A DNA stretch of 64,000 nt from the NCBI RefSeq assembly GCF_000328685.1, contig NC_019974.1, positions 310,001 to 374,000 on the forward strand, written 5' to 3'. The DNA comes from Natronococcus occultus SP4 (GTDB lineage Archaea; Halobacteriota; Halobacteria; Halobacteriales; Natrialbaceae). Shown here one piece after another: positions 1-64,000 of the stretch. The notes beneath the pieces are model-generated. The model was not told the DNA's origin and did not search any database. It saw only the letters and a program-made list of their open reading frames with translations. Within the stretch, counting starts at the first letter, position 1; each line of letters begins with the position of its first letter. A program made the translations under genes and the position numbers.

Positions 1-1205
1 GTAATGAGAACCGGAGATTGCTTTTCACGTTGTTTTATCGCCTTGATTAGGACTAAACCTTCTCTCTCATTGATACCCTTCCCATGACGGGCAGCGTAAG
101 GTTTGAAGTGGTTCGTTGTTTGGATCACTCGCAATTTGAGGCACTCACTAACGTATGTTCGCCGTTCACGGTCGGTGAGCACTTGTTGGTGCTCGAGTTC
201 AGACCCAAGGAGAAGTTCCCATTTCGGGACCGTGGGGGTTCCATCCAAAGCAACAACGCCCTTTGCTCCATCGAGCGCAGGCGGATTTAACATGTAAAGT
301 ATGCTGTCACGGGAACTTCGGACGGCGGTACGACCATCTGATAGCCGAGTGTACTCCCATTCGTTCCTCAAATCTTCGGCCATCGCAACAGCGTAAACCA
401 TAGCAGCAGCTTCGGTGTGAATTCTTGCATTTCGTCCTTCTACAATGCCTTTTGGATCACGCGAGAGCGTTGGGTTATACAACTCAAACAAAGTCTTTGT
501 AGCTAACTGCCTGCGCCCGGTATACCGATTCTCCAGCAAATCCTCGAAATGCTCAAATGGAAGCATATCATCGCGCGAAAGGTAGTTGTTTATGGCTCGA
601 GTTACCGCTCCCACCTCAAACTTCTCTAGAAAATCGTTTTCTGGAAACTCATCAAACACAATGTAACGTCCTTCCACACGATGTGGAACATAGGCGTGCT
701 TGTAGTGGCCGATCAAAACGTCAACATCACTCTTGTTAGTGATCTGCCGGTTCGAGAGATAGGTGCACTCTCCGTTCTCCTGACAAGGGAGCTCCTTACT
801 GAAGAGATCGAATGCTTCCTCATGGATCTCGGTTCCGGTTAATCCGGCCCCGTAGTATTGGCGCATATCCTTCCTCCACTTATCACCGTGGGTTCCATTT
901 GCCGTCTCACAATCCCGATGGAATGAGGGAAGGTGATTATACGATAGATTTTGTTTTTCACACCACTCGGCGTACTGGTCATACATATCATATCGGGCTC
1001 CAAAGATCGTTAGCGGATTTCCCGTCTCAGCAGCCCACCGAATAACTCCCGAGCTCTTACCCATCGCCGGGAGTGCGTCAATTAATACGGGGTGATCAGC
1101 TCGAAAGCCATCGTCTATCGCTTCTTGGCAGCGTTCTCGAGCACTCTCTAGGGTTAATGTTGAAATGCTGGCTGAAGAGCTCTTATCTTGCTTTGTGGTA
1201 CCCAT
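1..1205 (-). CDS. Helicase-like ATPase of an integrated element, partial (runs off left edge)
   Basis: Reading the minus strand from an ATG at 1205 gives about 401 codons with no stop before the window edge, so the C-terminus is missing. A Walker A-like motif (ALPAMGKSS, residues 44-52) is followed by a Walker B-like FDEF (184-187). Four cysteines (82, 100, 141, 147) lie between them, the layout of XPD-type iron-sulfur helicases, and LIGHYKHAY before the DE box recalls the XPD 'YHYL' segment; the XPD comparison is inference. From memory, similar proteins occur in haloarchaeal proviruses and integrative elements. The gene is more AT-rich than the host genes to the right, which fits a transferred element. 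Confidence 0.7.
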   Translation of the reverse strand, partial: MGTTKQDKSSSASISTLTLESARERCQEAIDDGFRADHPVLIDALPAMGKSSGVIRWAAETGNPLTIFGARYDMYDQYAEWCEKQNLSYNHLPSFHRDCETANGTHGDKWRKDMRQYYGAGLTGTEIHEEAFDLFSKELPCQENGECTYLSNRQITNKSDVDVLIGHYKHAYVPHRVEGRYIVFDEFPENDFLEKFEVGAVTRAINNYLSRDDMLPFEHFEDLLENRYTGRRQLATKTLFELYNPTLSRDPKGIVEGRNARIHTEAAAMVYAVAMAEDLRNEWEYTRLSDGRTAVRSSRDSILYMLNPPALDGAKGVVALDGTPTVPKWELLLGSELEHQQVLTDRERRTYVSECLKLRVIQTTNHFKPYAARHGKGINEREGLVLIKAIKQREKQSPVLI

Positions 1206-1341
1206 AGCGGATGGAGAATATAGAGGCAATCGGAGAATATATCAATTCCTACAAAATTTAGAGAAGGTTGAGGAACAATCGCCATGGAGCTTCGTAATAA
1301 AGAGATAGTCAGCAGTCACGACTAATATGGTGGAGTAGGTG

Positions 1342-1364
1342 GCCCGCCTTCGGCGAAGCCGGGC
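1342..1364. repeat. Strong near-perfect hairpin
   Basis: GCCCGCCTTC is followed after a 3-base loop (GGC) by GAAGCCGGGC. This gives nine base pairs with one internal C-C mismatch in otherwise AT-rich DNA. It could be a terminator for the leftward or rightward transcript, or the end hairpin of a decayed mobile element. Nothing in the sequence decides between these. Confidence 0.5.
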
Positions 1365-1901
1365 AGCGAATGATAGTCAACATTCATAGTCGATTTGAAG
1401 GGCCGTAGGCTACGCTGACGCCGGTCTTCATCTCATCGAATAGATTTGCATTCAGGTTACCCAAAAGCCAGTAGGAACCGTGTCAGACGACTAGGGGGGT
1501 TATTACACCATCAACGGGGAGTGAGTACAAAACGATGGTACTTCTTGCGGAAAATATTGCTGGGAATTGAAACCTCAAAGCCAAATTCGGTATGTAATCG
1601 CCGGCGCTTCTGCTGATAGCGAATCACTTCAGTAAGTCGGAATGGGCTACTACTCTCTAACTAGTCGGTCGCTAATCGGTACAATATCTCTATCCCTGGT
1701 AGCGGACTTCACCATCGGAACGGCGACGGAATCCACTTTCCGATGGCACCCAAACTTGATTTCTGATAGAGAGATATCCTATATTTCGTTTTCATATTCG
1801 TATATTTAGCTCTTCTAGAATTTCAGCAACCGATGTTCTTAAATCAATGACCTAAATCAAGACTGGAACAATCTAATCAATTGTGTGTACAAACACCGAA
1901 G

Positions 1902-1910
1902 AATAAATTA
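1902..1910 (+). promoter_or_regulatory. TATA-like box of the ApeA-like gene
   Basis: AATAAATTA lies 23-31 bases before the ATG at 1933, the position expected for a TATA box driving a leaderless haloarchaeal transcript. A ten-codon reading frame starting at 1915 overlaps the ATG in another phase and is probably chance. Confidence 0.5.
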
Positions 1911-1932
1911 GATATGGATAACAAGCCGGGAT

Positions 1933-3246
1933 ATGGAAAGTAAATCGATCCAGGGTAGATGGTACAAGCCTGGAAATCCCAATAACTCAGTCCCGGGAGT
2001 TTTAGAGTATAGCCCGGAGAAGGGTGCAGAGCTCACATTGTTTGATTTGATTGGTGAGCAAAACATCGGATCTAGAAGTAGGAAATCTCTTGACGCCTTA
2101 TTTGGAGAAAGTATAAAGGGCGAGAATATAACCCTAAGAAATAATGTTCAGACAAGTGAAGGGATGAAAGGTGGAACGGGGTGGGAAACATATAGAGCAG
2201 AGGAATTGTATCTTGGTTACCATGTGTCTGAGTTTGAATTTTCGTCACTTGAGGTTGAGTATCCAGACATAGCTCCGTGGATGGAAGAACGGGCAGTGAA
2301 ATCAGGCCTTAGTATGGACGATAACACGGCAACAATTGAACAAAAGGCCATATCGCGCCCTAAAATATCAATATCCGACATATGTGATCTAAGGGTACGG
2401 CAGAAGACTGGAGTTGAAAATATAAGTACCGTTCCAAGCCCGTATGAACGAATAGTGTTTGAATTTATCTTCGATTCTAAGCAAGAGGTAGAAAAAATTC
2501 ATGAGTACATTCGGATCTTGAACGATTACTTTGCTTTAGCTTCTAAGCCAGTATTTCCAAATAGTGTTAGAATAAACTACAACGATTCCATTCTGCCAAA
2601 TGACAACATCGAATTGCTATATAAAGAACCGGACTATGTCGAGTCGTCAATCAACTTTTCGGACTGGAATTTTACTGAAAGGGATATAGATTTAGAAGAA
2701 TCGCTTTCTTCTTGGTATTCGCATTCAATGGGTGCAAGAACCTTTCACTCAATGTATTTCAGCAACCTCTACAACCCTGATATGTATTATCGATTTAAGG
2801 CATTATCATTGTTTATCGGACTTGAGTCTTATTTTGATTACGTGTCGGATGAAAAATATTTGATGGAACCTAGCGAGTATCACGATTGGCTGGATGAACA
2901 CATTCAAACAATTTCGGATGAATTTGTAGCTAAAGATCGGCTTTATAAACTTCTTCGTTCAATAGGATTTCGGTATTCTTATGGAGATAAACTAAAAATG
3001 ATAATTGATGGGTATCCGTTCTTTGAGGAAATAATAGATATTGATAGAGTGACTTCACTAATCAAAAATAATAGACATGGTATAGTTCACTCTACTTCTA
3101 TAGATGAAGATGATTTTGTGGAGGCGATGTACTATGCACAATTGTTAGCAGAGGGCATACTACTGAGTGCTGCTAAGTTAGGACCAGATCAAATCATTAA
3201 ATACTTTGATAGAAATTATAACAACTTACTCTCTAACGAAGGGTAA
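1933..3246 (+). CDS. ApeA-like HEPN ribonuclease, probable anti-virus defence protein
   Basis: The 437-residue protein begins with an ApeA N-terminal-type signature: GRWYKPGNP at 8-16, PGVLEY at 21-26, an L-rich strand, then IKGENITL at 61-68. The C-terminal third is helical and contains NNRHGIVHS, which is the HEPN catalytic pattern R-x4-H (R381, H386). In bacteria, ApeA is a stand-alone abortive-infection protein whose HEPN domain cleaves RNA. The coding sequence is clearly AT-rich (many AAA, ATA and TTT codons) against GC-rich host genes, and it sits in the tRNA-bounded island. The next gene is convergent, so the gene stands alone. Function is inferred from family pattern only. Confidence 0.75.
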   Translation: MESKSIQGRWYKPGNPNNSVPGVLEYSPEKGAELTLFDLIGEQNIGSRSRKSLDALFGESIKGENITLRNNVQTSEGMKGGTGWETYRAEELYLGYHVSEFEFSSLEVEYPDIAPWMEERAVKSGLSMDDNTATIEQKAISRPKISISDICDLRVRQKTGVENISTVPSPYERIVFEFIFDSKQEVEKIHEYIRILNDYFALASKPVFPNSVRINYNDSILPNDNIELLYKEPDYVESSINFSDWNFTERDIDLEESLSSWYSHSMGARTFHSMYFSNLYNPDMYYRFKALSLFIGLESYFDYVSDEKYLMEPSEYHDWLDEHIQTISDEFVAKDRLYKLLRSIGFRYSYGDKLKMIIDGYPFFEEIIDIDRVTSLIKNNRHGIVHSTSIDEDDFVEAMYYAQLLAEGILLSAAKLGPDQIIKYFDRNYNNLLSNEG

Positions 3247-3295
3247 AACTGGAAAACTCAAATATTCTGCTTGTCGTTTTGAGTAGTGCAGATAT

Positions 3296-3436
3296 CTATT
3301 CGTAGCAATAACATCTGAAGCAGGGGAGATCGTCCCCATAGGGACCACAGCATCCTTCTTGACCGTTCCGGCAGACGTCAGCGTAGTCGGCGAGTGTTGC
3401 GTTACTATTTTGCGAGTCGGTTGCTTTGACGGACAT
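3296..3436 (-). CDS. Small cysteine-rich protein, 46 residues
   Basis: ATG at 3436 is preceded by AGGAG with an eight-base spacing, a good Shine-Dalgarno site. The frame ends at TAG 3296-3298. The protein has an ordinary N-terminal half (MSVKATDSQ..., ADYADVC) and six cysteines in its second half (22, 29, 30, 39, 42, 44; the last three in CFRCYC), a likely metal-binding knuckle. I do not recognise the family; haloarchaea encode many zinc-binding micro-proteins of this size. It converges on the ApeA-like gene and has its own promoter and structured leader, which argues that it is expressed. A longer reading frame in another phase over the same bases lacks these features. Confidence 0.65.
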   Translation of the reverse strand: MSVKATDSQNSNATLADYADVCRNGQEGCCGPYGDDLPCFRCYCYE

Positions 3437-3460
3437 GGGTTCACTCCTAAGAACCCCGGT

Positions 3461-3550
3461 TCGGTGTCTTCAGCACCGAGCCACTTTCAGTGTGACCAAT
3501 TCCCGGAGTTCTTACTACGTACTACGGTAGCAACCCTCTTAAATATATTT
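3461..3550 (-). promoter_or_regulatory. Promoter and structured leader of the cysteine-rich micro-protein gene
   Basis: On the minus strand an AT-rich TATA element (AAATATATTTAAG) lies at 3538-3550, about 100 bases before the ATG at 3436, implying a leader of roughly 75 bases. The leader can form a hairpin, TCGGTG/CACCGA with a seven-base loop, at 3461-3479, followed by a short GAACC/GGTTC stem just before the ribosome-binding site. That stem could mask translation. Most haloarchaeal mRNAs have short or no leaders, so this one stands out. Confidence 0.45.
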
Positions 3551-3706
3551 TCTAATATCTATTACATTGGTGTTGAATATATTCAATATGGAAGAAAGTA
3601 AGGTTGCTCGAGCAAGATGATGCGCGCGCCTTCCGCGAGAGCGGTACACTTGAAAGACCACTAATTAGACGAAGATCCATAGATAGCGGGCTGCCGAGGC
3701 TCTTAA

Positions 3707-3785
3707 GGGATTAAATGGCCGCTTCACGGGATCAAATGTATTCGCCGTGAATTGGCAAGATATGCGGAAAAAGGGATCAAATGTA
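3707..3785 (+). repeat. Three short direct repeats near the attachment site
   Basis: GGGATCAAATGTA occurs at 3728-3740 and 3773-3785, and a variant GGGATTAAATGGC at 3707-3719. They lie 70-150 bases from the tRNA-Thr 3' end on the island side, where recombination or replication proteins of an integrated element would bind. The role is inferred. I see nothing else in the remainder of 3551-3855. Confidence 0.55.
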
Positions 3786-3841
3786 GCGACGAATTCGGGC
3801 AAAACTATATGCTAGAGGAGCTCTTCCTATCCAATAGCAAG

Positions 3842-3927
3842 TTGCCCGAAGGGCAAGCCTAGGCCGGGATTTGAACCCGGGCTCTCGTCCTTACCAAGGA
3901 CGCGCTTTACCGCTAAGCTACCCAGGC
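3842..3927 (-). other. Probable integration junction (attachment site) at tRNA-Thr
   Basis: AT-rich accessory sequence lies immediately left of this point and GC-rich chromosome to the right, and the boundary is the 3' end of a tRNA gene on the minus strand. Archaeal tyrosine integrases commonly use tRNA 3' halves as attachment sites and rebuild the tRNA. A hairpin TTGCCC-GAA-GGGCAA (3842-3856) abuts the tRNA 3' end. The partner attachment site and the integrase would lie left of the window. Confidence 0.5.
3856..3927 (-). tRNA. tRNA-Thr (GGT), copy 1
   Basis: The minus strand folds into a full cloverleaf: acceptor GCCTGGG/CCTAGGC, D stem GCTT/AAGC, anticodon stem CGTCC/GGACG with loop TTGGTAA (anticodon GGT), and T arm CCGGG-TTCAAAT-CCCGG. 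No CCA is encoded. This copy borders the island. Confidence 0.93.
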
Positions 3928-4084
3928 GCGTAATTCTGCCTTCGGTCGAGACGAATTTATCCCTTTCGAAACCCGTCCCGCGAGCACCGACGGCGGGTGA
4001 ACCACGGCGTCGTCGACCGAGGACGTCGCCGACGCTCGCGTCCCCGTCGCTCCGAACGAAGCGTCGAACCGCAGAAACGGTGAG

Positions 4085-4156
4085 AGCCTAGGCCGGAATT
4101 TGAATCCGGGGTCTCGTCCTTACCAAGGACGCGCTTTACCGCTAAGCTACCCAGGC
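4085..4156 (-). tRNA. tRNA-Thr (GGT), copy 2
   Basis: Same cloverleaf and anticodon as copy 1. Differences are confined to the variable loop and T arm (T stem CCGGA/TCCGG instead of CCGGG/CCCGG). The acceptor, D and anticodon regions are identical. It lies 157 bases from copy 1 with host-like GC-rich sequence between. Whether both are used cannot be seen. Confidence 0.9.
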
Positions 4157-4230
4157 GCGCACTCGTTCGTTACGCCGAGTCCACTTTAGGGGTTTCGATT
4201 CGCCACCGGGCGTGGGTCGGCGTGTCGCGA

Positions 4231-4911
4231 TCAGCTGTCGGTGACGGAGGTCGCGCGATCGGTCGGCGAGTCCTCGAGCGAGCGCTCCGAGAGCGGATCG
4301 GTACCGATCGCCGACCGCTCGACCGCGGGAAACGACGTTCCGGCGGCCGCAGCGATCTCGTCGGCGGTCTCGAGCAGTGACGGTGACGGGTTCTCGTCGA
4401 CGGCCGTGGCGCCGGCAAGCACCGCGAGTTCGAGGACGTCCCGCTCGAGGTTGGTATCGCGGGTCGCCGCGTGGTCGGAGCCGTCGCGGTCCTCGAGGCG
4501 GTGGGTCTGGTCGCGGCCGAACGCCTGGACGGTACGAACCGCCTTGTCCGCGGCGTCGGTCCGGGCCAGCAGGTAGAAGCCGCGGGCGACGAAGATGTCG
4601 GCTGCGAGGATCTCGAGGTCGCCGTCGACGTCGGTTTCCGGGTCGGTCCAGGGCTCCTCGTGGGCCAGCGAGCGCGTGAGCCGGAGCCCCTCGTAGATGA
4701 GCTGTACGCCGGCAGCGTGCGTGACGATCCCGTCGTCCCGTCCGATCGGGTCGGTCGAGCCGACAGTACGGGCGCTCTCGAGGGTGAGCGCGCCGGGAAC
4801 CATCGACGCGCTCTCGAGCGTGGATTCGATATACTCGTGTAGCGCCGCAGGTTCGACGTCCGTGACGGCCTCGAGGGCCGCACGCCGACAGCTGTCCGCC
4901 TGTTCCATCAT
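4231..4911 (-). CDS. Haloarchaeal conserved protein, probably DUF7114
   Basis: This 226-residue acidic, mostly helical protein starts at ATG 4911 (a second ATG is the next codon). Segments such as AAGVQLIYEGLRLTRSLAHEEPW (here in two parts, AAGVQLIYEG and LRLTRSLAHEEPW) recall a widespread haloarchaeal family of unknown function that I believe is called DUF7114. No catalytic motif stands out. It is divergent from the crotonase gene with 57 bases between start codons. The much longer reading frame continuing upstream in the same phase overlaps two real genes on the other strand and was not used. Confidence 0.7.
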   Translation of the reverse strand: MMEQADSCRRAALEAVTDVEPAALHEYIESTLESASMVPGALTLESARTVGSTDPIGRDDGIVTHAAGVQLIYEGLRLTRSLAHEEPWTDPETDVDGDLEILAADIFVARGFYLLARTDAADKAVRTVQAFGRDQTHRLEDRDGSDHAATRDTNLERDVLELAVLAGATAVDENPSPSLLETADEIAAAAGTSFPAVERSAIGTDPLSERSLEDSPTDRATSVTDS

Positions 4912-4968
4912 AGGGCCGTTACGAGGGAGGAGGCAAAGACCTTTGGAAACGCCCGGTACACTCGACCC

Positions 4969-5667
4969 ATGATCGACGTCGACAGCGACGGAGCGATCCG
5001 AACGGTCACGATCGACAGGCCGGACCGACGCAACGCCCTGACCGTCGCGGGACTCGAGGCCCTCGAACGGGCGGTCGCCGACGCCGACGAACCGGTGATC
5101 GTCATCCGTGGCGCCGGGCCCGCGTTCTGTGCCGGCGCCGACCTCGAGGTGGTCGCCGACCTCGACCGGGACGGCGCCGAGGAGTTCGCCCGGCTCGGCC
5201 AGCGCGTTGCCCGAACGATCGAGGACGCGGCGGCGGTCGTCGTCGCGGAGATCGACGGCCCCGCCCGCGGCGGGGGACTGGAGCTCGCGCTGGCCTGTGA
5301 CCTGCGGGTCGGCACCCCGGACTCGACCTACGGCGAACCGGGAGTCACGTTCGGGCTGTTCGGCGCCTGGGGCGGCACCGTCCGGCTCCCCCGAATCATC
5401 GGGGAGGGTGCCACCCTGGAACTGGCCTGTACCGGACGGGTCGTCGACGCCGACGAGGCGCTCCGAATGGGGCTCGTCTCGCGGCTCGAGGACCGGCCGC
5501 GGACGGTCGCCGAGGAGCTCGCTGAAACCGAGACGGACGCCCTCGCCGCCCTGAAACGGCGGGTACGCGACGACGCCGACCGGACGACCCAGGAGCGACG
5601 GGAGGCCGAGGCCTTCGGCGAGCTGGTGGCGACACACGCTGCGGAGCTCGATGGGCTGCTCGAGTAG
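4969..5667 (+). CDS. Enoyl-CoA hydratase/isomerase family protein (crotonase fold)
   Basis: At 232 residues this is slightly short for a crotonase. The oxyanion-hole segments AFCAGAD (52-58) and ARGGGLELALACD (99-111) are intact. E105 corresponds to the first catalytic glutamate of rat hydratase, but the second catalytic position (QPE in the classical enzyme) reads YGEPG, placing glycine (G125) where glutamate is expected. It may therefore be an isomerase or other crotonase chemistry rather than a standard hydratase. Probable role: fatty acid or amino acid breakdown as a soluble CoA-thioester enzyme. Confidence 0.85.
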   Translation: MIDVDSDGAIRTVTIDRPDRRNALTVAGLEALERAVADADEPVIVIRGAGPAFCAGADLEVVADLDRDGAEEFARLGQRVARTIEDAAAVVVAEIDGPARGGGLELALACDLRVGTPDSTYGEPGVTFGLFGAWGGTVRLPRIIGEGATLELACTGRVVDADEALRMGLVSRLEDRPRTVAEELAETETDALAALKRRVRDDADRTTQERREAEAFGELVATHAAELDGLLE

Positions 5668-5704
5668 CGAGGCACGAGGCGGACCGCGGACGGCCGAATC
5701 GCTT

Positions 5705-5713
5705 TTTTCGCCC
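5705..5713 (+). promoter_or_regulatory. Core promoter element TTTTCGCCC
   Basis: Located 29 bases before ATG 5734, matching TTTTCACCC found at the same distance before nadK, fxsA and the cyclophilin gene. Confidence 0.4.
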
Positions 5714-5733
5714 GGCGTAGAGGTGTCGGGTAG

Positions 5734-6261
5734 ATGCCCGGGCCCGCGTTTCTGACCGGCGACGACGTAACGCTGCGGACGATCGAGGAAGAGGATCTCG
5801 AGTTCCTCCAGACCCAGGTCAACGATCCCGAGATCCGGCGACCGATCGGGCGCTCGACGCCGCTTAACGCCGATCAGGAGCGGGCGTTTTACGAGGACGT
5901 CGTCTGCTCGGACGACACGATCCACCTCCTGGTTGTCGTCGACGCGACCCCCGTAGGGACGATCGGGCTCGAGTCGATCGACTGGCAGTCGGCCGGCGCC
6001 GAGCTGGGCTACTGGATCGCGCCGGCCCACCAGCGGCGGGGGTACGGCTCCGAGGCCGTGGAGCTTATCGTCGGCCACGGGTTCGACCAGCTCGGTCTCC
6101 ACCGGCTCGCCGCCCGCGTCTACGGGTTCAACGACGGCTCGAAGCGGCTCCTCGAGTCAGTCGGGTTCTCCGAGGAGGGCGTCCACCGCGACGCCGCGTT
6201 CGTCGACGGCGAGTACCGGGACACCCACTGGTATGGCCTCCTCGAGGAGGAGTGGCGGTAG
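5734..6261 (+). CDS. GNAT acetyltransferase, RimJ/RimL type
   Basis: A 175-residue protein with the RimJ/L layout: N-terminal strand-helix with VTLRTIEEEDLEFL, central ELGYWIAP, and the acetyl-CoA loop QRRGYGSEA (100-108). The C-terminal segment with N-D-G-S-K-R-L-L-E-S-V-G-F (134-146) is typical of this group. It would transfer acetyl from acetyl-CoA to an amino group on a protein or small molecule; the substrate cannot be read. Leaderless by position of the upstream TATA-like element. Confidence 0.85.
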   Translation: MPGPAFLTGDDVTLRTIEEEDLEFLQTQVNDPEIRRPIGRSTPLNADQERAFYEDVVCSDDTIHLLVVVDATPVGTIGLESIDWQSAGAELGYWIAPAHQRRGYGSEAVELIVGHGFDQLGLHRLAARVYGFNDGSKRLLESVGFSEEGVHRDAAFVDGEYRDTHWYGLLEEEWR

Positions 6262-6281
6262 GTGAACCGTTCTGTGGACCG

Positions 6282-7076
6282 CTACTCGAGCGGGTCGGGG
6301 GACGGTGGCGCCCGACGTTTGTGCTCGCTTCGCTCGTACATTCGTCGGACTTTCTCGACGGTTTCGACGTCGAGGTCGTGCTCGCGGGCCGTCGTGTCGG
6401 CCGATAGCGGGCCGTCGATGTGGCTGGCGAGGATCGTATCGAGCGTCTCGTAGTCGAAGCCCATCTCGTCTTCGTCGGTCTGATCCTCCCAGAGTTCGGC
6501 CGTCGCGGGTTTGGCCGCCAGATTCTCGGGGACGCCGACGTGGCGGGCGAGCTGGCGGACCTGGGCTTTGTAGAGGTTGCCGATCGGATGGCAGTCGACG
6601 GCGCCGTCGCCGTACTTCGTGAAGTAGCCGACCGCGCCCTCGCTGCGGTTGCCGGTGCCGAGGACGAGCCGCTCTTCGTGGTTCGCGACGAGGTAGTTCA
6701 GGACGCCCCGCACGCGGGCTCGTGCGTTCCCGACCGCCATTCGATCGCCCTCGGCCTCGGGGTAGGCACCGAGCAGCGAGTCGACGATCGGTTCGATCTC
6801 GATCACGTCGAAGCTCATCCCGAGCTCCCGGGCGACGCGCTCGGCGTCGCTCATGTTGTCGTCGGCGCTGACCCGCGCCGGGAGGACGAGCCCGTGGACG
6901 TCCTCGGTGCCGAGGGCGTCGACGGCCAGGTACGCGACGAGCGTGCTGTCGATCCCCCCCGAAAGCCCGAGGACGACGCCGTCGGCACCCGCGTCCTCGA
7001 CCTGTTCGCGAACGAAGTTCGTGATGTGATCGCGCCGTTCGTCCAGTTCCGCGTCGGAAAACCGAAGATCGAGCAT
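6282..7076 (-). CDS. nadE: NAD synthetase, ammonia-dependent
   Basis: The 264-residue protein starts at the internal ATG 7076 (MLDLRFS), not at the earlier codon in frame, because family members begin here. The PP-loop SGGIDST (39-45) binds ATP; GTGNRSEGAVGYFTKYGD and HPIGNLYKAQVRQLA are typical of NadE. No glutaminase domain is fused, so free ammonia or a separate donor is used. It makes NAD from nicotinic acid adenine dinucleotide in the cytosol and complements nadABC and the NAD kinase in this window. It converges on the GNAT gene. Confidence 0.93.
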   Translation of the reverse strand: MLDLRFSDAELDERRDHITNFVREQVEDAGADGVVLGLSGGIDSTLVAYLAVDALGTEDVHGLVLPARVSADDNMSDAERVARELGMSFDVIEIEPIVDSLLGAYPEAEGDRMAVGNARARVRGVLNYLVANHEERLVLGTGNRSEGAVGYFTKYGDGAVDCHPIGNLYKAQVRQLARHVGVPENLAAKPATAELWEDQTDEDEMGFDYETLDTILASHIDGPLSADTTAREHDLDVETVEKVRRMYERSEHKRRAPPSPDPLE

Positions 7077-7234
7077 CGAACGGGAGTACGGGTGGACGGA
7101 CCTAATAGGCTCCCCTGAACGACGCAACGTGGACGTTCGGTCGGTTTCGATCGGCGCTCGAGCCGGAGCGCTACGTTAAAGTGTGACCGACGAATACGAT
7201 CGGTTGGCACTCACGAAAAACGAAGTGGCGAACC

Positions 7235-7305
7235 GCGTCGGTGGTCTAGTGGTAGGACATGAGCTTCCCAAGCTCATAGCCCGGGTTCAATTCCCGGCCG
7301 ACGCA
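7235..7305 (+). tRNA. tRNA-Gly (CCC)
   Basis: Acceptor GCGTCGG/CCGACGC, anticodon stem TGAGC/GCTCA with loop TTCCCAA (anticodon CCC), T arm CCGGG-TTCAATT-CCCGG and discriminator A. 71 bases, no intron, no encoded CCA. Confidence 0.93.
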
Positions 7306-7322
7306 TTCTCTTCCGCCGATCC

Positions 7323-7493
7323 TCAGACCCCGTCGAGCTCGCGGCTCACCGTCGCGAACAGGACGGCATCACACGCATAGCAGGTGAACACGTCCGGCTC
7401 GATCGTTTTCGTTTCTCCGTCCTCGTGGACGGTCACCGCGTCGGGTTCGACCTCGACCTCCAGGGGCTCCTCGCAGTGCGGACAGATTGCCAT
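7323..7493 (-). CDS. Small zinc-finger protein, 56 residues
   Basis: ATG 7493 to TGA 7323 encodes a 56-residue protein with two knuckles, CPHC (4-7) and CYAC (38-41), joined by an acidic linker of valine-rich strands. This is a zinc-ribbon layout typical of the many haloarchaeal two-CxxC micro-proteins. The function is unknown; such proteins often bind nucleic acid or other proteins. It ends close to tRNA-Gly on the opposite strand. Confidence 0.75.
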   Translation of the reverse strand: MAICPHCEEPLEVEVEPDAVTVHEDGETKTIEPDVFTCYACDAVLFATVSRELDGV

Positions 7494-7617
7494 GTACGCC
7501 GTTACGGGGGGAGCCGTCGTATACTGTCGGCCCGCACACGCGTCTTCCGTGTGGAAATAGAATGTGTAGTGCTAACAATATACAATCACTAAGTACTGCA
7601 GTGACGAACCGGATACT

Positions 7618-8352
7618 ATGCGGGGACTCGAAGAGCAAACGTTCGAAAACGAAACGCAACAGCGAGTGTACGACACGGTCGAGCGAAACGGCGCTCTGAA
7701 AACCGCGCGGCTCGAATCGGAGCTCTCGATGGCTGCGGAGGACCTCGACGACGATCTCGACGCCCTCGAGCGCGAGGGATTGCTCGAGATCGAGGACGAT
7801 CTCGTGCGGCTCGCGATCGATATCGGCGAGGAGACGACCTACGAGACCGACGACTTCGAGTACACCGTTCGGCCGGCGAGTCAGTCCGACCTCAAGGGGA
7901 TCGTCGGCGTGATGCGACAGGTCGCCGAGGAGAACGATTATCTGGTCGCCGAAACCGTCGTCGACCTGCTCGACCACGAGGAGGTCGTCTTCCGACACAA
8001 CGATCTCTCCTCCAGGATCTTCTTCGTCGCGACCGTCGACGACGAGGTCGTGGGCTGGGTTCACCTCCACTCGCCGAACTACGAGAAACTCTCCCACACT
8101 GCCGAGCTGACGATGGGTGTCCTCGAGGAGTACCGCGGCTGCGGGATCGGGAGCAACCTCCTGGAGCGGGGGCTACAGTGGGCCGCCGAAAACGGCTACA
8201 ACAAAGTGTACCAGAGTCTCCCCGCGACGAACCAGGACGCTGTCCGGTTCCTGGAGAACCACCGATGGGAGACCGAAGCGATCAGGCAGGCCCACTACAA
8301 GATCGACGATCAGTACGTCGCCGAGCAGATGATGGCCGTCATGCTCTCCTGA
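7618..8352 (+). CDS. GNAT acetyltransferase with N-terminal winged-helix-like domain
   Basis: In this 244-residue protein, residues 10-70 resemble a winged helix (QQRVYDTVERNGALKT..., then LEREGLLEIEDDLVRL) and residues 82-244 form a GNAT domain with the acetyl-CoA motif EYRGCGIGSNLLERG (171-185). The two-domain layout suggests a regulated protein acetyltransferase, but the target is unknown. The 120-base upstream region is AT-rich and contains CAATATACAA and ACTAAGTA, plausible TATA elements for a short leader. Confidence 0.8.
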   Translation: MRGLEEQTFENETQQRVYDTVERNGALKTARLESELSMAAEDLDDDLDALEREGLLEIEDDLVRLAIDIGEETTYETDDFEYTVRPASQSDLKGIVGVMRQVAEENDYLVAETVVDLLDHEEVVFRHNDLSSRIFFVATVDDEVVGWVHLHSPNYEKLSHTAELTMGVLEEYRGCGIGSNLLERGLQWAAENGYNKVYQSLPATNQDAVRFLENHRWETEAIRQAHYKIDDQYVAEQMMAVMLS

Positions 8353-8373
8353 GCGCGATCCCTTCGGGGGTCG

Positions 8374-9735
8374 TCACAGGTAGCCCAACAGCGTCCCGAC
8401 CAACACCAGTACCCACATCGCGACCCCGCCGACCAGCAGGTCGTTGAGCCGTCGCGCTCGGGTTGCCCGCCTCGCCGCGCCGGCAGCGATCAGTCCGAGC
8501 GCGATCACGACGAGGGTTCGCTGGAAGACGACGTCGAGCGGGATCACGTCGACGCCGAGCAGGCCGTAGTCGAGCCAGATCGCCAGCGCCAGCGATCCCG
8601 CAGCGACGATCGCGGCGTCGAGCCGGCGGGTGAGCCCGCGCGCGATCAGGTACGTCGCGACGGGGATCCCGACCGCGATCACCGGGTACAGCAACGCCGC
8701 GATCATGTGGGGCGTGAGGAAGGCCACCCGTCGCTCGAGCAAGAGCCCGCCCATCCGCACGCCCAAGAATAGCGCGAGGACGGCGAAGACGAGCAAGAGG
8801 TGGCCGGCTTCGAGGCGGTCGGCGACGGCCGCGAGCCGCTGGCGGTCGACCTCCGTTAGCCCGCGTTCGAGGACGCCGTCGTCGTCGCGGGCGGGAGTCC
8901 GTTGCTTCCCGACGCCCTCGGCTGCCGAGGCCCGACCGCGGCGACCGGCTGCGAGCCCGATACCCGCAGGGAGGACGACCATCGAGGTCAGGTCGACGAC
9001 GGTCGCCCAGCCGTCGGCGTCGGACGGGCCGGCGTTGTCGACGTGCATCCGGCGGACGTCGGTTTCAGTGTCGACGTCGGGGAGCTCCATGAAGTCCTGC
9101 TCGACCCGCAGCTGGGCGGCCTCGACGCCGTCGACGCGGTGCCGAAGGGTAAACCAGTCGAAATGCTCGGTGTGGGCTTGCATGGCGAGCCACTCGTCGT
9201 CGGGGTTCGGGCTCTCGTAGAGCCGGATGTGGTAGCGCTGGCCGTAGTAATCCCCGTCCTCGAGCTGGAGCGACTCGGTGGCCCAGTAGCCGTCCTCGCC
9301 CTCGCCGGGATCAACCCAGGCGTAGCGGGTCGTCCCGTCGGCCTCGCCCCAGGCGATCCCCGTCGCGTGGCGGTGTTCCTCCTCGAGGACGGTCGCGTTC
9401 TCGAACTCCCCGGGCGCCTCCGCTTCGGTCTCTTCCTCGACGTCTTCGATCTCTTCCCACTCGCCGTCGTCGCGCTCGCTCATCGCCCGCAGGACGTCCT
9501 CGGTCTCGCCGCGGACGATGACGTTGATCGGACTCCGCTCACGGAACTCCGCTTCGGGACTCAGAAACCGCCAGAACTCGCTCTCGGAGTCCTCGAGCGA
9601 GACCAGTTCCGGTGTCTCCTGGGTCTCTTCGGTCAGCTGTTCGTCGATCGAATCCGCAAACAGCAGCGACGGACCCCCGATAAACAGTACCGCGACGACC
9701 ACGAGGGCGACGGCGACGACGTGCGAACGACGCAT
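8374..9735 (-). CDS. Conserved haloarchaeal membrane protein
   Basis: This 453-residue protein has an N-terminal hydrophobic helix (about 5-27) that acts as anchor or signal. A long acidic extracellular segment follows (about 30-240, with WEEIEDVEEETEAEAPGEFE), then about six further membrane helices. I do not recognise a characterised family and see no catalytic motif. The soluble part mentions no sugar- or metal-binding signature. It is convergent with the GNAT gene. Confidence 0.65.
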   Translation of the reverse strand: MRRSHVVAVALVVVAVLFIGGPSLLFADSIDEQLTEETQETPELVSLEDSESEFWRFLSPEAEFRERSPINVIVRGETEDVLRAMSERDDGEWEEIEDVEEETEAEAPGEFENATVLEEEHRHATGIAWGEADGTTRYAWVDPGEGEDGYWATESLQLEDGDYYGQRYHIRLYESPNPDDEWLAMQAHTEHFDWFTLRHRVDGVEAAQLRVEQDFMELPDVDTETDVRRMHVDNAGPSDADGWATVVDLTSMVVLPAGIGLAAGRRGRASAAEGVGKQRTPARDDDGVLERGLTEVDRQRLAAVADRLEAGHLLLVFAVLALFLGVRMGGLLLERRVAFLTPHMIAALLYPVIAVGIPVATYLIARGLTRRLDAAIVAAGSLALAIWLDYGLLGVDVIPLDVVFQRTLVVIALGLIAAGAARRATRARRLNDLLVGGVAMWVLVLVGTLLGYL

Positions 9736-9835
9736 TTCCGGTCAGTTACGAGCACTGACCTATCAATGTACCCGTTGCAGGAGCCCGTTTCGGGAGCCGT
9801 TCGTCCCGGAGAGTACGCGCGATGGCCACGGCCCG

Positions 9836-10081
9836 CTACGAGTCGGGCTTCCAGCTCATCGTCACCGTCACCGTCTCGCGGTCGCCCCGCAGCCGGGAGG
9901 ACCGCTCCACGACGTCGACCGAGACCGAGACGTCCTCGGAGTGACCGAGCGAGACGGTCTTGTTCCCGACGGGGACGTCGACCCCGCTTTCACCCTCCTC
10001 GAACCGTCGGGAGAGTTCCGAGAGGTAGTCGGCGAGTTCGCTTCGGCTCAGTACCTCGTCGTTGGTCGTCCGTTCGGCCAT
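9836..10081 (-). CDS. Amphi-Trp domain protein
   Basis: An 81-residue protein with the family plan: short N-terminus, LSRSELADYLSELSRRFEEG amphipathic helix, then paired strands ending in VTVTMSWKPDS with the conserved tryptophan. The function of amphi-Trp proteins is unknown; they are common small proteins in haloarchaea. Divergent from nadK with 114 bases between. Confidence 0.8.
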   Translation of the reverse strand: MAERTTNDEVLSRSELADYLSELSRRFEEGESGVDVPVGNKTVSLGHSEDVSVSVDVVERSSRLRGDRETVTVTMSWKPDS

Positions 10082-10157
10082 AGCTGTACCTCGATGCGGT
10101 CTCGAAAGAACGTGTGGGTTGCGAACGCATCCCGTTCACTGCGCCGCTCGAACGGAC

Positions 10158-10174
10158 GGGTGAACTTTTCACCC
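10158..10174 (+). promoter_or_regulatory. Palindrome GGGTGAA-CTT-TTCACCC overlapping the nadK core promoter
   Basis: Seven perfect inverted bases around a three-base spacer cover the TATA position (first T of TTTTCACCC at -30 from ATG 10196). The right half is the recurrent TTTTCACCC core element. The left half makes it a candidate operator for a dimeric repressor. Confidence 0.45.
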
Positions 10175-10195
10175 GCGAACGGGTATGCGGTCACG

Positions 10196-11020
10196 ATGGA
10201 CGTCGCCGTCGGAATCGTCGCCCAGCGCGACAACGAGCGGGCACAGGCTCTCGCCGCGACGCTGATCGACTCCCTCGAGGACGCCACCACCGTCGTCGAC
10301 GAGGCGACGGCCGCCGCGATCGGCGAGGGCGGCGTCCCGGTCGCGTCGATGACGGATCGCGATCTCGTCGTGAGCATCGGCGGCGACGGAACGTTGCTGT
10401 TCGTCGCCCGCGAGGTCGGTCAGACGCCGATCCTCGGCGTCAACCTCGGGGAGGTGGGCTTTCTCAACGCCGTCGCTCCCGACGACGCCGTCCCGGTCGT
10501 CGCCAACGTCGTCGATTCGCTCCGGGCGGACGGCGCCGTCGACGGCCGTCAGCTCGATCGACTCCGGGCCGACGGCGACGGCTGGGACCTCGAACCGGCG
10601 CTCAACGAGATCGTCGTCCACGGCCCCCGCCGGGGTCACGGCGGCGGTGCGACGATCGAGATCCGCGTCGACGGCGAGCGCTACGCCGAGAGCCACGCCG
10701 ACGGCGTCCTCGTCGCCACGCCGACGGGGTCGACGGCGTACAACCTGGGCGAGGACGGCCCGCTCGTTCGCCCCGGAACCGACACGCTGATCGTCAACCA
10801 GATGGCCGCGACCGAGGCGATGCCGCCGCTGGTCGTCGATCACGACGCCGAGATCGAACTCGCGGTCACGGACGCCGAGACCGCCTACGCGATCAGCGAC
10901 GGCCGAAGTCGCCGGGAGCTCGAGCCGCCGACGACCGTCAACGTCTCGGTCGCGGACGAGCCCGTCACGCTCGCCGGTCCGCGGTCGAACTTCTTCGAGG
11001 CCCTTGAGAAGCTCGAGTGA
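10196..11020 (+). CDS. nadK: NAD kinase
   Basis: ATG 10196 gives 274 residues. The kinase signature GGDGT (62-66) and the second motif NE (137-138) with TPTGSTAY (175-182) are intact. It phosphorylates NAD to NADP in the cytosol. The start is supported by the TATA-like element 30 bases upstream (leaderless). Its TGA (11018-11020) is directly adjacent to the stop codon of the convergent FrnE-like gene, with no bases between. Confidence 0.92.
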   Translation: MDVAVGIVAQRDNERAQALAATLIDSLEDATTVVDEATAAAIGEGGVPVASMTDRDLVVSIGGDGTLLFVAREVGQTPILGVNLGEVGFLNAVAPDDAVPVVANVVDSLRADGAVDGRQLDRLRADGDGWDLEPALNEIVVHGPRRGHGGGATIEIRVDGERYAESHADGVLVATPTGSTAYNLGEDGPLVRPGTDTLIVNQMAATEAMPPLVVDHDAEIELAVTDAETAYAISDGRSRRELEPPTTVNVSVADEPVTLAGPRSNFFEALEKLE

Positions 11021-11653
11021 TCACTCCCCCTCGAGGAGCGCCTCGAGCTGTGCGGGCGGCACCGCACCGCGGGCTGCCCGTCCCTCGTGGACGAACGTCG
11101 GCACCCCCGTGACGCCCCGCTGTCGGGCGTCGGCGAACCGCTCCTCGAGCTCCGCTCGCAGTCCGTCATCGTCGATCGCGTCGCGGATTTCCCCGGGAGC
11201 GAGGCCGACGTCCTCGGCGATCGTAGCGAGCACGTCGGGGTCGCCGATATCCCGGCCGTCCTGCCAGAGCGCCTCGTAGATCGCCGCGTCGAACGCGGCC
11301 CATCGGTCGGGATCGGTCTTCGAGACGTGCCACGAGGCGAGCTGGGCGTTCAGCGAGTCGACGTCGGCCGCGATCTCCTGGCTCATCTCGACGCCGTACT
11401 CCGCCTGGAGCCGGCGGACGTTCTCGCGGGCCTGTTCGAAGTACGCCTCGTCTTTCCCGTCGTCGGCGTCGTGGTCGATCGAGCCGTCGGCGTTTCGCTT
11501 TCCGCTCCGGAGATCGAAGGGGTGCCACTCCAGCTCGAGTGCGTCCTCGCGGCTCTCGCGGTACTGCTCGAGGGACTGCTTCCCAAGGTAACAGAACGGG
11601 CAGACGTAGTCGGCGTAGATCGTGAGTCGGTCGGCGGCGTCGATCTCGGACAT
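11021..11653 (-). CDS. DsbA-family (FrnE-like) thiol oxidoreductase
   Basis: A 210-residue protein opening with TIYADYVCPFCYLGKQSL, in which C18-P-F-C21 is the redox pair. The helical insert and the cis-proline segment RGVTGVPTFV near residue 180 are characteristic of FrnE/HCCA-isomerase-type DsbA proteins. There is no signal peptide, so it acts in the cytosol on disulfides or glutathione-like thiols. It lies 62 bases downstream of the RNA polymerase epsilon gene on the same strand. Confidence 0.87.
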   Translation of the reverse strand: MSEIDAADRLTIYADYVCPFCYLGKQSLEQYRESREDALELEWHPFDLRSGKRNADGSIDHDADDGKDEAYFEQARENVRRLQAEYGVEMSQEIAADVDSLNAQLASWHVSKTDPDRWAAFDAAIYEALWQDGRDIGDPDVLATIAEDVGLAPGEIRDAIDDDGLRAELEERFADARQRGVTGVPTFVHEGRAARGAVPPAQLEALLEGE

Positions 11654-11715
11654 GGTTGCAGTAGGTGTCTGCGACGGAAAAGACGACGGCTACGGGTGGG
11701 GGATGTGGCTCGGGC

Positions 11716-12498
11716 TCACTCGTGGCTCGCGTCTGTATTACTCGTGTCCGCATCATCCGCGTCCGCGTCGACCGTCTCCGCGTCGGTTCGGTCCTCGAGG
11801 CTCGGCAGGTTCGAGTCCCGGTAGGGGTTGCGGCCGTAGGCGGGCAGTTCGTCCTCGAGCTGGGATTTCAGCACGCGCCGCAGCCGGTTCAGGCTCGTCG
11901 TATCGAGCCCGTGGTCGGCGGCGAGGCGTTTGAAGGCGTCTTCTTCGGTAATGTCGTGGGCGCGGTACTGGCCGAACAGCTCGTCCATCCGATCGGGCGA
12001 GAGCTCCGAAACGTCGACATTGTCGAGGCCGAAGTACGCGCGGCGGTCGACGTCGACGACGTGGCGAATCACGACCAGCGCGACCTTTGGGATCGCGCGC
12101 TGGCTCCCGAACTCGGTGAGATCGATCTCGTCCATCACGCCCAGCGCCAGATCACGCTGCCAGGGAGTCAGATCGAGGGCGTTACACAGCGCCTGGGTCG
12201 TTCGCAGGCGATCGAGTCGGTGAGCGCGCTCGCTGTACCCCGGCGTCGCGCCGTGTTGTTCGTCGTGGAGTCGCCGGACGCTCTCGGAGAGTTCCTCGTC
12301 GGGCGACTCCGCGCGGCCGATGACGGTCGCACTCGGCGTGACGACGCCCCACTGGCGAACGGTCGAGTCCCGCTGGACGTCTGCCCGGGAAAGCGCCCCG
12401 GAGCCGGGACGCGTCTCGAGGCGACGGTCCTCCTCGAGGCCGTTGGGGGCGGATTCCCGCCGGAGGGCTGGCCCGGAGTTACCAGCGTCGTCGTACAT
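11716..12498 (-). CDS. Haloarchaeal DNA-directed RNA polymerase 'epsilon' subunit
   Basis: ATG 12498 (MYDDAGNSGPALRRE) gives 260 residues. The earlier in-frame codons run through repeat DNA and were rejected. Segments VQRDSTVRQWGVVTPSA and SAIRTTQALCNALDL-like LRTTQALCNALDLTPWQRD identify the haloarchaeal protein annotated as RNA polymerase subunit epsilon, an all-helical protein of limited experimental support; the name comes from memory of homologues. The C-terminus is an acidic tail. Three tandem copies of a promoter-like repeat lie upstream, the nearest with its TATA-like core about 130 bases before the start. Confidence 0.75.
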   Translation of the reverse strand: MYDDAGNSGPALRRESAPNGLEEDRRLETRPGSGALSRADVQRDSTVRQWGVVTPSATVIGRAESPDEELSESVRRLHDEQHGATPGYSERAHRLDRLRTTQALCNALDLTPWQRDLALGVMDEIDLTEFGSQRAIPKVALVVIRHVVDVDRRAYFGLDNVDVSELSPDRMDELFGQYRAHDITEEDAFKRLAADHGLDTTSLNRLRRVLKSQLEDELPAYGRNPYRDSNLPSLEDRTDAETVDADADDADTSNTDASHE

Positions 12499-12600
12499 CG
12501 TGTGTCGCTCAGACCGGGAGACGGAAAAAGACTTGCTCGTTTCACCGAGGCCGAGAGCCGACGCTCGACGAGATTGGGTACCCCATCTGCGAAAAGCCCT

Positions 12601-12866
12601 TCGTAGCTCTACCTTGTGACCAGAGGTACTTAAAGGACGAGCGATACGCTCGAGTTTCGACCTGGCACCCGCAGCTACCAGCGGTAGGAATTCGAAAAGC
12701 GACGACCTCCGTCGTAGCTCTACCTTGTAGCCAGAACTCCGTAAAGAGCGAGCGGAGGCGCCAGGTTTCGGCCGAGGACGCACGGCTACCGAACTGAGAA
12801 ACTCGAGAAGCGACGATCTCCCGTCGTATCTCTACCTTGTGACCAGAGATACTTAAACCGAGGACG
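12601..12866 (-). repeat. Tandem promoter-like repeat array 1 (three units)
   Basis: Units start at 12601, 12712 and 12824 (spacing 111 and 112). All contain the invariant CTCTACCTTGT, followed 10-17 bases later by ACTTAAA or, in the middle unit, CCGTAAA. Between cores, weaker similarity continues (CGAGAAGCGACGA...TCCCGTCGTA), so the units are about 110 bases long. Read on the minus strand, the core gives a TATA-like TTTAAGT with conserved DNA for the next 30 bases, and the array sits upstream of the epsilon gene. The third unit overlaps the end of the nucleotidyltransferase gene, whose stop codon lies inside its TTAA. Confidence 0.75.
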
Positions 12867-13797
12867 TCGACCCACACCGCTGACTTGCCGCAAGCATCTC
12901 GTCGATGGCGTCGTTCAGCCGTGCCCGATCGGGGCCGTCGCGAGCGTGCACTGCCGGATCGATTCGCTTCGGCGGGTTGGCGAACGCACGACCGACCGCG
13001 TCGCCGATCCGGACGCTTCCCTCGCCCGCGCGCTTGCGCTCGCGGAGCTTCCGGGTTCGGCCGATCCGATCGTCGTTGAAGACCGTGGGGGCCTGGTCGT
13101 CCAGGAACGCCTCGAACTCGATCGCGGGCAGCTCGTGGTCGCCGCGCTCGCCGGTCGCCTTCAGGTATCGTGCGGCCATCGCGGCGCGGACGACGGTCAG
13201 GTTGCGCTTGACCGTCGGTCTCGTCCCCGTCTCGGCGAACCGCTCGTCGTCCGCGGCGACGGTCATCGTCCCGTCCTCGGTCTCGACCACGTACGCGTCC
13301 TCGCGGCGCTCGCGGATCGGAAAGATCTCGTCGTCGTTCCGAACCAGGTGCTCAGAGAGGTACTTGCGGTAGTTGTTCGTCGCGATCCCGCGCCAGGCGT
13401 GGTAGAGGTCGATCGGGTTGTACGCCCGCTCGACGTCGGCCGCAAGCGCGCCGGGATCGTAGCGCGTTCGGTACCGGATCGGACTCCGCAGAAGGTCGAT
13501 CGCGCCGTCGTTCGAGTCGGCAAGCAGTGCGGCGAACGTGCGGACGTCCCACCCCTGGTACTCGAATGCGCCGCGCTCCTCGAGGAGCACCCCGTCGACG
13601 CCGCCGAGGTGGGCGTACCGCCGGAGGTCCGTCGGCGCGTAGACGAAGCTGATATCGTAGTCGCTGTCGGGCCCCGCCGCGCCCCAGGCGTGGCTCCCGC
13701 GGGCGACCGCCAGAACGATCGACACCTCCCGAGAGCGCTCGATCTTTTCCAGGTGTCGATCCACCGTCTCGCGTGCGTGGGTGGGGATCGATGCCAT
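12853..13797 (-). CDS. Nucleotidyltransferase, RlaP / DNA polymerase beta superfamily
   Basis: A 314-residue protein with the polymerase-beta signature RGSHAWG (33-39) followed by PDSDYD (43-48), giving the metal-binding aspartates D46 and D48. The rest (RYRTRYDPGALAADVER, ATNNYRKYL, PTVKRNLTVVRAAMAARYL) matches the RlaP-like family named for its association with RNA ligases. It probably transfers a nucleotide to RNA or a small acceptor; the substrate is unknown. Promoter-like repeat arrays lie on both sides of it, with the upstream core 125 bases before the start. Confidence 0.8.
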   Translation of the reverse strand: MASIPTHARETVDRHLEKIERSREVSIVLAVARGSHAWGAAGPDSDYDISFVYAPTDLRRYAHLGGVDGVLLEERGAFEYQGWDVRTFAALLADSNDGAIDLLRSPIRYRTRYDPGALAADVERAYNPIDLYHAWRGIATNNYRKYLSEHLVRNDDEIFPIRERREDAYVVETEDGTMTVAADDERFAETGTRPTVKRNLTVVRAAMAARYLKATGERGDHELPAIEFEAFLDDQAPTVFNDDRIGRTRKLRERKRAGEGSVRIGDAVGRAFANPPKRIDPAVHARDGPDRARLNDAIDEMLAASQRCGSTSSV

Positions 13798-13894
13798 CGC
13801 TACCGTCTGTCGCTCCTCGCGTCCTCGGATCGCGATCCCGTCCGGGACGCGCGGCTATCGACTAACTGAGAACCGTAGAACGTCCGGCCTCCCG

Positions 13895-14063
13895 TCATAG
13901 CTCTACCTTGTGACGGGAACCACTTAAAGAGCGAGCGCTCGAGCGTCGCCCTTTCGAAACGGCGGACGGCAAGACGCGTGGCTCCCGAGTTCGAGCGTCC
14001 GAGAGAACGACGACTTCCCGTCGTATCTCTACCTTGTAGCCAGAACCACTTAAAGAACGGTCG
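13895..14063 (-). repeat. Tandem promoter-like repeat array 2 (two units)
   Basis: Units start at 13895 and 14021 (spacing 126) with the same invariant CTCTACCTTGT and CCACTTAAAG cores as array 1, in the same orientation. Read on the minus strand they precede the nucleotidyltransferase gene; the nearer core is 125 bases from its ATG, almost the same distance as in array 1. The rest of 14064-14189 holds the region before mptA and nothing else I can name. Confidence 0.75.
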
Positions 14064-14189
14064 GTGCACCCGCTCTCGGAACGCGACCGACCCTCGACGA
14101 ACGAGGACGTTCGCCGTCACGACGCCGTGCGATCTGATACCGCACCCGCTTTCGAAAGGTTGAATCGCGCGCTCGCCTGAATGTGATCA

Positions 14190-15116
14190 ATGAGTCAGCA
14201 GCTTCCGGACGTCCAGGCGTCCTCGCCCGACGTCACCGTCGGCCTGAGCCAGGTCGGCGTCACCGGCGTCGAGAAACTCGTCAAGATCGCCCGCGAAGAC
14301 AAACGTCCGATCGTCCTCACGGCCGAGTTCGAGGTTTTCGTCGACCTCCCGTCCTGGCGGAAGGGCGCGGACATGAGCCGCAACATGGAGGTCATCGACG
14401 AGATCCTCGAGGACGCGACCCGCGACGAGGCCTACCGCGTCGAGGAGGTCTGTGGCGAGGTCGCCGAACGGCTGCTCGGGAAACACGACTACACCTCCCG
14501 CGCGGAGGTCACGATGGAGGCGGAGTTCATGCGCCGCGAGCAGACCCCCGCCAGCGACCGCGAGACCCAACACACCGTCGACATCATCGCGTCCGCGACT
14601 GCCACGGAGGAGGGCACCCGCGAGGAGATCGGCGCCGAGGTCGTCGGGATGACGGTCTGTCCGTGTTCGCAGGGGATGTCCGCCGCGCGCGCGAAACAGA
14701 CCCTTGAGGACCTGGGCGTCGAGGAGGAGACGATCACGGAGTTCCTGGAGGAAGTTCCACAGCCGGGCCACTCCCAGCGTGGACACGCGACGCTGACGAT
14801 CGAGTCGAGCGGCGACCCGGACGTCGATCTGAACGACGTCATCGACATCGCGCGGGACTCGATGAGCGCCCGGATCTACAACCTGGCGAAACGTCCCGAC
14901 GAGGACCACATGACCTACGCGGCCCACGCCGACGCGAAGTTCGTCGAGGACTGCGTGCGCTCGATGGCCGAAGGAGTCGCCGAGGAGTTCGATCACCTTC
15001 CCGACGACGCCGTCGTGACGATGAAACAGTCCAACGACGAGTCGATCCACCAGCACAACGCCCACGCGGAGCGGGTCGTCGAGATGGATCAGCTGCGCAC
15101 CGAAGTCGACGACTAG
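14190..15116 (+). CDS. mptA: GTP cyclohydrolase MptA (FolE2-type)
   Basis: A 308-residue protein of the GTP cyclohydrolase IB/MptA family. The metal site segment VCPCSQGMS contains C157 and C159, and [13 protein letters not shown] follows. In archaea MptA opens the GTP imidazole ring to give dihydroneopterin 2',3'-cyclic phosphate, the first step to the pterin of methanopterin or folate. Fe(II) is the usual cofactor in characterised MptA. The two genes at its 3' end overlap by four bases, tail to tail with the TrmB-like gene. Confidence 0.92.
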
Positions 15117-15916
15117 AAGGTAAGCGGCTTCGCTTCCTCCCACCGGGGTGCGAACTCCCCGTGGACGTTCGCCGCGAACTCCGGATCTTTCAGATCGATC
15201 ATGCCGAAGGCGTCGCCCGACGACAGCGGGTTCGGCACCTGGATGCAGATCTCGACGCCGTCGATGATGTTGAACGAGCCAGTCACGTCGTCGTTCGTTC
15301 GGACGTGGAAGTCGTCGCGGTTCTGCAGGGCACTCTGATACCGCGCGCCGACCCTCTCGGAGAGGGAGTCGACCATCTTCCGCGTCATCAGGATGTCGAC
15401 CGAGACGCCCCGATCCAGGGCGTCCTCGAGCTGGGCGAGGACGTCCTCGCTGACGGCCTGCATATCGCGCTCGGGGACCGGATCTGCGGCGACCATCACG
15501 ATGTGGTCGTCCGCGGCCCCCAGCCGCTCGAGCAGCAGATCGATCGTCTCCTCGGGTCCGACCGCGGCGGTCCAGAACTGCTCCTCGACGGGGTCGGCTG
15601 CGTCGAGCTCGTCGGCGAGATCGTCGACGATCGACTCGTACTGGTCGGCCTTCTCCTCGAGTTCGCGTTTCTTGTCCTCGAGGAGGCGATCGAGGGCAGT
15701 CGATGGTTCGACGGCGACGTACTTCTTCGGGCGACTTGCGGTCTGGCTGCGGACGAGGTTGTACTGTTCGATACTGTTGAGGACGTCGTAGATCCGCCCC
15801 ATCGGCACGTCGCTCGCTCTCGACAACTCCTTTGCCGTTGTGGGCCCGGTGTTCAGCAGCGCTCGATACGCCCGAGCCTCGTACTCGGAGAGTCCGAGGT
15901 CCCTAAGACTGGCCAT
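15113..15916 (-). CDS. TrmB-family transcription regulator
   Basis: A 267-residue protein with an N-terminal TrmB winged helix ([18 protein letters not shown], then [16 protein letters not shown]), a coiled-coil helix (about 80-105), and a C-terminal effector-binding domain. TrmB proteins bind promoters and respond to sugars or other small molecules. The last gene of the convergent pair with mptA, it has its own promoter region facing a divergent neighbourhood at 15917-15996. Target genes cannot be deduced. Confidence 0.87.
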
Positions 15917-15996
15917 ACTCGTAACGGCTCACCCGAGAAACAAAAACACTGTGGTGGTTTGACTCTCCCTCGATGCGACGGTGTTCACCCCGTACG

Positions 15997-17634
15997 TTAG
16001 TCGAGAATTTCCCCCACCCGCTCGCTCAACTGCTCGGGAGTTTCGGCGGGTTCGGAGCGACGGTCGCCGCGTTCGACGCGGGCGGTCCCGGTCTCGAGGT
16101 CGGCATCCGGGACGACGACCTTCTCGTGGTCCGCGAGCCGCAGCGCCGCGCGGTGGAGGTCGGAGCCGGGCGCGTCGCCGACCCGGATCGCCAGCGGTCC
16201 CTCGAGCAGCCGGCTCGTGGCTGTTCCGTACCGGGCGATCTGGACGCCGAAGCGATCGCTGGCGCCCGCGAAGTCCTCGAGAGTCTCCCTGGCGATCGTC
16301 CGATACTGTTCCTCGCCGGAAAGCACTGCCAGCTCGAGCAGTCCATCGGCGAGAGCGACGTTCGTGTCCAGGGGCCGCAGCGGGCGATCGCAGAGTCCGA
16401 CGTCCGCCGCCGCGCTGTCGATAAAGGAGTCGCCGTCGCGAAGCCGTTCGACCGTCGCGTCGGCGACCGCCTCGGCCTCGGCGACAGCGTCGGTCTCGAG
16501 GGTGCTCGCGGTCGTCGTCAACGCGCCGAGGACGCGGGCCTGAGTCGAGAGCAGCGGCGTCGGCTGGTCGTCCTCGTCGGCGGACTCGAGCTGGTGGCTG
16601 GCGACGCCGTCCTCGAGCAGCTCGCTTCGCAGCGTCGAGAGCGCGCGCTCGGCGTAGCGTCGCGCCCGCTCGTCGTCGGTGTACGCGAAGTACGTGAGCA
16701 GTCCCTCGATCGCCAGCGCGTTCGGACCGGCGAAGACGCCGTCGTCGACGGGTGGCTCGTCGGCGGCCGCGCGATCGGTCGGGTCGAGTCCGTGGCTCTC
16801 GAGGTCTCCGGGTGCCTGGCTGTTCGCGAACGCCTCGGCGTCGCCGTTCCACAGCGTCGTCGTCAGATACTCGACGGTACGCTCGGCGGGGTCGCGGTAC
16901 TCGGATTTCCCCGTCAGGAGGTAGGCGTTCGCGAACGCGCGCACGAGCGCGCCGTTGGAGTCAAGCAGCTTCTCGTGTTGCAGCCCGGACCAGTCGCGGT
17001 CAGTCGCGAACCGGTAGAACCCGCCGTCGTACTCGTCTAACAGGTTCGCGCCGACGGCGTCGAACGACCGCAGCGCCATCTCGCGGTCCCGTTTGAGGGC
17101 GAACTCGAGGGCGTCGGGCAACGGGAACTTCGGCTCGGTTCCCCAGCCGCCGGCGACCTCGTCGTAGGCCTCCTCGAGCTGGCTGAGCATCGTTCCCTCG
17201 ATGTCGTCCGTGAGCTCGCCGGCCGGGGGTTCGTCCTCGCGAATCGGTCGCGGAACACGACCCGCACCGCTGCCCTTGGTCTGCCACATCGTCCGGACGC
17301 TATCGAGGACCTGGCGCATCCCGTCGGGACCGAGGTAGCCGGCCCCGGTCAGCACGGTCCCGTCGGGTGCCAGAAAAACCGTCGACGGGAACCCGCCCAT
17401 GTTGTACCGATCGCGGACGCGTGGGTTCCGATCGACGTCGACTCGCACCGGAACGAACCCGTCGTTGATGTGGGCCGCGATCCGCGGTTCGGCGTAGGTC
17501 TCGGCGTCCATCTCGTGGCAGTGATCACACCACGTCGCGGTGAGCGCACAGAGGATCGGGACGTCCTCGGACGCGGCCTCGTCGAAGGCGTCCTGACCCC
17601 ACTCGCGCCACTCCACGCGGGTCGAATCGTTCAT
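15997..17634 (-). CDS. DUF255 thioredoxin-like protein (YyaL type)
   Basis: Starting from ATG 17634 the protein has 545 residues. The thioredoxin-like N-terminal domain carries ATWCDHCHEMDAETY (33-47), with two cysteines at C36 and C39 in CDHC, and GGFPSTVFLAPDG supplies the cis-proline. The remainder is an alpha/alpha toroid like N-acylglucosamine 2-epimerases (DELADIV-type helices, EVAGGWGTEPKFPLPD, YDGGFYRFATDRDWSGLQHEK). YyaL-like proteins are widespread but not biochemically settled. Earlier start codons in frame lie in low-complexity DNA and were not used. Confidence 0.87.
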   Translation of the reverse strand: MNDSTRVEWREWGQDAFDEAASEDVPILCALTATWCDHCHEMDAETYAEPRIAAHINDGFVPVRVDVDRNPRVRDRYNMGGFPSTVFLAPDGTVLTGAGYLGPDGMRQVLDSVRTMWQTKGSGAGRVPRPIREDEPPAGELTDDIEGTMLSQLEEAYDEVAGGWGTEPKFPLPDALEFALKRDREMALRSFDAVGANLLDEYDGGFYRFATDRDWSGLQHEKLLDSNGALVRAFANAYLLTGKSEYRDPAERTVEYLTTTLWNGDAEAFANSQAPGDLESHGLDPTDRAAADEPPVDDGVFAGPNALAIEGLLTYFAYTDDERARRYAERALSTLRSELLEDGVASHQLESADEDDQPTPLLSTQARVLGALTTTASTLETDAVAEAEAVADATVERLRDGDSFIDSAAADVGLCDRPLRPLDTNVALADGLLELAVLSGEEQYRTIARETLEDFAGASDRFGVQIARYGTATSRLLEGPLAIRVGDAPGSDLHRAALRLADHEKVVVPDADLETGTARVERGDRRSEPAETPEQLSERVGEILD

Positions 17635-17720
17635 ACCGGTCGTCCGGGCGTCGACAGGGTAAGCGCTTCGTTCGGCGGACGTCCTCGGCGCGGGCGCGAG
17701 CGGGCGCGGAGTGTAAAGGG

Positions 17721-17729
17721 TTTTCACCC
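17721..17729 (+). promoter_or_regulatory. Core promoter element TTTTCACCC of fxsA
   Basis: Lies 29 bases before ATG 17750, in the sequence GGGTTTTCACCCG. It matches the core elements of nadK and the cyclophilin gene and implies a leaderless transcript. Confidence 0.45.
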
Positions 17730-17749
17730 GTCGCCGGCTATATCGGGAT

Positions 17750-18337
17750 ATGCTCCGGTGGATCCTCGCGTTACTGCTGATCCCGTTTCTCGATGCGATA
17801 CTTCTCGGGTTCGTCGCGACCGCCTATATCGGCTGGGTGCCGATGGTACTGCTTGTCGTTCTGACCGGTCTCGTCGGGATGTTGCTCGTCCGGGCGGAGG
17901 GACGACGGACGATTCGAAAGATGCAACGCTCGCTCGCCGAGGGGAAGCCTCCGACTAACGAGTTGCTCGACGGCGGCTTCCTGATCGCCTCGGGCGCGTT
18001 CCTGCTAACTCCGGGTCTGGTCACCGATCTGATCGGGTTTCTGCTGGTCGTTCCGGTCACTCGGATCCCGATTCGGACGGCGCTCAAACGCTACGTGATC
18101 GTCCCGTACGCGGACAAGAAAACGGACGGCTTCGCGAGCGGAAACGTCTGGACGTTTGGATTCCCTGGCGGAAGCGCCGAGCAGGACGAAGCCCGTGCCC
18201 AGTGGTCCGATGGCGGTACCTACGACCTCGGCGAGGACGACTACACCGTCGACAGCGAGGAGTCGTACACGGTTGAGTTCGGCGACGAGCGGACCGACGA
18301 CGCCGACGTCGACGACGACGATCCCTACGCCCGGTAG
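17750..18337 (+). CDS. FxsA family membrane protein
   Basis: A 195-residue protein with three or four hydrophobic helices in its first 120 residues (LALLLIPFLDAILLGFVAT; VLLVVLTGLVGMLLVRAEG; FLIASGAFLLTPGLVTDLIG). The motif LTPGLVTDLIGF is typical of FxsA, known in E. coli for relieving exclusion of phage T7 when overproduced. The acidic C-terminal tail (DDADVDDDDPYAR) is a haloarchaeal addition. The function in archaea is unknown. Confidence 0.87.
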   Translation: MLRWILALLLIPFLDAILLGFVATAYIGWVPMVLLVVLTGLVGMLLVRAEGRRTIRKMQRSLAEGKPPTNELLDGGFLIASGAFLLTPGLVTDLIGFLLVVPVTRIPIRTALKRYVIVPYADKKTDGFASGNVWTFGFPGGSAEQDEARAQWSDGGTYDLGEDDYTVDSEESYTVEFGDERTDDADVDDDDPYAR

Positions 18338-18405
18338 CGATTCTCACGGCTCTTCCAGAAAGAAACACTTAACCATCCCAGCGCACAACTGGCTAATGCA
18401 GTCGC

Positions 18406-18479
18406 GGGCCAATAGCTCAATTAGGTTGAGCGCCACTCTGATAAGGTGGAGGCTCTCGGTTCAAATCCGAGTTGGCCCA
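18406..18479 (+). tRNA. tRNA-Ile (GAT)
   Basis: Acceptor GGGCCAA/TTGGCCC, anticodon stem CCACT/GGTGG with loop CTGATAA (anticodon GAT), T arm CTCGG-TTCAAAT-CCGAG, discriminator A. CACTTAACC about 35 bases upstream is a plausible TATA box. Confidence 0.93.
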
Positions 18480-18679
18480 CTCAGCTTCTGAACGCTGTTA
18501 TACACCCGATAACGCCAGTTTTAGCGTTCAACAGCTCCGTTCACGACGTTCGAGGAGAGCGGTACCCCTCGATTTCGCCGCTTAGTTGATTCACTTCTGA
18601 ACGCGGGTCGCCTCCGTCTTCGGAGTCCGATTCGCTCAGACGGTAAAACGGGTGATGGATATTGGGATCAAAGGAGGGT

Positions 18680-19033
18680 TCAGATGCCGGCGAGCGCATC
18701 CATCAATTCCCACAGGAGGCCGGACACCGATCGTGAGCGGAACGAAACCGGCTCGTAGGTGGACGTGTCGTCCGCGTCATCGCGCTCCTGATACTGAAGT
18801 AGTTCGTCGACGTGGAGGTTCGGTTCACAGTGGTACCCGTCAGAATCGCTGTAATGGATTGTGTAGTACGGCTGTATCGGAGTCCGAATCTAGGTATCGT
18901 TCGTCCGGTCGGCCGCTTCGAGACCGGATGGCGGATTCGGGATCCACGTCACTCGGAGAGACGCGGTCTCTGCTGCGCGACCGAACCACAATGGATCGAG
19001 CGTGGCCCTAACCAGTGTCCGGCAGGCGCTGTG
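18680..19033 (-). pseudogene. Decayed TumE-like (DUF6516) toxin gene
   Basis: On the minus strand one frame stays protein-like from 19033 to the TGA at 18680-18682 but is interrupted by TAG at 18890-18892. Before the stop it reads RVTWIPNPPSGLEAADRTND; after it, QPYYTIHYSDSDGYHCEPN, then HVDELLQYQERDD and SGLLWELMDALAGI. This sequence of conserved pieces (HY...D, PN.HV, HYQ-like LQYQ, LLWE.MD) matches my memory of the haloarchaeal TumE/DUF6516 toxins. There is no start codon in the second part. The antitoxin partner was not found. I judge it a dead toxin-antitoxin remnant. Confidence 0.5.
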
Positions 19034-19457
19034 TCAGACGTTCGAACCGGTCAGGCTGGACGACGTCGGATCCGCGAACCCGATCGTCCGGTCACGCTCG
19101 AAAACCGGCTCGATTGCTCATACGATAGCTGGCAGATTCTGAGTAGGCGGCCCGAGTCAGTGTGTGACCATCGTTGAAACGATCGAGATATTCCTCCGTG
19201 AGTGCTGGTATTCCTCCGGTTGCCGCCTTAACACCCGGTTAACTCGAATTCGAGAGTCGGTTTTTTGATCTGTCGTATCTGGAACTGTTCCGGATATGCC
19301 GCCGTCGAGTTGGTCCCTCGATACGAGACCTTACCGACGCTATAATAAACAGCCAGAATAGATTTCCTCTGACTGTGATGTTGCCAGTCTGTACGTATCG
19401 ACTGCTACCGATCGGCCGAGACGGCGCCGCCGATTCGGAGCTGAGGTGATCTCTCAA
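19034..19457. other. Intergenic, decayed sequence and upstream region
   Basis: Open stretches on the minus strand between 19034 and 19180 shift frame repeatedly and look like the front part of the same dead locus. An AT-rich TATA candidate (CTATAATAAACAG) lies near 19340-19352, about 110 bases before the next gene. Nothing else is recognisable. The stretch between tRNA-Ile and 18679 is likewise empty apart from an inverted repeat GAACGCT/AGCGTTC near 18489-18528. Confidence 0.45.
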
Positions 19458-21368
19458 ATGAGGTATACGCACGGTGTGGTTCGCGCCGACGGATCACTAT
19501 CCGAGAAGGTGTTCGAGGAGTGGCTCCCCTCCAAGCCCGAAATTCGGTATACGTCCGATCGTGTCGCGCTCGCGACCGAACGCGACGCGTGTCACTCGGC
19601 CGGTGAGGCGGCCGACGCCGAAAACGAGTCGGTTCGGTGCTGGCTTCTCGGTGACGTCTACGGCTACGAGGACGGCGGGCATGGATGCCCGCGCGGGTAC
19701 GAGCCCCGTCCCGCAGACATCGATCCCGCACAGTACTGTTTGTCTCTGTACGAACGGACGGGATTCGAGTTCCTCGAGGGGCTCAACGGGAACTACACGC
19801 TACTGCTCTACGATCGAGAACGGCAACGGTTTGCCCTCTGTACCGACCGGTTCGGAACGGTTCCGGTCTACTGGACCCGGGCCGACGACGGCTCGATCGT
19901 CTTCTCGACGAACGTTCAGCTGCTTCCGTTTCACCCGGCCGTCGACACCGCGTACCACCCGGCGTATCTCCACGAGTATCTCGCGTTCCGGTGCACGTTC
20001 GGAGTCAAGACGCCCCTGGAGGGCGTCGAGAAACTCGAACCGGGGACGATCACGTCGATCGCGCTCGGCGACGGATCGCTCCGGACCGAGCAGTACTGGC
20101 GGCCGCAGTACCGCCCTCGCGACGAGTCCTTCGAGTGGTTCGTCGAGGAGTTCGCCGATCGGTTCCGAACCGTCGTCGACGAGTGGACCCACGACGGCCA
20201 CGAGTACGGCGTCTTGCTGTCGGGGGGCAGCGACTCCCGACTCGTGCTCTCGGTGCTCGAGAACGCGACCGCGTTCCACATGAACGACTGGATGAACCGC
20301 GAGGCCCGAATCGCCGAGCGAGTTGCGCTCCAGGCCGGTGCGACGTTCGAACTGCTCGAGCGAGGACCCGAGTACCGGATCGGCTCCCTCGAGCGAAACC
20401 GGTGGGCCGAATCCTTCAACGGCTGGTTTAGCCAGCCCTACACGAGCGGGTTCGAGTCCAGAATTACCGAACAGGTCGACGGGCTGTTGTCGGGGCTGTA
20501 CAGCGACTCGTTGTTCGGCGGGTACAGCGTTCCCTCGCCCAACGTTTCGCTGGGACCGCTCGGTTCGATGACGGTGCCGATCGAGCGCCCGATCGAAACC
20601 GTCGACGAGTACATCGACCTGCTGCTCGAGCGTGCCCACGACAACCTCGATATGCCGACCGATCTCCGGACCGTTCTCGAGTCGAACATCCACCGGGACG
20701 GCGACCGGATCGTTCACCACGGCGTCACCTACGAATCGCTCGAGGATCTGGTCTACTACGGAAGCTGTTATCCGCTCTCGAACGACGACGATATGCGGTT
20801 CCACACCGATCTCCGTCGGATGTTACCCTATCGGTCGCCGTTTCTCGATAACCGGCTGCTGGATCTCTCGCTGTCGATGCCGCCCCGGTATCGCCTTCGA
20901 CGGGACCTCGTCGGACAGGCCGTTACTCGGCTGGATCCCGACCTCGCAGCGATTCCACACGCCAGTACCGGGGTCTCGCTCTCGCGGTCGTTCCCGGTCG
21001 AGTACGCCGGCGAACACTTCCTCGAGTTCTGGCGCAAGCACGTGACCAACCGAACACCCCCGAAACCGTATCTGACCGACGGCCCCTGGCTGGACGACGC
21101 GGAGTTGCTTCGTTCCTTCGAGTTCACGAACGACGTCCTCGATCAGCGGGGCCATCTGGCGGATGCGTTTCCCGGGCCAGACGCGGACGCGATCCGAGAG
21201 CTGTACCACACCCACTGCCACGACGAGGATCGTGTCGGTGAGCTCTACACGCTGTTGACGGTGTTGACGATGCCTGTAACCGAATACCTTACCGACGTTC
21301 CCGAGTCGAACCGAGCGGAGACGATCGATCTTCTCTCCCGACAGTCGCAGGTGATCGACGTTGAGTGA
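19458..21368 (+). CDS. Asparagine-synthetase-like amide ligase lacking the glutaminase cysteine
   Basis: ATG 19458 is preceded by GAGGTGAT at a seven-base spacing, so the 636-residue form starting MRYTHGVV is preferred over the GTG 12 bases upstream. The C-terminal half has the PP-loop ATP site YGVLLSGGSDSRLVLSVL (SGGSDS at 255-260). The N-terminal Ntn-like domain lacks the nucleophile: residue 2 is arginine where glutamine-dependent enzymes have cysteine. In that respect it resembles beta-lactam synthetase and similar adenylating amide-forming enzymes. It overlaps the following ATP-grasp gene by eight bases, so the two are probably co-translated. The product is unknown. Confidence 0.75.
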   Translation: MRYTHGVVRADGSLSEKVFEEWLPSKPEIRYTSDRVALATERDACHSAGEAADAENESVRCWLLGDVYGYEDGGHGCPRGYEPRPADIDPAQYCLSLYERTGFEFLEGLNGNYTLLLYDRERQRFALCTDRFGTVPVYWTRADDGSIVFSTNVQLLPFHPAVDTAYHPAYLHEYLAFRCTFGVKTPLEGVEKLEPGTITSIALGDGSLRTEQYWRPQYRPRDESFEWFVEEFADRFRTVVDEWTHDGHEYGVLLSGGSDSRLVLSVLENATAFHMNDWMNREARIAERVALQAGATFELLERGPEYRIGSLERNRWAESFNGWFSQPYTSGFESRITEQVDGLLSGLYSDSLFGGYSVPSPNVSLGPLGSMTVPIERPIETVDEYIDLLLERAHDNLDMPTDLRTVLESNIHRDGDRIVHHGVTYESLEDLVYYGSCYPLSNDDDMRFHTDLRRMLPYRSPFLDNRLLDLSLSMPPRYRLRRDLVGQAVTRLDPDLAAIPHASTGVSLSRSFPVEYAGEHFLEFWRKHVTNRTPPKPYLTDGPWLDDAELLRSFEFTNDVLDQRGHLADAFPGPDADAIRELYHTHCHDEDRVGELYTLLTVLTMPVTEYLTDVPESNRAETIDLLSRQSQVIDVE

Positions 21369-22563
21369 CGAACGCGACGCGGTCGTCGTCACCGCCTCCC
21401 GGTACCCCCACGGATACACGTCGGTCCGCTCGCTCGGATCGAAGGGCGTATACACGATCGCCGCGGTCGACGACACCGACCTGAGCGTGACGGCATCGCG
21501 GTACTGCGACGAGTCCGTCCTCGTGCCGCCGCCGAGCAATCTGCCGGCCTACAGGGACGCGCTGCTCGGACTGGCCGCCCGTCCGGACGTTCGCACCATC
21601 ATCCCCCATCGCCCGCACGACACGTACATCCTCTCGCGGGATTACGAGGCGTTCGATCGCCACATCGACCTCGTCGTGCCGCCGATGGAGACCCTCCGGA
21701 ACGTCCACGACCGCAAGCGGCTCGCGGAGATCGCGACCGACGCGGGCGTGGCGATTCCGGAGACGCAACTGCTCTCGGAGGTCGAGGACTGGAGCGACAA
21801 CCGGATCGTCAAGTCGCGGTACAACCTGTTGACCGACGCCTATCTCGAGGAGTTCGAACTCGAGGACTCGAAGATCGCGAAATCGGTCGAGCACATCGCG
21901 CCGGGGGAGACTCCGGACGTCGACGCGCTGATCGAGAAGATGGGCCACGAGCCGATCGTCCAGGAGTACGTCGAGGGCGCCGGCGAGTACGTGTTCGGTG
22001 CGCTGTACGAACACGGCGAGGCGCTTGGCACCTTCCAGCACCGTCAGCTCCGGGGTGACTCCTACACCGGCAGCGGCGGCGTCTACCGGGAATCGGTCCA
22101 TATCCCCGAACTCGAGGAGGCGGGGCTGGCGATCCTCGACGAACTCGAGTGGCACGGGCTGGCCTGCATCGAGTACATCGAGGACGCAGAGACCGGCGAG
22201 TTCTCGATCGTCGAGATCAACCCGCGGATGTGGCAGTCGCTCGCGTGTGCGGTCAAGGCGGGCGCCGACTTCCCGGCCTGGTACTGGCTCGCCGCGACGG
22301 GCCGCAGCGAACTGATCGAACCCGGCTACGAGACCGGGGTCAGCACCCACTACCTCTACGGCGAGCTCGAACACCTCGTCAGCGTCGCTCGCGAGGAATC
22401 CCCGTTCGTCGAACGACCCTCGCTGGCGGGCCGGACCGGCGAAATCGCCAGATCGTGTGTCGAAGACCGGTCGTTCGACGTCCTCCACCGCGACGATCCG
22501 ATGCCGATCGTCCGCCAGGTCCGCAATGAGATCGAGGACGCTGTCGGTCGAAGACTGGGCTGA
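21361..22563 (+). CDS. ATP-grasp ligase (carboxylate-amine ligase type)
   Basis: Begins at TTG 21361, supported by GGTGATC just upstream (a match to the haloarchaeal anti-Shine-Dalgarno) and by overlap with the previous stop. The 400 residues follow ATP-grasp order: an N-terminal Rossmann-like lobe (VTASRYPHGYTSVRSLG), a central EYVEGAGEYVFGALYEHGE, and the Mg-ATP motif FSIVEINPRMWQSLA. Such enzymes couple a carboxylate to an amine via an acyl phosphate. Relatives occur next to sugar or surface-polymer genes in haloarchaea. With the upstream amide ligase it makes a two-gene unit of unknown product. Confidence 0.8.
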   Translation: MSDERDAVVVTASRYPHGYTSVRSLGSKGVYTIAAVDDTDLSVTASRYCDESVLVPPPSNLPAYRDALLGLAARPDVRTIIPHRPHDTYILSRDYEAFDRHIDLVVPPMETLRNVHDRKRLAEIATDAGVAIPETQLLSEVEDWSDNRIVKSRYNLLTDAYLEEFELEDSKIAKSVEHIAPGETPDVDALIEKMGHEPIVQEYVEGAGEYVFGALYEHGEALGTFQHRQLRGDSYTGSGGVYRESVHIPELEEAGLAILDELEWHGLACIEYIEDAETGEFSIVEINPRMWQSLACAVKAGADFPAWYWLAATGRSELIEPGYETGVSTHYLYGELEHLVSVAREESPFVERPSLAGRTGEIARSCVEDRSFDVLHRDDPMPIVRQVRNEIEDAVGRRLG

Positions 22564-22595
22564 TCGGCTTTGGGGGGAACCGAACAGACCGTCGC

Positions 22596-23495
22596 TCAGA
22601 TGTAGTTGCTCTCGCTCTCGTAGACCGAGGGATCGTCCCTGAACTTCTCGGCGACCGTCTCGAGGGTGACGAAGCGGGCGTTCTCGTGGCCCTTGACGTA
22701 CTGGATGAACTCCTCGAACAACGGGATCATGTGGGGAAGCCCGTGAAGGTCGGGGTGGATCGTGAAGGTGTAGACGCCCGCGCCCCGACGGTTGTGGAGG
22801 TAGTCGAACTGTCGCTTGTAGTACTGCTCGTACATCATCTCCGGATCCTTGTAGCCGGCGTGGTAGATCGGCTGCTTGATGAACAACATTGGAGGAATGT
22901 CGTCGCGATACCAGCTGATCGGGATCTCGACGACGTCGGTTTCCTCGCCGTACCGGTACGGCTCCATCCACGCCTCCGGACTCTTGTCGTAGTCGATCTT
23001 CTCCCAGCTGTCTCCCTTGCGCATCCAGCCCGGTTCGAACTGCCGTTCCATCAGGCTGCTGTCGTACTCGAAGCCGTGCTTCTCGACGAGGTCGGGGGTG
23101 TTCTCGCTGAACTCCCACCAGCTGGCCCGATGTCCGACCGGCTCCGAGCCGGTGACGTCCTCGATCAGGTCGATCGAGACCTCGAGAATCTCGTCTTCCT
23201 GCTCCCGGGAGAGATCGGTCGGGTTCTCGTGGGAGTAGCCGTGCACCCCGAGCTCGTGGCCCGCGGCCGCGACCGCCTCGATCTCGTCCCGAAACGTCTC
23301 GATCGTGTGGCCGGGGACGTACCACGACGTCTCGATGTCTTGCTCCTCGAACAGCTCGAGCATCCGGGGGATCCCCTCGTTGCCGGCCGACAGGCCACGG
23401 GAGAGATCCGCGGGCGAGTCCTCGCCACCGTAGGAGCCGAGCCAGCCGGCGACACAGTCCGCGTCGACGCCGATTGCTACGTCAACAGTACCCAT
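22596..23495 (-). CDS. Polysaccharide deacetylase family protein (NodB fold)
   Basis: A 299-residue protein with the NodB pattern: an early aspartate D11 in GVDADCVAGW, the metal site H85-G-Y-S-H89, ETSWYVPGHTIETF, and GHRASWWEF. The length and the allantoinase-like features (WWEFSENTPDLVEKHGFEYDSS) place it with the PuuE/peptidoglycan deacetylase-like group; these act on N-acyl groups of polysaccharides or on cyclic amides. It has no signal peptide, so it is probably cytoplasmic. It converges on the amide ligase/ATP-grasp pair and may act on their product. Confidence 0.85.
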   Translation of the reverse strand: MGTVDVAIGVDADCVAGWLGSYGGEDSPADLSRGLSAGNEGIPRMLELFEEQDIETSWYVPGHTIETFRDEIEAVAAAGHELGVHGYSHENPTDLSREQEDEILEVSIDLIEDVTGSEPVGHRASWWEFSENTPDLVEKHGFEYDSSLMERQFEPGWMRKGDSWEKIDYDKSPEAWMEPYRYGEETDVVEIPISWYRDDIPPMLFIKQPIYHAGYKDPEMMYEQYYKRQFDYLHNRRGAGVYTFTIHPDLHGLPHMIPLFEEFIQYVKGHENARFVTLETVAEKFRDDPSVYESESNYI

Positions 23496-23615
23496 AGTTC
23501 GTTCGAAGCGGCCACCGACCAGGAGTAAGGAACTAGGGGCTGCACATGCGCAACCGACCGCAGATTCATTCGGCGGCCGGCGACAACCCCATCAGGCTCG
23601 GGCCGAAGCTCCGGT

Positions 23616-24281
23616 ATGGAACCGACGGAGTCGACGACTGACGAGCCGGCACTGCTCGAGGACGCTCCACTCGAGATACCCGCCGAACGCGAGGCGGCGA
23701 CGTTCGGGGTGGGCTGTTTTTGGGGTCCCGACGCCCGCTTCGGCGCGCTCGAGGGGGTTGCCCGAACTCGGGTCGGCTACGCGGGCGGGACCGAACCCGA
23801 TCCGACCTACTACTCGCTCGGCGATCACACCGAAGTCGTCCGGATCGCGTACGATCCGGACGTCGTCACCTACGAGGAGCTTCTCGAGACGTTCTGGGCG
23901 AGCCACGACTGGCACTCCGCGGCGCCGAAACGACAGTACCGAAGCGTCGTCCTCGCTCACGACGACGAACAGTACGAACTCGCGTGTCGGGGATGGGACG
24001 CGGTCGCCGATCGAACCGGTCGGACGCCGGCTACCGACGTCGAACGGCTCGGGGCGTTCTACTCGGCCGAGCCGTCCCACCAGAAGTACGAACTCCGCTC
24101 CCGACCGGTCGTCGGCGACGAACTCGAGACGCTGTACGGCGAGGCGTTCGTCGATTCGACGGTCGTCGCTCGACTCAACGGATTCGCAGCCGGTCACGGT
24201 GATCGGAGCCGATACGACGCGTTGCTGGCCGCTCTCGATCTCCCGGCGCCGCTCGTCGCTGAACTCCAGCGGTGGCGCTGA
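23616..24281 (+). CDS. msrA: Peptide methionine sulfoxide reductase MsrA
   Basis: A 221-residue protein with the MsrA active-site GCFWG (33-37, C34 catalytic), VGYAGG, and DHTEVVRIAYDP. It reduces methionine-S-sulfoxide in proteins using thioredoxin. The second resolving cysteines of many bacterial MsrA proteins are absent from the C-terminus, so recycling may use another thiol. Soluble and likely leaderless or short-leader. Confidence 0.92.
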   Translation: MEPTESTTDEPALLEDAPLEIPAEREAATFGVGCFWGPDARFGALEGVARTRVGYAGGTEPDPTYYSLGDHTEVVRIAYDPDVVTYEELLETFWASHDWHSAAPKRQYRSVVLAHDDEQYELACRGWDAVADRTGRTPATDVERLGAFYSAEPSHQKYELRSRPVVGDELETLYGEAFVDSTVVARLNGFAAGHGDRSRYDALLAALDLPAPLVAELQRWR

Positions 24282-24341
24282 ATCCGTTGCCCTCGAAGCC
24301 GATCTAAACCTATTCATAGGGTGAGGCGTCTACCCGTGTGT

Positions 24342-25019
24342 GTGGAACGAACGGATCCGAGTTCGTGGCAGCGGGATTTCGGACGAGGACTCGTCGTCAT
24401 CGTTCCGATTCTCATCACGGCGTTTCTGCTCTACGTGCTCTACTCGTTCGTCTCGACGTTCGTACCGACGATGATGCTCGACGGGGCAGCGCTCGAGCCG
24501 TTCCTCCCTGGCGTCGGCGATCGCGCCCGCGAAATCGTGGCGGGGCTGTTGCGGATCGTCGTCGTGCTCTCGATCGGCTGTGCGCTGATGTACCTGCTGG
24601 GCTACCTCGCCCGAACGACGGCCGGAGAGCTGTTCGAGGCCTGGCTCGATCGAGCTGCGAACCGCGTTCCGGGGCTGCGGCTCGTTTACAACGCCTCGAA
24701 GACGACGACCGAGGTGACGGTCGGCTCCGAGTCAGTGCAGGGACCGGTCAAACTCGAGATCTGGCGCGGAATCCGGATGACTGCGTTCAAGACCGGCCAA
24801 CAGGCCGCAGACGAGCGGGTCCTGCTGTTCCTGCCGACAGCCCCGAACATCTCGACCGGGTTCGTCCTCGAGGTCGATCCCGAGGACGTCACCGAACTCG
24901 AGGAAAGCACCGAGTCGGCGCTGACGCGGATCATCAGCGCCGGGTTCGGCGGGGAGGAGGAAGCCGAGACCGGCCGCCACGGGGATGGAAGCCGGTCGAA
25001 GCGCCGTCCGGACCCCTAA
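24342..25019 (+). CDS. DUF502 membrane protein
   Basis: A roughly 225-residue protein starting at GTG 24342 (an alternative GTG lies at 24321). Two membrane helices (about 10-35 and 65-95 of this form) frame an extracytoplasmic loop. The soluble part has VPGLRLVYNASKTTTEV, GPVKLEIWRGIRMTAFKTG and VLLFLPTAPNISTGFVLEV, all characteristic of DUF502. Function unknown; the family is widespread in bacteria and archaea. The AT-rich segment 24301-24317 supplies a promoter. Confidence 0.82.
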   Translation: MERTDPSSWQRDFGRGLVVIVPILITAFLLYVLYSFVSTFVPTMMLDGAALEPFLPGVGDRAREIVAGLLRIVVVLSIGCALMYLLGYLARTTAGELFEAWLDRAANRVPGLRLVYNASKTTTEVTVGSESVQGPVKLEIWRGIRMTAFKTGQQAADERVLLFLPTAPNISTGFVLEVDPEDVTELEESTESALTRIISAGFGGEEEAETGRHGDGSRSKRRPDP

Positions 25020-25047
25020 CGCGATCGGTCACCGGCGACGTCGACCG

Positions 25048-25389
25048 TCAGGGTCGTCCGGTGCTCTCGGGCTTTTCGGGGAGGTGTCGGTACTGCGCCA
25101 GTTCTCCGTCCTCGACGAGGACGAGGAGCACGTCCCGCTCTGTGACCTCGTCGAACTCGGCGACGTCGACGACGAGCTGATCGACCACCCGGTTGTCTTC
25201 CTCGAGCAGGAGCACGACGTGGCGCCCGTCCACGATACGGTCGACGACGCCGACGTACTGCTCGACGCCTTCGTTTGCGGTGGAAGTCGATCGCGCGCCG
25301 ACAGTGTTCGCTCCGACGATCGAGGCAGCCGTGAGTCCGCCCATCGCTTTGAGTGCGGTTCGTCGTGACAGGGATCGGTCAACTGTCAT
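25048..25389 (-). CDS. Small Tat-exported DUF3006-like protein
   Basis: A 113-residue protein with a twin-arginine signal (SRRTALKAMGGLTAASIVG at 8-26), then a beta-rich domain with GVVDRIVDGRHVVLLLEED as in DUF3006. Export by the Tat pathway is usual for haloarchaeal secreted proteins. The function of DUF3006 is unknown. It is convergent with the DUF502 gene. Confidence 0.75.
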   Translation of the reverse strand: MTVDRSLSRRTALKAMGGLTAASIVGANTVGARSTSTANEGVEQYVGVVDRIVDGRHVVLLLEEDNRVVDQLVVDVAEFDEVTERDVLLVLVEDGELAQYRHLPEKPESTGRP

Positions 25390-25808
25390 ACCCCGGTTGG
25401 CCGCGGTTTCGTATATAAGTTCACGGACCGTCGTGAACGGGATCCGAGGCGAGACGAACCGATTCGAGCACCTTTGATTACCTATATATGTTTGAAGTGA
25501 TATTATTCACTTACGCTCGGATACTCTATATCAGGATGGGTATCGGGAAGGAGAAGAATCAACCGAATATATTTATTGTGGCTTTTTTCCACCAATACCA
25601 TCGGAATTGAGCTTATTTTCGTTGTATACTACTTGGACTGCCAGCAACAATTCGCTCGCAACATACACCTGGTATAACCATCAGACTGGATACTATCATA
25701 CCCAACTGATATTTACTGACCTTCGCCCGAGGGTGATTACGGACATACTTATGTAAATAGTGGCCGCTCTCGGAACCCTTTTTGCCGGGTACGCCTATCG
25801 CTGTAGCA
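25390..25808. other. AT-rich intergenic region upstream of rdfA
   Basis: No gene is supported in this strongly AT-rich stretch. It holds a palindrome (25495-25512) beside TATATATG, further TATA-like stretches (AATATATTTATTG near 25567) and ACTTATGTAAATAG about 60 bases before rdfA. Several promoters or a degraded insertion could account for it. Confidence 0.5.
25495..25512. promoter_or_regulatory. Palindrome AAGTGA-N6-TCACTT
   Basis: A perfect six-base inverted repeat with a six-base AT spacer, directly after TATATATG. It resembles an operator. The distance to rdfA (about 300 bases) makes its target uncertain; it may serve the Tat-exported gene on the other strand. Confidence 0.4.
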
Positions 25809-26429
25809 ATGGCTGACCGTAAGACGGAGCGGGACGAGACGTGTTGCAAGCTCGGACGGGTCGCCGAGAAGTACGAGCTCACCGGACTCGACGAGGACCT
25901 CGTCGCCTCCTGGACCGGCGAGGGCGACGAACAGTACAGTACGCGAGAACTCGCGACGATCGTCAACCAGCGCGTCCTCGAGGCGGCCTTCGAGACGGCC
26001 GGCGTCTCGTACAAGGACGGCGAGATCGAGAACACCTACCGGCTGCTCAGCGACGACGACGTTACGAGCGGGACGCGAGTCCAGACGCGCAACGAACTCG
26101 AGCGCGACGGCATCCCCGTCGAGGACGTCGAGTCGGACTTCGTCTCCCACCAGACCGTCTACAACCACCTCACCAAGTGTCTCGAGGCCGAACTTGCGAC
26201 CCCGAGCGCCGAGGAGCGTCTCGAGCGTGCCGAGGAGAAGCTGGGCGCGCTCCAGAACCGGACCGAAGCGGTAACGGGCGATACGATCGCACAGCTTCGT
26301 CGCAACGACGCCCTCGAGATCGGTGCGTACGACGTCCTCGTTTCCGTGACGGTGACCTGCGAGGAGTGCCAACAGCAGTATACGGTGCGCGAACTTCTCG
26401 AGGAACGTACCTGCGGCTGTTCGGGCTGA
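25809..26429 (+). CDS. rdfA: Rod-determining factor RdfA
   Basis: ATG 25809 gives 206 residues. The domain starting CCKLGRVAEKYELTGLDEDL, with RELATIVNQRVLEAAF, and the C-terminal zinc pattern C184-x2-C187...C202-G-C204 (CEECQQQY, TCGCSG) mark the RdfA family. In Haloferax volcanii RdfA is required for rod-shaped cells. The next gene, 66 bases downstream on the same strand, is the SMC-like protein that accompanies rdfA in haloarchaea. TTG at 25782 is in frame but weaker. Confidence 0.85.
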   Translation: MADRKTERDETCCKLGRVAEKYELTGLDEDLVASWTGEGDEQYSTRELATIVNQRVLEAAFETAGVSYKDGEIENTYRLLSDDDVTSGTRVQTRNELERDGIPVEDVESDFVSHQTVYNHLTKCLEAELATPSAEERLERAEEKLGALQNRTEAVTGDTIAQLRRNDALEIGAYDVLVSVTVTCEECQQQYTVRELLEERTCGCSG

Positions 26430-26495
26430 CGAAGGAACCGACAGCTGGGAGGTGAATGGACAATACCTATCTGTCCGGCCGCGCTATCCGGCTGT

Positions 26496-28460
26496 ATGAA
26501 GACGAGCCAGAACGTATCGGAGCGGGAGACCCCGGACCGGGCGACGCTTTCGGTGAGCAACATCGGCGGGATCGAGGAGACGACCGTCTCGTTCCAGCAG
26601 GGAATCACCGTCCTCTCCGGCCGAAACGCGACCAACAGAACGTCACTACTCCAGGGGATCATGGCTGCGCTCGGCAGCGACCGGGCAAGTCTCAAGGCCG
26701 ACGCGACAGAAGGCGAAGCCGTCCTCGAGTTCGGTGACGAGCGCTACCGTCAAACTCTCCACCGTCGAAACGGAACCGTCGTCACCGACGGCGACCCCTA
26801 CCTCGAGGACCCGGAGATCGCGGATCTGTTCGCGTTCCTGCTCGAGTCCAACGAGGCTCGCCGAGCCGTTGCCCGCGGCGACGAGCTTCGTGATCTCATT
26901 ATGCGACCCGTCGACACCGAGGCGATCAAGGCGGAGATCCAGCAGCTCGAGCAGCGAAAGCAACGCATCGACGACGAGCTCGCCGAGCTCGACGAACTCG
27001 AGAACCGATTGCCCGATCTCGAGGCGAAACGGAAGCGAGTCAGCGACGAGATCGACTCGCTTCGCGAGGAGCTCGAGGACGCCGAGGAACGGCTCGAGGA
27101 AACGAACGTCGACGTCGAGACGCGCCGCGAGGAGCGCTCCGAACTCGAGACGAAACTCGACGAACTGCGCGAGACGCGGTCGGAGCTCGAGCGCACCCGG
27201 GACCGGATCGACACCGAGCGCGAGAGTATCGAGGCCCTCGAGGACGAACGTGAGGAGGTCGAGGCCCAGCTCGAGGAGCTCTCGACGGGTGAGGACGTTG
27301 ATCTCGGCCGCCTGGAGGCCGAGATCGACTCCCTGCAGGCCCAGAAGGACGACCTCAACGAGGAGATCTCGCAGCTCCAGCGGACGATCCAGTTTAACGA
27401 GCGGCTGCTCGAGGAGGCCGGGGAGTTCCTCGGGACCGACGACCACCGGACCGACGGTGACATCACCGATCAGCTGCTGGCCGACGACGATTCGGAGACG
27501 GTCACCTGCTGGACCTGTGGCTCGTCGGTCGCCACCGATCAGATCGAGACCACGCTCGACCAGCTCCGGTCGGTCCACCAGGACCGACTCGAGGAGCGGT
27601 CGTCGATCGACGACGAACTCGACGAGAAGCGGGCGACCCGCACGGAAATCGAGGAGAACCGGACCGAGTACGAGCAGGCGAACCGCCGTCTCGACTCGAT
27701 CGACGACGAGATCGAGCGCCGACGGGACCGCATCGAGGAGCTCACCGACGAGCGCGAGTCGCTGACCGAGGAGGTCGACGACCTCGAAACCGAGATCGAC
27801 GACCTCGAGAGCGACGGCTCCGAGGACATCCTCGAACAGCACCGCGAGGTCAACCAGCTCGAGTTCGAGCTCGAGCGCAAGGAACGCAAGCGCGACGAGA
27901 TCGAGGATGAGATCGCCGAGATTGAGGAGCGGCTCGATGAGCGCGACGGGCTCGAGAGCCGCCGCGAGGAGACGACCGAGGAGCTAACCGACCTGCGGAC
28001 CCGGATCGACCGCATCGAGGAAGACGCCGTCGAGGCGTTCAACGAACACATGGAGAACCTCCTCGAGACGCTCGGCTACGGGAATCTCGACCGGATCTGG
28101 ATCGACCGTACGACCCGGGAGATTCGAGAAGGACGCCGAAAGGTCACCCAGTCATCGTTCGACCTGAAGATCGTCCGCAGCACCGACGACGGTGCGGCCT
28201 ACGAGGACGCGATCGAACACTTAAGCGAGAGCGAACGTGAGGTGACGGGGCTGGTCTTCGCGCTGGCGGGCTATCTCGTCCACGACGTCTACGAGACGGT
28301 GCCGTTCATGCTGCTTGACTCCCTCGAGGCGATCGACGCCGAGCGGATCACGGCGCTGGTCGAGTACTTCGAGTCGTACGCTCCCTACCTCGTCGTCGCC
28401 CTGCTCGACGAGGACGCCGAACAGCTCGCACAGAGCCACGACGTCGTTTCCGAGATCTAG
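26496..28460 (+). CDS. Archaea-specific SMC-related ATPase with zinc hook
   Basis: A 654-residue protein: N-terminal ATPase lobe with a degenerate Walker A (GRNATNRTS at 42-50, arginine R48 in place of the lysine), long coiled coils (about 145-300 and 350-525), a Rad50-like zinc hook C338-W-T-C341, and a C-terminal lobe with the signature-like HLSESEREVTGLVFALAGY and Walker B VPFMLLDSLEAIDAER. Pairing with rdfA is known in haloarchaea. The arginine in the P-loop may be a family trait but should limit ATP hydrolysis. It probably acts at the membrane or nucleoid in cell-shape control. Confidence 0.85.
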   Translation: MKTSQNVSERETPDRATLSVSNIGGIEETTVSFQQGITVLSGRNATNRTSLLQGIMAALGSDRASLKADATEGEAVLEFGDERYRQTLHRRNGTVVTDGDPYLEDPEIADLFAFLLESNEARRAVARGDELRDLIMRPVDTEAIKAEIQQLEQRKQRIDDELAELDELENRLPDLEAKRKRVSDEIDSLREELEDAEERLEETNVDVETRREERSELETKLDELRETRSELERTRDRIDTERESIEALEDEREEVEAQLEELSTGEDVDLGRLEAEIDSLQAQKDDLNEEISQLQRTIQFNERLLEEAGEFLGTDDHRTDGDITDQLLADDDSETVTCWTCGSSVATDQIETTLDQLRSVHQDRLEERSSIDDELDEKRATRTEIEENRTEYEQANRRLDSIDDEIERRRDRIEELTDERESLTEEVDDLETEIDDLESDGSEDILEQHREVNQLEFELERKERKRDEIEDEIAEIEERLDERDGLESRREETTEELTDLRTRIDRIEEDAVEAFNEHMENLLETLGYGNLDRIWIDRTTREIREGRRKVTQSSFDLKIVRSTDDGAAYEDAIEHLSESEREVTGLVFALAGYLVHDVYETVPFMLLDSLEAIDAERITALVEYFESYAPYLVVALLDEDAEQLAQSHDVVSEI

Positions 28461-28503
28461 CCTCGGCCGTCGTCGGAAACGGGGACGACGTCCCCGCGGA
28501 TCG

Positions 28504-29673
28504 TCACTGCTGTGTGAACGCCTGCAAGCCCGTCAGCTCCTCGCCGAGGACGAGCGTGTGGATGTCGTGGGTCCCCTCGTAGGTGTAGACGGTTTCCATA
28601 TTTGCCATGTGGCGCATCGGCGAGTAGTCGGTCGTGATCCCGTTCCCGCCCAGTATCTCGCGGGCGACCTTCGACTGTTCGCGGGCCGTCCGGACGTTGT
28701 TGCGCTTTGCCATCGAGACGTGCTGGGGGCGCATCTCGCCGCGTTCCTTGAGGTCGGCCAGGCGGTAGGCCAGCAGCTGGGCCAGGGTGATCTGGGTGGC
28801 CATCTCGGCGAGCTTCTCCTGCTGGAGCTGGAACCGTCCGATCGGGCCGCCGAACTGCTCGCGCTCGGTGGCGTAGGCACGGGCCTCCTCGAAACAGTCG
28901 CGGGCGGCCCCGACCGCGCCCCAGGCGATCCCGTACCGGGCCTGCGTGAGACAGGAGAGTGGCCCTTTCATCCCCGAGACGCCGGGCAGGACGTTCTCCT
29001 CGGGGACGTGTACGTCGTTCAGTCCGATCTCGCCGGTAATCGAGGCCCGCAGGGAGAGCTTCTCGGTGATTTTGTTCGTCGAAACGCCGTCCCGATCGGT
29101 CTCGACCAGGAACCCACGGACCGGGGCGTCCTCGCTCGAGCGATCGCGCGCCCAGACGACGGCGACGTCGGCGATCGGCGAGTTCGTGATCCAGGTCTTC
29201 GAGCCGTTCAGGACGTAGCCGTCGCCGTCTCGCTCCGCGTGTGTCTCCATCGCGGAGGGGTTCGATCCGTGCTCCGGTTCGGTCAGGCCGAAACAGCCCA
29301 CGGCCTCGCCCTCCCCCAGCGCGGGCAGCCACTCCTCCTTCTGGGCCTCGCTCCCGTAGGCGCGGATCGGGTACATCACGAGCGCCCCCTGGACCGAGGC
29401 CATCGAGCGCAGTCCCGAGTCGCCCGCCTCGAGCTCCTGCATGAGGAGTCCGTACGCCGTCTCGGAGACGTTCGGCGAGCCGTACCCCTCGAGGTTCGGC
29501 GCGTAGAAGCCGAGCTCTCCCATCTTCGGGATCAGCTCCGTCGGGAAGGTTCCGTCCTCGAAGTGGTCGCCGATGTCGGGTTTGACGTGTTCCGCGACGA
29601 ACTCCCGGGCCGTATCCCGGATCATTCGTTCCTCCTGATCGAGATCGGCCTCGAGCTGCACGAAATCCAGCAT
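28504..29673 (-). CDS. Acyl-CoA dehydrogenase, glutaryl-CoA dehydrogenase type
   Basis: A 389-residue flavoprotein. CFGLTEPEHGSNP, NGSKTWITNSPIADVAVVWA and TERE-like TEREQFGGPIGRFQLQQ mark an FAD-binding acyl-CoA dehydrogenase; the ending METVYTYEGTHDIHTLVLG carries the catalytic glutamate in the form seen in glutaryl-CoA dehydrogenases. It would oxidise an acyl-CoA, passing electrons to ETF. Divergent from a second acyl-CoA dehydrogenase, with a shared regulatory region. A TATA-like AT stretch lies about 27 bases before its ATG. Confidence 0.87.
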   Translation of the reverse strand: MLDFVQLEADLDQEERMIRDTAREFVAEHVKPDIGDHFEDGTFPTELIPKMGELGFYAPNLEGYGSPNVSETAYGLLMQELEAGDSGLRSMASVQGALVMYPIRAYGSEAQKEEWLPALGEGEAVGCFGLTEPEHGSNPSAMETHAERDGDGYVLNGSKTWITNSPIADVAVVWARDRSSEDAPVRGFLVETDRDGVSTNKITEKLSLRASITGEIGLNDVHVPEENVLPGVSGMKGPLSCLTQARYGIAWGAVGAARDCFEEARAYATEREQFGGPIGRFQLQQEKLAEMATQITLAQLLAYRLADLKERGEMRPQHVSMAKRNNVRTAREQSKVAREILGGNGITTDYSPMRHMANMETVYTYEGTHDIHTLVLGEELTGLQAFTQQ

Positions 29674-29742
29674 ATCCGTTACTACGCGAACACCGCATTA
29701 GGTATTGCGGTACGCATGCTATCCCATACCAGGACAAGGATG

Positions 29743-29763
29743 GTAATTGCCCACTGGAATTAC
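29743..29763. promoter_or_regulatory. Palindrome GTAATT-N9-AATTAC between divergent acyl-CoA dehydrogenase genes
   Basis: A perfect six-base inverted repeat lies in the 171-base divergent region. The right-hand gene has GATATTTTG about 28 bases before its ATG and the left-hand gene an AT-rich stretch about 27 bases before its own. The palindrome sits upstream of both, so a shared regulator is possible. Confidence 0.4.
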
Positions 29764-29844
29764 ATCGGTCAAAATAACACTCCAGAACCGTACGATGGTT
29801 ACTATAGGCGAAGATATTTTGTACGAGGATTGCGAGAACAGGGT

Positions 29845-30984
29845 ATGGCATTCGCCCTGTCCGACGAGCACCGTGCGATTCGGGACGCCGTCCGTGAGTT
29901 CGGCGCAAACGAGATCGAACCGGTCGCCGAGGAGTACGACCGAAACGGCACCTACCCCGAGGAGATCCGCCGCGAGGCCGCGGCGTACGACTTCGTTGCA
30001 CCGGGGATCCCCACCGAGTACGACGGCGCCGGGATGGACAAGCTCGCGTCGACGATCGTCACCGAGGAGCTGTGGCGAGCCGATCCCGGTATCGGCTCGG
30101 CGGTCGGCTCCGCCGGGTTCGGGACTGACATGATCCTCGAGTTCGGCGACGAGTGGATGAAAGCGGAGTGGCTCCCGAAGATCGCCAGCGGCGAGACCGC
30201 GTCCTGTTCGATGATCTCCGAACCCGCACACGGGTCGGACGTCGCCGGGATCGAGACGGTTGCCGAGAAGGATGGCACTGAGTACGTGCTCAACGGGAAC
30301 AAGATGTGGATCACCAACGGCACCGTCGCCGACGTCGGCGTTCTGATGGCCAAGACCAGTCCCGGCGAGAGCCACCGCGGCATCACCGCCTTCCTCGTCG
30401 AGATGGACGCCGACGGGATCCGAACGGAGAAGATCGACAACAAGCTCGGGATCCGGGCGTCGGACCTTGCAGAAGTCGTCGTCGACGACGTCCGCGTCCC
30501 CGAGGACAACGTCATCGGCGAGGTCGATCAGGGGTTCTACCAGCTGATGGAGTTTTTCGCCTCCGGGCGCACCAGCGTCGCCGCCCAGGCCGTCGGCGCC
30601 GCCCAGGGCGCGCTGGACGCGGCGCTCGACTACGCCTCCGAGCGCGAACAGTTCGGACAGCGGATCGGCGAGTTCCAGGCGATCCGGCACAAGCTCGCGG
30701 AGATGGCGACGAACGTCGAGGCCGCCCGGTCGCTGACCTATCGCGCCGCGACGCAGGTCGAGGACGGCAACCAGGAGATCGCCGCCAGGTTCTCGAGCAT
30801 GGCGAAGCTGTTCGCCTCCGAGCACGCCGTCGACGTCGCCGACGAGGCCGTCCAGGTCCACGGCGGTGCCGGCTACGTCACCGACTACCCCGCAGAGCGG
30901 TACTACCGCGACGCCCGCATCACGAAGATCTACGAGGGAACCAGCGAGATCCAGAAGAACGTCATCGCCGACCGCCTGCTGTAG
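29845..30984 (+). CDS. Acyl-CoA dehydrogenase
   Basis: ATG 29845 gives 379 residues, the standard length. Signatures include SCSMISEPAHGSDVAGIE, LNGNKMWITNGTVADVGVLMA, ERE-QFGQRIGEFQAIRHKLA and the C-terminal VHGGAGYVTDYPAERYYRDA with KIYEGTSEIQKNVIADRLL carrying the usual catalytic glutamate. It performs the first oxidation of fatty acid or branched acyl-CoA breakdown. The long open frame upstream of the ATG overlaps the opposite-strand dehydrogenase and is not used. Confidence 0.92.
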   Translation: MAFALSDEHRAIRDAVREFGANEIEPVAEEYDRNGTYPEEIRREAAAYDFVAPGIPTEYDGAGMDKLASTIVTEELWRADPGIGSAVGSAGFGTDMILEFGDEWMKAEWLPKIASGETASCSMISEPAHGSDVAGIETVAEKDGTEYVLNGNKMWITNGTVADVGVLMAKTSPGESHRGITAFLVEMDADGIRTEKIDNKLGIRASDLAEVVVDDVRVPEDNVIGEVDQGFYQLMEFFASGRTSVAAQAVGAAQGALDAALDYASEREQFGQRIGEFQAIRHKLAEMATNVEAARSLTYRAATQVEDGNQEIAARFSSMAKLFASEHAVDVADEAVQVHGGAGYVTDYPAERYYRDARITKIYEGTSEIQKNVIADRLL

Positions 30985-31615
30985 GCGTCCTCGCCGCGAG
31001 GACTCGATCTGAATGGGTTCGGAACGTCCTCGACGGCGATCGTGATTCGTTTCCAGTGGTTCGAGGTAGAATCCCGATACTATATCATCGGTTGAAAGAC
31101 AGCTAATACAAACGTTACTTCTCTTCACCTATACTGTATAAGATACTTCTTCTCCGCGTGAACCAGCGGAAATCAGAGCTTCGATATTCGGTTCTTCACA
31201 TCCTGACAATCGAGTCAACTACTCGGAACGGCGCTCGATTCGTCGACCGGAGATCAGCTAACACCTCTATTTCTTTTCACATACTTTATCAGGTAATTCA
31301 ACACTACTAAGTGGTATCGGGGAGTCGAGAGTTCCGATCGAACTGCGGGCTCGCGCTCGACCGAACTCTCGACGTCCTCGCGGGGGGTGTCGTCGCCGAG
31401 GACGTCCCGGCTGATCCGTCGCGATCCCGTTCCAGGGTCCCGCGGGCGAAACACCGTCCTCTAGCCCAGCAACTATATGTGGGGTCCACTCATGGACGGA
31501 TGATGGCCGTTCGATCCTCCCTCGAGCGCGGCGGTGACCGCCCCCGTACGGTTCTGGGCGGTCGGTCGGGTATCGCGACAGGAACGCCCAGTGCGGACGA
31601 GCCCCGGATCGCGCT
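30985..31615. other. Intergenic, no supported gene
   Basis: About 630 bases with AT-rich patches (TATACTGTATAAGATAC at about 31130, AACACTACTAAGTGG near 31300) and short chance frames. AGCAACTATATGTGG near 31470 could be the TATA box for the next gene, leaving a leader of about 120 bases. I see no RNA gene or repeat. Confidence 0.5.
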
Positions 31616-34600
31616 ATGACGACGACGCCACCCTCCCGGCCGGATCCGGCCGACGATCCGAGAGCCGACTACGACTACCGGAGCGACGACGTCGATCGGC
31701 CGGCGCTGGTCGAGGATATCGGTCGGCTGATCGAGGGCGACGTCCGTGCGGACTCCTACTCCCGGGAGCTGTACGCGACCGACGCGAGCATCTACGAGGT
31801 CACGCCCGTCGCAGTCGTCTTCCCGCACTCGACCGCGGACGTCGCGGCTACCGTCGAGTACTGCGCCGAGCGGGGGATCCCGGTGTTACCCCGCGGCGGC
31901 GGAACGAGCCTCGCGGGCCAGACGGTCAACGAGGCCGTCGTCCTGGATTTCACGCTGTCCATGGACGGCGTCGTCGACGTCGACCCCGACGCCCGCCGGG
32001 CGACCGCCCAGCCCGGGATCTACCTCGAGACGCTCAACGAGACCCTCGAGCCCCACGACCTGAAGTTCGCGCCCGACCCCGCCTGGGGCGACAAGAGCGC
32101 CCTCGGGGGCGCGATCGGGAACAACTCCACGGGTGCTCACTCCCTGCAGTACGGCAAAACGGACGCCTACGTCGAGTCCTGTGAGGTCGTCCTTGCCGAC
32201 GGCACCCGCACGCGGTTCGGCGAGGTCGCCCTCGAGGACCTGCCCGAGCTGGCGGCCGGCGACGACCTCGAGGCGGCGATCTACGCCGAGGTCGCGCGGA
32301 TCCTCGAGGAGCGGGGCGAGCTGATCGAGGACACGTACCCCGACCTCAAGCGCAACGTCTCCGGCTACAACCTGGACTGGTTACTCGAGGACGCCCGCGG
32401 CGCCGAGCGCGGTATCGGCGAACCCGACGCCGAGGGCGGGACGGTGAACCTCGCGAAGCTGCTCTGTGGCAGCGAGGGGACCCTCGCGATCGTCACCGAG
32501 GCGACCGTCTCACTCGAGCCGATCCCCGCCGAGAAGAGCATGGCCCTGCTCGCCTACGACAGCGTCCTCGACGCGATGGACGACGTGGCGGCGATCGTTG
32601 ACCACGACGCGGCCGCGGTCGAGGTCATCGACGACGTGCTGATCGACCTCGCGCGGGGTACCGCCGAGTTCGCCCCCGTCACCGAGATGTTGCCGGAGGG
32701 AACCGGCGCCGTCCTCATCGTCGAGTTCTACGCCGAGGACGCGGCCGACGGCGAACGCCGGGTCGCGAACCTGCTGGCCGACCGCTGTCCGTCGGTCGAT
32801 CCCGTCGGCGAGGTCGATCCGCCCGAGGAGCGGGTTGTCACCGACGAGGCGGTCCACGCGTTCGACGCGATCGAGGCCCACGACGCCGAGAGCCGGAGCC
32901 AGATCTGGAAGCTGCGCAAGTCCGGACTCCCGATCTTGCTCTCGCGGACGACCGACGAGAAGCACATCGCGTTCCTCGAGGACACCGCGGTCCCGCCCGA
33001 GAACCTCCCGGCGTTCGTCGCGGACTTCCAGGCGGTGCTGGAGGATCACGACACTTACGCCAGCTTCTACGCCCACGCGGGGCCCGGCGTCCTCCACATC
33101 CGCCCGCTGATCGACACGAAGACTGAGGCGGGGCTCGAGGAGATGGCGTCGATCGCCGACGCGGTGACGGACCTCGTCGTCGAGTACGACGGCTCGGTCT
33201 CGGGCGAGCACGGCGACGGCCGCGCCCGAACGCAGTGGAACCGCAAGCTGTACGGCGAGGAGCTGTGGGAGACCTTCCAGGAGCTGAAGACGGCGTTCGA
33301 TCCCGACTGGCTGCTCAATCCCGGCCAGGTCGTCTTCCGCGATGAGGATCCGACCGATATGACCGAGCACCACCGGTTCGGCCCCGACTACTCGTTCGAA
33401 CCGGGGTTCGAACCTACCCTCGAGTGGGACAACGACAACGGCTTCCAGGGGATGGTCGAACTCTGTCACGGCTGTGGCGGCTGTCGGGGCGAGCAGTCTA
33501 CGACGGGCGGCGTGATGTGTCCGACCTACCGGGCGAGCGAGGAGGAGATTACGAGCACCCGCGGGCGGGCGAACGCGCTCCGACAGGCGATGAGCGGCGA
33601 CCTCGACCCTGACGAGGCCTTCTCCGACGAGTTCGTCGAGGAGGTGATGGACCTCTGTATCGGCTGCAAGGGGTGTGCGATCGACTGTCCGAGCGAGGTC
33701 GACATGGCGAAACTCAAAGCGGAGGTGACCCACGAGTACCACCAGCGCAACGGCTCGTCGCTGCGGGATCGTCTCTTCGCGAACGTCGCCACCCTCTCGC
33801 GGTGGGGGTCGAAGCTCCCGCTGCTCTCGACGGCGGCCCCGAAGCTCCCGGGCGCCCGAATGCTCCTGGAGGCGACCATCGGGATCGACGCCGATCGGCC
33901 GCTACCGTCGTTCCGTCCGATGACGTTTCGGGACTGGTTCGAGGAGCGAGGCGGCACGCGCGTTCCCGAGCGCGGCGCCGACCGGAAGGCGATCATCTAC
34001 CCCGATCCCTACACCAACTACAGCCATCCCGAGGCGGGGAAAGCCGCCGTGCGGGTCCTCGAAGCCGCGGGCGTCCCCGTCAAGGTGCCCGACGAGCTCG
34101 ACGACACGGGTCGGCCCGCGTTCTCGAAGGGCTTCCTCGAGCAGGCCGAGGCGACCGCTCGCGAGAACGTCCGGTCGCTGGCGCCGCTCGTCGAGGACGG
34201 CTGGGACGTCGTCGTAATCGAGCCCTCCGACGCGGTGATGCTCCAGTCGGACTACCTCGATCTGCTCTCCGACGAGGAGGCCCGAACGCTCGCGAACGCG
34301 AGCTACGGGATCTGCGAGTATCTCGACACGTTCCGGCTCGACGACCGGCTTGCCTTCGATGGCGTCGAGGCGTCGCTGACCTACCACGGCCACTGCCACC
34401 AGAAGGCGACGGCCAAGGACCACCACGCGGTCGGCGTCCTCCGGCGGGCCGGCTACGCCGTCGACCCGCTCGACTCGGGCTGTTGTGGGATGGCCGGCAG
34501 CTTCGGTTACGAGGCCGAACACGGCTCGCTGAGCGACGCGATCGCGTCGATCCTCTACGACCAGGTCGAGGCGAGCCCCGGCGAGCGGGTGGTCGCACCT

Positions 34601-34693
34601 GGCGCCTCCTGTCGCACCCAGCTGCAGAACCGCGACGGCGACGTCGAGGAGCCGCCGACACCGATCGAACTCGTCGACGCCGCGCTCGAGTAG
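31616..34693 (+). CDS. FAD/Fe-S D-lactate dehydrogenase-type oxidoreductase
   Basis: A 1025-residue fusion. The N-terminal FAD-linked oxidase part has VLPRGGGTSLAGQTVNEAVV and ALGGAIGNNSTGAHSLQYGKT; the C-terminal cap has VSGEHGDGRARTQWNRKLYG. Two four-cysteine motifs follow (CHGCGGCRGEQ...CP and CIGCKGCAIDCP), then a CCG-type electron-transfer domain ending GHCHQKA...DSGCCGMAGSFGYEAEH. This GlcD-plus-GlpC layout oxidises D-lactate or another 2-hydroxy acid and passes electrons to quinone. It is one polypeptide here, which is usual for haloarchaea. The upstream region (30985-31615) is long. Confidence 0.88.
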   Translation: MTTTPPSRPDPADDPRADYDYRSDDVDRPALVEDIGRLIEGDVRADSYSRELYATDASIYEVTPVAVVFPHSTADVAATVEYCAERGIPVLPRGGGTSLAGQTVNEAVVLDFTLSMDGVVDVDPDARRATAQPGIYLETLNETLEPHDLKFAPDPAWGDKSALGGAIGNNSTGAHSLQYGKTDAYVESCEVVLADGTRTRFGEVALEDLPELAAGDDLEAAIYAEVARILEERGELIEDTYPDLKRNVSGYNLDWLLEDARGAERGIGEPDAEGGTVNLAKLLCGSEGTLAIVTEATVSLEPIPAEKSMALLAYDSVLDAMDDVAAIVDHDAAAVEVIDDVLIDLARGTAEFAPVTEMLPEGTGAVLIVEFYAEDAADGERRVANLLADRCPSVDPVGEVDPPEERVVTDEAVHAFDAIEAHDAESRSQIWKLRKSGLPILLSRTTDEKHIAFLEDTAVPPENLPAFVADFQAVLEDHDTYASFYAHAGPGVLHIRPLIDTKTEAGLEEMASIADAVTDLVVEYDGSVSGEHGDGRARTQWNRKLYGEELWETFQELKTAFDPDWLLNPGQVVFRDEDPTDMTEHHRFGPDYSFEPGFEPTLEWDNDNGFQGMVELCHGCGGCRGEQSTTGGVMCPTYRASEEEITSTRGRANALRQAMSGDLDPDEAFSDEFVEEVMDLCIGCKGCAIDCPSEVDMAKLKAEVTHEYHQRNGSSLRDRLFANVATLSRWGSKLPLLSTAAPKLPGARMLLEATIGIDADRPLPSFRPMTFRDWFEERGGTRVPERGADRKAIIYPDPYTNYSHPEAGKAAVRVLEAAGVPVKVPDELDDTGRPAFSKGFLEQAEATARENVRSLAPLVEDGWDVVVIEPSDAVMLQSDYLDLLSDEEARTLANASYGICEYLDTFRLDDRLAFDGVEASLTYHGHCHQKATAKDHHAVGVLRRAGYAVDPLDSGCCGMAGSFGYEAEHGSLSDAIASILYDQVEASPGERVVAPGASCRTQLQNRDGDVEEPPTPIELVDAALE

Positions 34694-34748
34694 TTCGGTC
34701 GACAGTCGAGGACATCGATTTATTGTCTCGTTGCTCGTAGGGACGCCC

Positions 34749-35183
34749 ATGACATCCACCGTCCTCGTTCCGATCGACGACTCGGAGCGGTCGAGCGACG
34801 CTCTCGAGCACGCTCTCGAGACGCATCCGGACGCGACGATCACGGCGATACACGTCGTCGATCCGCGGAAGTTCTACACTGGAACCGGAATCGAGGGGAG
34901 CATCACGGCAGACTACGAGCGGATCCGGGAGGGGTACGAACAGCAGGCGCAGGCGCTGCTCGAGGACGCCCGCGAAGCGGCCACCGAGCACGGCGTCGAG
35001 ATCGAGACGGAGTACGTCACCGGCGCGGTCGCCCGGTCGATCGTCGACTACACGGCCGACCACGACGTCGACCAGATCGTCATGGGGAGCCACGGCCGCT
35101 CGGGTGCGAGCCGGATCCTGCTCGGTAGCGTCGCCGAGGCCGTCGCCCGTCGTTCTCCGGTACCCGTCACGATCGTCCGCTGA
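34749..35183 (+). CDS. Universal stress protein
   Basis: ATG 34749 gives 144 residues with the UspA fold: strand VLVPIDDSERS, AIHVVDPRKFY, and the C-terminal nucleotide-binding motif MGSHGRSGASRILLGSVAEAV (here GSHGRSG and LLGSVAE) followed by PVPVTIVR. The intact G-x2-G-x9-G-S pattern fits an ATP-binding member. Its role in stress is inferred from the family. Its own promoter lies in the 55 bases after the dehydrogenase. Confidence 0.9.
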   Translation: MTSTVLVPIDDSERSSDALEHALETHPDATITAIHVVDPRKFYTGTGIEGSITADYERIREGYEQQAQALLEDAREAATEHGVEIETEYVTGAVARSIVDYTADHDVDQIVMGSHGRSGASRILLGSVAEAVARRSPVPVTIVR

Positions 35184-35326
35184 GGGGGGTTCTCGGTGTC
35201 GTTCCACACCCACATGGGGACGTCGTGACCGACAGGCGGTCGTCCCGCGTCGCCCGATGTCGGAGACGGTCCCGCAAAAGCGCCGGAAACGGGAGCCTTT
35301 TGCGCTCGCTTTGCCAACGACGACCT

Positions 35327-36394
35327 ATGACTCAGACATCCGGCACGTTCGGCGAGTGGCCGCTCAAGCGGCTGCTGACCGAGGTCGTCGGTTCGGGGCC
35401 GAAGTCGGCCGACGATATGAGCCGCGACCAGGCCCGCGAAGCCCTGCAGCGGATCCTCGCGGGCGAGCCCGAGGAGACGACGCTGGGCGCGTTCTGGCTG
35501 GCGAACCGCTGGAAGCGAAACACGCCCGCGGAGCTGGCGGCCTACACCGACGTCATGCGCGAGGAGTCGGTCGTCACCGCCGCGCCCGACGCCGACCCGG
35601 TCGACTGCGGCGCGAACTACGACGGCAAACACACCTCCGCGCTGCTGGGCGTCGGCGCCGGCGTCGTCGCCGCCGCGGCCGGAACGCCCGTCGTCGTCCA
35701 CTCCGGGGACGGGGTGCCGACTCAGAAGGAAACGGCGTACAAACACGTCCTCGACGAACTGGGCATTCGGACCGAACTCGAGCCCGAGGAAAGCGCCGCG
35801 ATGGCCGACGAGACCGGGTTCGGCTTCTACTACCAGCCCGCGTTCAACCCCGGGATCGACGCCCTCTTCGAGCGACGCGACGAGATGGGCGTCCGCACGT
35901 TCGTCAACACGATCGAGACGGTCGCCAACCCCGCCGAGGCCGACGTCCACCTCGGCTCGTTCTACCACCTCGCGTTCGCGAAGAAGCTGTCCGACCTGAT
36001 CGAAGGAAGCGAGCAACTCGACTTCTCGCGGGCGATCTTCTTCCAGGGGATGGAAGGCTACGACGATATCCGTCCCGGCTACACGAAGGTCGCCGAGTGG
36101 AACGCAGGCGAGGACCTGACCGACTACGAGATCGAGACCGCCGAGTACGGCATGGAGATAGAAAGCGAGGACCTCGCGGTCGGCGACGTCCGGGCCGACT
36201 CCGCGGCGATCACCGAGGACGTCCTGGCCGGCGAACGCGACGACCAGTTCGCCGACGCTGTCGCCCTCAACGGCGCGTTCCGCATGTACGCCCGCCAGGA
36301 CGTCGCGACTCTCGAGGAGGGCCTCGAAGCGGCCCGCGACGCGATCGCCGACGGCAGCGCCGCGGCGGTGCTCGAAGAGCTGCGCGAGTACTGA
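35327..36394 (+). CDS. Anthranilate phosphoribosyltransferase-like protein (TrpD paralogue)
   Basis: ATG 35327 gives 355 residues; the extra 34 codons upstream are low-complexity and rejected. The fold markers of TrpD are present: LLTEVVGSG, SRDQAREALQRILAGE, and VANPAEADVHLGSFY. The PRPP-binding motif usually GTGGD is changed to GANYDGK, and HGNRS-like is HSGDG, so it is probably a paralogue with another phosphoribosyl or glycosyl substrate rather than the tryptophan enzyme. No other trp genes are nearby. CCTTTTGCGC lies about 30 bases upstream of the start. Confidence 0.8.
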   Translation: MTQTSGTFGEWPLKRLLTEVVGSGPKSADDMSRDQAREALQRILAGEPEETTLGAFWLANRWKRNTPAELAAYTDVMREESVVTAAPDADPVDCGANYDGKHTSALLGVGAGVVAAAAGTPVVVHSGDGVPTQKETAYKHVLDELGIRTELEPEESAAMADETGFGFYYQPAFNPGIDALFERRDEMGVRTFVNTIETVANPAEADVHLGSFYHLAFAKKLSDLIEGSEQLDFSRAIFFQGMEGYDDIRPGYTKVAEWNAGEDLTDYEIETAEYGMEIESEDLAVGDVRADSAAITEDVLAGERDDQFADAVALNGAFRMYARQDVATLEEGLEAARDAIADGSAAAVLEELREY

Positions 36395-36450
36395 CGGCTA
36401 TCAGCCCATCGGACAGCTTTTGTGAGGCCCCGTGGCCTGACGGATCGAGA

Positions 36451-37962
36451 TCAGGACCACTCCACGATCGGCTCCCCGGCGCCCGACCGCCGGACGTACT
36501 CGGTTTGCATCTCGTGGACGGCGTCCTCGAAGTCGGCGCCGCCGTCGAGGTGGTCGCGAACGCGGGCCAGCTTCCACCGGCTCGGCGTCGTCCGATCGGT
36601 CCAGCGGGCCTCGATCGGGGCGAGGAACGTCTCGACCGTCTCCGGAGGGACGCCCTGCTCGCGGAGGCCGCGGCGGGCGAACGCGAAGAGTTCGTCGTAG
36701 ATCACGTCCGGATCGGTCGTCCGATCGCCGTCGGCGGTGATCCACGCGAGGTCGGCGTCGAGTCCGTCCTCGACCGCGCCGTAGAAGCTCCGTTCGGTCG
36801 CCTCCCGGTCGAGCGTTGCGAGGGGATGGTCGGCCGCACACAGCCCGCGAACGAGTCCGGCGACCAGACACTGGAAGCCGACGTTCTCCGCGATCGTCGG
36901 CTGCGCGGGGAGCGGCCGGTATTCGATGCGGATCGATCGGGCGTCGCCCCCGCTGACTGGCTGGCCGCCGATGACGGCGCGGAGCCACCGCCAGTACGTC
37001 CCTCGCTTGTGGTCGAGTTCCCAGTACTCGTCGGCGAACGTCTCGCGATCGTCGTCTTCGAGCCACTCGCGGAGGAAGGGCGCACAGGTCGGGTCGGCGA
37101 CGAGCCGATCGACGGTGTCGGCGGCGTCCGTGATCTCATCGGGGACGCGAACCTTCTCCCAGGCCCGGTTGATCGACTGTTCGAACACCGGAATCCGGAG
37201 TTCGTGAAACGTCTCGTCGAGTAAGCGAGACGGGTCGTCGGGATCGTACAGGTCGACGGGTAGGAGCGGCGAGTTCGTCGCCAGCGCGAGCACCGGCCCC
37301 AGGGTCCCGCGAGCGGTGTTGTAGTAGCGGGGAAACCGATCCGCGGACGGGATCTGGACGTGGGGCTGGATCGAACTCGTGAGCGACTCGAACAGGATCG
37401 ACGGGAACTCCCGATCGACGCCCGGCACGGAGAGCGCGAGTCGATCCGCACTCCTCCGAACGTGGTTGTCGATCGCGTAGTACCGCGGCGACGGCGTCAT
37501 GTTCTCGGCGATCGTCACCCCGTCGCGATCGCGGACGGCTGTGAGGTAGGCCGCCGTTCCCTCCCGTGGTGGGATTGCCCACATCCCGTCTAGGACGAGT
37601 TGCGTTCCCTCGCGTTCGGCTGCCGCTCGTCCGCGCCGACAGTCGCGACGGAGCTGGGCCGCCTGTGCGGCGATGCCGTCGCCGTCGAAGGGGTTCGGAT
37701 CGGTGTTGAATTCGACGTTGTGCACCCCGAGTTCCTTCTCGCAGGGCCCCTCGAAGACGGGCTTCGGCACGCGGGCGAGTCGACCGTCGTCGTCGACCGC
37801 GTAGGCCTCGAGTTCGAGTCCGATTCCGAAGCCGGGGCTGTCGAGTCCCCCGTCGCGAAGGACCTCGGTGAGCCGATCGCCTTGCTCGTCGACGCGGCGG
37901 GCGAACTCACCCCGCGTCGCATCCCGGAGCGATCGATCGACGAGCTCGACGTACTCGTCCAT
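36451..37962 (-). CDS. Glutamate-cysteine ligase family protein (GCS2 type)
   Basis: ATG 37962 (MDEYVELVDRSLRDA) gives 503 residues; earlier in-frame codons are outside the conserved part. FGIGLELEAYAVDDDGRLARVP and LGVHNVEFNTDP match the amino-terminal active site of GCS2-type ligases; PSILFESLTSSIQPHVQIPS and IRIEYRPLPAQPTIAENV follow. It may make gamma-glutamylcysteine, the main thiol of haloarchaea, or a related gamma-glutamyl amide. Convergent with the TrpD-like gene. Confidence 0.8.
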   Translation of the reverse strand: MDEYVELVDRSLRDATRGEFARRVDEQGDRLTEVLRDGGLDSPGFGIGLELEAYAVDDDGRLARVPKPVFEGPCEKELGVHNVEFNTDPNPFDGDGIAAQAAQLRRDCRRGRAAAEREGTQLVLDGMWAIPPREGTAAYLTAVRDRDGVTIAENMTPSPRYYAIDNHVRRSADRLALSVPGVDREFPSILFESLTSSIQPHVQIPSADRFPRYYNTARGTLGPVLALATNSPLLPVDLYDPDDPSRLLDETFHELRIPVFEQSINRAWEKVRVPDEITDAADTVDRLVADPTCAPFLREWLEDDDRETFADEYWELDHKRGTYWRWLRAVIGGQPVSGGDARSIRIEYRPLPAQPTIAENVGFQCLVAGLVRGLCAADHPLATLDREATERSFYGAVEDGLDADLAWITADGDRTTDPDVIYDELFAFARRGLREQGVPPETVETFLAPIEARWTDRTTPSRWKLARVRDHLDGGADFEDAVHEMQTEYVRRSGAGEPIVEWS

Positions 37963-38156
37963 TACCGGAACGAAGCCACTCCAGTCGCTTAGAACTGTGG
38001 TGTGGGGTGTCGTGGTCGCCGGGAGCAATAGAGGGGACCCCTCGCTCGGGACACATCTTACCAGTGTTCGGCTCAAGAGTATTTTCCCAAACACATTCCT
38101 CTCCCACCGTCGAAATAATGAACGAATTTATGTGGAGCCCGTTCGATTGGGGAGGT

Positions 38157-38918
38157 ATGCGACTCGAAGACGAGACGGCGCTGATCACCGGTGCGGCCTC
38201 GGGGATCGGACGCGCGACGGCCGAACGCTTCGCCGACGAGGGGGCCCGGGTTATCGTCACCGATATCGACAGCAACGGCGGGGAGGCGGTCGCCGACGAG
38301 CTCGCGGACAAGGGAGCGACGGCGGAGTTTCACGAGCTGGACGTCACCGACGGCGAGGAGTTCCACGCGGTCGTCGACGCCGTCGCCGAGGAGTACGGTC
38401 TCGACATCGTCGTCAACAACGCCGGCACGGGCCACCCGTCCTCGCGGCTCGAGGACACCGACGACTCGATTCGGGACTTCGTCATCGACGTCAACATCAA
38501 GGGCGTCTGGAACGGCTGCCACGCGGCTCTGCCGCATATGAAAGAACAGGGCCACGGTTCGATCGTCAACGTCGGCTCGCTGGCGAGCATCCTCGGGCTG
38601 CCCAAGCAGGCGGCCTACTCGCTGAGCAAGGGCGCCGTATTGAACCTCACGCGGGCGCTCGCCGCCGAGGCGGGCCCCTACGGGGTGCGTGCGAATACGG
38701 TCTGTCCGGGCTTTACCGATACGTCGCTGCTCGAGCAGTATCTGGCGACGGAGGACGATCCCGAGGCGGCCCGGGAAGCGATGGCCAAGGAGTACCCGCT
38801 CAAGCGCCTCGGCAACCCCGAGGAGATCGCCGACGCGATTCTCTTTCTGGCCAGCGACGAAGCCTCGTTCGTCAGCGGCCACGGGTTGGTCGTCGACGGC
38901 GGGTTCTCGACCTGCTGA
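38157..38918 (+). CDS. Short-chain dehydrogenase/reductase
   Basis: A 253-residue SDR: cofactor site ALITGAASGIGRATAERF, NNAG in VNNAGTG, catalytic S-x-Y-x-K as YSLSKGA (S148-type position in AAYSLSKG), and the C-terminal PG-FTDT and FLASDEASFVSGHGLVVDGGF. ATG 38157 is chosen because ATTTATG lies 26-32 bases upstream, giving a leaderless start; two earlier in-frame ATGs (38118, 38130) would add 9-13 residues. Substrate unknown. Divergent from the glutamate-cysteine ligase-like gene. Confidence 0.87.
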   Translation: MRLEDETALITGAASGIGRATAERFADEGARVIVTDIDSNGGEAVADELADKGATAEFHELDVTDGEEFHAVVDAVAEEYGLDIVVNNAGTGHPSSRLEDTDDSIRDFVIDVNIKGVWNGCHAALPHMKEQGHGSIVNVGSLASILGLPKQAAYSLSKGAVLNLTRALAAEAGPYGVRANTVCPGFTDTSLLEQYLATEDDPEAAREAMAKEYPLKRLGNPEEIADAILFLASDEASFVSGHGLVVDGGFSTC

Positions 38919-39022
38919 GCTCCGAACCGAAATCGATATCTTTCCCGTTCGCGTCCCTCATACCCGTATCGAGCGTCTGCGACCCATTGTGCGGTCGGGC
39001 AGCCGCGCTCGGAGGAGCCATC

Positions 39023-39523
39023 ATGTCACAGGCGATAGCGTTCGTCGACGCCGCAGGCGCACTCGAGGAGACGGGTGGTATTCTCCGGTACGTCCTTGTG
39101 TTCCTGCTCGCGATGGTCCCGGCGGTCGAACCGTTCGTCGTGATCCCGGCCGCGATCGGACTCGGACTCGATCCCGTCGCGACGGGGGCCGCTGCGTTCG
39201 CCGGCAGCGTTACCGCCGTCTGTCTGATCGTGTGCTTCCAGGAGTGGCTCGTCCGCTGGTGGCGACGTCGATTCGGGGGCGCCGAGGACGCCGACGACGG
39301 CCGAACCGGGCGGGCGCGGCGCGCGTGGGAGCGCTACGGCCTCGCGGGCTTCTCGGTTCTCGGCCCGATCCTGGCCGGGATCCACTTCGCAGCGCTGCTG
39401 GCCGCGACGATCGACGGCCGACCGCGACGGGTCGTCGCGTGGCTCGCGGTCGGGCTCGGTGCCTGGACGGTTGTCCTCGTCGGCGGCTCGGTCGCCGGAC
39501 TCTCCGTCCTCGGGCTCTCGTAG
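39023..39523 (+). CDS. Small multidrug export-type membrane protein
   Basis: A 166-residue membrane protein (Sm_multidrug_ex type) with LRYVLVFLLAMVPAVEPFVVIPAAIG at the N-terminus, a basic loop (RWWRRRFGG) and three further helices. GGAGG precedes ATG 39023 at a seven-base spacing, so this gene uses a Shine-Dalgarno site. The family name comes from a loosely supported drug-export link; transport substrate is unknown. Confidence 0.75.
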   Translation: MSQAIAFVDAAGALEETGGILRYVLVFLLAMVPAVEPFVVIPAAIGLGLDPVATGAAAFAGSVTAVCLIVCFQEWLVRWWRRRFGGAEDADDGRTGRARRAWERYGLAGFSVLGPILAGIHFAALLAATIDGRPRRVVAWLAVGLGAWTVVLVGGSVAGLSVLGLS

Positions 39524-39526
39524 CCG

Positions 39527-40498
39527 TCACTCCTCGCGGATCAGGGCGACGCTCGCGAGCTTGTCGCCGGCTGCGACGGTCGACTCGCGAGTGAGCGTGT
39601 AGAGCAGCCCCTCGCGGCCCACGGTCGCCGACTGGAGGGGCTCGTATGTAGTCGGATCGTACACGGTTCCCAGCGGGTCGCCCTCGGCGACCGGCTGGCC
39701 GATCTCGAGGCCCGGCTCCGGACGGAACAGCCCCGACTCGTCGGTGACGACCTGGCCGAGGTGGTTCCTGGCGAGGGTCCGCTCGCGCTCGGGTACCTCG
39801 CCCGGGAGCATCCCGAGGTACCGACAGGTGTCGAGCAGCCCGTCAACGCCGGTCTCGACGGCGTCCTCCAGGATCTGTTTGTTGTGGGCGAGCTCGGGCG
39901 TGATCGAGGGAATCCCCTCGTTGGCGGCCGCAACCCGGAGCTTCCCGGCGAATCCGCGGCGGTGCCACTCGTCGCTCGCGTCGTCGTCGGCCTCCTCCGA
40001 GAGCAGGAGGTCGGTGCCGAACGCCTCGGCCAGCGCCCGTGACTCCTCGTCGTCCTCGAGGAAGACGACGTGGGGCAGCATGTCCGGACTCCCGGTGTGG
40101 AGATCGACGACGGCGTCGGCGCCGTCGACGTACTCCCAGAGGCGAGCCGCCATGCGCTGGTGGAGACTTCCGTCGGCGTCGCCGGGCCACACCCGGTTCA
40201 TGTTCGGGTTGACGCTGTCGATGATCTCCGGGGTCGTGTACGAGACCCGATCGAAGGTAAGCGGGTTCGCGACGGGAACGGCGACGATCCGTCCCGACAG
40301 CGAGTCGAGCGGGAGCCGTTCGTGGAACCGTCGCAGCGTCTCGGTGCCGTTGATCTCGCGGCCGTGCTGGGCGGCCTGGACGTACAGCGTCGGGCCGTCC
40401 TCGGCCCCGTCGTAGGTGTGGACCGTCGTCGTGATCTCGACGCCCGATGGCAGCCGCGCGAGGGTCACGTCCTCGCTTGTGTGCGTTCCGGCGGTCAT
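39527..40498 (-). CDS. AspA/AstE-type metallocarboxypeptidase-like deacylase
   Basis: ATG 40498 gives 323 residues. The zinc ligands H45-x2-E48 (QHGREINGTETLRRF) and H133 (VVDLHTGSPDML) fit the succinylglutamate desuccinylase/aspartoacylase family. C-terminal beta segments GQPVAEGDPLGTVYD resemble a lipoyl-like hammerhead. It probably hydrolyses an N-acylated amino acid or small amide. Convergent with the small membrane protein, tail to tail with three bases between stop codons. Confidence 0.85.
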   Translation of the reverse strand: MTAGTHTSEDVTLARLPSGVEITTTVHTYDGAEDGPTLYVQAAQHGREINGTETLRRFHERLPLDSLSGRIVAVPVANPLTFDRVSYTTPEIIDSVNPNMNRVWPGDADGSLHQRMAARLWEYVDGADAVVDLHTGSPDMLPHVVFLEDDEESRALAEAFGTDLLLSEEADDDASDEWHRRGFAGKLRVAAANEGIPSITPELAHNKQILEDAVETGVDGLLDTCRYLGMLPGEVPERERTLARNHLGQVVTDESGLFRPEPGLEIGQPVAEGDPLGTVYDPTTYEPLQSATVGREGLLYTLTRESTVAAGDKLASVALIREE

Positions 40499-40568
40499 AG
40501 CCGTTCCGTACCACGTCCGCCGGTATGTACCTGCGGCAGGCGGTGACACCGTTCCGAGACCACTACCG

Positions 40569-40577
40569 TTTTCACCC
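40569..40577 (+). promoter_or_regulatory. Core promoter element TTTTCACCC of the cyclophilin gene
   Basis: Lies 29 bases before ATG 40598; identical to the elements of nadK and fxsA at matching distance. Confidence 0.45.
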
Positions 40578-40597
40578 GTCCGGCCGTCGGCCGAGAT

Positions 40598-41116
40598 ATG
40601 GGCAACGTTACTGCGACCCTGCACACGAGCAAGGGCGACATCGACGTCGAACTCTACGACGAGCGCGCGCCGCGGACCGTCGACAACTTCGTCGGACTTG
40701 CGACGGGCGGCCAGGAGTGGACCGATCCCGAGACCGGCGAGGACGTCGAGGGCGAGCCGCTGTACGACGACGTGCTCTTTCACCGGATCATCGAGGACTT
40801 CATGATCCAGACCGGCGACCCGACGGGGACGGGCCGGGGTGGTCCCGGCTACCAGTTCGACGACGAGTTCCACGAGGAGCTGCGCCACGACGACGAGGGC
40901 ATCCTCTCGATGGCCAACTCCGGGCCGGACACCAACGGCTCGCAGTTTTTCATCACGCTGGACGCCCAGCCCCACCTCGACGACCGCCACGCCGTCTTCG
41001 GGAAGGTAACCGACGGGATGGACGTCGTCCGCGAGATCGGCAACGTCGAGACCGACGCCAACGACCGACCCCGCGAGGACGTCCTCCTCGAGTCGGTCTC
41101 GGTCGACTACGAGTAG
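40598..41116 (+). CDS. Cyclophilin-type peptidyl-prolyl isomerase
   Basis: A 172-residue protein with full cyclophilin signatures: FHRIIEDFMIQTGDPTGTGRGGPGY, GILSMANSGPDTNGSQFFITL and DDRHAVFGKV. The acidic insert (TDPETGEDVEGEP, 42-54) is a haloarchaeal feature. It catalyses proline cis-trans isomerisation in protein folding in the cytosol. The start is supported by the leaderless promoter position. Confidence 0.92.
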   Translation: MGNVTATLHTSKGDIDVELYDERAPRTVDNFVGLATGGQEWTDPETGEDVEGEPLYDDVLFHRIIEDFMIQTGDPTGTGRGGPGYQFDDEFHEELRHDDEGILSMANSGPDTNGSQFFITLDAQPHLDDRHAVFGKVTDGMDVVREIGNVETDANDRPREDVLLESVSVDYE

Positions 41117-41284
41117 CGTCCGGGCGACCGCTCGAGGTCGTTTCGTTCGGTTTTCGGGTAGTTTTGCACCGGATAGCGTTCGGTGTACCGTCCTGGTGCG
41201 TTGTGGTATCGGCCCTCTCGGGTTGGAGGGGCTGTTCCGGAAGTATGGGAACTTCTTTCACGGATGATTTTCAATCATCGATCG

Positions 41285-43348
41285 ATGTCTTCCGACCAGT
41301 CCGACTGCGGGCGGCGAACGGCCGTCCGATCGAGGCAGGGCGAACCGGCGACCGAACGGAGTCAGGTGTATGCGGTCGAGGACGACGGTGAGCTCCGTCC
41401 GAAAGAACCCGCGGAGATCGACGCCGAATGTGGCTGTGGTCGAACCCACACGCGCCGCACGTTCATGGGTGCGACCGCGGCTGCGGCCGGCGCGCTGACG
41501 CTCGGCTCGCAGGTCTCGGGCGTCGCGGCCGAGGAACCCGAGGGCGATACCGTAACGATCGTTCACGATCTCCACACCCACAGCGAGATCGGCGAACCCG
41601 GCGAGCCCAACATCGCCCGCTACTGGAACGTCGTCCAGGACCAGCTCGCCGATCGCGACGACGCGGTCTTCCTCGCGAACGGGGACGAGCTCGGCTCCTC
41701 GACGATCTCGTTTTTCACCGAGGGTGCCCACAAGATCGACTTCATGAACGACATGGAGCTGACGGCTGCGGGGGTCGGCAACCACGACTTCGACTACGGC
41801 GTCGACGTCGCCGAGCAGCGGTTCGCCGATAGCGAGTTCCCCTGGCTGAACTCCGCGCTGTACACCCCCGACGGCGACCTCTTTCCGGAGACCGAGCGGT
41901 ACACCACCCTCGAGATCGGCGACCTCACGGTCGGGCTCTTCAACGTCGTCCTGCGGAACTTCCACGGGATCACCGACTACCCCGAGGAGTACGAGCAGCG
42001 AGATCCCGTCGAGACGGCCCGGGAGATGACCCAGCTGCTTCGGGAGGAGGAAGACGCCGACGTCGTCGTCTGTTCGTCTCACACCCCCCACGAGACCCAC
42101 TTCGAGCTCGCCGAGGAGGTCGACGGGCTCGACGCCATCTTCGGCTCTCACTCCCACTACACGATGGACGCCGCGGAGGAACACGCGGGCACCGTCATCA
42201 GCGAGGTCGGCTACGCCTACTTCCACCTCGGCGTGATGACGCTGGACGCCGAGGGGAACCTCGTCAGCTGGGAGCGCATCGATCTGGACGAGGACGTCGA
42301 ACCCGACTCGAAGTTCAAGGCGCGCGTCGAGGCCCAGTACGAGGAGCTCGAGGACGAACTCGAGGAGACGATCGGCGAGACGGCCGTCGAACTCGACACC
42401 TCCGGCTCGATCACCTACGGCCGCGAGGCTCGGATCGGCAACCTCATCACCGACACGATGCTCGATGCCCACCCCGACGCCGAGGTCGCCTTCCAGAACG
42501 GTGGCGGGATCCGGACGAACACCACCTACGGTCCGGGCGAGCTCACCGCGGGCGACGTTCTGAGCATCCTTCCGTTCGGCAACGAGATCGTCGTCTTCGA
42601 GGCCACCGGCGCGGAGATCGAACAGGTCCTCGAGAACCGCATCGACACGCTCCCGGACAACGCCTTCGGCGCCCAGCAGGGCCAGCAGGTCGCGGGGCTC
42701 CAGTACGAGTGGCGCGGTCACGAGGAGCCGGAGGTCCTCGACGTCTTCGTCGACGGCGAGCCTCTCGAGAACGACGAGACGTACGTCGTCTCGACGACCG
42801 ACTACCTGAAAGACACCGCGGACGCCTACGCGCCGTTCCGCGACGCCGACCTCATCTGGGAGTCAGGGACGGCGCTCGGCCCGGCGCTGATGGAGTACGT
42901 CGAGACCAACAGCCCCGTCGAGCCCGAGCTCGAGAACCGCATCCTGCGGGTCGACGCGGACCTCGGACCGCAGCTGGGCGTCCGTCGCGAGGACGACCGA
43001 ACGCTGCTCTGTTTCGAGGCGCCCGAACACGCCGTCGCGGTCGCCGACGCCGAGACGTTCGTCGGCGTCACGGCGGACGCCGACACGGACGTTCCGGCGC
43101 CCGAGACCGTCGAGCTCGAGGACGACCGTCTCTGGATCGGGTACGACACCGGCGAGCTCCAGTCGTTCCTCGGCCGGAGCGACGCCGCGGAGCTGCGGCT
43201 CTTCGGGGAGTTCGAGCCCGACGACGACGGCTACGGCTATACCGGTACCGACGGCGAGCTCCTCGAGTTACCCGTCGCGGCCGTCTACGACCGCTTCACG
43301 CTGAAGGCGACGCTTGACGCGTCCTCGGCGTCGCTGCAGCCGAACTGA
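41285..43348 (+). CDS. Exported 5'-nucleotidase / metallophosphatase family protein
   Basis: ATG 41285 gives 687 residues. A twin-arginine motif TRRTFMGA (56-63) precedes a hydrophobic run, so it is Tat-exported. An unusually long 55-residue polar extension with C49-G-C51 comes before it. The metallophosphatase domain shows D95-x-H97, NGDELGSS, GNHDFDYG and SHSHY; the C-terminal nucleotidase domain shows FQNGGGIRTNTTYG. The DLHTHSEIG active-site opening differs from the usual DFHGR. It probably releases phosphate or nucleosides outside the cell. Confidence 0.87.
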   Translation: MSSDQSDCGRRTAVRSRQGEPATERSQVYAVEDDGELRPKEPAEIDAECGCGRTHTRRTFMGATAAAAGALTLGSQVSGVAAEEPEGDTVTIVHDLHTHSEIGEPGEPNIARYWNVVQDQLADRDDAVFLANGDELGSSTISFFTEGAHKIDFMNDMELTAAGVGNHDFDYGVDVAEQRFADSEFPWLNSALYTPDGDLFPETERYTTLEIGDLTVGLFNVVLRNFHGITDYPEEYEQRDPVETAREMTQLLREEEDADVVVCSSHTPHETHFELAEEVDGLDAIFGSHSHYTMDAAEEHAGTVISEVGYAYFHLGVMTLDAEGNLVSWERIDLDEDVEPDSKFKARVEAQYEELEDELEETIGETAVELDTSGSITYGREARIGNLITDTMLDAHPDAEVAFQNGGGIRTNTTYGPGELTAGDVLSILPFGNEIVVFEATGAEIEQVLENRIDTLPDNAFGAQQGQQVAGLQYEWRGHEEPEVLDVFVDGEPLENDETYVVSTTDYLKDTADAYAPFRDADLIWESGTALGPALMEYVETNSPVEPELENRILRVDADLGPQLGVRREDDRTLLCFEAPEHAVAVADAETFVGVTADADTDVPAPETVELEDDRLWIGYDTGELQSFLGRSDAAELRLFGEFEPDDDGYGYTGTDGELLELPVAAVYDRFTLKATLDASSASLQPN

Positions 43349-43422
43349 CGGAGCGGGGTCGGCCTCCCCCGACCGAACGATGCAACGACCACGCTTAGGG
43401 CATCGGCCTCCCTGGCAGTCGT

Positions 43423-44376
43423 ATGAGCTGGACGGCTGCGGACGTTCCCGACCAGAGCGGTCGAACGATCGTCGTAACGGGCGCAAACAGCGGGATCGGG
43501 CTCGAGGCGACCCGCGAGCTCGCGCGCGAGGGGGCGACGGTGATCATGGCCTGCCGGAGCGTCGAGCGAGGGGAGCGGGCAGCCCGCGACGTCCGGCGCA
43601 ACGCGCCCGACGCCGAGCTCCGCGTCGAGGAGTGTGATCTGGGCGATCTCGAGTCGGTCCGGGCGTTCGCCGACCGGCTGGATGCGGAGATCGACGTACT
43701 GATCAACAACGCGGGTGTGATGGCGATTCCGCGAAGCGAGACTGCCGACGGGTTCGAGACCCAGTTCGGCGTCAACCACCTCGGCCACTTCGCGCTCACC
43801 GGCCTGCTGCTCGAGCGCCTGGCGACCGACGGCGGGGACGCCGCGCGGGTCGTCACGGTTTCAAGCGGCGTCCACGAGCAGGGCGAGATCGAGTTCGACG
43901 ATCTTCAGGGCGAGGACTCCTACAACAAGTGGGAGGCCTACGCCCAGTCGAAGCTGGCGAACGTCCTGTTTGCCTACGAGCTCGAACGACGGTTCCTGAC
44001 GGCCGGGCTGAACGCCGACAGTATGGCGGTCCACCCGGGCTATGCGGATACGGCTCTGCAGTTTCGCGGTCCCGAACAGCAGGAGAGTCGCCTCCGACTG
44101 GCGGCGATGAAGCTCCTGAACGGGCTCGTCGCCCAGTCGGCCGAGATGGGTGCACTGCCGACGCTGTACGCCGCGACCGCCCCCGAAGCCAAGGGCGGCG
44201 CCTACTACGGGCCGGGCGGACTCGCGAACATGCGTGGCTCCCCCGAGCGCCAGGCCTCCTCCGATCGGTCCTACGACGAGGAGACTGCCCGCCGGCTGTG
44301 GGCGATCTCGCGGGAGCTGACGGGCGTCAGCTACGATCTGCCGCGTCCGAAGGCCGACGTCCCGACGTCGGACTGA
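43423..44376 (+). CDS. Short-chain dehydrogenase, retinol-dehydrogenase-like
   Basis: A 317-residue SDR with IVVTGANSGIGLEATRELA, LINNAGVM, and the catalytic Y-x-K as YAQSKLANVLF. VSSGVHEQG and the overall length resemble the bacterial retinol-dehydrogenase/protochlorophyllide-reductase-like SDR group. It is an NAD(P)-dependent oxidoreductase of unknown substrate. The following gene, 64 bases on, is a ferredoxin-like protein on the same strand. Confidence 0.87.
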   Translation: MSWTAADVPDQSGRTIVVTGANSGIGLEATRELAREGATVIMACRSVERGERAARDVRRNAPDAELRVEECDLGDLESVRAFADRLDAEIDVLINNAGVMAIPRSETADGFETQFGVNHLGHFALTGLLLERLATDGGDAARVVTVSSGVHEQGEIEFDDLQGEDSYNKWEAYAQSKLANVLFAYELERRFLTAGLNADSMAVHPGYADTALQFRGPEQQESRLRLAAMKLLNGLVAQSAEMGALPTLYAATAPEAKGGAYYGPGGLANMRGSPERQASSDRSYDEETARRLWAISRELTGVSYDLPRPKADVPTSD

Positions 44377-44440
44377 CGGCGTCGGGTCGTCGCCTGCGCC
44401 GACCGTAACGCGAAAGGCGACGGGGCCGAACCAGTAGATC

Positions 44441-44782
44441 ATGAGCGACGACGAGGGGATCGAACGCGCGAGCGACGTCGGCTCCGCGGACGCGCCACCG
44501 GTCGAGGAGAAACCCTACAAGATCATCTTCGAGGCGAACAAGTGCTTCGGCGCAGGCAAGTGCGCCGAGGTCAGCGACAACTGGGAGCTGTCGATCACCT
44601 CCGGGGTCGCCCAGCCGAGGGCCTACTTCTTCGGCGAGGACGACCTCGAGCACAACGTCCGGGCCGCGGAGATCTGCCCGGCGAAGAAGGGTGACGGCTG
44701 CATCCACGTGATCGATCGTCGCACCGACGAGGAGATCGCCCCGGATCCCCACGGCGACGGTACGCTGAGCGTCGACTGGTAG
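44441..44782 (+). CDS. Ferredoxin (3Fe-4S or 4Fe-4S monocluster type)
   Basis: A 113-residue protein with an acidic N-terminal tail and ANKCFGAGKCAEV (C35-x5-C41) followed by EICPAKKGDGCIHV (C79, C87). The middle cysteine of the classical C-x2-C-x2-C is missing, giving the pattern of P450-type 3Fe-4S ferredoxins; C87 could be a further ligand. It is a soluble electron carrier and may serve the upstream dehydrogenase or an F420/NADPH enzyme. Confidence 0.85.
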   Translation: MSDDEGIERASDVGSADAPPVEEKPYKIIFEANKCFGAGKCAEVSDNWELSITSGVAQPRAYFFGEDDLEHNVRAAEICPAKKGDGCIHVIDRRTDEEIAPDPHGDGTLSVDW

Positions 44783-44842
44783 AGAGACGCCGGCGCTCGC
44801 GTCCTCGTCCCGACCGCGAAGCGACCTGGGGCGGACGGTTCC

Positions 44843-45370
44843 TCAGTCCGCTCCGTCGCCGTCCGTTCGGAAGGTCCACTCGGTCTCGAGGGCCGACGGC
44901 TCCGCGAGGGTCTGGTAAACCACGCAGTAGCGTTCGGTGTACTGCTGTAGCGCGGCCCGCGTCTCCTCGTCGACGTCCCCCTCGACGGTCACCTCGAGGC
45001 GGATGTCCTGGAATCCGACCGGGACGTCCTCGGCGACGCCCATCGTCCCTCGCAGATCGAGGTCGCCGCTGGCCTCGACACCGACGTCGACGTCGAGCCC
45101 GAAGTTCTCCGCGACGGCCTGTGCGGTGAGCTGCGAGCACGCCGCCAGCGCGCCCAGCAGCAGATCACCCGAACAGGCTCCGGTACCGGGGCCACCGGCG
45201 CCCTCGTGGAGTTCGGCCTCGTGGATCGCCCGCCCGATGTCGACGCTGCAGGCCCGGCTGTCGTCCCCTTCCTCTCCGGTCGCGGTCAGCGTGACCCGGG
45301 CTGCCTCGGGATTTTCTTCGTACTCGGCTTTCAGCGGCTCCTGTTCCTCCTGCAAGTTACTCTCACTCAT
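44843..45370 (-). CDS. OsmC family peroxiredoxin-like protein
   Basis: ATG 45370 gives 175 residues (the longer frame is not used). GACSGDLLLGALAACSQLTAQAVA and RYCVVYQTLAE carry the two OsmC cysteines. Such proteins reduce organic hydroperoxides with a thiol. Single gene between the ferredoxin and tRNA-Leu. Confidence 0.87.
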   Translation of the reverse strand: MSESNLQEEQEPLKAEYEENPEAARVTLTATGEEGDDSRACSVDIGRAIHEAELHEGAGGPGTGACSGDLLLGALAACSQLTAQAVAENFGLDVDVGVEASGDLDLRGTMGVAEDVPVGFQDIRLEVTVEGDVDEETRAALQQYTERYCVVYQTLAEPSALETEWTFRTDGDGAD

Positions 45371-45527
45371 GGCTCTACAGTGATCGGCAGCACTGAAAAA
45401 ACTACACCCGCTCGGAACGATCGCGGGGACGCCGTCGGCGATCGTCGACGGACGTCCTCGCTCCCCCGTCGACCGAACACCGAAACGCACATCCCAGCAC
45501 GACGATTACCATCGGGTGCATTCCTGC

Positions 45528-45611
45528 GCGAGGGTAGCCAAGCAGGCCAACGGCGGTGGGCTTAAGACCCGCTCCCGTAGGGGTCCGAGGGTTCAAATCC
45601 CTTCCCTCGCA
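45528..45611 (+). tRNA. tRNA-Leu (TAA)
   Basis: Long-variable-arm tRNA: acceptor GCGAGGG/CCCTCGC, anticodon stem GTGGG/CCCGC with loop CTTAAGA (anticodon TAA), class II variable arm CTCCCGTAGGGGT, T arm GAGGG-TTCAAAT-CCCTT, discriminator A. Confidence 0.92.
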
Positions 45612-45703
45612 TGCTACCGCGACCATCCGTGAGCGGTAGCTGCGAGACGAGGGAGTTGAACGAGAGAAATTCGGATCACTCGATCCCGGGACGGTTCCGA
45701 CAC

Positions 45704-45993
45704 CGTACCAGTAGATAGTAGCGCGATTTCTTTATTCAGCCTCACACCTGAAACTGAAACAGGCAAATCGGGAACTACGTGTGCCCACGTACCTTTTTCC
45801 GCCTCGGGATTCCTCACTGCGTTCGGAACCGCTCGGCGCAAAAATCTACGCTAAAAAGGCCGCTCGCTCCCGATGGTCGCTCGCGGGTGCTGCGCTTGTA
45901 GCGCTACCGCAGCGGTACCGCCTCCACCTGTACGTGGCGCGATTTTCACACTCCACGCTGAATAAAGAAACCGTATTACCAACTACTGGTACG
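45704..45993. mobile_element. 290-bp element with 37-base imperfect terminal inverted repeats
   Basis: The left end (45704-45740) and the reverse complement of the right end (45957-45993) share CGTACCAGTAG and then TTTCTTTATTCAGC, with weaker matches between. No gene fits inside. The middle has imperfect hairpins built on GCTCG/CGAGC (around 45850-45890). It lies between tRNA-Leu and the histidine kinase gene, whose stop codon begins at the last base of the element. I read it as a MITE-like non-autonomous element; a paired regulatory structure is the alternative. The 45612-45703 region before it holds nothing else. Confidence 0.6.
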
Positions 45994-48900
45994 CTACGAC
46001 TCGTCGACCGCCGGGAGCGTAACGGAGAACGTCGTCCCCTCGCCGGGCTCGGAGTCGACGCGGATCTCGCCGCCGTGGCGCTCGACGATCCGCTGACAGA
46101 CCGCCAGCCCGATCCCCATCCCCTCGTGTTCGCCGCGGCCGTGAAGCCGCTGAAACACCTCGAAAATTCGGTCCTGGTCGTCGGGATCGATACCGAGCCC
46201 CTCGTCGTGGACCGAGACCGTCCACCACTCGCCTCGTCGCTCCGCGTCGACGCGAATCACCGGTGGCTCGTCGCCGCTGTACTCGATCGCGTTCGACAGC
46301 AGGTTCTGGAACACCTGTCGCAACTGGTCCGGGTCGCCGTTCACGCGGGGCAGCCGGTCGACCGTCACGTCCGCGTCGCTTTCCTCGATCCGGAGCTGGA
46401 GGTCCGCGAGGACGCCCTCGACGACCGTCTCGAGGTCGGTCGGCTCGAAGGGGTTCCCCTTGGTCTCGACGCGGGAGTACTCGAGCAGGCCGTCGATCAT
46501 GTTCCGCATCCGGTCTGCGCCGTCGATGGCGAACTCCAGAAACTCCTCGCCGTCCGCGTCGAGGGCGTCGCCGTAGCGGTCCTCGATCAGCCGGAGGTAG
46601 CTCGAAACCATCCGCAGTGGCTCCTGGAGGTCGTGGGAGGCTGCGTACGCGAAGTCTTCGAGCCGTTCGTTCGAGGTCTCGAGTCGGTCGACCGTCTCTT
46701 CGAGTCGCCGCTGGTACTCCCGGCGCTCGGTGATGTCGGTGAGCGTGACGACGGCCCGATCCACGTCGCCGCGTTCGTCCCTGACGGGCATCCCGTGTTC
46801 CATGATGATCCGTCGTTCGCCGTCGAACGTCCGAATCTCGTAGACGTTCGGCTCCGTCACCTCCTCGCCCCGGAGGACTTGCGACATGGTCCACTCATCG
46901 GGCTCGACCGGCTTCCCGGAGTCCGCCCAGACGGCGGCGTACTTCTCGTACTCGTCGACGGAGTCGGCGTCGAAAACGTCCCCGCCCCAGATCTCCCTGG
47001 CCGCGGCGTTGGCCCTGACCAGCGACCCGTCCGCGTCCGCGACTACGGCGCCGACGGGCAACACTCGAAACAGCGTCTCGAGTTGCCTGCGTTGTGTCTC
47101 GGCCTCGAGTTCGGCCCGTTTGCGCTCCGTGATGTCGGTGAGCGCGCCGGGGAACGTCTCGGCCTCACCCGCCTCGTCGCACTCGACGTGGCCGCGGGCG
47201 AAGACCCAGCGGATCTCGCCGTCGGCGTCGCGAACGCGGTACTCCGCCTCGTACTCGCCGCAGCGCTCAAGAGCGTCCTCGATCCGTGCGGCGACGCGGT
47301 CGCGATCGTCCTCGTGGATCGACGACAGCACCCGTTCGAGGGGGAACCCCTCTCGTGCCCGCTCCGGATCGAGTCCGAACGTTCGCGCGAAGGAGGCGCC
47401 GGCAACGAACGTGTCCTCGGCGACGTTCCACTCCCAGGTCCCGACCGCACCGGCCTCGGTCGCGGCCTCGAGCTGTTCCTTGGTGTCCTCCAGGTACTGC
47501 TCGCGTTCCTTGCGATCGGTGACGTCCCGAAAGTAGACCGAGATTCCGGTTTCGGAGGGGTAGAGGTTCGCTTCGACCCAGAACCCGAGCGTGTCGTAGT
47601 AGACCTCGTAACTGGTCGCCTCCTGGGTCTCCTGTGCCGTATGGAACGCCGTCCAGACTTCGTCGATCTCGGCGGCGGACGGAAAGACGTCCCAGAGGCG
47701 TTCGCCGAGCAGGTCTTCTTCGGGGTGCTGGAGGAGCTCCTCGGCGCGGTCGTTGACGTGAGTGAACCGGAACTCCTCGTCGACCGCGTAGAACGCGTCG
47801 GTGATCCTGCTGAAAACGTCCTCGAGTTCGTTCTCGAGTCGTTGCTCGCGCCGGCGTCGCTCGGTCATGTCCTTGGTCACCTTCAGGTAGCCCCGGTGGG
47901 TGCCGTCGGCGTCCCGAATCGGCGTGATGGTGACGTTTGCCCAGAACTGCGACCCGTCCGCGCGGACGCGCCACCCCTCGTCCTCGAGCGATCCGCGCTC
48001 GGTCGCCCGCTCGAGGTTCCGCTCCGGAACGCCCGCCGCACGGTCCTCGGGCGTGTAGAAGACCGAGAACGACTCGCCGAGAATCTCCTCGCGGTCGTAC
48101 TCCTTGATCCGCTCGGCGCCCGTGTTCCAGCTGATGACGCGACCGTCCGGATCCAGCCGGAAGATCGCGTACTCCTCGACCGTATCGACCAGTGACCGGA
48201 ACTCCTCTCTGCTCTCTCGGAGGGCGCTCTCCGAGCGCTTTCTGTCGGTGATATCGTAGTAGAGCTCGATCCGTCCTCCGGCGTATCGACCCGACTCGAT
48301 CGGTTTGCTGTAGTGTTCGAGCCACCGGCCGTCGCGGTCGTCGCCGGGTTCGACCTGACATTCGAACCGTTCGACGTAGCTGTTGTCCTCGTAGGTGGCC
48401 AACACCGTTTCCGCGAACCGCTCCGGGTTCTCGAATCTGCGTTTTACCGTTTCGTCCACCAGCGCTCGTTTATCGCGCCCGACGATGGCGTCTCGATCCA
48501 GCCCGAAGTACTGCTCGACGGTCTCGTCCGCCCATGCGACTTCGAACCCGTCGTCGAGGACGAACACGCCGATATCGGCCTCGTCGAGGACGTCAGTGAC
48601 GGACCCCGACGGCACGGTCGGCGATTCGAACGTGTCCAGCCGCCGTTTCGAGTCGGTGCGATCCCGCACCACGCCGATCGTCCCCCGAAGCTCGCCGTCC
48701 TCGACGAGCGGGGTGATCCGGAGCTCGCACGGAACGGTTTCGCCGCCGGCGGCTCGAAGACCCAGCTCGAACGCTTCGGTCTCCTCGCTCTCCCCGTCGA
48801 GCCGAGACGCCACCGCGTTCTCGACGGCGGAAACGTCGTCGTCGGCCATGATCAGCGAGACGTGTTCGTCGAGCAGTTCCTCCCGTTCGTACCCCGTTGT

Positions 48901-49068
48901 TTCGACGATAGTATCGTTCACCGCGACGAAGTTCCCGTCCGAATCGAGTTGATAAACGCCGTCGTCGATCGCGCTGATCAGCGTCCGATACTGTCGAAGC
49001 GCCGCGTCGTCGTCGTCCGTCCGCCAGAACCTCCCGTCCCCCTCGTTGAAACCCGCTCGCGTACCCAT
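45994..49068 (-). CDS. Multi-PAS histidine kinase
   Basis: ATG 49068 gives 1024 residues, supported by ACTTATCC about 27 bases upstream (leaderless). The chain has about six PAS/PAC units (for example VYQLDSDGNFVAVNDTIVETT, GEILGESFSVFYTPEDRAAG, HGDEDDRDRVAARIED-type and WGGDVFDADSVDEYEK), then a HisKA H-box FAYAASHDLQEPLRM and a HATPase with NLLSNAIEYSG and GMGIGLAVCQRIVERHGG. No membrane helix is obvious, so it senses something in the cytosol. No response regulator is adjacent. The domain boundaries are my estimate. Confidence 0.88.
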   Translation of the reverse strand: MGTRAGFNEGDGRFWRTDDDDAALRQYRTLISAIDDGVYQLDSDGNFVAVNDTIVETTGYEREELLDEHVSLIMADDDVSAVENAVASRLDGESEETEAFELGLRAAGGETVPCELRITPLVEDGELRGTIGVVRDRTDSKRRLDTFESPTVPSGSVTDVLDEADIGVFVLDDGFEVAWADETVEQYFGLDRDAIVGRDKRALVDETVKRRFENPERFAETVLATYEDNSYVERFECQVEPGDDRDGRWLEHYSKPIESGRYAGGRIELYYDITDRKRSESALRESREEFRSLVDTVEEYAIFRLDPDGRVISWNTGAERIKEYDREEILGESFSVFYTPEDRAAGVPERNLERATERGSLEDEGWRVRADGSQFWANVTITPIRDADGTHRGYLKVTKDMTERRRREQRLENELEDVFSRITDAFYAVDEEFRFTHVNDRAEELLQHPEEDLLGERLWDVFPSAAEIDEVWTAFHTAQETQEATSYEVYYDTLGFWVEANLYPSETGISVYFRDVTDRKEREQYLEDTKEQLEAATEAGAVGTWEWNVAEDTFVAGASFARTFGLDPERAREGFPLERVLSSIHEDDRDRVAARIEDALERCGEYEAEYRVRDADGEIRWVFARGHVECDEAGEAETFPGALTDITERKRAELEAETQRRQLETLFRVLPVGAVVADADGSLVRANAAAREIWGGDVFDADSVDEYEKYAAVWADSGKPVEPDEWTMSQVLRGEEVTEPNVYEIRTFDGERRIIMEHGMPVRDERGDVDRAVVTLTDITERREYQRRLEETVDRLETSNERLEDFAYAASHDLQEPLRMVSSYLRLIEDRYGDALDADGEEFLEFAIDGADRMRNMIDGLLEYSRVETKGNPFEPTDLETVVEGVLADLQLRIEESDADVTVDRLPRVNGDPDQLRQVFQNLLSNAIEYSGDEPPVIRVDAERRGEWWTVSVHDEGLGIDPDDQDRIFEVFQRLHGRGEHEGMGIGLAVCQRIVERHGGEIRVDSEPGEGTTFSVTLPAVDES

Positions 49069-49310
49069 GTCCGGGGAATTGATACTGGAACGGATAAGTT
49101 TCCTGCCGGCCGTCGAGAGCGGTTCACGAGCCCCGAAGCGCCGATCGGACGGCCGAGAAAGCCGAGGACGCAGGAGCGGTCGTAGCCGGCCATCGCGCAC
49201 CGATCCCCTCCTCGTGGACGGGGTGTCCGTGGGAGCTCGGACGAGAGACGGCGCGCAGTTCGATGGCGCCGATGAGCCCCGACACGCCTACAACGGTGGT
49301 CGGCCCGTCG

Positions 49311-49979
49311 TCAGCGATCGCCGCTCCCGTCCGACGCCCCGTCGGCTTCCTTGAGGTACGCCGGCGGCACCCGGTCGGTCGTGTACGTCTCGCGACCGCG
49401 TTTCGTAATCCGGTGGCCGTCCGCGAGCAGCCCCGCGGCGTCGACGACGAGGACGACGGGATCGCTCGCGTGGCGGCTCCCGACGCGGCGGGCGGCCCCG
49501 GGGCTCTCCGAGAGGTGGACGTGCTGGCGGGACATCGGCCGGAGCCCCGACTCGCGGATCGACGCGAGATTCTCCGGAGCGGTGCCGTGGTAGAGCTCGT
49601 TGGGTACCGGCGCGTCGGTCGGCTCGAGGTCGACGTCGACGGAGTGGCCGTAGGCCGCGCGGACGCGGTCGCCGTCGGTTCGCTCGAACCGCCCCTTCGG
49701 ATCGGTCGCGATCACGGCCGCGACGTGGGCGGATCCCGCCCAGTCGTACGTCCGCTCGACGGCGTCGACCAGCGCCTCGAGGCTCGCCCACCCTCGCTCG
49801 TCGAGCTCGAGGCCGGCGTCCTCGGGAAAGTGCCGCAGGGCGCCGCTCGTGTACTTCGAGAGGCGACGCCGTCGATCCCCCGAGAGCAGCTCCGTCCCGC
49901 GGGCACCACAGCGCGGACACGTGCCGTCGTCGGTCGCGAACGGGCCGTGCTCCTCGCAGGTGCGAACTGGCTCCGTCAC
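49311..49979 (-). CDS. kptA: RNA 2'-phosphotransferase KptA (Tpt1) with N-terminal zinc finger
   Basis: Starts at GTG 49979 (MTEPVRTCEEHG) and has 222 residues. A zinc-finger lead C8-EEH-...C21-x2-C24 (CPRCG) precedes the Tpt1 core RRLSKYTSGALRHFPEDAG, RVRAAYGHSVDVDL, LYHGTAPENLASI and QHVHLSES. Tpt1/KptA removes the 2'-phosphate from RNA splice junctions and transfers it to NAD. The upstream coding frame in the same phase is chance. It lies 53 bases downstream of nadC on the same strand, so it may be transcribed with the NAD synthesis genes. Confidence 0.87.
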   Translation of the reverse strand: MTEPVRTCEEHGPFATDDGTCPRCGARGTELLSGDRRRRLSKYTSGALRHFPEDAGLELDERGWASLEALVDAVERTYDWAGSAHVAAVIATDPKGRFERTDGDRVRAAYGHSVDVDLEPTDAPVPNELYHGTAPENLASIRESGLRPMSRQHVHLSESPGAARRVGSRHASDPVVLVVDAAGLLADGHRITKRGRETYTTDRVPPAYLKEADGASDGSGDR

Positions 49980-50032
49980 GAGAGAGCGATGGATGCTCGA
50001 GGACAAAAAGGCCGTGCGCGGAGCTGCGCGCT

Positions 50033-50848
50033 CTACGGTTCGCCGGTTCGGAAGGACAGATCCAGCGCGGGCGCCGAGTGGGTCAGCGACCCCATCGAGA
50101 TCACGTCGACGCCAGTCGCGGCGTACTCGGGGACGTCCTCGAGCCCGATACCGCCGCTGGCCTCCGTCAGCGCGTCGGTCTCGGCGAGCAGCTCGACCCC
50201 CGTCCGGGTCTCCGCGGGCGTCATGTTGTCGAGCAGGACGACGTCCGCACCGGCCTCTACGGCCCGGGGGGCGTCCCCCGGCGATTCGACCTCGACCTCG
50301 ATCTGCGTCGCGAACGACGCCCGCTCCCGGAACCGCGAGACGGCGTCCTCGAGACCCAGCTCGGCGACGTGGTTGTCCTTGACCATCACCATATGGGTGC
50401 AGTCGAGGCGGTGGGTGTCGCCGCCGCCGGCGACGACGGCTCGCTTCTCGAGGCCCCGCAGGCCGGGCGTCGTCTTTCTGGTGGCAGCGATCCGGACGCC
50501 GTCCGACTCGGTTCGCGCCTCCTCGATCGCCCTGCGGGTTCGGGCCGCGATGCCCGAGGCGTGTCCGACCAGGTTCACGGCGACGCGCTCGCCCCGGAGG
50601 ACCTCGCGTGTGGCCCCCTCGACGCGGAGGACCTCGTCGCCGGGCTCGATCGGCGCGCCGGGCTCGCACGCCTCGAGGACGTCGACCCCGAGGTAGTCGA
50701 AGACCGCGCGGGCGGCCTCGAGCCCCGCGACGATCCCCCGTTCTTTCGCGACGAGACGCCCGGTTGTCTCGCCGGGGACCTGGTTCGTGACGTCGTGGTG
50801 GCCGACGTCCTCGCGGAGCCAGCGCTCGACCTGCGCGTCGGTGATCAT
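50033..50848 (-). CDS. nadC: Nicotinate-nucleotide pyrophosphorylase (carboxylating)
   Basis: A 271-residue protein with family motifs RVAVNLVGHASGIAARTRRA, ATRKTTPGLRGLEKRAV, HRLDCTHMVMVKDNHV and VEVESPGDAPRAVEAGADVVLLDNMTP. It joins quinolinate with PRPP to form nicotinate mononucleotide. The ATG overlaps the nadB stop by four bases (ATGA), so translation is coupled. Confidence 0.93.
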   Translation of the reverse strand: MITDAQVERWLREDVGHHDVTNQVPGETTGRLVAKERGIVAGLEAARAVFDYLGVDVLEACEPGAPIEPGDEVLRVEGATREVLRGERVAVNLVGHASGIAARTRRAIEEARTESDGVRIAATRKTTPGLRGLEKRAVVAGGGDTHRLDCTHMVMVKDNHVAELGLEDAVSRFRERASFATQIEVEVESPGDAPRAVEAGADVVLLDNMTPAETRTGVELLAETDALTEASGGIGLEDVPEYAATGVDVISMGSLTHSAPALDLSFRTGEP

Positions 50849-52410
50849 CGGGGTGCCTCCGGCTCGGCGGTCGGTGCGTCCTCGCGGACGAGGTGGTGAC
50901 AGCCTCGCGATTCCCCGTTCTCGCCCGCAGCCCGCGCGATCAACAGTGCGGTGACGCAGGCGTTCCGGAGCTCGTAGAGTTCGCGGGAGGTCCGGGTGCG
51001 GGTGTAGGCGTCGACCTCGCCCTTGAGCCGTCGGAGGACGGCGCTCGCGCGGGCGATCCCGTCGGGATCGCGCTCGAGGCCGAGCTCGTCGCCCATCGTC
51101 CGCTGCAGCCGTGCGAACTTCTCGGCGGCGAAGCGCTCGGGGAGTGCGGGGTCGCTGTCCCGGAGGGTGGGTGCCTCGACGGCCGCGGGTTCGGCGTGCT
51201 CCGCGGTTCCACCGCGTCGCGTCAGGGTGCAACGCAGCTCGCTCCCGGCGTCCTCGCCCGCCCGGAGCCCCCAGACCAGCCCCTCGAGCAGGCTCGTGCT
51301 CGCCAGGCGGTTCGCGCCGTGGACGCCCGTCCGAGCGCACTCGCCGACGGCGTACAGTCCCTCGATGCTCGTTCGCCCGTGGTGGTCGACGTCGATCCCG
51401 CCACAGAGGAAGTGCTCGCAGGGCGCGACCGGGATCTCGTCGCCGTCGATCCCGCGGTCGCGACAGCTCTCGGCGATGCCGGGGAACTCGTCCTCGAAAC
51501 CGCCCTCAAGCGTCCGTACGTCCAGGAGGACCTCGCCGGTCTCCTCGCGTTCGGTTTCGACCGCGCGGGCGACGACGTCCCGGGGCGCGAGTTCGGCGTC
51601 GGGGTGGTAGTCGTCCATGAACCGGTCGCCGTCCCCGTTCCGAAGGACGGCGCCCTCGCCGCGCAGCGCCTCCGAGAGGAGGAACGGGTCGTCGCCGGCA
51701 TACGCGGTCGGATGGAACTGCACGTACTCCAGGTCCGCGACGTCGGCGCCCGCGAGCGCAGCCATCGCGATCCCGTCGCCGGTAGCTCCCTCGGGGTTCG
51801 TCGAGCGCGGGTAGAGCGCGCCGATCCCGCCCGTCGCCAGCACCGTCGCCCCGGCGTAGACGGGGTGGCCCGTCGCGTCCTCGTCGGTGAGGACGCCGCG
51901 GACGCGGCCCTCGTGGGCAATCAGCTCGAGGACGGCGGTGTCCTGTCGAACCTCGACGCGCTCGTGGTCGTCGAGGTAGTTCAGGAACGGGTGCAGGATG
52001 TGAGTCCCCGTCGCGGCGTCGACGTGGAGGATGCGTCGCTCGGAGTGGGCCGCCTCGCGTGCGTAGTCGAACGCGCCGTCCGCGCGCTCGTCGAAGCCGA
52101 TTCCGAGCGTCTCGAGGAGGACGTCCTCGACGGCCGCGTCGGCCTCGTCGACGAGGACGTCGACGGCGTCGGGATCTGCGGTCCCGTCGCTGGCCGCGAG
52201 GACGTCGCGTTTCAGCGCCTCCGGGTCGCCGCGAGCGGTCGAGATGCCGCCCTGGGCCCAGTCGGTGCTCGCGTCAGCGGGACGTTCGGCCTTCGTCACC
52301 AGCAGGACCTCCGCGTCCTCGCGTGCGGCCTGCAGCGCGGCCGCACAGCCCGCGATGCCGCTGCCGACGACGAGGACGTCGGCGGTGTCGTGAGGTGGTG
52401 TCTCGGACAT
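50845..52410 (-). CDS. nadB: L-aspartate oxidase
   Basis: A 521-residue flavoprotein: FAD site VLVVGSGIAGCAAALQAA, the aspartate-oxidase loop STDWAQGGIST, EYVQFHPTAYAGDDPFLLSEALRGEGAVL, and HFLCGGIDVDHHGRTSIEGLYAVGECA. It oxidises aspartate to iminoaspartate, the substrate of NadA. It lies between nadA and nadC in one transcription unit. Confidence 0.93.
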   Translation of the reverse strand: MSETPPHDTADVLVVGSGIAGCAAALQAAREDAEVLLVTKAERPADASTDWAQGGISTARGDPEALKRDVLAASDGTADPDAVDVLVDEADAAVEDVLLETLGIGFDERADGAFDYAREAAHSERRILHVDAATGTHILHPFLNYLDDHERVEVRQDTAVLELIAHEGRVRGVLTDEDATGHPVYAGATVLATGGIGALYPRSTNPEGATGDGIAMAALAGADVADLEYVQFHPTAYAGDDPFLLSEALRGEGAVLRNGDGDRFMDDYHPDAELAPRDVVARAVETEREETGEVLLDVRTLEGGFEDEFPGIAESCRDRGIDGDEIPVAPCEHFLCGGIDVDHHGRTSIEGLYAVGECARTGVHGANRLASTSLLEGLVWGLRAGEDAGSELRCTLTRRGGTAEHAEPAAVEAPTLRDSDPALPERFAAEKFARLQRTMGDELGLERDPDGIARASAVLRRLKGEVDAYTRTRTSRELYELRNACVTALLIARAAGENGESRGCHHLVREDAPTAEPEAPR

Positions 52411-52416
52411 GGTCGA

Positions 52417-53550
52417 TCAGAGCTCCAGCATGCGCTCGAGCGCCAGCTCGGCGAGGTCTTTCTCTTCGGGCGTGACCTCGATCACGTTGCGCTCCCGGCC
52501 CGCGACGAGCTCCTCGAGGACCCACGCGAGGTAGTTGGGGTCGATCTGGCGCATGGCGTTGCAGTCCATGCAGGCGTCGCCACACAGCGGGACGACCTCG
52601 ACCTCGGGGTGCCAGCGCTGCAGGTGGTTCGCGAGGTGGATCTCGGTGCCGATCGCCCACGTCTCGCCGGGATCGGCGTTGGCGACGGTCTCGCGGATCG
52701 TCGCCGTCGAGCCGACGACGTCGGCGGCCTCGACGACCTCGCGGCGACACTCGGGGTGGACGACCACGTTTGCCTCCGGTCGGTCCTCGCGAACCTGTTC
52801 GACGTGGGCCTCGCTGAACCGCTCGTGAACCTGGCAGTAGCCGTTCCAGAGGATTAGGTCCTTCTCGGCGACCTCCTCAGCGTCCTTTCCCTCGGGGTCC
52901 CACGGATCCCACGCGACGGTCTCGTCGGCCATCCCCAGGCGGTGGGCCGTGTTCTCCCCGAGGTGTTTGTCGGGGAGAAAGAGGACCTTGTCGCCGCGCT
53001 CGAGGGCCCACTCGAAGGCCTCGTGGGCGTTCGAGGACGTACAGACCAGCCCACCCTGGCTCGCACAGAACGCCTTCAGGTCTGCGTAGGAGTTCATGTA
53101 CGTGATCGGAACGATCTCGGCGTCGGGCGCGGCCGCCGTGATCTCCTCCCAGGCGGCGTCGACCTGTAGCGCCTCGGCCATTCCGGCCATCGGGCAGGAG
53201 GCTTCCATCGACGGGAGGATCACCGTCTGGTCGTCGTCAGTGATGATGTCGGCGCTCTCGGCCATGAACGTCACGCCGCCGAAGACCACGTACTCGGCGT
53301 CGGCCGCGGCCGCCTCCCTTGAGAGTCCGTAGGAGTCCCCGACGAAGTCGGCGTGCTCGACGATCTCCCGTCGCTGGTAGTTGTGCCCGAGGACGACGAC
53401 GTCGTCGCCGAGGATCTCGAGCGCGTCCTCGATCCGCTCCGTTCGCTCGTCCTCTTCGAGTTCGCGATACTCCGACGGAAGCTGTTCGAGATGGTCGTAT
53501 TTAAACAGACTCAGGTCGGTTTCGAACTCCGTTGTTTCCATTCTTGCCAT
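52417..53550 (-). CDS. nadA: Quinolinate synthase
   Basis: A 377-residue protein (a second ATG at 53541 would give 374). GHNYQRREIVEHADFVGDSYGLSREAA and the cluster cysteines in EASCPMAGMA, GGLVCTSSNA, VVHPECRREV and GDACMDCNAMRQI identify NadA, a 4Fe-4S enzyme that condenses iminoaspartate with dihydroxyacetone phosphate. First gene of the nadA-nadB-nadC-kptA unit. The AT-rich stretch just upstream (53551-53625) is the promoter region. Confidence 0.93.
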   Translation of the reverse strand: MARMETTEFETDLSLFKYDHLEQLPSEYRELEEDERTERIEDALEILGDDVVVLGHNYQRREIVEHADFVGDSYGLSREAAAADAEYVVFGGVTFMAESADIITDDDQTVILPSMEASCPMAGMAEALQVDAAWEEITAAAPDAEIVPITYMNSYADLKAFCASQGGLVCTSSNAHEAFEWALERGDKVLFLPDKHLGENTAHRLGMADETVAWDPWDPEGKDAEEVAEKDLILWNGYCQVHERFSEAHVEQVREDRPEANVVVHPECRREVVEAADVVGSTATIRETVANADPGETWAIGTEIHLANHLQRWHPEVEVVPLCGDACMDCNAMRQIDPNYLAWVLEELVAGRERNVIEVTPEEKDLAELALERMLEL

Positions 53551-53873
53551 TCGTATCCCACGTGACTAGTAGCACACACCAACTACTATTGAATAACTTT
53601 TTCCTTCGATACTGTAGTCTGTATAGGTACCACTCGCTGGTCGTCTGACGAACGGACGAATCCAGTACGATCAGGCGTACGAAGCGGTCGTTTCGGCCGA
53701 CAGTCGAGTCGAGAGAACGGCAGTCTCGGTCAGTACGGCGCCTTCGAGAACGAGCGAAGCGGCCGCCGAAGTCGAATCCGACGTCGAGGACGGCGTTCCG
53801 CCGTTCGCGCTATCGGAGCGGTCGCGGTCGAGCGCGGATCGCTACCCACCGCGACCGACGGTGGAGCCGTCGG
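53551..53873. other. Intergenic between nadA and the DUF2267 gene
   Basis: The first 75 bases beyond nadA are AT-rich (CTACTATTGAATAACTTTTTCC at 53581 onward) and hold the nadA promoter. The rest is GC-rich and has no gene or repeat that I can support. Confidence 0.5.
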
Positions 53874-54329
53874 CTACTGCGCCTCCCAGGGCTGGGTCTC
53901 GGCGTCGACCAGCTCGAACAACTCCTCGAACTCCTCGGGGAGCTGGCTCTCGACGTTCGCGATCTCGCCGCCGGGGACGACCTCGCTCAACAGCGCGAGG
54001 ACGGCCTTCGTCCGGGAGGTGGCGTCGGCTCGATCGACGCCCGACGGACGGGAGTAGTCGGTCTCAAGCTCGAGGTCCTCGTAGTTGAGCCGTTCGTGGG
54101 CTCGGTCGACGAACGCGTCGAGGTCGTGGCGCTGGCCGTGCTCGACCTGCAGGAGGTAGCGGTCGATCTCCAGGGGGAGCGGGCTCGCGATATCCGTTGC
54201 TCCGCCTTCCCCGACGCGCTCGCCGAGGGTCTCGAGGACGGCGCGGGTCGTCCTGACGGCCTCGGCCCGCGTCCCGGCGTCGATACGGTGCTGTACCTCG
54301 CCGATGAACTCTGCGTACTCCGTGGCCAT
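53874..54329 (-). CDS. DUF2267 protein
   Basis: A 151-residue helical protein: YAEFIGEVQHRIDAGTRAEAVRTTRAVL, LGERVGEGGATDIASPLPLEID and LETVVPGGEIANVESQLPEEFEELF-like repeats are the two halves of the DUF2267 duplicated domain. Function unknown. It lies next to the F420-type oxidoreductase on the same strand. Confidence 0.82.
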   Translation of the reverse strand: MATEYAEFIGEVQHRIDAGTRAEAVRTTRAVLETLGERVGEGGATDIASPLPLEIDRYLLQVEHGQRHDLDAFVDRAHERLNYEDLELETDYSRPSGVDRADATSRTKAVLALLSEVVPGGEIANVESQLPEEFEELFELVDAETQPWEAQ

Positions 54330-54399
54330 GATCGATCGCTCCGTTCGAACCGCGTTCGACGCGGACCAAAACTGCCGGTCCGGACGCTGCTGCCCGCTT

Positions 54400-55374
54400 T
54401 TAGTCCGGCGCGAGCGACTCGATCGTCAGCTCGACGATCTCGTCGGAGGCGGGATCGGGAACCACGACGATCGGGTGGTCGATCCCCGTCTCCGCGACGA
54501 GGGACTCGAGGCGATCCCGGGCGTCCTCGGGCGTTCCCGCGACGCCGAGGTCGTCGACCAGCTCGTCGGTAACCGCGTCCGCCGCCTCGCCCCTGTTCCC
54601 GCCGCGCCAGGCCTCGGCGATCCGCTCGGCCTCGTCTGGGTACGCCGCGCCGACGGCCCGTCGGTACCCTTCACCGCTGCCGACGTAGTAGGCGATGTGG
54701 CCGCGGATCGCGTCCCGGGCCGCGTCACGGTCCTCGCTGACGGCCGCGGGGACGTACGGCGCGACGGCGATCTCGTCGGGATCGCGATCCCGCTCCCGGG
54801 CCGCCGTCGCGACTTCCTCGAAGGCGTCCTCGAGCCGCGAGAAGGGGATGTTGTGCGGGATCCAGCCGTCGGCGAGCCGACCGACCACCCGGCGGTTCGC
54901 GGGGCCCAGCCCGGCGTGGTAGATCGGCGTCGGCGCCTCGAGCGACGGGAAGTCCTTCGCCGCGAGTAGCTCGCCGTCGTAGTCGACTCGACCCTCTCCC
55001 GCGGTGAACGCGCGGACGAGCTCGATCGTCTCGTGGGCGCGCCGCACGGGGCGGTCGAAGTCCTCGCCGTGGAGGTCCTCGATCGACTTCTTCGTGCTCG
55101 TGCCGACACCGAGGACGAACCGGCCGTCCGAGACCCGCTGGAGCGAGGCTGCGGTCATCGCGAGGACGGCCGGCGAGCGCGAGTAGACGTTCAGGATCGC
55201 CGACGCGATCCCCAGCTCGTCGGTCCGGGTCGCGATCTCGGTCGCCCGGACGACGCCGCTCTCGCCCCACAGCTCGGGCAGCCAGACGTCGTCGTACCCC
55301 AGCTCTTCGGCGCGGACGGCGACGTCGGCCTCCGCGAGCTCGTCGGTGCTCGTCGTCAGCAGTCCCGTATCCAT
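54400..55374 (-). CDS. LLM-class F420-dependent oxidoreductase (TIGR04024-like)
   Basis: ATG 55374 (MDTGLLTTSTDELAEAD) gives 324 residues; the in-frame TTG 27 bases upstream is less likely. The luciferase-like TIM barrel shows EELGYDDVWLPELWGESG, LGVGTSTKKSIEDLHGEDFDRPVRRAHE and PTPIYHAGLGPANRRVVGRLADG. LLM enzymes in haloarchaea use coenzyme F420. The substrate cannot be read. I recall a haloarchaeal subfamily of this length (TIGR04024). Confidence 0.85.
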   Translation of the reverse strand: MDTGLLTTSTDELAEADVAVRAEELGYDDVWLPELWGESGVVRATEIATRTDELGIASAILNVYSRSPAVLAMTAASLQRVSDGRFVLGVGTSTKKSIEDLHGEDFDRPVRRAHETIELVRAFTAGEGRVDYDGELLAAKDFPSLEAPTPIYHAGLGPANRRVVGRLADGWIPHNIPFSRLEDAFEEVATAARERDRDPDEIAVAPYVPAAVSEDRDAARDAIRGHIAYYVGSGEGYRRAVGAAYPDEAERIAEAWRGGNRGEAADAVTDELVDDLGVAGTPEDARDRLESLVAETGIDHPIVVVPDPASDEIVELTIESLAPD

Positions 55375-55456
55375 GGGCGCTACGACGAGCGGAAGAGACA
55401 AAAGCGTCGGTGGCGCCTCGCACTCGAGCGATCGAGGCGATGTCGTCCCGCCGGAC

Positions 55457-56218
55457 TCAGAACAGTGCCGAGGACGCCACCAGCCAGCTGCCGATACCGA
55501 TCATGAGGAGGCCGCCGACCAGCCAGGGCAGCTGTCGCGTCGCGAGGAGACGGGCGGTTCCGTCCTGGCTGGAATCCGAGACGACGAACGCCGGCGTTCC
55601 GTCGCCGTCGCTCACGACCGCGCTAACGTCCCGCATCGTCTCGCGGGCGTCGACGTCGTAGCTCGACTGTCCGAACACGTACGCCTCGCCGCCGGGCTCG
55701 AGCCGACGCTCGTGGTACCTGCGGTCGTTTCCGGTCGCGAGCTCGACCACCTTCAGGTCGAGGGAGGTGTTCTCGGATTCGAGGTCGGACTCGTGGGCGA
55801 GAAACTCCCTGATCGGTTCGGGTTCGGGCTCGCCGCCGTCGACCTCGATCGTCGTGTCGGTCGACAGCGCCAGCTCGGCGCCCGCGGGCTCGACCCGGAC
55901 GCTCGCGGTCGCGTCCTCGAGCCGGAACGGCGTCGCCGCCCGTCCCTCGTCGACCGTGTTCCACGAGGAGCTCTTGCCGCTGGACTGGAGCTCCTCGACC
56001 TCGTACTCGTAGGCGAGCGCGGCCGTCCCCGTGAGCGGCGCTCGAAGCGGGTCGTCGATCGGGCTCACGGTCCCCGCGAGCTCGACTGGTCCCTCGGCGC
56101 GCTCGACCGCGACGACGTCGTCGGTCTCGCCGCGGTAGACGTGGTAGGCGGGCCTGAGCTTCGAAAGCCCGATCGAGAGGACGACGAACCCGCCGAGGAC
56201 GAGCAGTGGGCCGAGCAT
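55457..56218 (-). CDS. Membrane protein with GIDE-like domain
   Basis: A 253-residue protein with a hydrophobic helix at each end (PLLVLGGFVVLSIGLSKL and WLVGGLLMIGIGSWLVASS) around a beta-rich domain containing LAGTVSPIDDPLRAPLTGT and GEAYVFGQSSY. This plan matches archaeal homologues of the GIDE domain of mitochondrial E3 ligase MUL1, without a RING finger. Function unknown; the soluble domain probably faces outside. It sits downstream of an ABC transporter pair on the same strand. Confidence 0.72.
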   Translation of the reverse strand: MLGPLLVLGGFVVLSIGLSKLRPAYHVYRGETDDVVAVERAEGPVELAGTVSPIDDPLRAPLTGTAALAYEYEVEELQSSGKSSSWNTVDEGRAATPFRLEDATASVRVEPAGAELALSTDTTIEVDGGEPEPEPIREFLAHESDLESENTSLDLKVVELATGNDRRYHERRLEPGGEAYVFGQSSYDVDARETMRDVSAVVSDGDGTPAFVVSDSSQDGTARLLATRQLPWLVGGLLMIGIGSWLVASSALF

Positions 56219-56285
56219 ACACCGTATCGCGACGAGATGACAATAATACTACCGGTCCGAACGTCGAAACGTCGGCGCGGAGTCG

Positions 56286-57509
56286 CTACTCGTGGCGCAA
56301 CGCCTCGATCGGATCCACGCGGGCGCCCCGCCAGGCGGGGTAGAGCCCGGAGACGACCCCGACGCCGATTCCGACGGCGACCGCGATGGCGACCCACTCG
56401 AGCGGGTAGACCATCGGCCAGCCGAGCAGCCACACGCCGAGGAAGCCGAAGCCGAGGCCGGCGGCGACGCCGACGACCGCACCGATCACGCCGAGAACGA
56501 CCGACTCGACCAGAAACAGCTGCATGATATCGCGCTTCGTGGCGCCGACGGCCTTCATAATCCCGATCTCCCGGGTTCGCTCGGTAACGCTGACGATCAT
56601 GATGTTGGCGATCCCGATCGAACCGACGACGAGCGCGATTCCGGCGACGGCGCCGATGAAGACCGTGAGCTGCCCGACGAGGTCGTCGAACTGCTCGATG
56701 GCGTCCTCGACTGTCTGGACGGCGATCTCGTCGTCGTCCCCTTTCAGCTCGGCGGCGTGGGACTCCTCCTCGAGGTAGTTGACGGCGGTCTCCTGAACCG
56801 GGTCGACGTCGTCGAGCCCCTCGGCGCCGATCTGCAGGGTCGGGTACGCCCGCTCCTCGTCGCCGTCGGGCGTCTCGACGGTCGTTGTGTAGTGCTCGTC
56901 GGCAGGGACGAACACCTGCGGCGGCGTCTGCTCGCCGAGTTCGCTCTCGACGACGCCGGCGACCGTCACGGTCGTCATCTCGCCGTCCTCGAAGGTGAGT
57001 TCGAGCTCGTCGCCCGCCGAGAGGTTCGCCTCGAAGGTCTGGCCGGCCTGCTCGTTGACGACCGCCTCGTCCGCGCCGTCGAACGGTCCGCCGTCGACGA
57101 ACGTCGCGTGCTCGAACCGGTCGGCCGTGGTCGCCTGAGCGTCGACGACGCCGGTCAGTTGTTCGCCGCCGGCTTCCGCCTGCACGACGTCGAGCGACCC
57201 CTGTGGCGCGACGTACTCGACTCCCTCCCGTTGCTCGAGCGCCGCGACGTCGCTCTCGGTGTAGATCGGCGTCTCGACCAGCATGACGCCGAACCCGTCC
57301 TCCGGCGTGGTCTGCGTCTGGACCGTCATCGCGGGCTCCTGCTCGGCCTCGATGTCGCCGACGACGTCCTCGGAGAACCCACCTCCGAGCACCATGAACG
57401 TGATGACGGCGGCGACGCCGATGATAACGCCCAGCGTCGTCAGCGCCGAACGCAGCTTGTGGGCCCGGATCGAGCGCCAGCTGATCCGCAAGCTCTCCCG
57501 GAGGTTCAT
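56286..57509 (-). CDS. ABC transporter permease, MacB/FtsX type
   Basis: A 407-residue protein. The N-terminal helix (LRSALTTLGVIIGVAAVITFMVLG) is followed by a large extracytoplasmic domain (about 45-270) and three C-terminal FtsX-type helices (VFIGAVAGIALVVGSIGIANIMIVSVTERTREIGIMKAVGA and the last two near 340-400). MacB-type exporters act on lipids, peptides or drugs. Its first codon overlaps the end of the ATPase gene. Confidence 0.88.
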   Translation of the reverse strand: MNLRESLRISWRSIRAHKLRSALTTLGVIIGVAAVITFMVLGGGFSEDVVGDIEAEQEPAMTVQTQTTPEDGFGVMLVETPIYTESDVAALEQREGVEYVAPQGSLDVVQAEAGGEQLTGVVDAQATTADRFEHATFVDGGPFDGADEAVVNEQAGQTFEANLSAGDELELTFEDGEMTTVTVAGVVESELGEQTPPQVFVPADEHYTTTVETPDGDEERAYPTLQIGAEGLDDVDPVQETAVNYLEEESHAAELKGDDDEIAVQTVEDAIEQFDDLVGQLTVFIGAVAGIALVVGSIGIANIMIVSVTERTREIGIMKAVGATKRDIMQLFLVESVVLGVIGAVVGVAAGLGFGFLGVWLLGWPMVYPLEWVAIAVAVGIGVGVVSGLYPAWRGARVDPIEALRHE

Positions 57510-58291
57510 GCCTCTCCCTCTCCCATCGACCGTCGGTTCCCCGCCCCTCCAGTCGCTCGCTCGCGGGCCGTCACCTCACGGGCGTCGCTCAGGTGCTCGA
57601 GGTCCTCGATTTCACCGTCGAGCAGGTGGACGACGTGGTCGGCGTACTCGGCGACCGCCCGCTCGTGGGTGACCAGCAGGATCGTCGCGCCCGCCTCGTT
57701 GAGATCGACCAGCAGCTCCATGATCTCGACTTCGGTCTCGGTGTCGAGGTTTCCGGTGGGCTCGTCGGCCAGTACCAGCGTCGGCTCGTTCGCCAGCGCC
57801 AGCGCGAGGGCGACGCGCTGGCGCTGCCCGCCCGAGAGTTCGCTGGGCTCGTGCCCGAGGCGGTCGCCGAGACCGACTCGCTCGAGCAGGGCCCGCGCCC
57901 GCCCGTCTCGATCGGCCTCGGTGCCGTCGTGAAACACCATCGGCAGCCGGACGTTCTCGACGGCGGTCAGCCGCGGCAGCAGATTGACCGTCTGGAAGAC
58001 GAACCCGATCTCGGTGCCCCGCAGCCGCGCTCGTTCGGTATCGGACAGTTCCCCGACCGAGCGTCCGCCGACCTCGATCCGTCCCTCGTCGGGCGTGTCC
58101 AGACAGCCAACGAGGTTCATCAGCGTCGATTTCCCGGAGCCGCTCGGTCCCATAACGGCCGTGAACGAACCCTCGCCCAGCGACAGCGAGACGCTGTCGA
58201 CGGCGTGAACCGGCTCGGCGAGCTGGTACGTTCGACGGACGCTCTCGGCCGTTACCGCGGCCGCCCCCGGACCAGTGTCGTGTGCCACCAT
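57506..58291 (-). CDS. ABC transporter ATP-binding protein, MacB/LolD type
   Basis: A 261-residue ATPase with Walker A MGPSGSGKSTLMNLVG (47-62), Q-loop IGFVFQTVNLLPRLTA, signature PSELSGGQRQRVALA and Walker B LVLADEPTGNLDTET. It energises the permease whose start overlaps its stop by four bases. The N-terminal 25 residues are non-conserved. Confidence 0.93.
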   Translation of the reverse strand: MVAHDTGPGAAAVTAESVRRTYQLAEPVHAVDSVSLSLGEGSFTAVMGPSGSGKSTLMNLVGCLDTPDEGRIEVGGRSVGELSDTERARLRGTEIGFVFQTVNLLPRLTAVENVRLPMVFHDGTEADRDGRARALLERVGLGDRLGHEPSELSGGQRQRVALALALANEPTLVLADEPTGNLDTETEVEIMELLVDLNEAGATILLVTHERAVAEYADHVVHLLDGEIEDLEHLSDAREVTARERATGGAGNRRSMGEGEA

Positions 58292-58436
58292 CTGTCATTG
58301 CTGGTACACGACTTGTCGTATTAGTCCTTACAACATGATCGTCGTTCGACGTGTTCGACGGCTCCCGACGGAACCGATCGGTTGGCGCGTCGCCGACTCC
58401 CGACGGCTCCCGTAGCGGCGTCGTCGGATCGACCCG

Positions 58437-60011
58437 TCAGCCCTCGAAAACGACCTCGCCGTCGACCATCGTCGTCGCCACGTCGATCTCGTCGATCCAC
58501 TCCGGCTGTTCCCACGGGGAGTCCTCGAGGACGACCAGATCAGCTCGCGTGCCGACCGCGAGCGTTCCCAGTCGCTCCTCGTCGAAGCCGGCGTAGGCGG
58601 CGCCGCGGGTGTAGGCCCGAAGCGCCTCGGTAACCGAGAGCCGCTGGGCCTCGGTCGGCGCGTTCACCGCGTGGTGGATCCCCAGCAGCGGATCCAGCGG
58701 CATACAGTCGGATCCGAAGGCGAGCGGGATTCCGTGCTCGAGGACCCGACGAAGGCGGTTCGTCCGGTTCCGTCGCTCCCGGCCGAGCCGCTGGTCGTAG
58801 AGGCCGTCCTCGCCGGCCCACTGGTGGAAGTTCGGCTGTATCGAGGCGACGATGCCAGCCTCGGCCATCCGCTCGAGCTGGTCGTCGGTTGCCAGCTCGA
58901 GGTGTTCGATGCGGTGGCGCCTGCCCGCGGGATCGTCGGTGGCCGCGAGCGCCGACAGCGCCTCCTCGATCGCCTCGTCGCCGATGGCGTGGGCGGTCAC
59001 CTGAAAGCCCGCGCCGTCGGCCCGCTCGACGATGTCCGCGAGTTCGTCGGGGGTGATGACCCACTCCCCGTCGTCCCCGGGATCGGGCTCCGCCTCGCTC
59101 TCGTCGGGCTCGTAGGGCTCGAACAGCTTCGCCGTCCGCGCGCCGATGCTGCCGTCGGTGTACGTCTTGATCGCACCCGTCTGCACCCGGTCGCTGCCCG
59201 CGTTCGTCGCCAGTCCGACCTCGATCGCACTCTCGAGATGGTCGGCCCAGTAGTTGATCCGCACCCGGATCGGCAGCTCGCCCGCGGCTGCGAGGTCGCG
59301 GTAGACCTGGGGCGACCGGGAGTTACGAACCATGTCGTGGACGGCCGTCACGCCCGTCGCGGCCGCGCGCTCGAGGCCCGCCGTGACCAGCTCCCGGGTC
59401 TCGTCGTAGCCGGGCGCGATGTGCTCGCGAACTCGCTCGGCGGCGTCCTCGACGACGACCCCGGTCGGCTCTCCGCCCGCGCGGCGAACGTCATCCTCGG
59501 GAAGTTCGTCCTCGAGTTCCGCGAGGGCAACCGAGTTCAGCGACGCGGCGTGCATGTCGATCCGCAGGGCGACGACCGGTCGGTCCTCGCTTACCTGATC
59601 GAGCTGCTCGCGGGTGAGGTAGCCGTGGTCGCCGTCCCACTCGCTCTCGTCGTAGCCGAAGCCCTGGACCCACCCCGACTCCGTCTCCGCGGCCCGCTCG
59701 GCGAGCCGATCCAGACAGTCCGCGGCGTCGTCGGCGCCCGAGAGGTCGGCGTGGACCAGGTATCGGCCCGCGTTCTCGACGTGGGTGTGGGCGTCGACAA
59801 AGCCCGGGAGGACGACCCGCCCCTCGCAGTCGATCCGCTCGGTCTCGACGCCTTCGAGAAACTCGATTTCGTACGTGTCGCCGACGCGGACGACCTCGCC
59901 GTCACGGACGGCCAGAGCCTCCTCGGGGTCGGGTTCGGCCTCCCCGTCGTCCTCGCCCGCGAGCGTGTAGATCCGCGCGTTCGTCACCACCAGATCGGCA
60001 GCCTCGCTCAT
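58437..60011 (-). CDS. Amidohydrolase, YtcJ-like
   Basis: ATG 60011 (MSEAADLVVTNARIYTL) gives 524 residues; the longer frame runs into unrelated DNA. Metal ligands VDAHTHVENAGRYLV, KTYTDGSIGARTAKL, VTAHAIGDEAIEEAL and RHRIEHLELATDDQ, and the C-terminal FGSDCMPLDPLLGIHHAV, fit the YtcJ/AMP-deaminase-like amidohydrolases. It hydrolyses a C-N bond of a small molecule; the substrate is not known. Convergent with no neighbour; it faces the ABC pair. Confidence 0.87.
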   Translation of the reverse strand: MSEAADLVVTNARIYTLAGEDDGEAEPDPEEALAVRDGEVVRVGDTYEIEFLEGVETERIDCEGRVVLPGFVDAHTHVENAGRYLVHADLSGADDAADCLDRLAERAAETESGWVQGFGYDESEWDGDHGYLTREQLDQVSEDRPVVALRIDMHAASLNSVALAELEDELPEDDVRRAGGEPTGVVVEDAAERVREHIAPGYDETRELVTAGLERAAATGVTAVHDMVRNSRSPQVYRDLAAAGELPIRVRINYWADHLESAIEVGLATNAGSDRVQTGAIKTYTDGSIGARTAKLFEPYEPDESEAEPDPGDDGEWVITPDELADIVERADGAGFQVTAHAIGDEAIEEALSALAATDDPAGRRHRIEHLELATDDQLERMAEAGIVASIQPNFHQWAGEDGLYDQRLGRERRNRTNRLRRVLEHGIPLAFGSDCMPLDPLLGIHHAVNAPTEAQRLSVTEALRAYTRGAAYAGFDEERLGTLAVGTRADLVVLEDSPWEQPEWIDEIDVATTMVDGEVVFEG

Positions 60012-60127
60012 AGGTGAGATCCCACACGCGAGGAGCAAAACGGTAGTGGTCGCGTCCGCGGACGTTCCGCCGCGAGGACGTCGTCTCCGGCCAGAAACTA
60101 GTAGGTTCCCCGAAACGAAGGGGCCGT

Positions 60128-60532
60128 ATGCCGAGCCGCGAGAACCGGGCGATCCTGGCTGCGTTCGGACTGTTCGCTCTCGTCCTCGTCGGACTCTCCG
60201 TCCTCGAGGGGAGATGGGGGCACGCCGCGACGGAGTCGTCCGTCGTGGGGTTTCTCGTGCTGGTCGGGATCCCGATCGTCCTCCCACAGCTGTACCTCGC
60301 ACGGACCGACGACGAGATCCCGACCCGGACCCGACTCTGGCTCGTCGCGGGTGTCGCTGGACTGTACGCGCTCCAGGCCGGAAGCGTCGCGGGTCGCTCT
60401 CAGGATCTGCTCGTACTGGGAATCGTCGGAGCCACGCTCGCCCTGGCGTTCTGGTACGAGGCCCGCGCGGCCTACCGGGCGTCGGTCAGCGACGAGGACG
60501 TGGCCGACGCCTCGAGGGCGGAGTCACGGTGA
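60128..60532 (+). CDS. Small membrane protein, four helices
   Basis: A 134-residue protein: hydrophobic helices at about 8-25 (AILAAFGLFALVLVGLSVL), 37-57, 68-85 and 92-110 (LLVLGIVGATLALAFWYEA). The tail is acidic and hydrophilic. No family recognised. Confidence 0.6.
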   Translation: MPSRENRAILAAFGLFALVLVGLSVLEGRWGHAATESSVVGFLVLVGIPIVLPQLYLARTDDEIPTRTRLWLVAGVAGLYALQAGSVAGRSQDLLVLGIVGATLALAFWYEARAAYRASVSDEDVADASRAESR

Positions 60533-60574
60533 CGATCAGCAATCCTTAGGACCGGGCCGCGTGTTGGCCCCACC

Positions 60575-61789
60575 ATGACAGATCCCGAATCCCTCGCCGA
60601 CAGGGTCCAGGAGGGGGAGCTTCGCATCCACGAACTCGAAGACGAGGCCGACTTCGACACCGCGGCCGAGGCCCGTCGCCTGCTCGTCGAGCGCGAGACC
60701 GACGCCGACCTCGAGGCGGTCGGCGACTACGCGTTCCCTGCCGAGGTCGCCGAGCCGAACATCGAGAACATGATCGGAGCGACCCAGGTTCCGCTGGGTG
60801 TCGTCGGTCCCGTCGCCGTCTCTGGCGGCGCCGTCGACGGCGAGCGCTACCTGCCGCTGGCGACCACCGAGGGGGCGCTTTTGGCGTCGGTCAACCGCGG
60901 GCTCTCGGCCATCCGCTCGGCGGGCGGCGCCGACGCCCGGGTCACCAAGAACGGAATGACCCGCGCCCCCGTGTTTCGGGTCGACGGCGTCGCCGAGGGC
61001 GCCGAGACCGTCGAGTGGGTCGAGGACAACCTCGACGCGCTCCGGGAGGCTGCCGAATCGACGACGAGCCACGGCGAACTGCTCGGGGTCGAACCGTACG
61101 TCGTCGGCGACTCGGTCTACCTGCGCTTTGCCTACGACACGAAGGACGCGATGGGGATGAACATGGCCACGATCGCGACCGAGGCGGCCTGTGAGATCGT
61201 CGAAAACGAGACGCCGGCTTCGCTGGTCGCGCTCTCGGGGAACCTCTGTTCGGACAAGAAACCCGCGGCGATCAACGCCGTCGAGGGTCGCGGACGGTCG
61301 GTGACAGCCGACGTCGTGATCCCCGGCGACCTCGTCGAGGACCGCCTGCACACCACCGCCGAGGCGATCGTCGAGGCCAACACCCGCAAGAACCTCGTCG
61401 GCAGCGCGAAGGCCGGCAGTCTGGGCTTCAACGCCCACGCCGCCAACGTCGTCGGCGCGGCCTTCCTCGCGACAGGACAGGACGAGGCCCAGGTCGTCGA
61501 GGGCGCGAACGCGATTACGACGATGGACGCCCGGAACGACGGCGACCTCTACGCGTCGGTCTCGCTGGCCTCGCTCGAGGTCGGCACCGTCGGCGGCGGT
61601 ACCAAGCTCCCCACGCAGTCGGAGGCTCTCGACGTCCTCGGGCTCCGGGGTGGAGGCGACCCCGCGGGCTCGAACGCCGACGCGCTCGCCGAGATCATCG
61701 CCGTCGCCGCGCTGGCGGGCGAGCTCTCCTTGCTCGCGGCGCTGGCGTCGAACCACCTCGCGAGCGCCCACGAGGACCTCGGGCGGTAG
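60575..61789 (+). CDS. hmgA: 3-hydroxy-3-methylglutaryl-CoA reductase, class I
   Basis: A 404-residue enzyme: ENMIGATQVPLGVVGPVAV, ATTEGALLASVNRGL, DAMGMNMATIATEAAC, the lysine in SGNLCSDKKPAAINA, LEVGTVGGGTKLPTQ and the C-terminal histidine in ASNHLASAHEDLGR complete the catalytic set. It reduces HMG-CoA to mevalonate with NADPH, the committed step for archaeal isoprenoid lipids. Haloarchaeal HMGR is the target of statins. Confidence 0.95.
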   Translation: MTDPESLADRVQEGELRIHELEDEADFDTAAEARRLLVERETDADLEAVGDYAFPAEVAEPNIENMIGATQVPLGVVGPVAVSGGAVDGERYLPLATTEGALLASVNRGLSAIRSAGGADARVTKNGMTRAPVFRVDGVAEGAETVEWVEDNLDALREAAESTTSHGELLGVEPYVVGDSVYLRFAYDTKDAMGMNMATIATEAACEIVENETPASLVALSGNLCSDKKPAAINAVEGRGRSVTADVVIPGDLVEDRLHTTAEAIVEANTRKNLVGSAKAGSLGFNAHAANVVGAAFLATGQDEAQVVEGANAITTMDARNDGDLYASVSLASLEVGTVGGGTKLPTQSEALDVLGLRGGGDPAGSNADALAEIIAVAALAGELSLLAALASNHLASAHEDLGR

Positions 61790-61887
61790 CCTCGGCCCGA
61801 TCCAGGCTCGGATTGACCGAAGATCGGAAGTGGTGTGATACCATACCACTAAGGACGCCGAACGCGAAGGGGAATAGAGGTGATCGG

Positions 61888-62568
61888 ATGGCTACAGATC
61901 CGTTACGTGTGATCATCGTCGGCGGCGGACGCGTCGGCTACCGCGCGGGTCGACTGCTCGACGGCTACGGCCACGAGGTGGTTGTGATCGAGAAAGACCC
62001 GTCCCGGTGCGAGGAGATCGCCGACCAGCTCCCGACCGTGATCGAGGCCGACGCGACGCTGCCGCCGGTGCTCCGGGAGGCCGATCCGGGAGCCAGCGAC
62101 GTGATCGCCGCGCTCACCGAGGACGGCGCGACGAACCTGGCGGTCTGTTTGGCAGCCCAGCGCATGAACGAGTCGATCTACATGGTTCTTCGGACCGACA
62201 CCGAGTCCAGACACGAGTACGGCGAACTGGTCGACGGCGTCGTCTACCCCGAGGCGGCCGGCGCGCGGCTCATCGCGAACGAGATCGTCGGCAACGCACC
62301 CCGGGTGTTCAACGCCGTGACCGGCGACATCGAGATCGTTCGGGTAGAAGTCGGAGCGGACGCCCCGCTGGCCGGGGAGACCCTCGCCGACGCGACACTT
62401 CCCGACGGCTGTCTCGTCATCACCGACGCCGACGCGAGCAACGTCGCCGGAGCCGAGACCGTCCTCGAGCCGGACTGCCAGTACATCGTTGCCGTCGATC
62501 CCGACGACTTCGACGCGGTCGTCGAGCTCCTCTCGGGAACGGTCAGAACGGTCGGCGGCGGTCCCTGA
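61888..62568 (+). CDS. TrkA-N domain protein
   Basis: ATG 61888 (preceded by GAGGTGATC) gives 226 residues. A Rossmann fold with IIVGGGRVGYRAGRLLD and EADATLPPVLREADPGASDVIAAL is followed by a small TrkA-C/RCK-like domain (about 150-215, PLAGETLADATLPDGCLVI). It resembles regulatory RCK subunits of K+ transport. No transporter is nearby, so it may regulate a channel encoded elsewhere. Confidence 0.87.
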   Translation: MATDPLRVIIVGGGRVGYRAGRLLDGYGHEVVVIEKDPSRCEEIADQLPTVIEADATLPPVLREADPGASDVIAALTEDGATNLAVCLAAQRMNESIYMVLRTDTESRHEYGELVDGVVYPEAAGARLIANEIVGNAPRVFNAVTGDIEIVRVEVGADAPLAGETLADATLPDGCLVITDADASNVAGAETVLEPDCQYIVAVDPDDFDAVVELLSGTVRTVGGGP

Positions 62569-62592
62569 AGCACCGATCGGTAGCCGGGCGAA

Positions 62593-62943
62593 CTACTGCG
62601 GGAGCGAGCGGTCCCGAGCCCGGACCGTTACGACCGCGACGTAGGCGCCACCGGCGGCGAGCAACAGGTATCCGACAAGCACCTGGAGCCCGCTCGAGGC
62701 GACGGCGACGAGCGCCAGTCCGAGCCCCGCGACGCCGTAGGCGGCCGCGAAGTCCCGCCGTCCGTACGCCCCGTGAAGGGCCGCGAGGACGCCGAAGGTC
62801 AGCGCGAACGCCCCGATCGCGAGCGTCGTGGTGGCGACGCCGAGGACCGTGTCGCCGACGAACGCCCCGTACGCGAGCGCTGCGACCGCAAGCACCGTTC
62901 CGACGCCGATCGCCACCGCCTGCACGTCGACCGTCTCGTCCAT
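62593..62943 (-). CDS. Small membrane protein
   Basis: A 116-residue protein with four hydrophobic helices (about 8-26, 30-50, 65-83 and 86-105; for example AIGVGTVLAVAALAYGAFVG and VLVGYLLLAAGGAYVAVVTV). Convergent with the TrkA-N gene. No family is recognised. Confidence 0.65.
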   Translation of the reverse strand: MDETVDVQAVAIGVGTVLAVAALAYGAFVGDTVLGVATTTLAIGAFALTFGVLAALHGAYGRRDFAAAYGVAGLGLALVAVASSGLQVLVGYLLLAAGGAYVAVVTVRARDRSLPQ

Positions 62944-63018
62944 TGTCGTTTCGTACCGACTGTGGGTGCAAAGAACTGCCGTTCGAGAGTCGTCGGCTTC
63001 CCGAGCGCGGCGCCGCGC

Positions 63019-63543
63019 TCAGAGTCGGCGGTACCGACCGCGGCTCTCGCTGACCTCGCCGCGCCTGGTCAGCTTCGCGAGGGCGTCCTCGACGTAGCCC
63101 GCCGATACCCCGTGCTCGCTCGCGTAGTCGACGACCTCGTCCTCGGTCGGCCGATCGAGTTCCTCGAGGGCCCGCTCGACGATCTCTTTCTTGCTGCCGC
63201 TGTCGGTCGAGCCGCGGGGGTCGCGTTCGCCCGCGGCCGCGAGTTCGTCGGCGTCCAGCCCCGACTCCTCGAGGTACGTCTCGTCGTCGACGACGCCGTC
63301 GGCGACCTCCCGTCCGAGCTCCGCGAAGGAATCCAGCTTCGCGAAGGCCTCGCCTTCCTCCTGGCGGTTGGCAAGCATCGAAGCCCGAACGTCGCGGGCG
63401 TGGTTCGGGTCCTCGGTCTCGACGAACTTCTTGCGTCTCTCGTAGGCTTTCCGGGAACCGCAACGAGGACACTGGATCGTCTCGGAGCGGCCCTCGATCA
63501 TCCAGAGGTGCGAACACTCGCTGCAGCCGACGACGGCGTACAT
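63019..63543 (-). CDS. DUF5817 zinc-ribbon protein
   Basis: ATG 63543 gives 174 residues. A zinc ribbon CSECSHLWMIEG...CPRCGSRK (C8, C11, C26, C29) is followed by helices and a C-terminal winged-helix-like part (VVDYASEHGVSAGYVEDALAKLTRRGEV). This matches the haloarchaeal DUF5817 family, probably nucleic-acid binding. Divergent from the cupin gene. Confidence 0.82.
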   Translation of the reverse strand: MYAVVGCSECSHLWMIEGRSETIQCPRCGSRKAYERRKKFVETEDPNHARDVRASMLANRQEEGEAFAKLDSFAELGREVADGVVDDETYLEESGLDADELAAAGERDPRGSTDSGSKKEIVERALEELDRPTEDEVVDYASEHGVSAGYVEDALAKLTRRGEVSESRGRYRRL

Positions 63544-63648
63544 GCTAGCTCGAGGTGGGGCGTCCCCGTAGTTCAAGCTTCGGCACGCGCGGCGAACGTG
63601 GTCGCCGAGGCGTACTACTATTAACACCGCCGTCGCCTCTCGAGACGT

Positions 63649-63987
63649 ATGGAACGCGTTTCCCTCTCCGATACCGACTCCTCGGAGGCAGCCGACGGCG
63701 TTCACCTCGCGATCATGGCCGGCGCCGAGGAGATGAACGTCCAGCACTTCGAGATCGAACCCGGCGCGACCGTCGAAGAACACAGCCACCCCCACGAGCA
63801 GACGGGCTTTATCTACGAGGGTGAGCTGACTTTCCACAGCGACGGCGAGGAGCTCGTCTGTGGCCCGGGCGATTCGTACGCGATCCCCGGGGAGCAGTCC
63901 CATGCCGCCGAGAACCGCGGCGACGAGACGGTCCGGGGCGTCGACGTCTTCAGCCCGCCTCGCGAGAGTCCGGCCTGGCAGGACTGA
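63649..63987 (+). CDS. Cupin domain protein
   Basis: A 112-residue single cupin barrel: HFEIEPGATVEEHSHPHEQTGFIYEGELTF and GPGDSYAIPGEQSHAAENRG provide the two metal-binding motifs (H, H, E and H). A metal-dependent enzyme or sugar-binding role cannot be decided. ACTACTATTAACACC lies about 30 bases before the start, consistent with a leaderless transcript. Confidence 0.87.
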   Translation: MERVSLSDTDSSEAADGVHLAIMAGAEEMNVQHFEIEPGATVEEHSHPHEQTGFIYEGELTFHSDGEELVCGPGDSYAIPGEQSHAAENRGDETVRGVDVFSPPRESPAWQD

Positions 63988-64000
63988 CGGACTGAGGCGG

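Follow-up and report, generated by a model that had tools for sequence, protein, structure and literature searches.

The locus raises the question of why two minus-strand genes of Natronococcus occultus, rpoeps (coding for the epsilon subunit of RNA polymerase) and an rlaP-type nucleotidyltransferase gene, are preceded by tandem copies of a promoter-like element, and by what factor this element might be read. In the window, by which we mean the whole 64 kb stretch of DNA analysed, the 11-base core CTCTACCTTGT occurs at 12607, 12718, 12830, 13901 and 14027, always on the plus strand. No sixth copy was found in the 64 kb when one mismatch was allowed (0.27 expected by chance), and none of 100 shuffles reached five copies. 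Five tandem copies in one orientation, each with an invariant core and a TATA-like box, had been described in an earlier note on this DNA, and all were found where that note had placed them; its estimate of 125-130 bases from the nearest core to the start codon is about right. The copies form two minus-strand arrays, three before rpoeps and two before rlaP (Table 1), with copy-to-copy distances of 111, 112 and 126 bases within arrays and 1071 bases between them. The predicted starts lie 106, 217 and 329 bases upstream of the rpoeps ATG (12498), and 101 and 227 bases upstream of the rlaP ATG (13797). In the minus-strand reading of each copy the TATA box is of the CTTTAAGT type, and T(C)TCTGG, ACAAGGTAGAG and TA.GA come after it. 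The rlaP stop codon (12853-12855) falls within the TATA box of copy 3 (12851-12858), a place where a gene end and a promoter-like element overlap. The identity of RlaP was confirmed by Pfam and that of rpoeps was inferred from its Halobacterium orthologs, epsilon having been described in that genus (PMC8305020); the proposed promoter-like, tandem arrangement upstream of these two genes is supported.

Table 1. Copies of the element and genes around the two arrays (window coordinates)
Feature	Position	Strand	Predicted start	Remarks
rpoeps, RNA polymerase epsilon subunit	11716..12498	-		orthologs in Halobacterium; modelled cyclin box at about residues 87-222
Element copy 1, nearest rpoeps	12589..12644	-	12604	TATA box CTTTAAGT at 12628-12635
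Element copy 2	12700..12755	-	12715	degenerate TATA box CTTTACGG
Element copy 3	12812..12867	-	12827	TATA box overlaps rlaP stop codon
rlaP-type nucleotidyltransferase gene, behind second array	12853..13797	-		Pfam RlaP, E 2.8e-27
Element copy 4, nearest rlaP	13883..13938	-	13898	
Element copy 5	14009..14064	-	14024	between rlaP and divergent mptA
mptA, GTP cyclohydrolase, divergent neighbour	14190..15116	+		

In the genome as a whole (4.3 Mb) the element has 11 copies, five in the window and six elsewhere. One of the six is located 123 bases before hisG (whose identity was confirmed), one upstream of dnaK and oriented away from it, and one lies 392 bases ahead of a gene for copper amine oxidase; the other three are intergenic and have no evident target gene within 450 bases. 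In the upstream regions of the four 16S genes nhmmer gave no meaningful match to the element (one chance match, 0.5 bits). This bears on the suggestion that the arrays share growth-rate control with the rRNA operons. Haloarchaeal rRNA operon promoters do resemble the element in that several stand in tandem before one gene and have a TTA(A/T)GT-type TATA box, but they carry a different block, with none in common, and in N. occultus the four rRNA operons have no copy before them. With the element missing from the rRNA promoters, the link to rRNA growth control is unsupported, and that the arrays are growth-rate-controlled tandem promoters of the rRNA type is highly improbable.

A model of the element built from the 11 genome copies was run over relatives and found copies in 36 of 61 genomes, nearly all members of the same family being among these 36. 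The information profile of 198 sites shows about 50 constrained positions, from -40 to +14 around the predicted start, and the 11-base core therefore understates the element. The consensus is a C/T-rich flank, a CTTTAAGT TATA box and TTCTGG-nn-ACAAGG-nnn-AGMTAYGA, arranged in three flush blocks: a C/T-rich stretch with hardly any A (-40 to -31), the TATA box (-30 to -24) and a further block (-21 to +8). Across the same 198 sites there is no conservation upstream of -41, and the downstream signal fades past about +20. At -34 to -31, just upstream of the TATA box, where a purine-rich BRE would lie, A makes up at most 4% and the sequence is mostly GTTC in 444 elements, as opposed to A/G in 88 generic upstream regions, a small and crudely aligned set. 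Neighbouring copies are mostly spaced by 100-140 bases and almost never more closely; for 142 of 192 consecutive pairs the spacing is under 260 bases. The earlier proposal that the conserved segment after the TATA box could be a recognition site for a factor is in keeping with the block conserved from -21 to +8.

TTTAAGT stands at a fixed 26-30 bases before the conserved AG(C/A)TA, which suits an archaeal TATA-dependent core promoter, whose TATA box lies about 26-27 bases ahead of a purine start. In promoters of the virus HF2 that have the same CTTTAAGT box, the mapped starts follow the first T of TTTAAG by 26 bases (PMC8707807). Applied to the element, this rule places the predicted start in the interval from the conserved A at position -4 to the A at position 0, and the TATA-to-start geometry agrees with the mapped HF2 starts. 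The HF2 class I repeats are dispersed, intergenic promoters of 56-58 bp, strong in their native orientation and of low or negligible activity when reversed, and they are active in Haloferax volcanii without viral factors (PMC8707807). They share with the element the dispersed intergenic occurrence, the TATA core CTTTAAGT and a block of conserved sequence at the start site. However, the HF2 block after the TATA box is CGTCTNNTAGAG (gamma motif), whereas that of the element is TTCTGG-nn-ACAAGG; comparison of HF2 IR4 with the element model gave only (T)CTTTAAGT in common (-0.9 bits), and the element lacks the gamma motif. A viral origin was considered and rejected: no halovirus in the phage collection matched, and the strict pattern is absent from 2.9 million viral contigs.

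In the Natrialbaceae outside Natronococcus, 61% of the copies can form a stem of at least 5 pairs, G-U pairs included, that joins the start region with +8 to +25, compared with 41% of reshuffled sequences (z 6.7); outside the Natrialbaceae there is no such signal (z 1.0). A DNA palindrome serving as a dimer site was rejected, for within groups the start-proximal inverted-repeat signal needs G-U pairs and is clear only within the Natrialbaceae. The signal is therefore read as a weak RNA hairpin in that family and not as a general operator. The excess of hairpins, together with the many copies that lack a sense gene and the likeness of the Natronococcus copies up to about +50, would suit small RNA genes, each unit being a promoter with a leader of about 50 nt and a 5' hairpin, and the arrays being sRNA clusters. 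We hold this to be very unlikely: over the whole set the leader is unconserved past +20, the hairpin signal does not extend beyond the Natrialbaceae, and a scan of the region with Rfam 15 gave a chance-level match only, none above the gathering score.

Among 506 sites in related DNA 503 are intergenic and three are inside predicted genes, although 76% of the searched DNA is coding (genes were predicted by a simple codon-usage caller, which may overlook short ones). When public genomes were scanned with the rpoeps family, 80 named haloarchaeal loci were obtained, of which 70 have a sense copy at most 700 bases upstream of rpoeps, at a median distance of about 155, and half of these 70 have two to four copies. 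Such rpoeps-upstream copies occur in the Natrialbaceae and in Halobacterium, Halorussus, Haladaptatus, Halococcus, Halorhabdus, Halarchaeum and Halorientalis. Where rlaP is missing, the array sits directly between mptA and rpoeps, thus the association with rpoeps is the common denominator. Copies lying mainly in genes or at random places, which the earlier note had named as the mark of a mobile repeat, are not what is seen, and the position before rpoeps is conserved.

A dispersed MITE- or REP-like repeat that spreads through genomes, with some copies co-opted before rpoeps and other genes, nevertheless has observations in its favour in Natronococcus. The dispersed single copies of this genus (L070, L072, L082, L084-L089, L110, L112, L114, L120, L122 and L123) have a common leader to about +50 and occupy places that differ from genome to genome, some of them on plasmids. 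Two of them, L082 and L112, have about 700 bases around the element in common. The plasmid copies are in haloarchaeal plasmids only, and where the records are annotated no feature lies beneath them. On the other hand, the alignments made showed no conspicuous terminal repeats or target duplications, different families have kept both the place and the sense orientation of the copies before rpoeps, and insertion in genes is almost nil. Taken by itself the repeat explanation seems to us quite unlikely, but it may be partly true, as spread and function of the element can coexist.

Copies away from rpoeps are more varied. The sense genes that recur are, besides rpoeps, rlaP, hisG (four Natronococcus genomes), serS (Halorhabdus-like), menA (Halorussus-like) and dsbA (Halobacterium); one cold-shock gene and one acetyltransferase gene are single cases. 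Among the copies fetched, 132 lie away from rpoeps; for 46 of them a sense gene begins at most 450 bases on, and for 86 (about two thirds) none does; 48 of the 132 converge on an opposing gene, and 29 are neither sense nor converging. In three Halorhabdus-like species a copy converges on the 3' end of the same gene of 255-324 aa (L265 2743, L274 3141, L285 3243), and this recurrence suggests that a copy can be functional without a sense gene. In Halorussus, Haladaptatus and Halorientalis (L203-L211 and L223, at about 3720-4100, minus strand), one to three tandem copies are found just past the 3' end of rpoeps, pointing back into the gene as if for antisense RNA. Reversed copies also have mptA and mutS behind them. 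At eight loci (L101, L125, L131, L136, L143, L159, L165 and L284) copies facing away lie 140-330 bases upstream of mptA, some of these loci being without rpoeps or rlaP next to mptA; in the L284 genome rpoeps is about 100 kb off. For these mptA-side copies an effect of the element in reverse orientation is possible. The dispersed, converging and reversed copies could produce antisense or non-coding transcripts, act as operator-like sites, or be copies spread by recombination.

The reversed and gene-less copies suit an operator better than a promoter. The block might be the operator of a separate DNA-binding regulator that is inherited together with rpoeps, epsilon being only one of the regulated genes and not itself reading the element; archaeal repressors can bind between TATA box and start, and the conserved block overlaps this space. 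The absence of rlaP beside many rpoeps genes speaks against such an operator, as does the distance between block, TATA box and start, which is fixed over the 198 copies and fits core-promoter recognition. We consider the operator unlikely.

New relative to the earlier note is that the distribution of the element tracks the epsilon gene itself. A broader element model and an rpoeps profile were both run over 292 haloarchaeal genomes at least 90% complete, with an ortholog defined by E <= 1e-50. Both were found in 115 genomes, rpoeps only in eight, the element only in none, and neither in 169; the element is thus absent from every one of the 169 genomes that lack an rpoeps ortholog (Fisher P 2e-72, a value that ignores phylogeny). 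In 28 rpoeps-positive genomes, most of which are outside the family of the window, 57 of 110 copies are over 10 kb away from rpoeps or on a contig other than its own, and such copies occur in 17 of the 28, so the co-occurrence is not the trivial effect of a missing gene having no promoter. Family f5 has a single genome in which an rpoeps ortholog was seen (G155), and seven of the eight copies of G155 are on other contigs. Within one genus (g11) rpoeps and the element appear to have been lost together (G018/G234 versus G109/G138), but this case was discounted as support because the g11 copies adjoin rpoeps. Eight genomes have rpoeps and no clear element; in four of them the TATA half is matched in part, possibly by diverged forms of the element. 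Fifteen genomes lack the element and have rpoeps-like proteins of distant similarity only, at E 4e-4 to 2e-27 (G056, G092, G102, G107, G118, G127, G132, G183, G225, G237, G248, G279, G289, G298 and G310); a second, divergent epsilon-like family seems to exist. Within haloarchaea, then, the element was found only in epsilon-carrying genomes and usually stands before rpoeps itself, and it is probably the DNA signal through which epsilon acts. Another factor of the same distribution as epsilon might conceivably take this part.

Halobacterium salinarum and a subset of haloarchaea carry epsilon as an extra subunit; the epsilon-containing polymerase is efficient on native templates, the polymerase without it is not, and the biological relevance of epsilon was called enigmatic in 2021 (PMC8305020). 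Transcription of native DNA by the epsilon-containing Halobacterium RNA polymerase was the subject of a 1983 report, as cited in PMC2121645. Sequence searches for relatives of epsilon in Pfam and PDB gave nothing significant. An AlphaFold model made from 35 orthologs has a mean pLDDT of 66.9, mostly 75-93 over residues 81 to 210, and its best VIA-align matches are cyclin boxes, including those of TFIIB from yeast and man, of Brf2 and of Pyrococcus TFB (Z 8.8-9.8, with some 95-101 residues superposed at about 2.3-3.2 A; for Pyrococcus TFB, 1d3u_B, Z 8.8 with 100 residues at 2.7 A). VIA-align Z values of this size can also be obtained with helical folds, and all Foldseek E values for the model were above 0.2. 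The hhalign comparison of epsilon with the TFB repeats of its own genome gave a weak match, in register (P 0.033 over 37 columns). Given the nonsignificant Foldseek values and the weak profile comparison, the modelled TFB-like cyclin-box fold is taken as likely and common ancestry of epsilon and TFB as unproven.

Haloarchaea have promoter classes that are set by which general factor recruits the polymerase (PMC2121645). The N. occultus genome codes for at least nine TFB proteins (19 PF00382 matches), one of them about 3.7 kb from a dispersed copy on contig C3. The modelled cyclin box of epsilon makes the element comparable to promoters directed by alternative TFB/TBP factors. In contrast to TFB, however, epsilon has one modelled cyclin box, is described as a polymerase subunit and shows no detectable TFB sequence profile (PF00382, two cyclin repeats, zinc ribbon), rpoeps not being among the 19 TFIIB matches of its own genome; the likeness, as far as the model goes, is structural only. 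The conserved block of the element is downstream of the TATA box, unlike the BRE position in promoters directed by alternative TFB/TBP.

Taking these observations together, we favour the interpretation that the element represents an epsilon-dependent, autoregulated class of core promoters. Each copy would be a complete core promoter of a special class, in which TBP and TFB would bind the CTTTAAGT TATA box with its atypical C/T-rich flank, the epsilon-carrying polymerase would make an extra contact with the rigid -21 to +8 block, and transcripts would start from the conserved AG(C/A)TA. Through the copies that precede its own gene epsilon would be autoregulated, in a loop of either sign, and rlaP and hisG, as well as serS, menA and dsbA in other genera, would come under the same control through copies of their own. 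The tandem copies probably add up, raising or grading the output. The proposed contact would explain the fixed distance of the block to TATA box and start, the absence of the element where epsilon is absent, and the poor transcription of native DNA by polymerase lacking epsilon. The element with its rigidity and positions, its strict co-occurrence with epsilon and the predicted cyclin-box fold are what the analysis shows, and from these we deduce initiation at the sites and recognition of the block by epsilon. Counting against this interpretation are the majority of non-rpoeps copies without a sense gene, the reversed copies at mptA and mutS, and the eight rpoeps genomes without a clear element. 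Whether epsilon goes as far as being a dedicated, sigma-like promoter-specificity factor, one that reads the downstream block, drives its own gene via tandem copies and defines a regulon, we judge to be evenly balanced. The element offers the enigmatic epsilon subunit a candidate recognition sequence and candidate targets and, if the proposal is true, archaea would have a class of promoters defined by the sequence that follows the TATA box and by an accessory factor bound to the polymerase.
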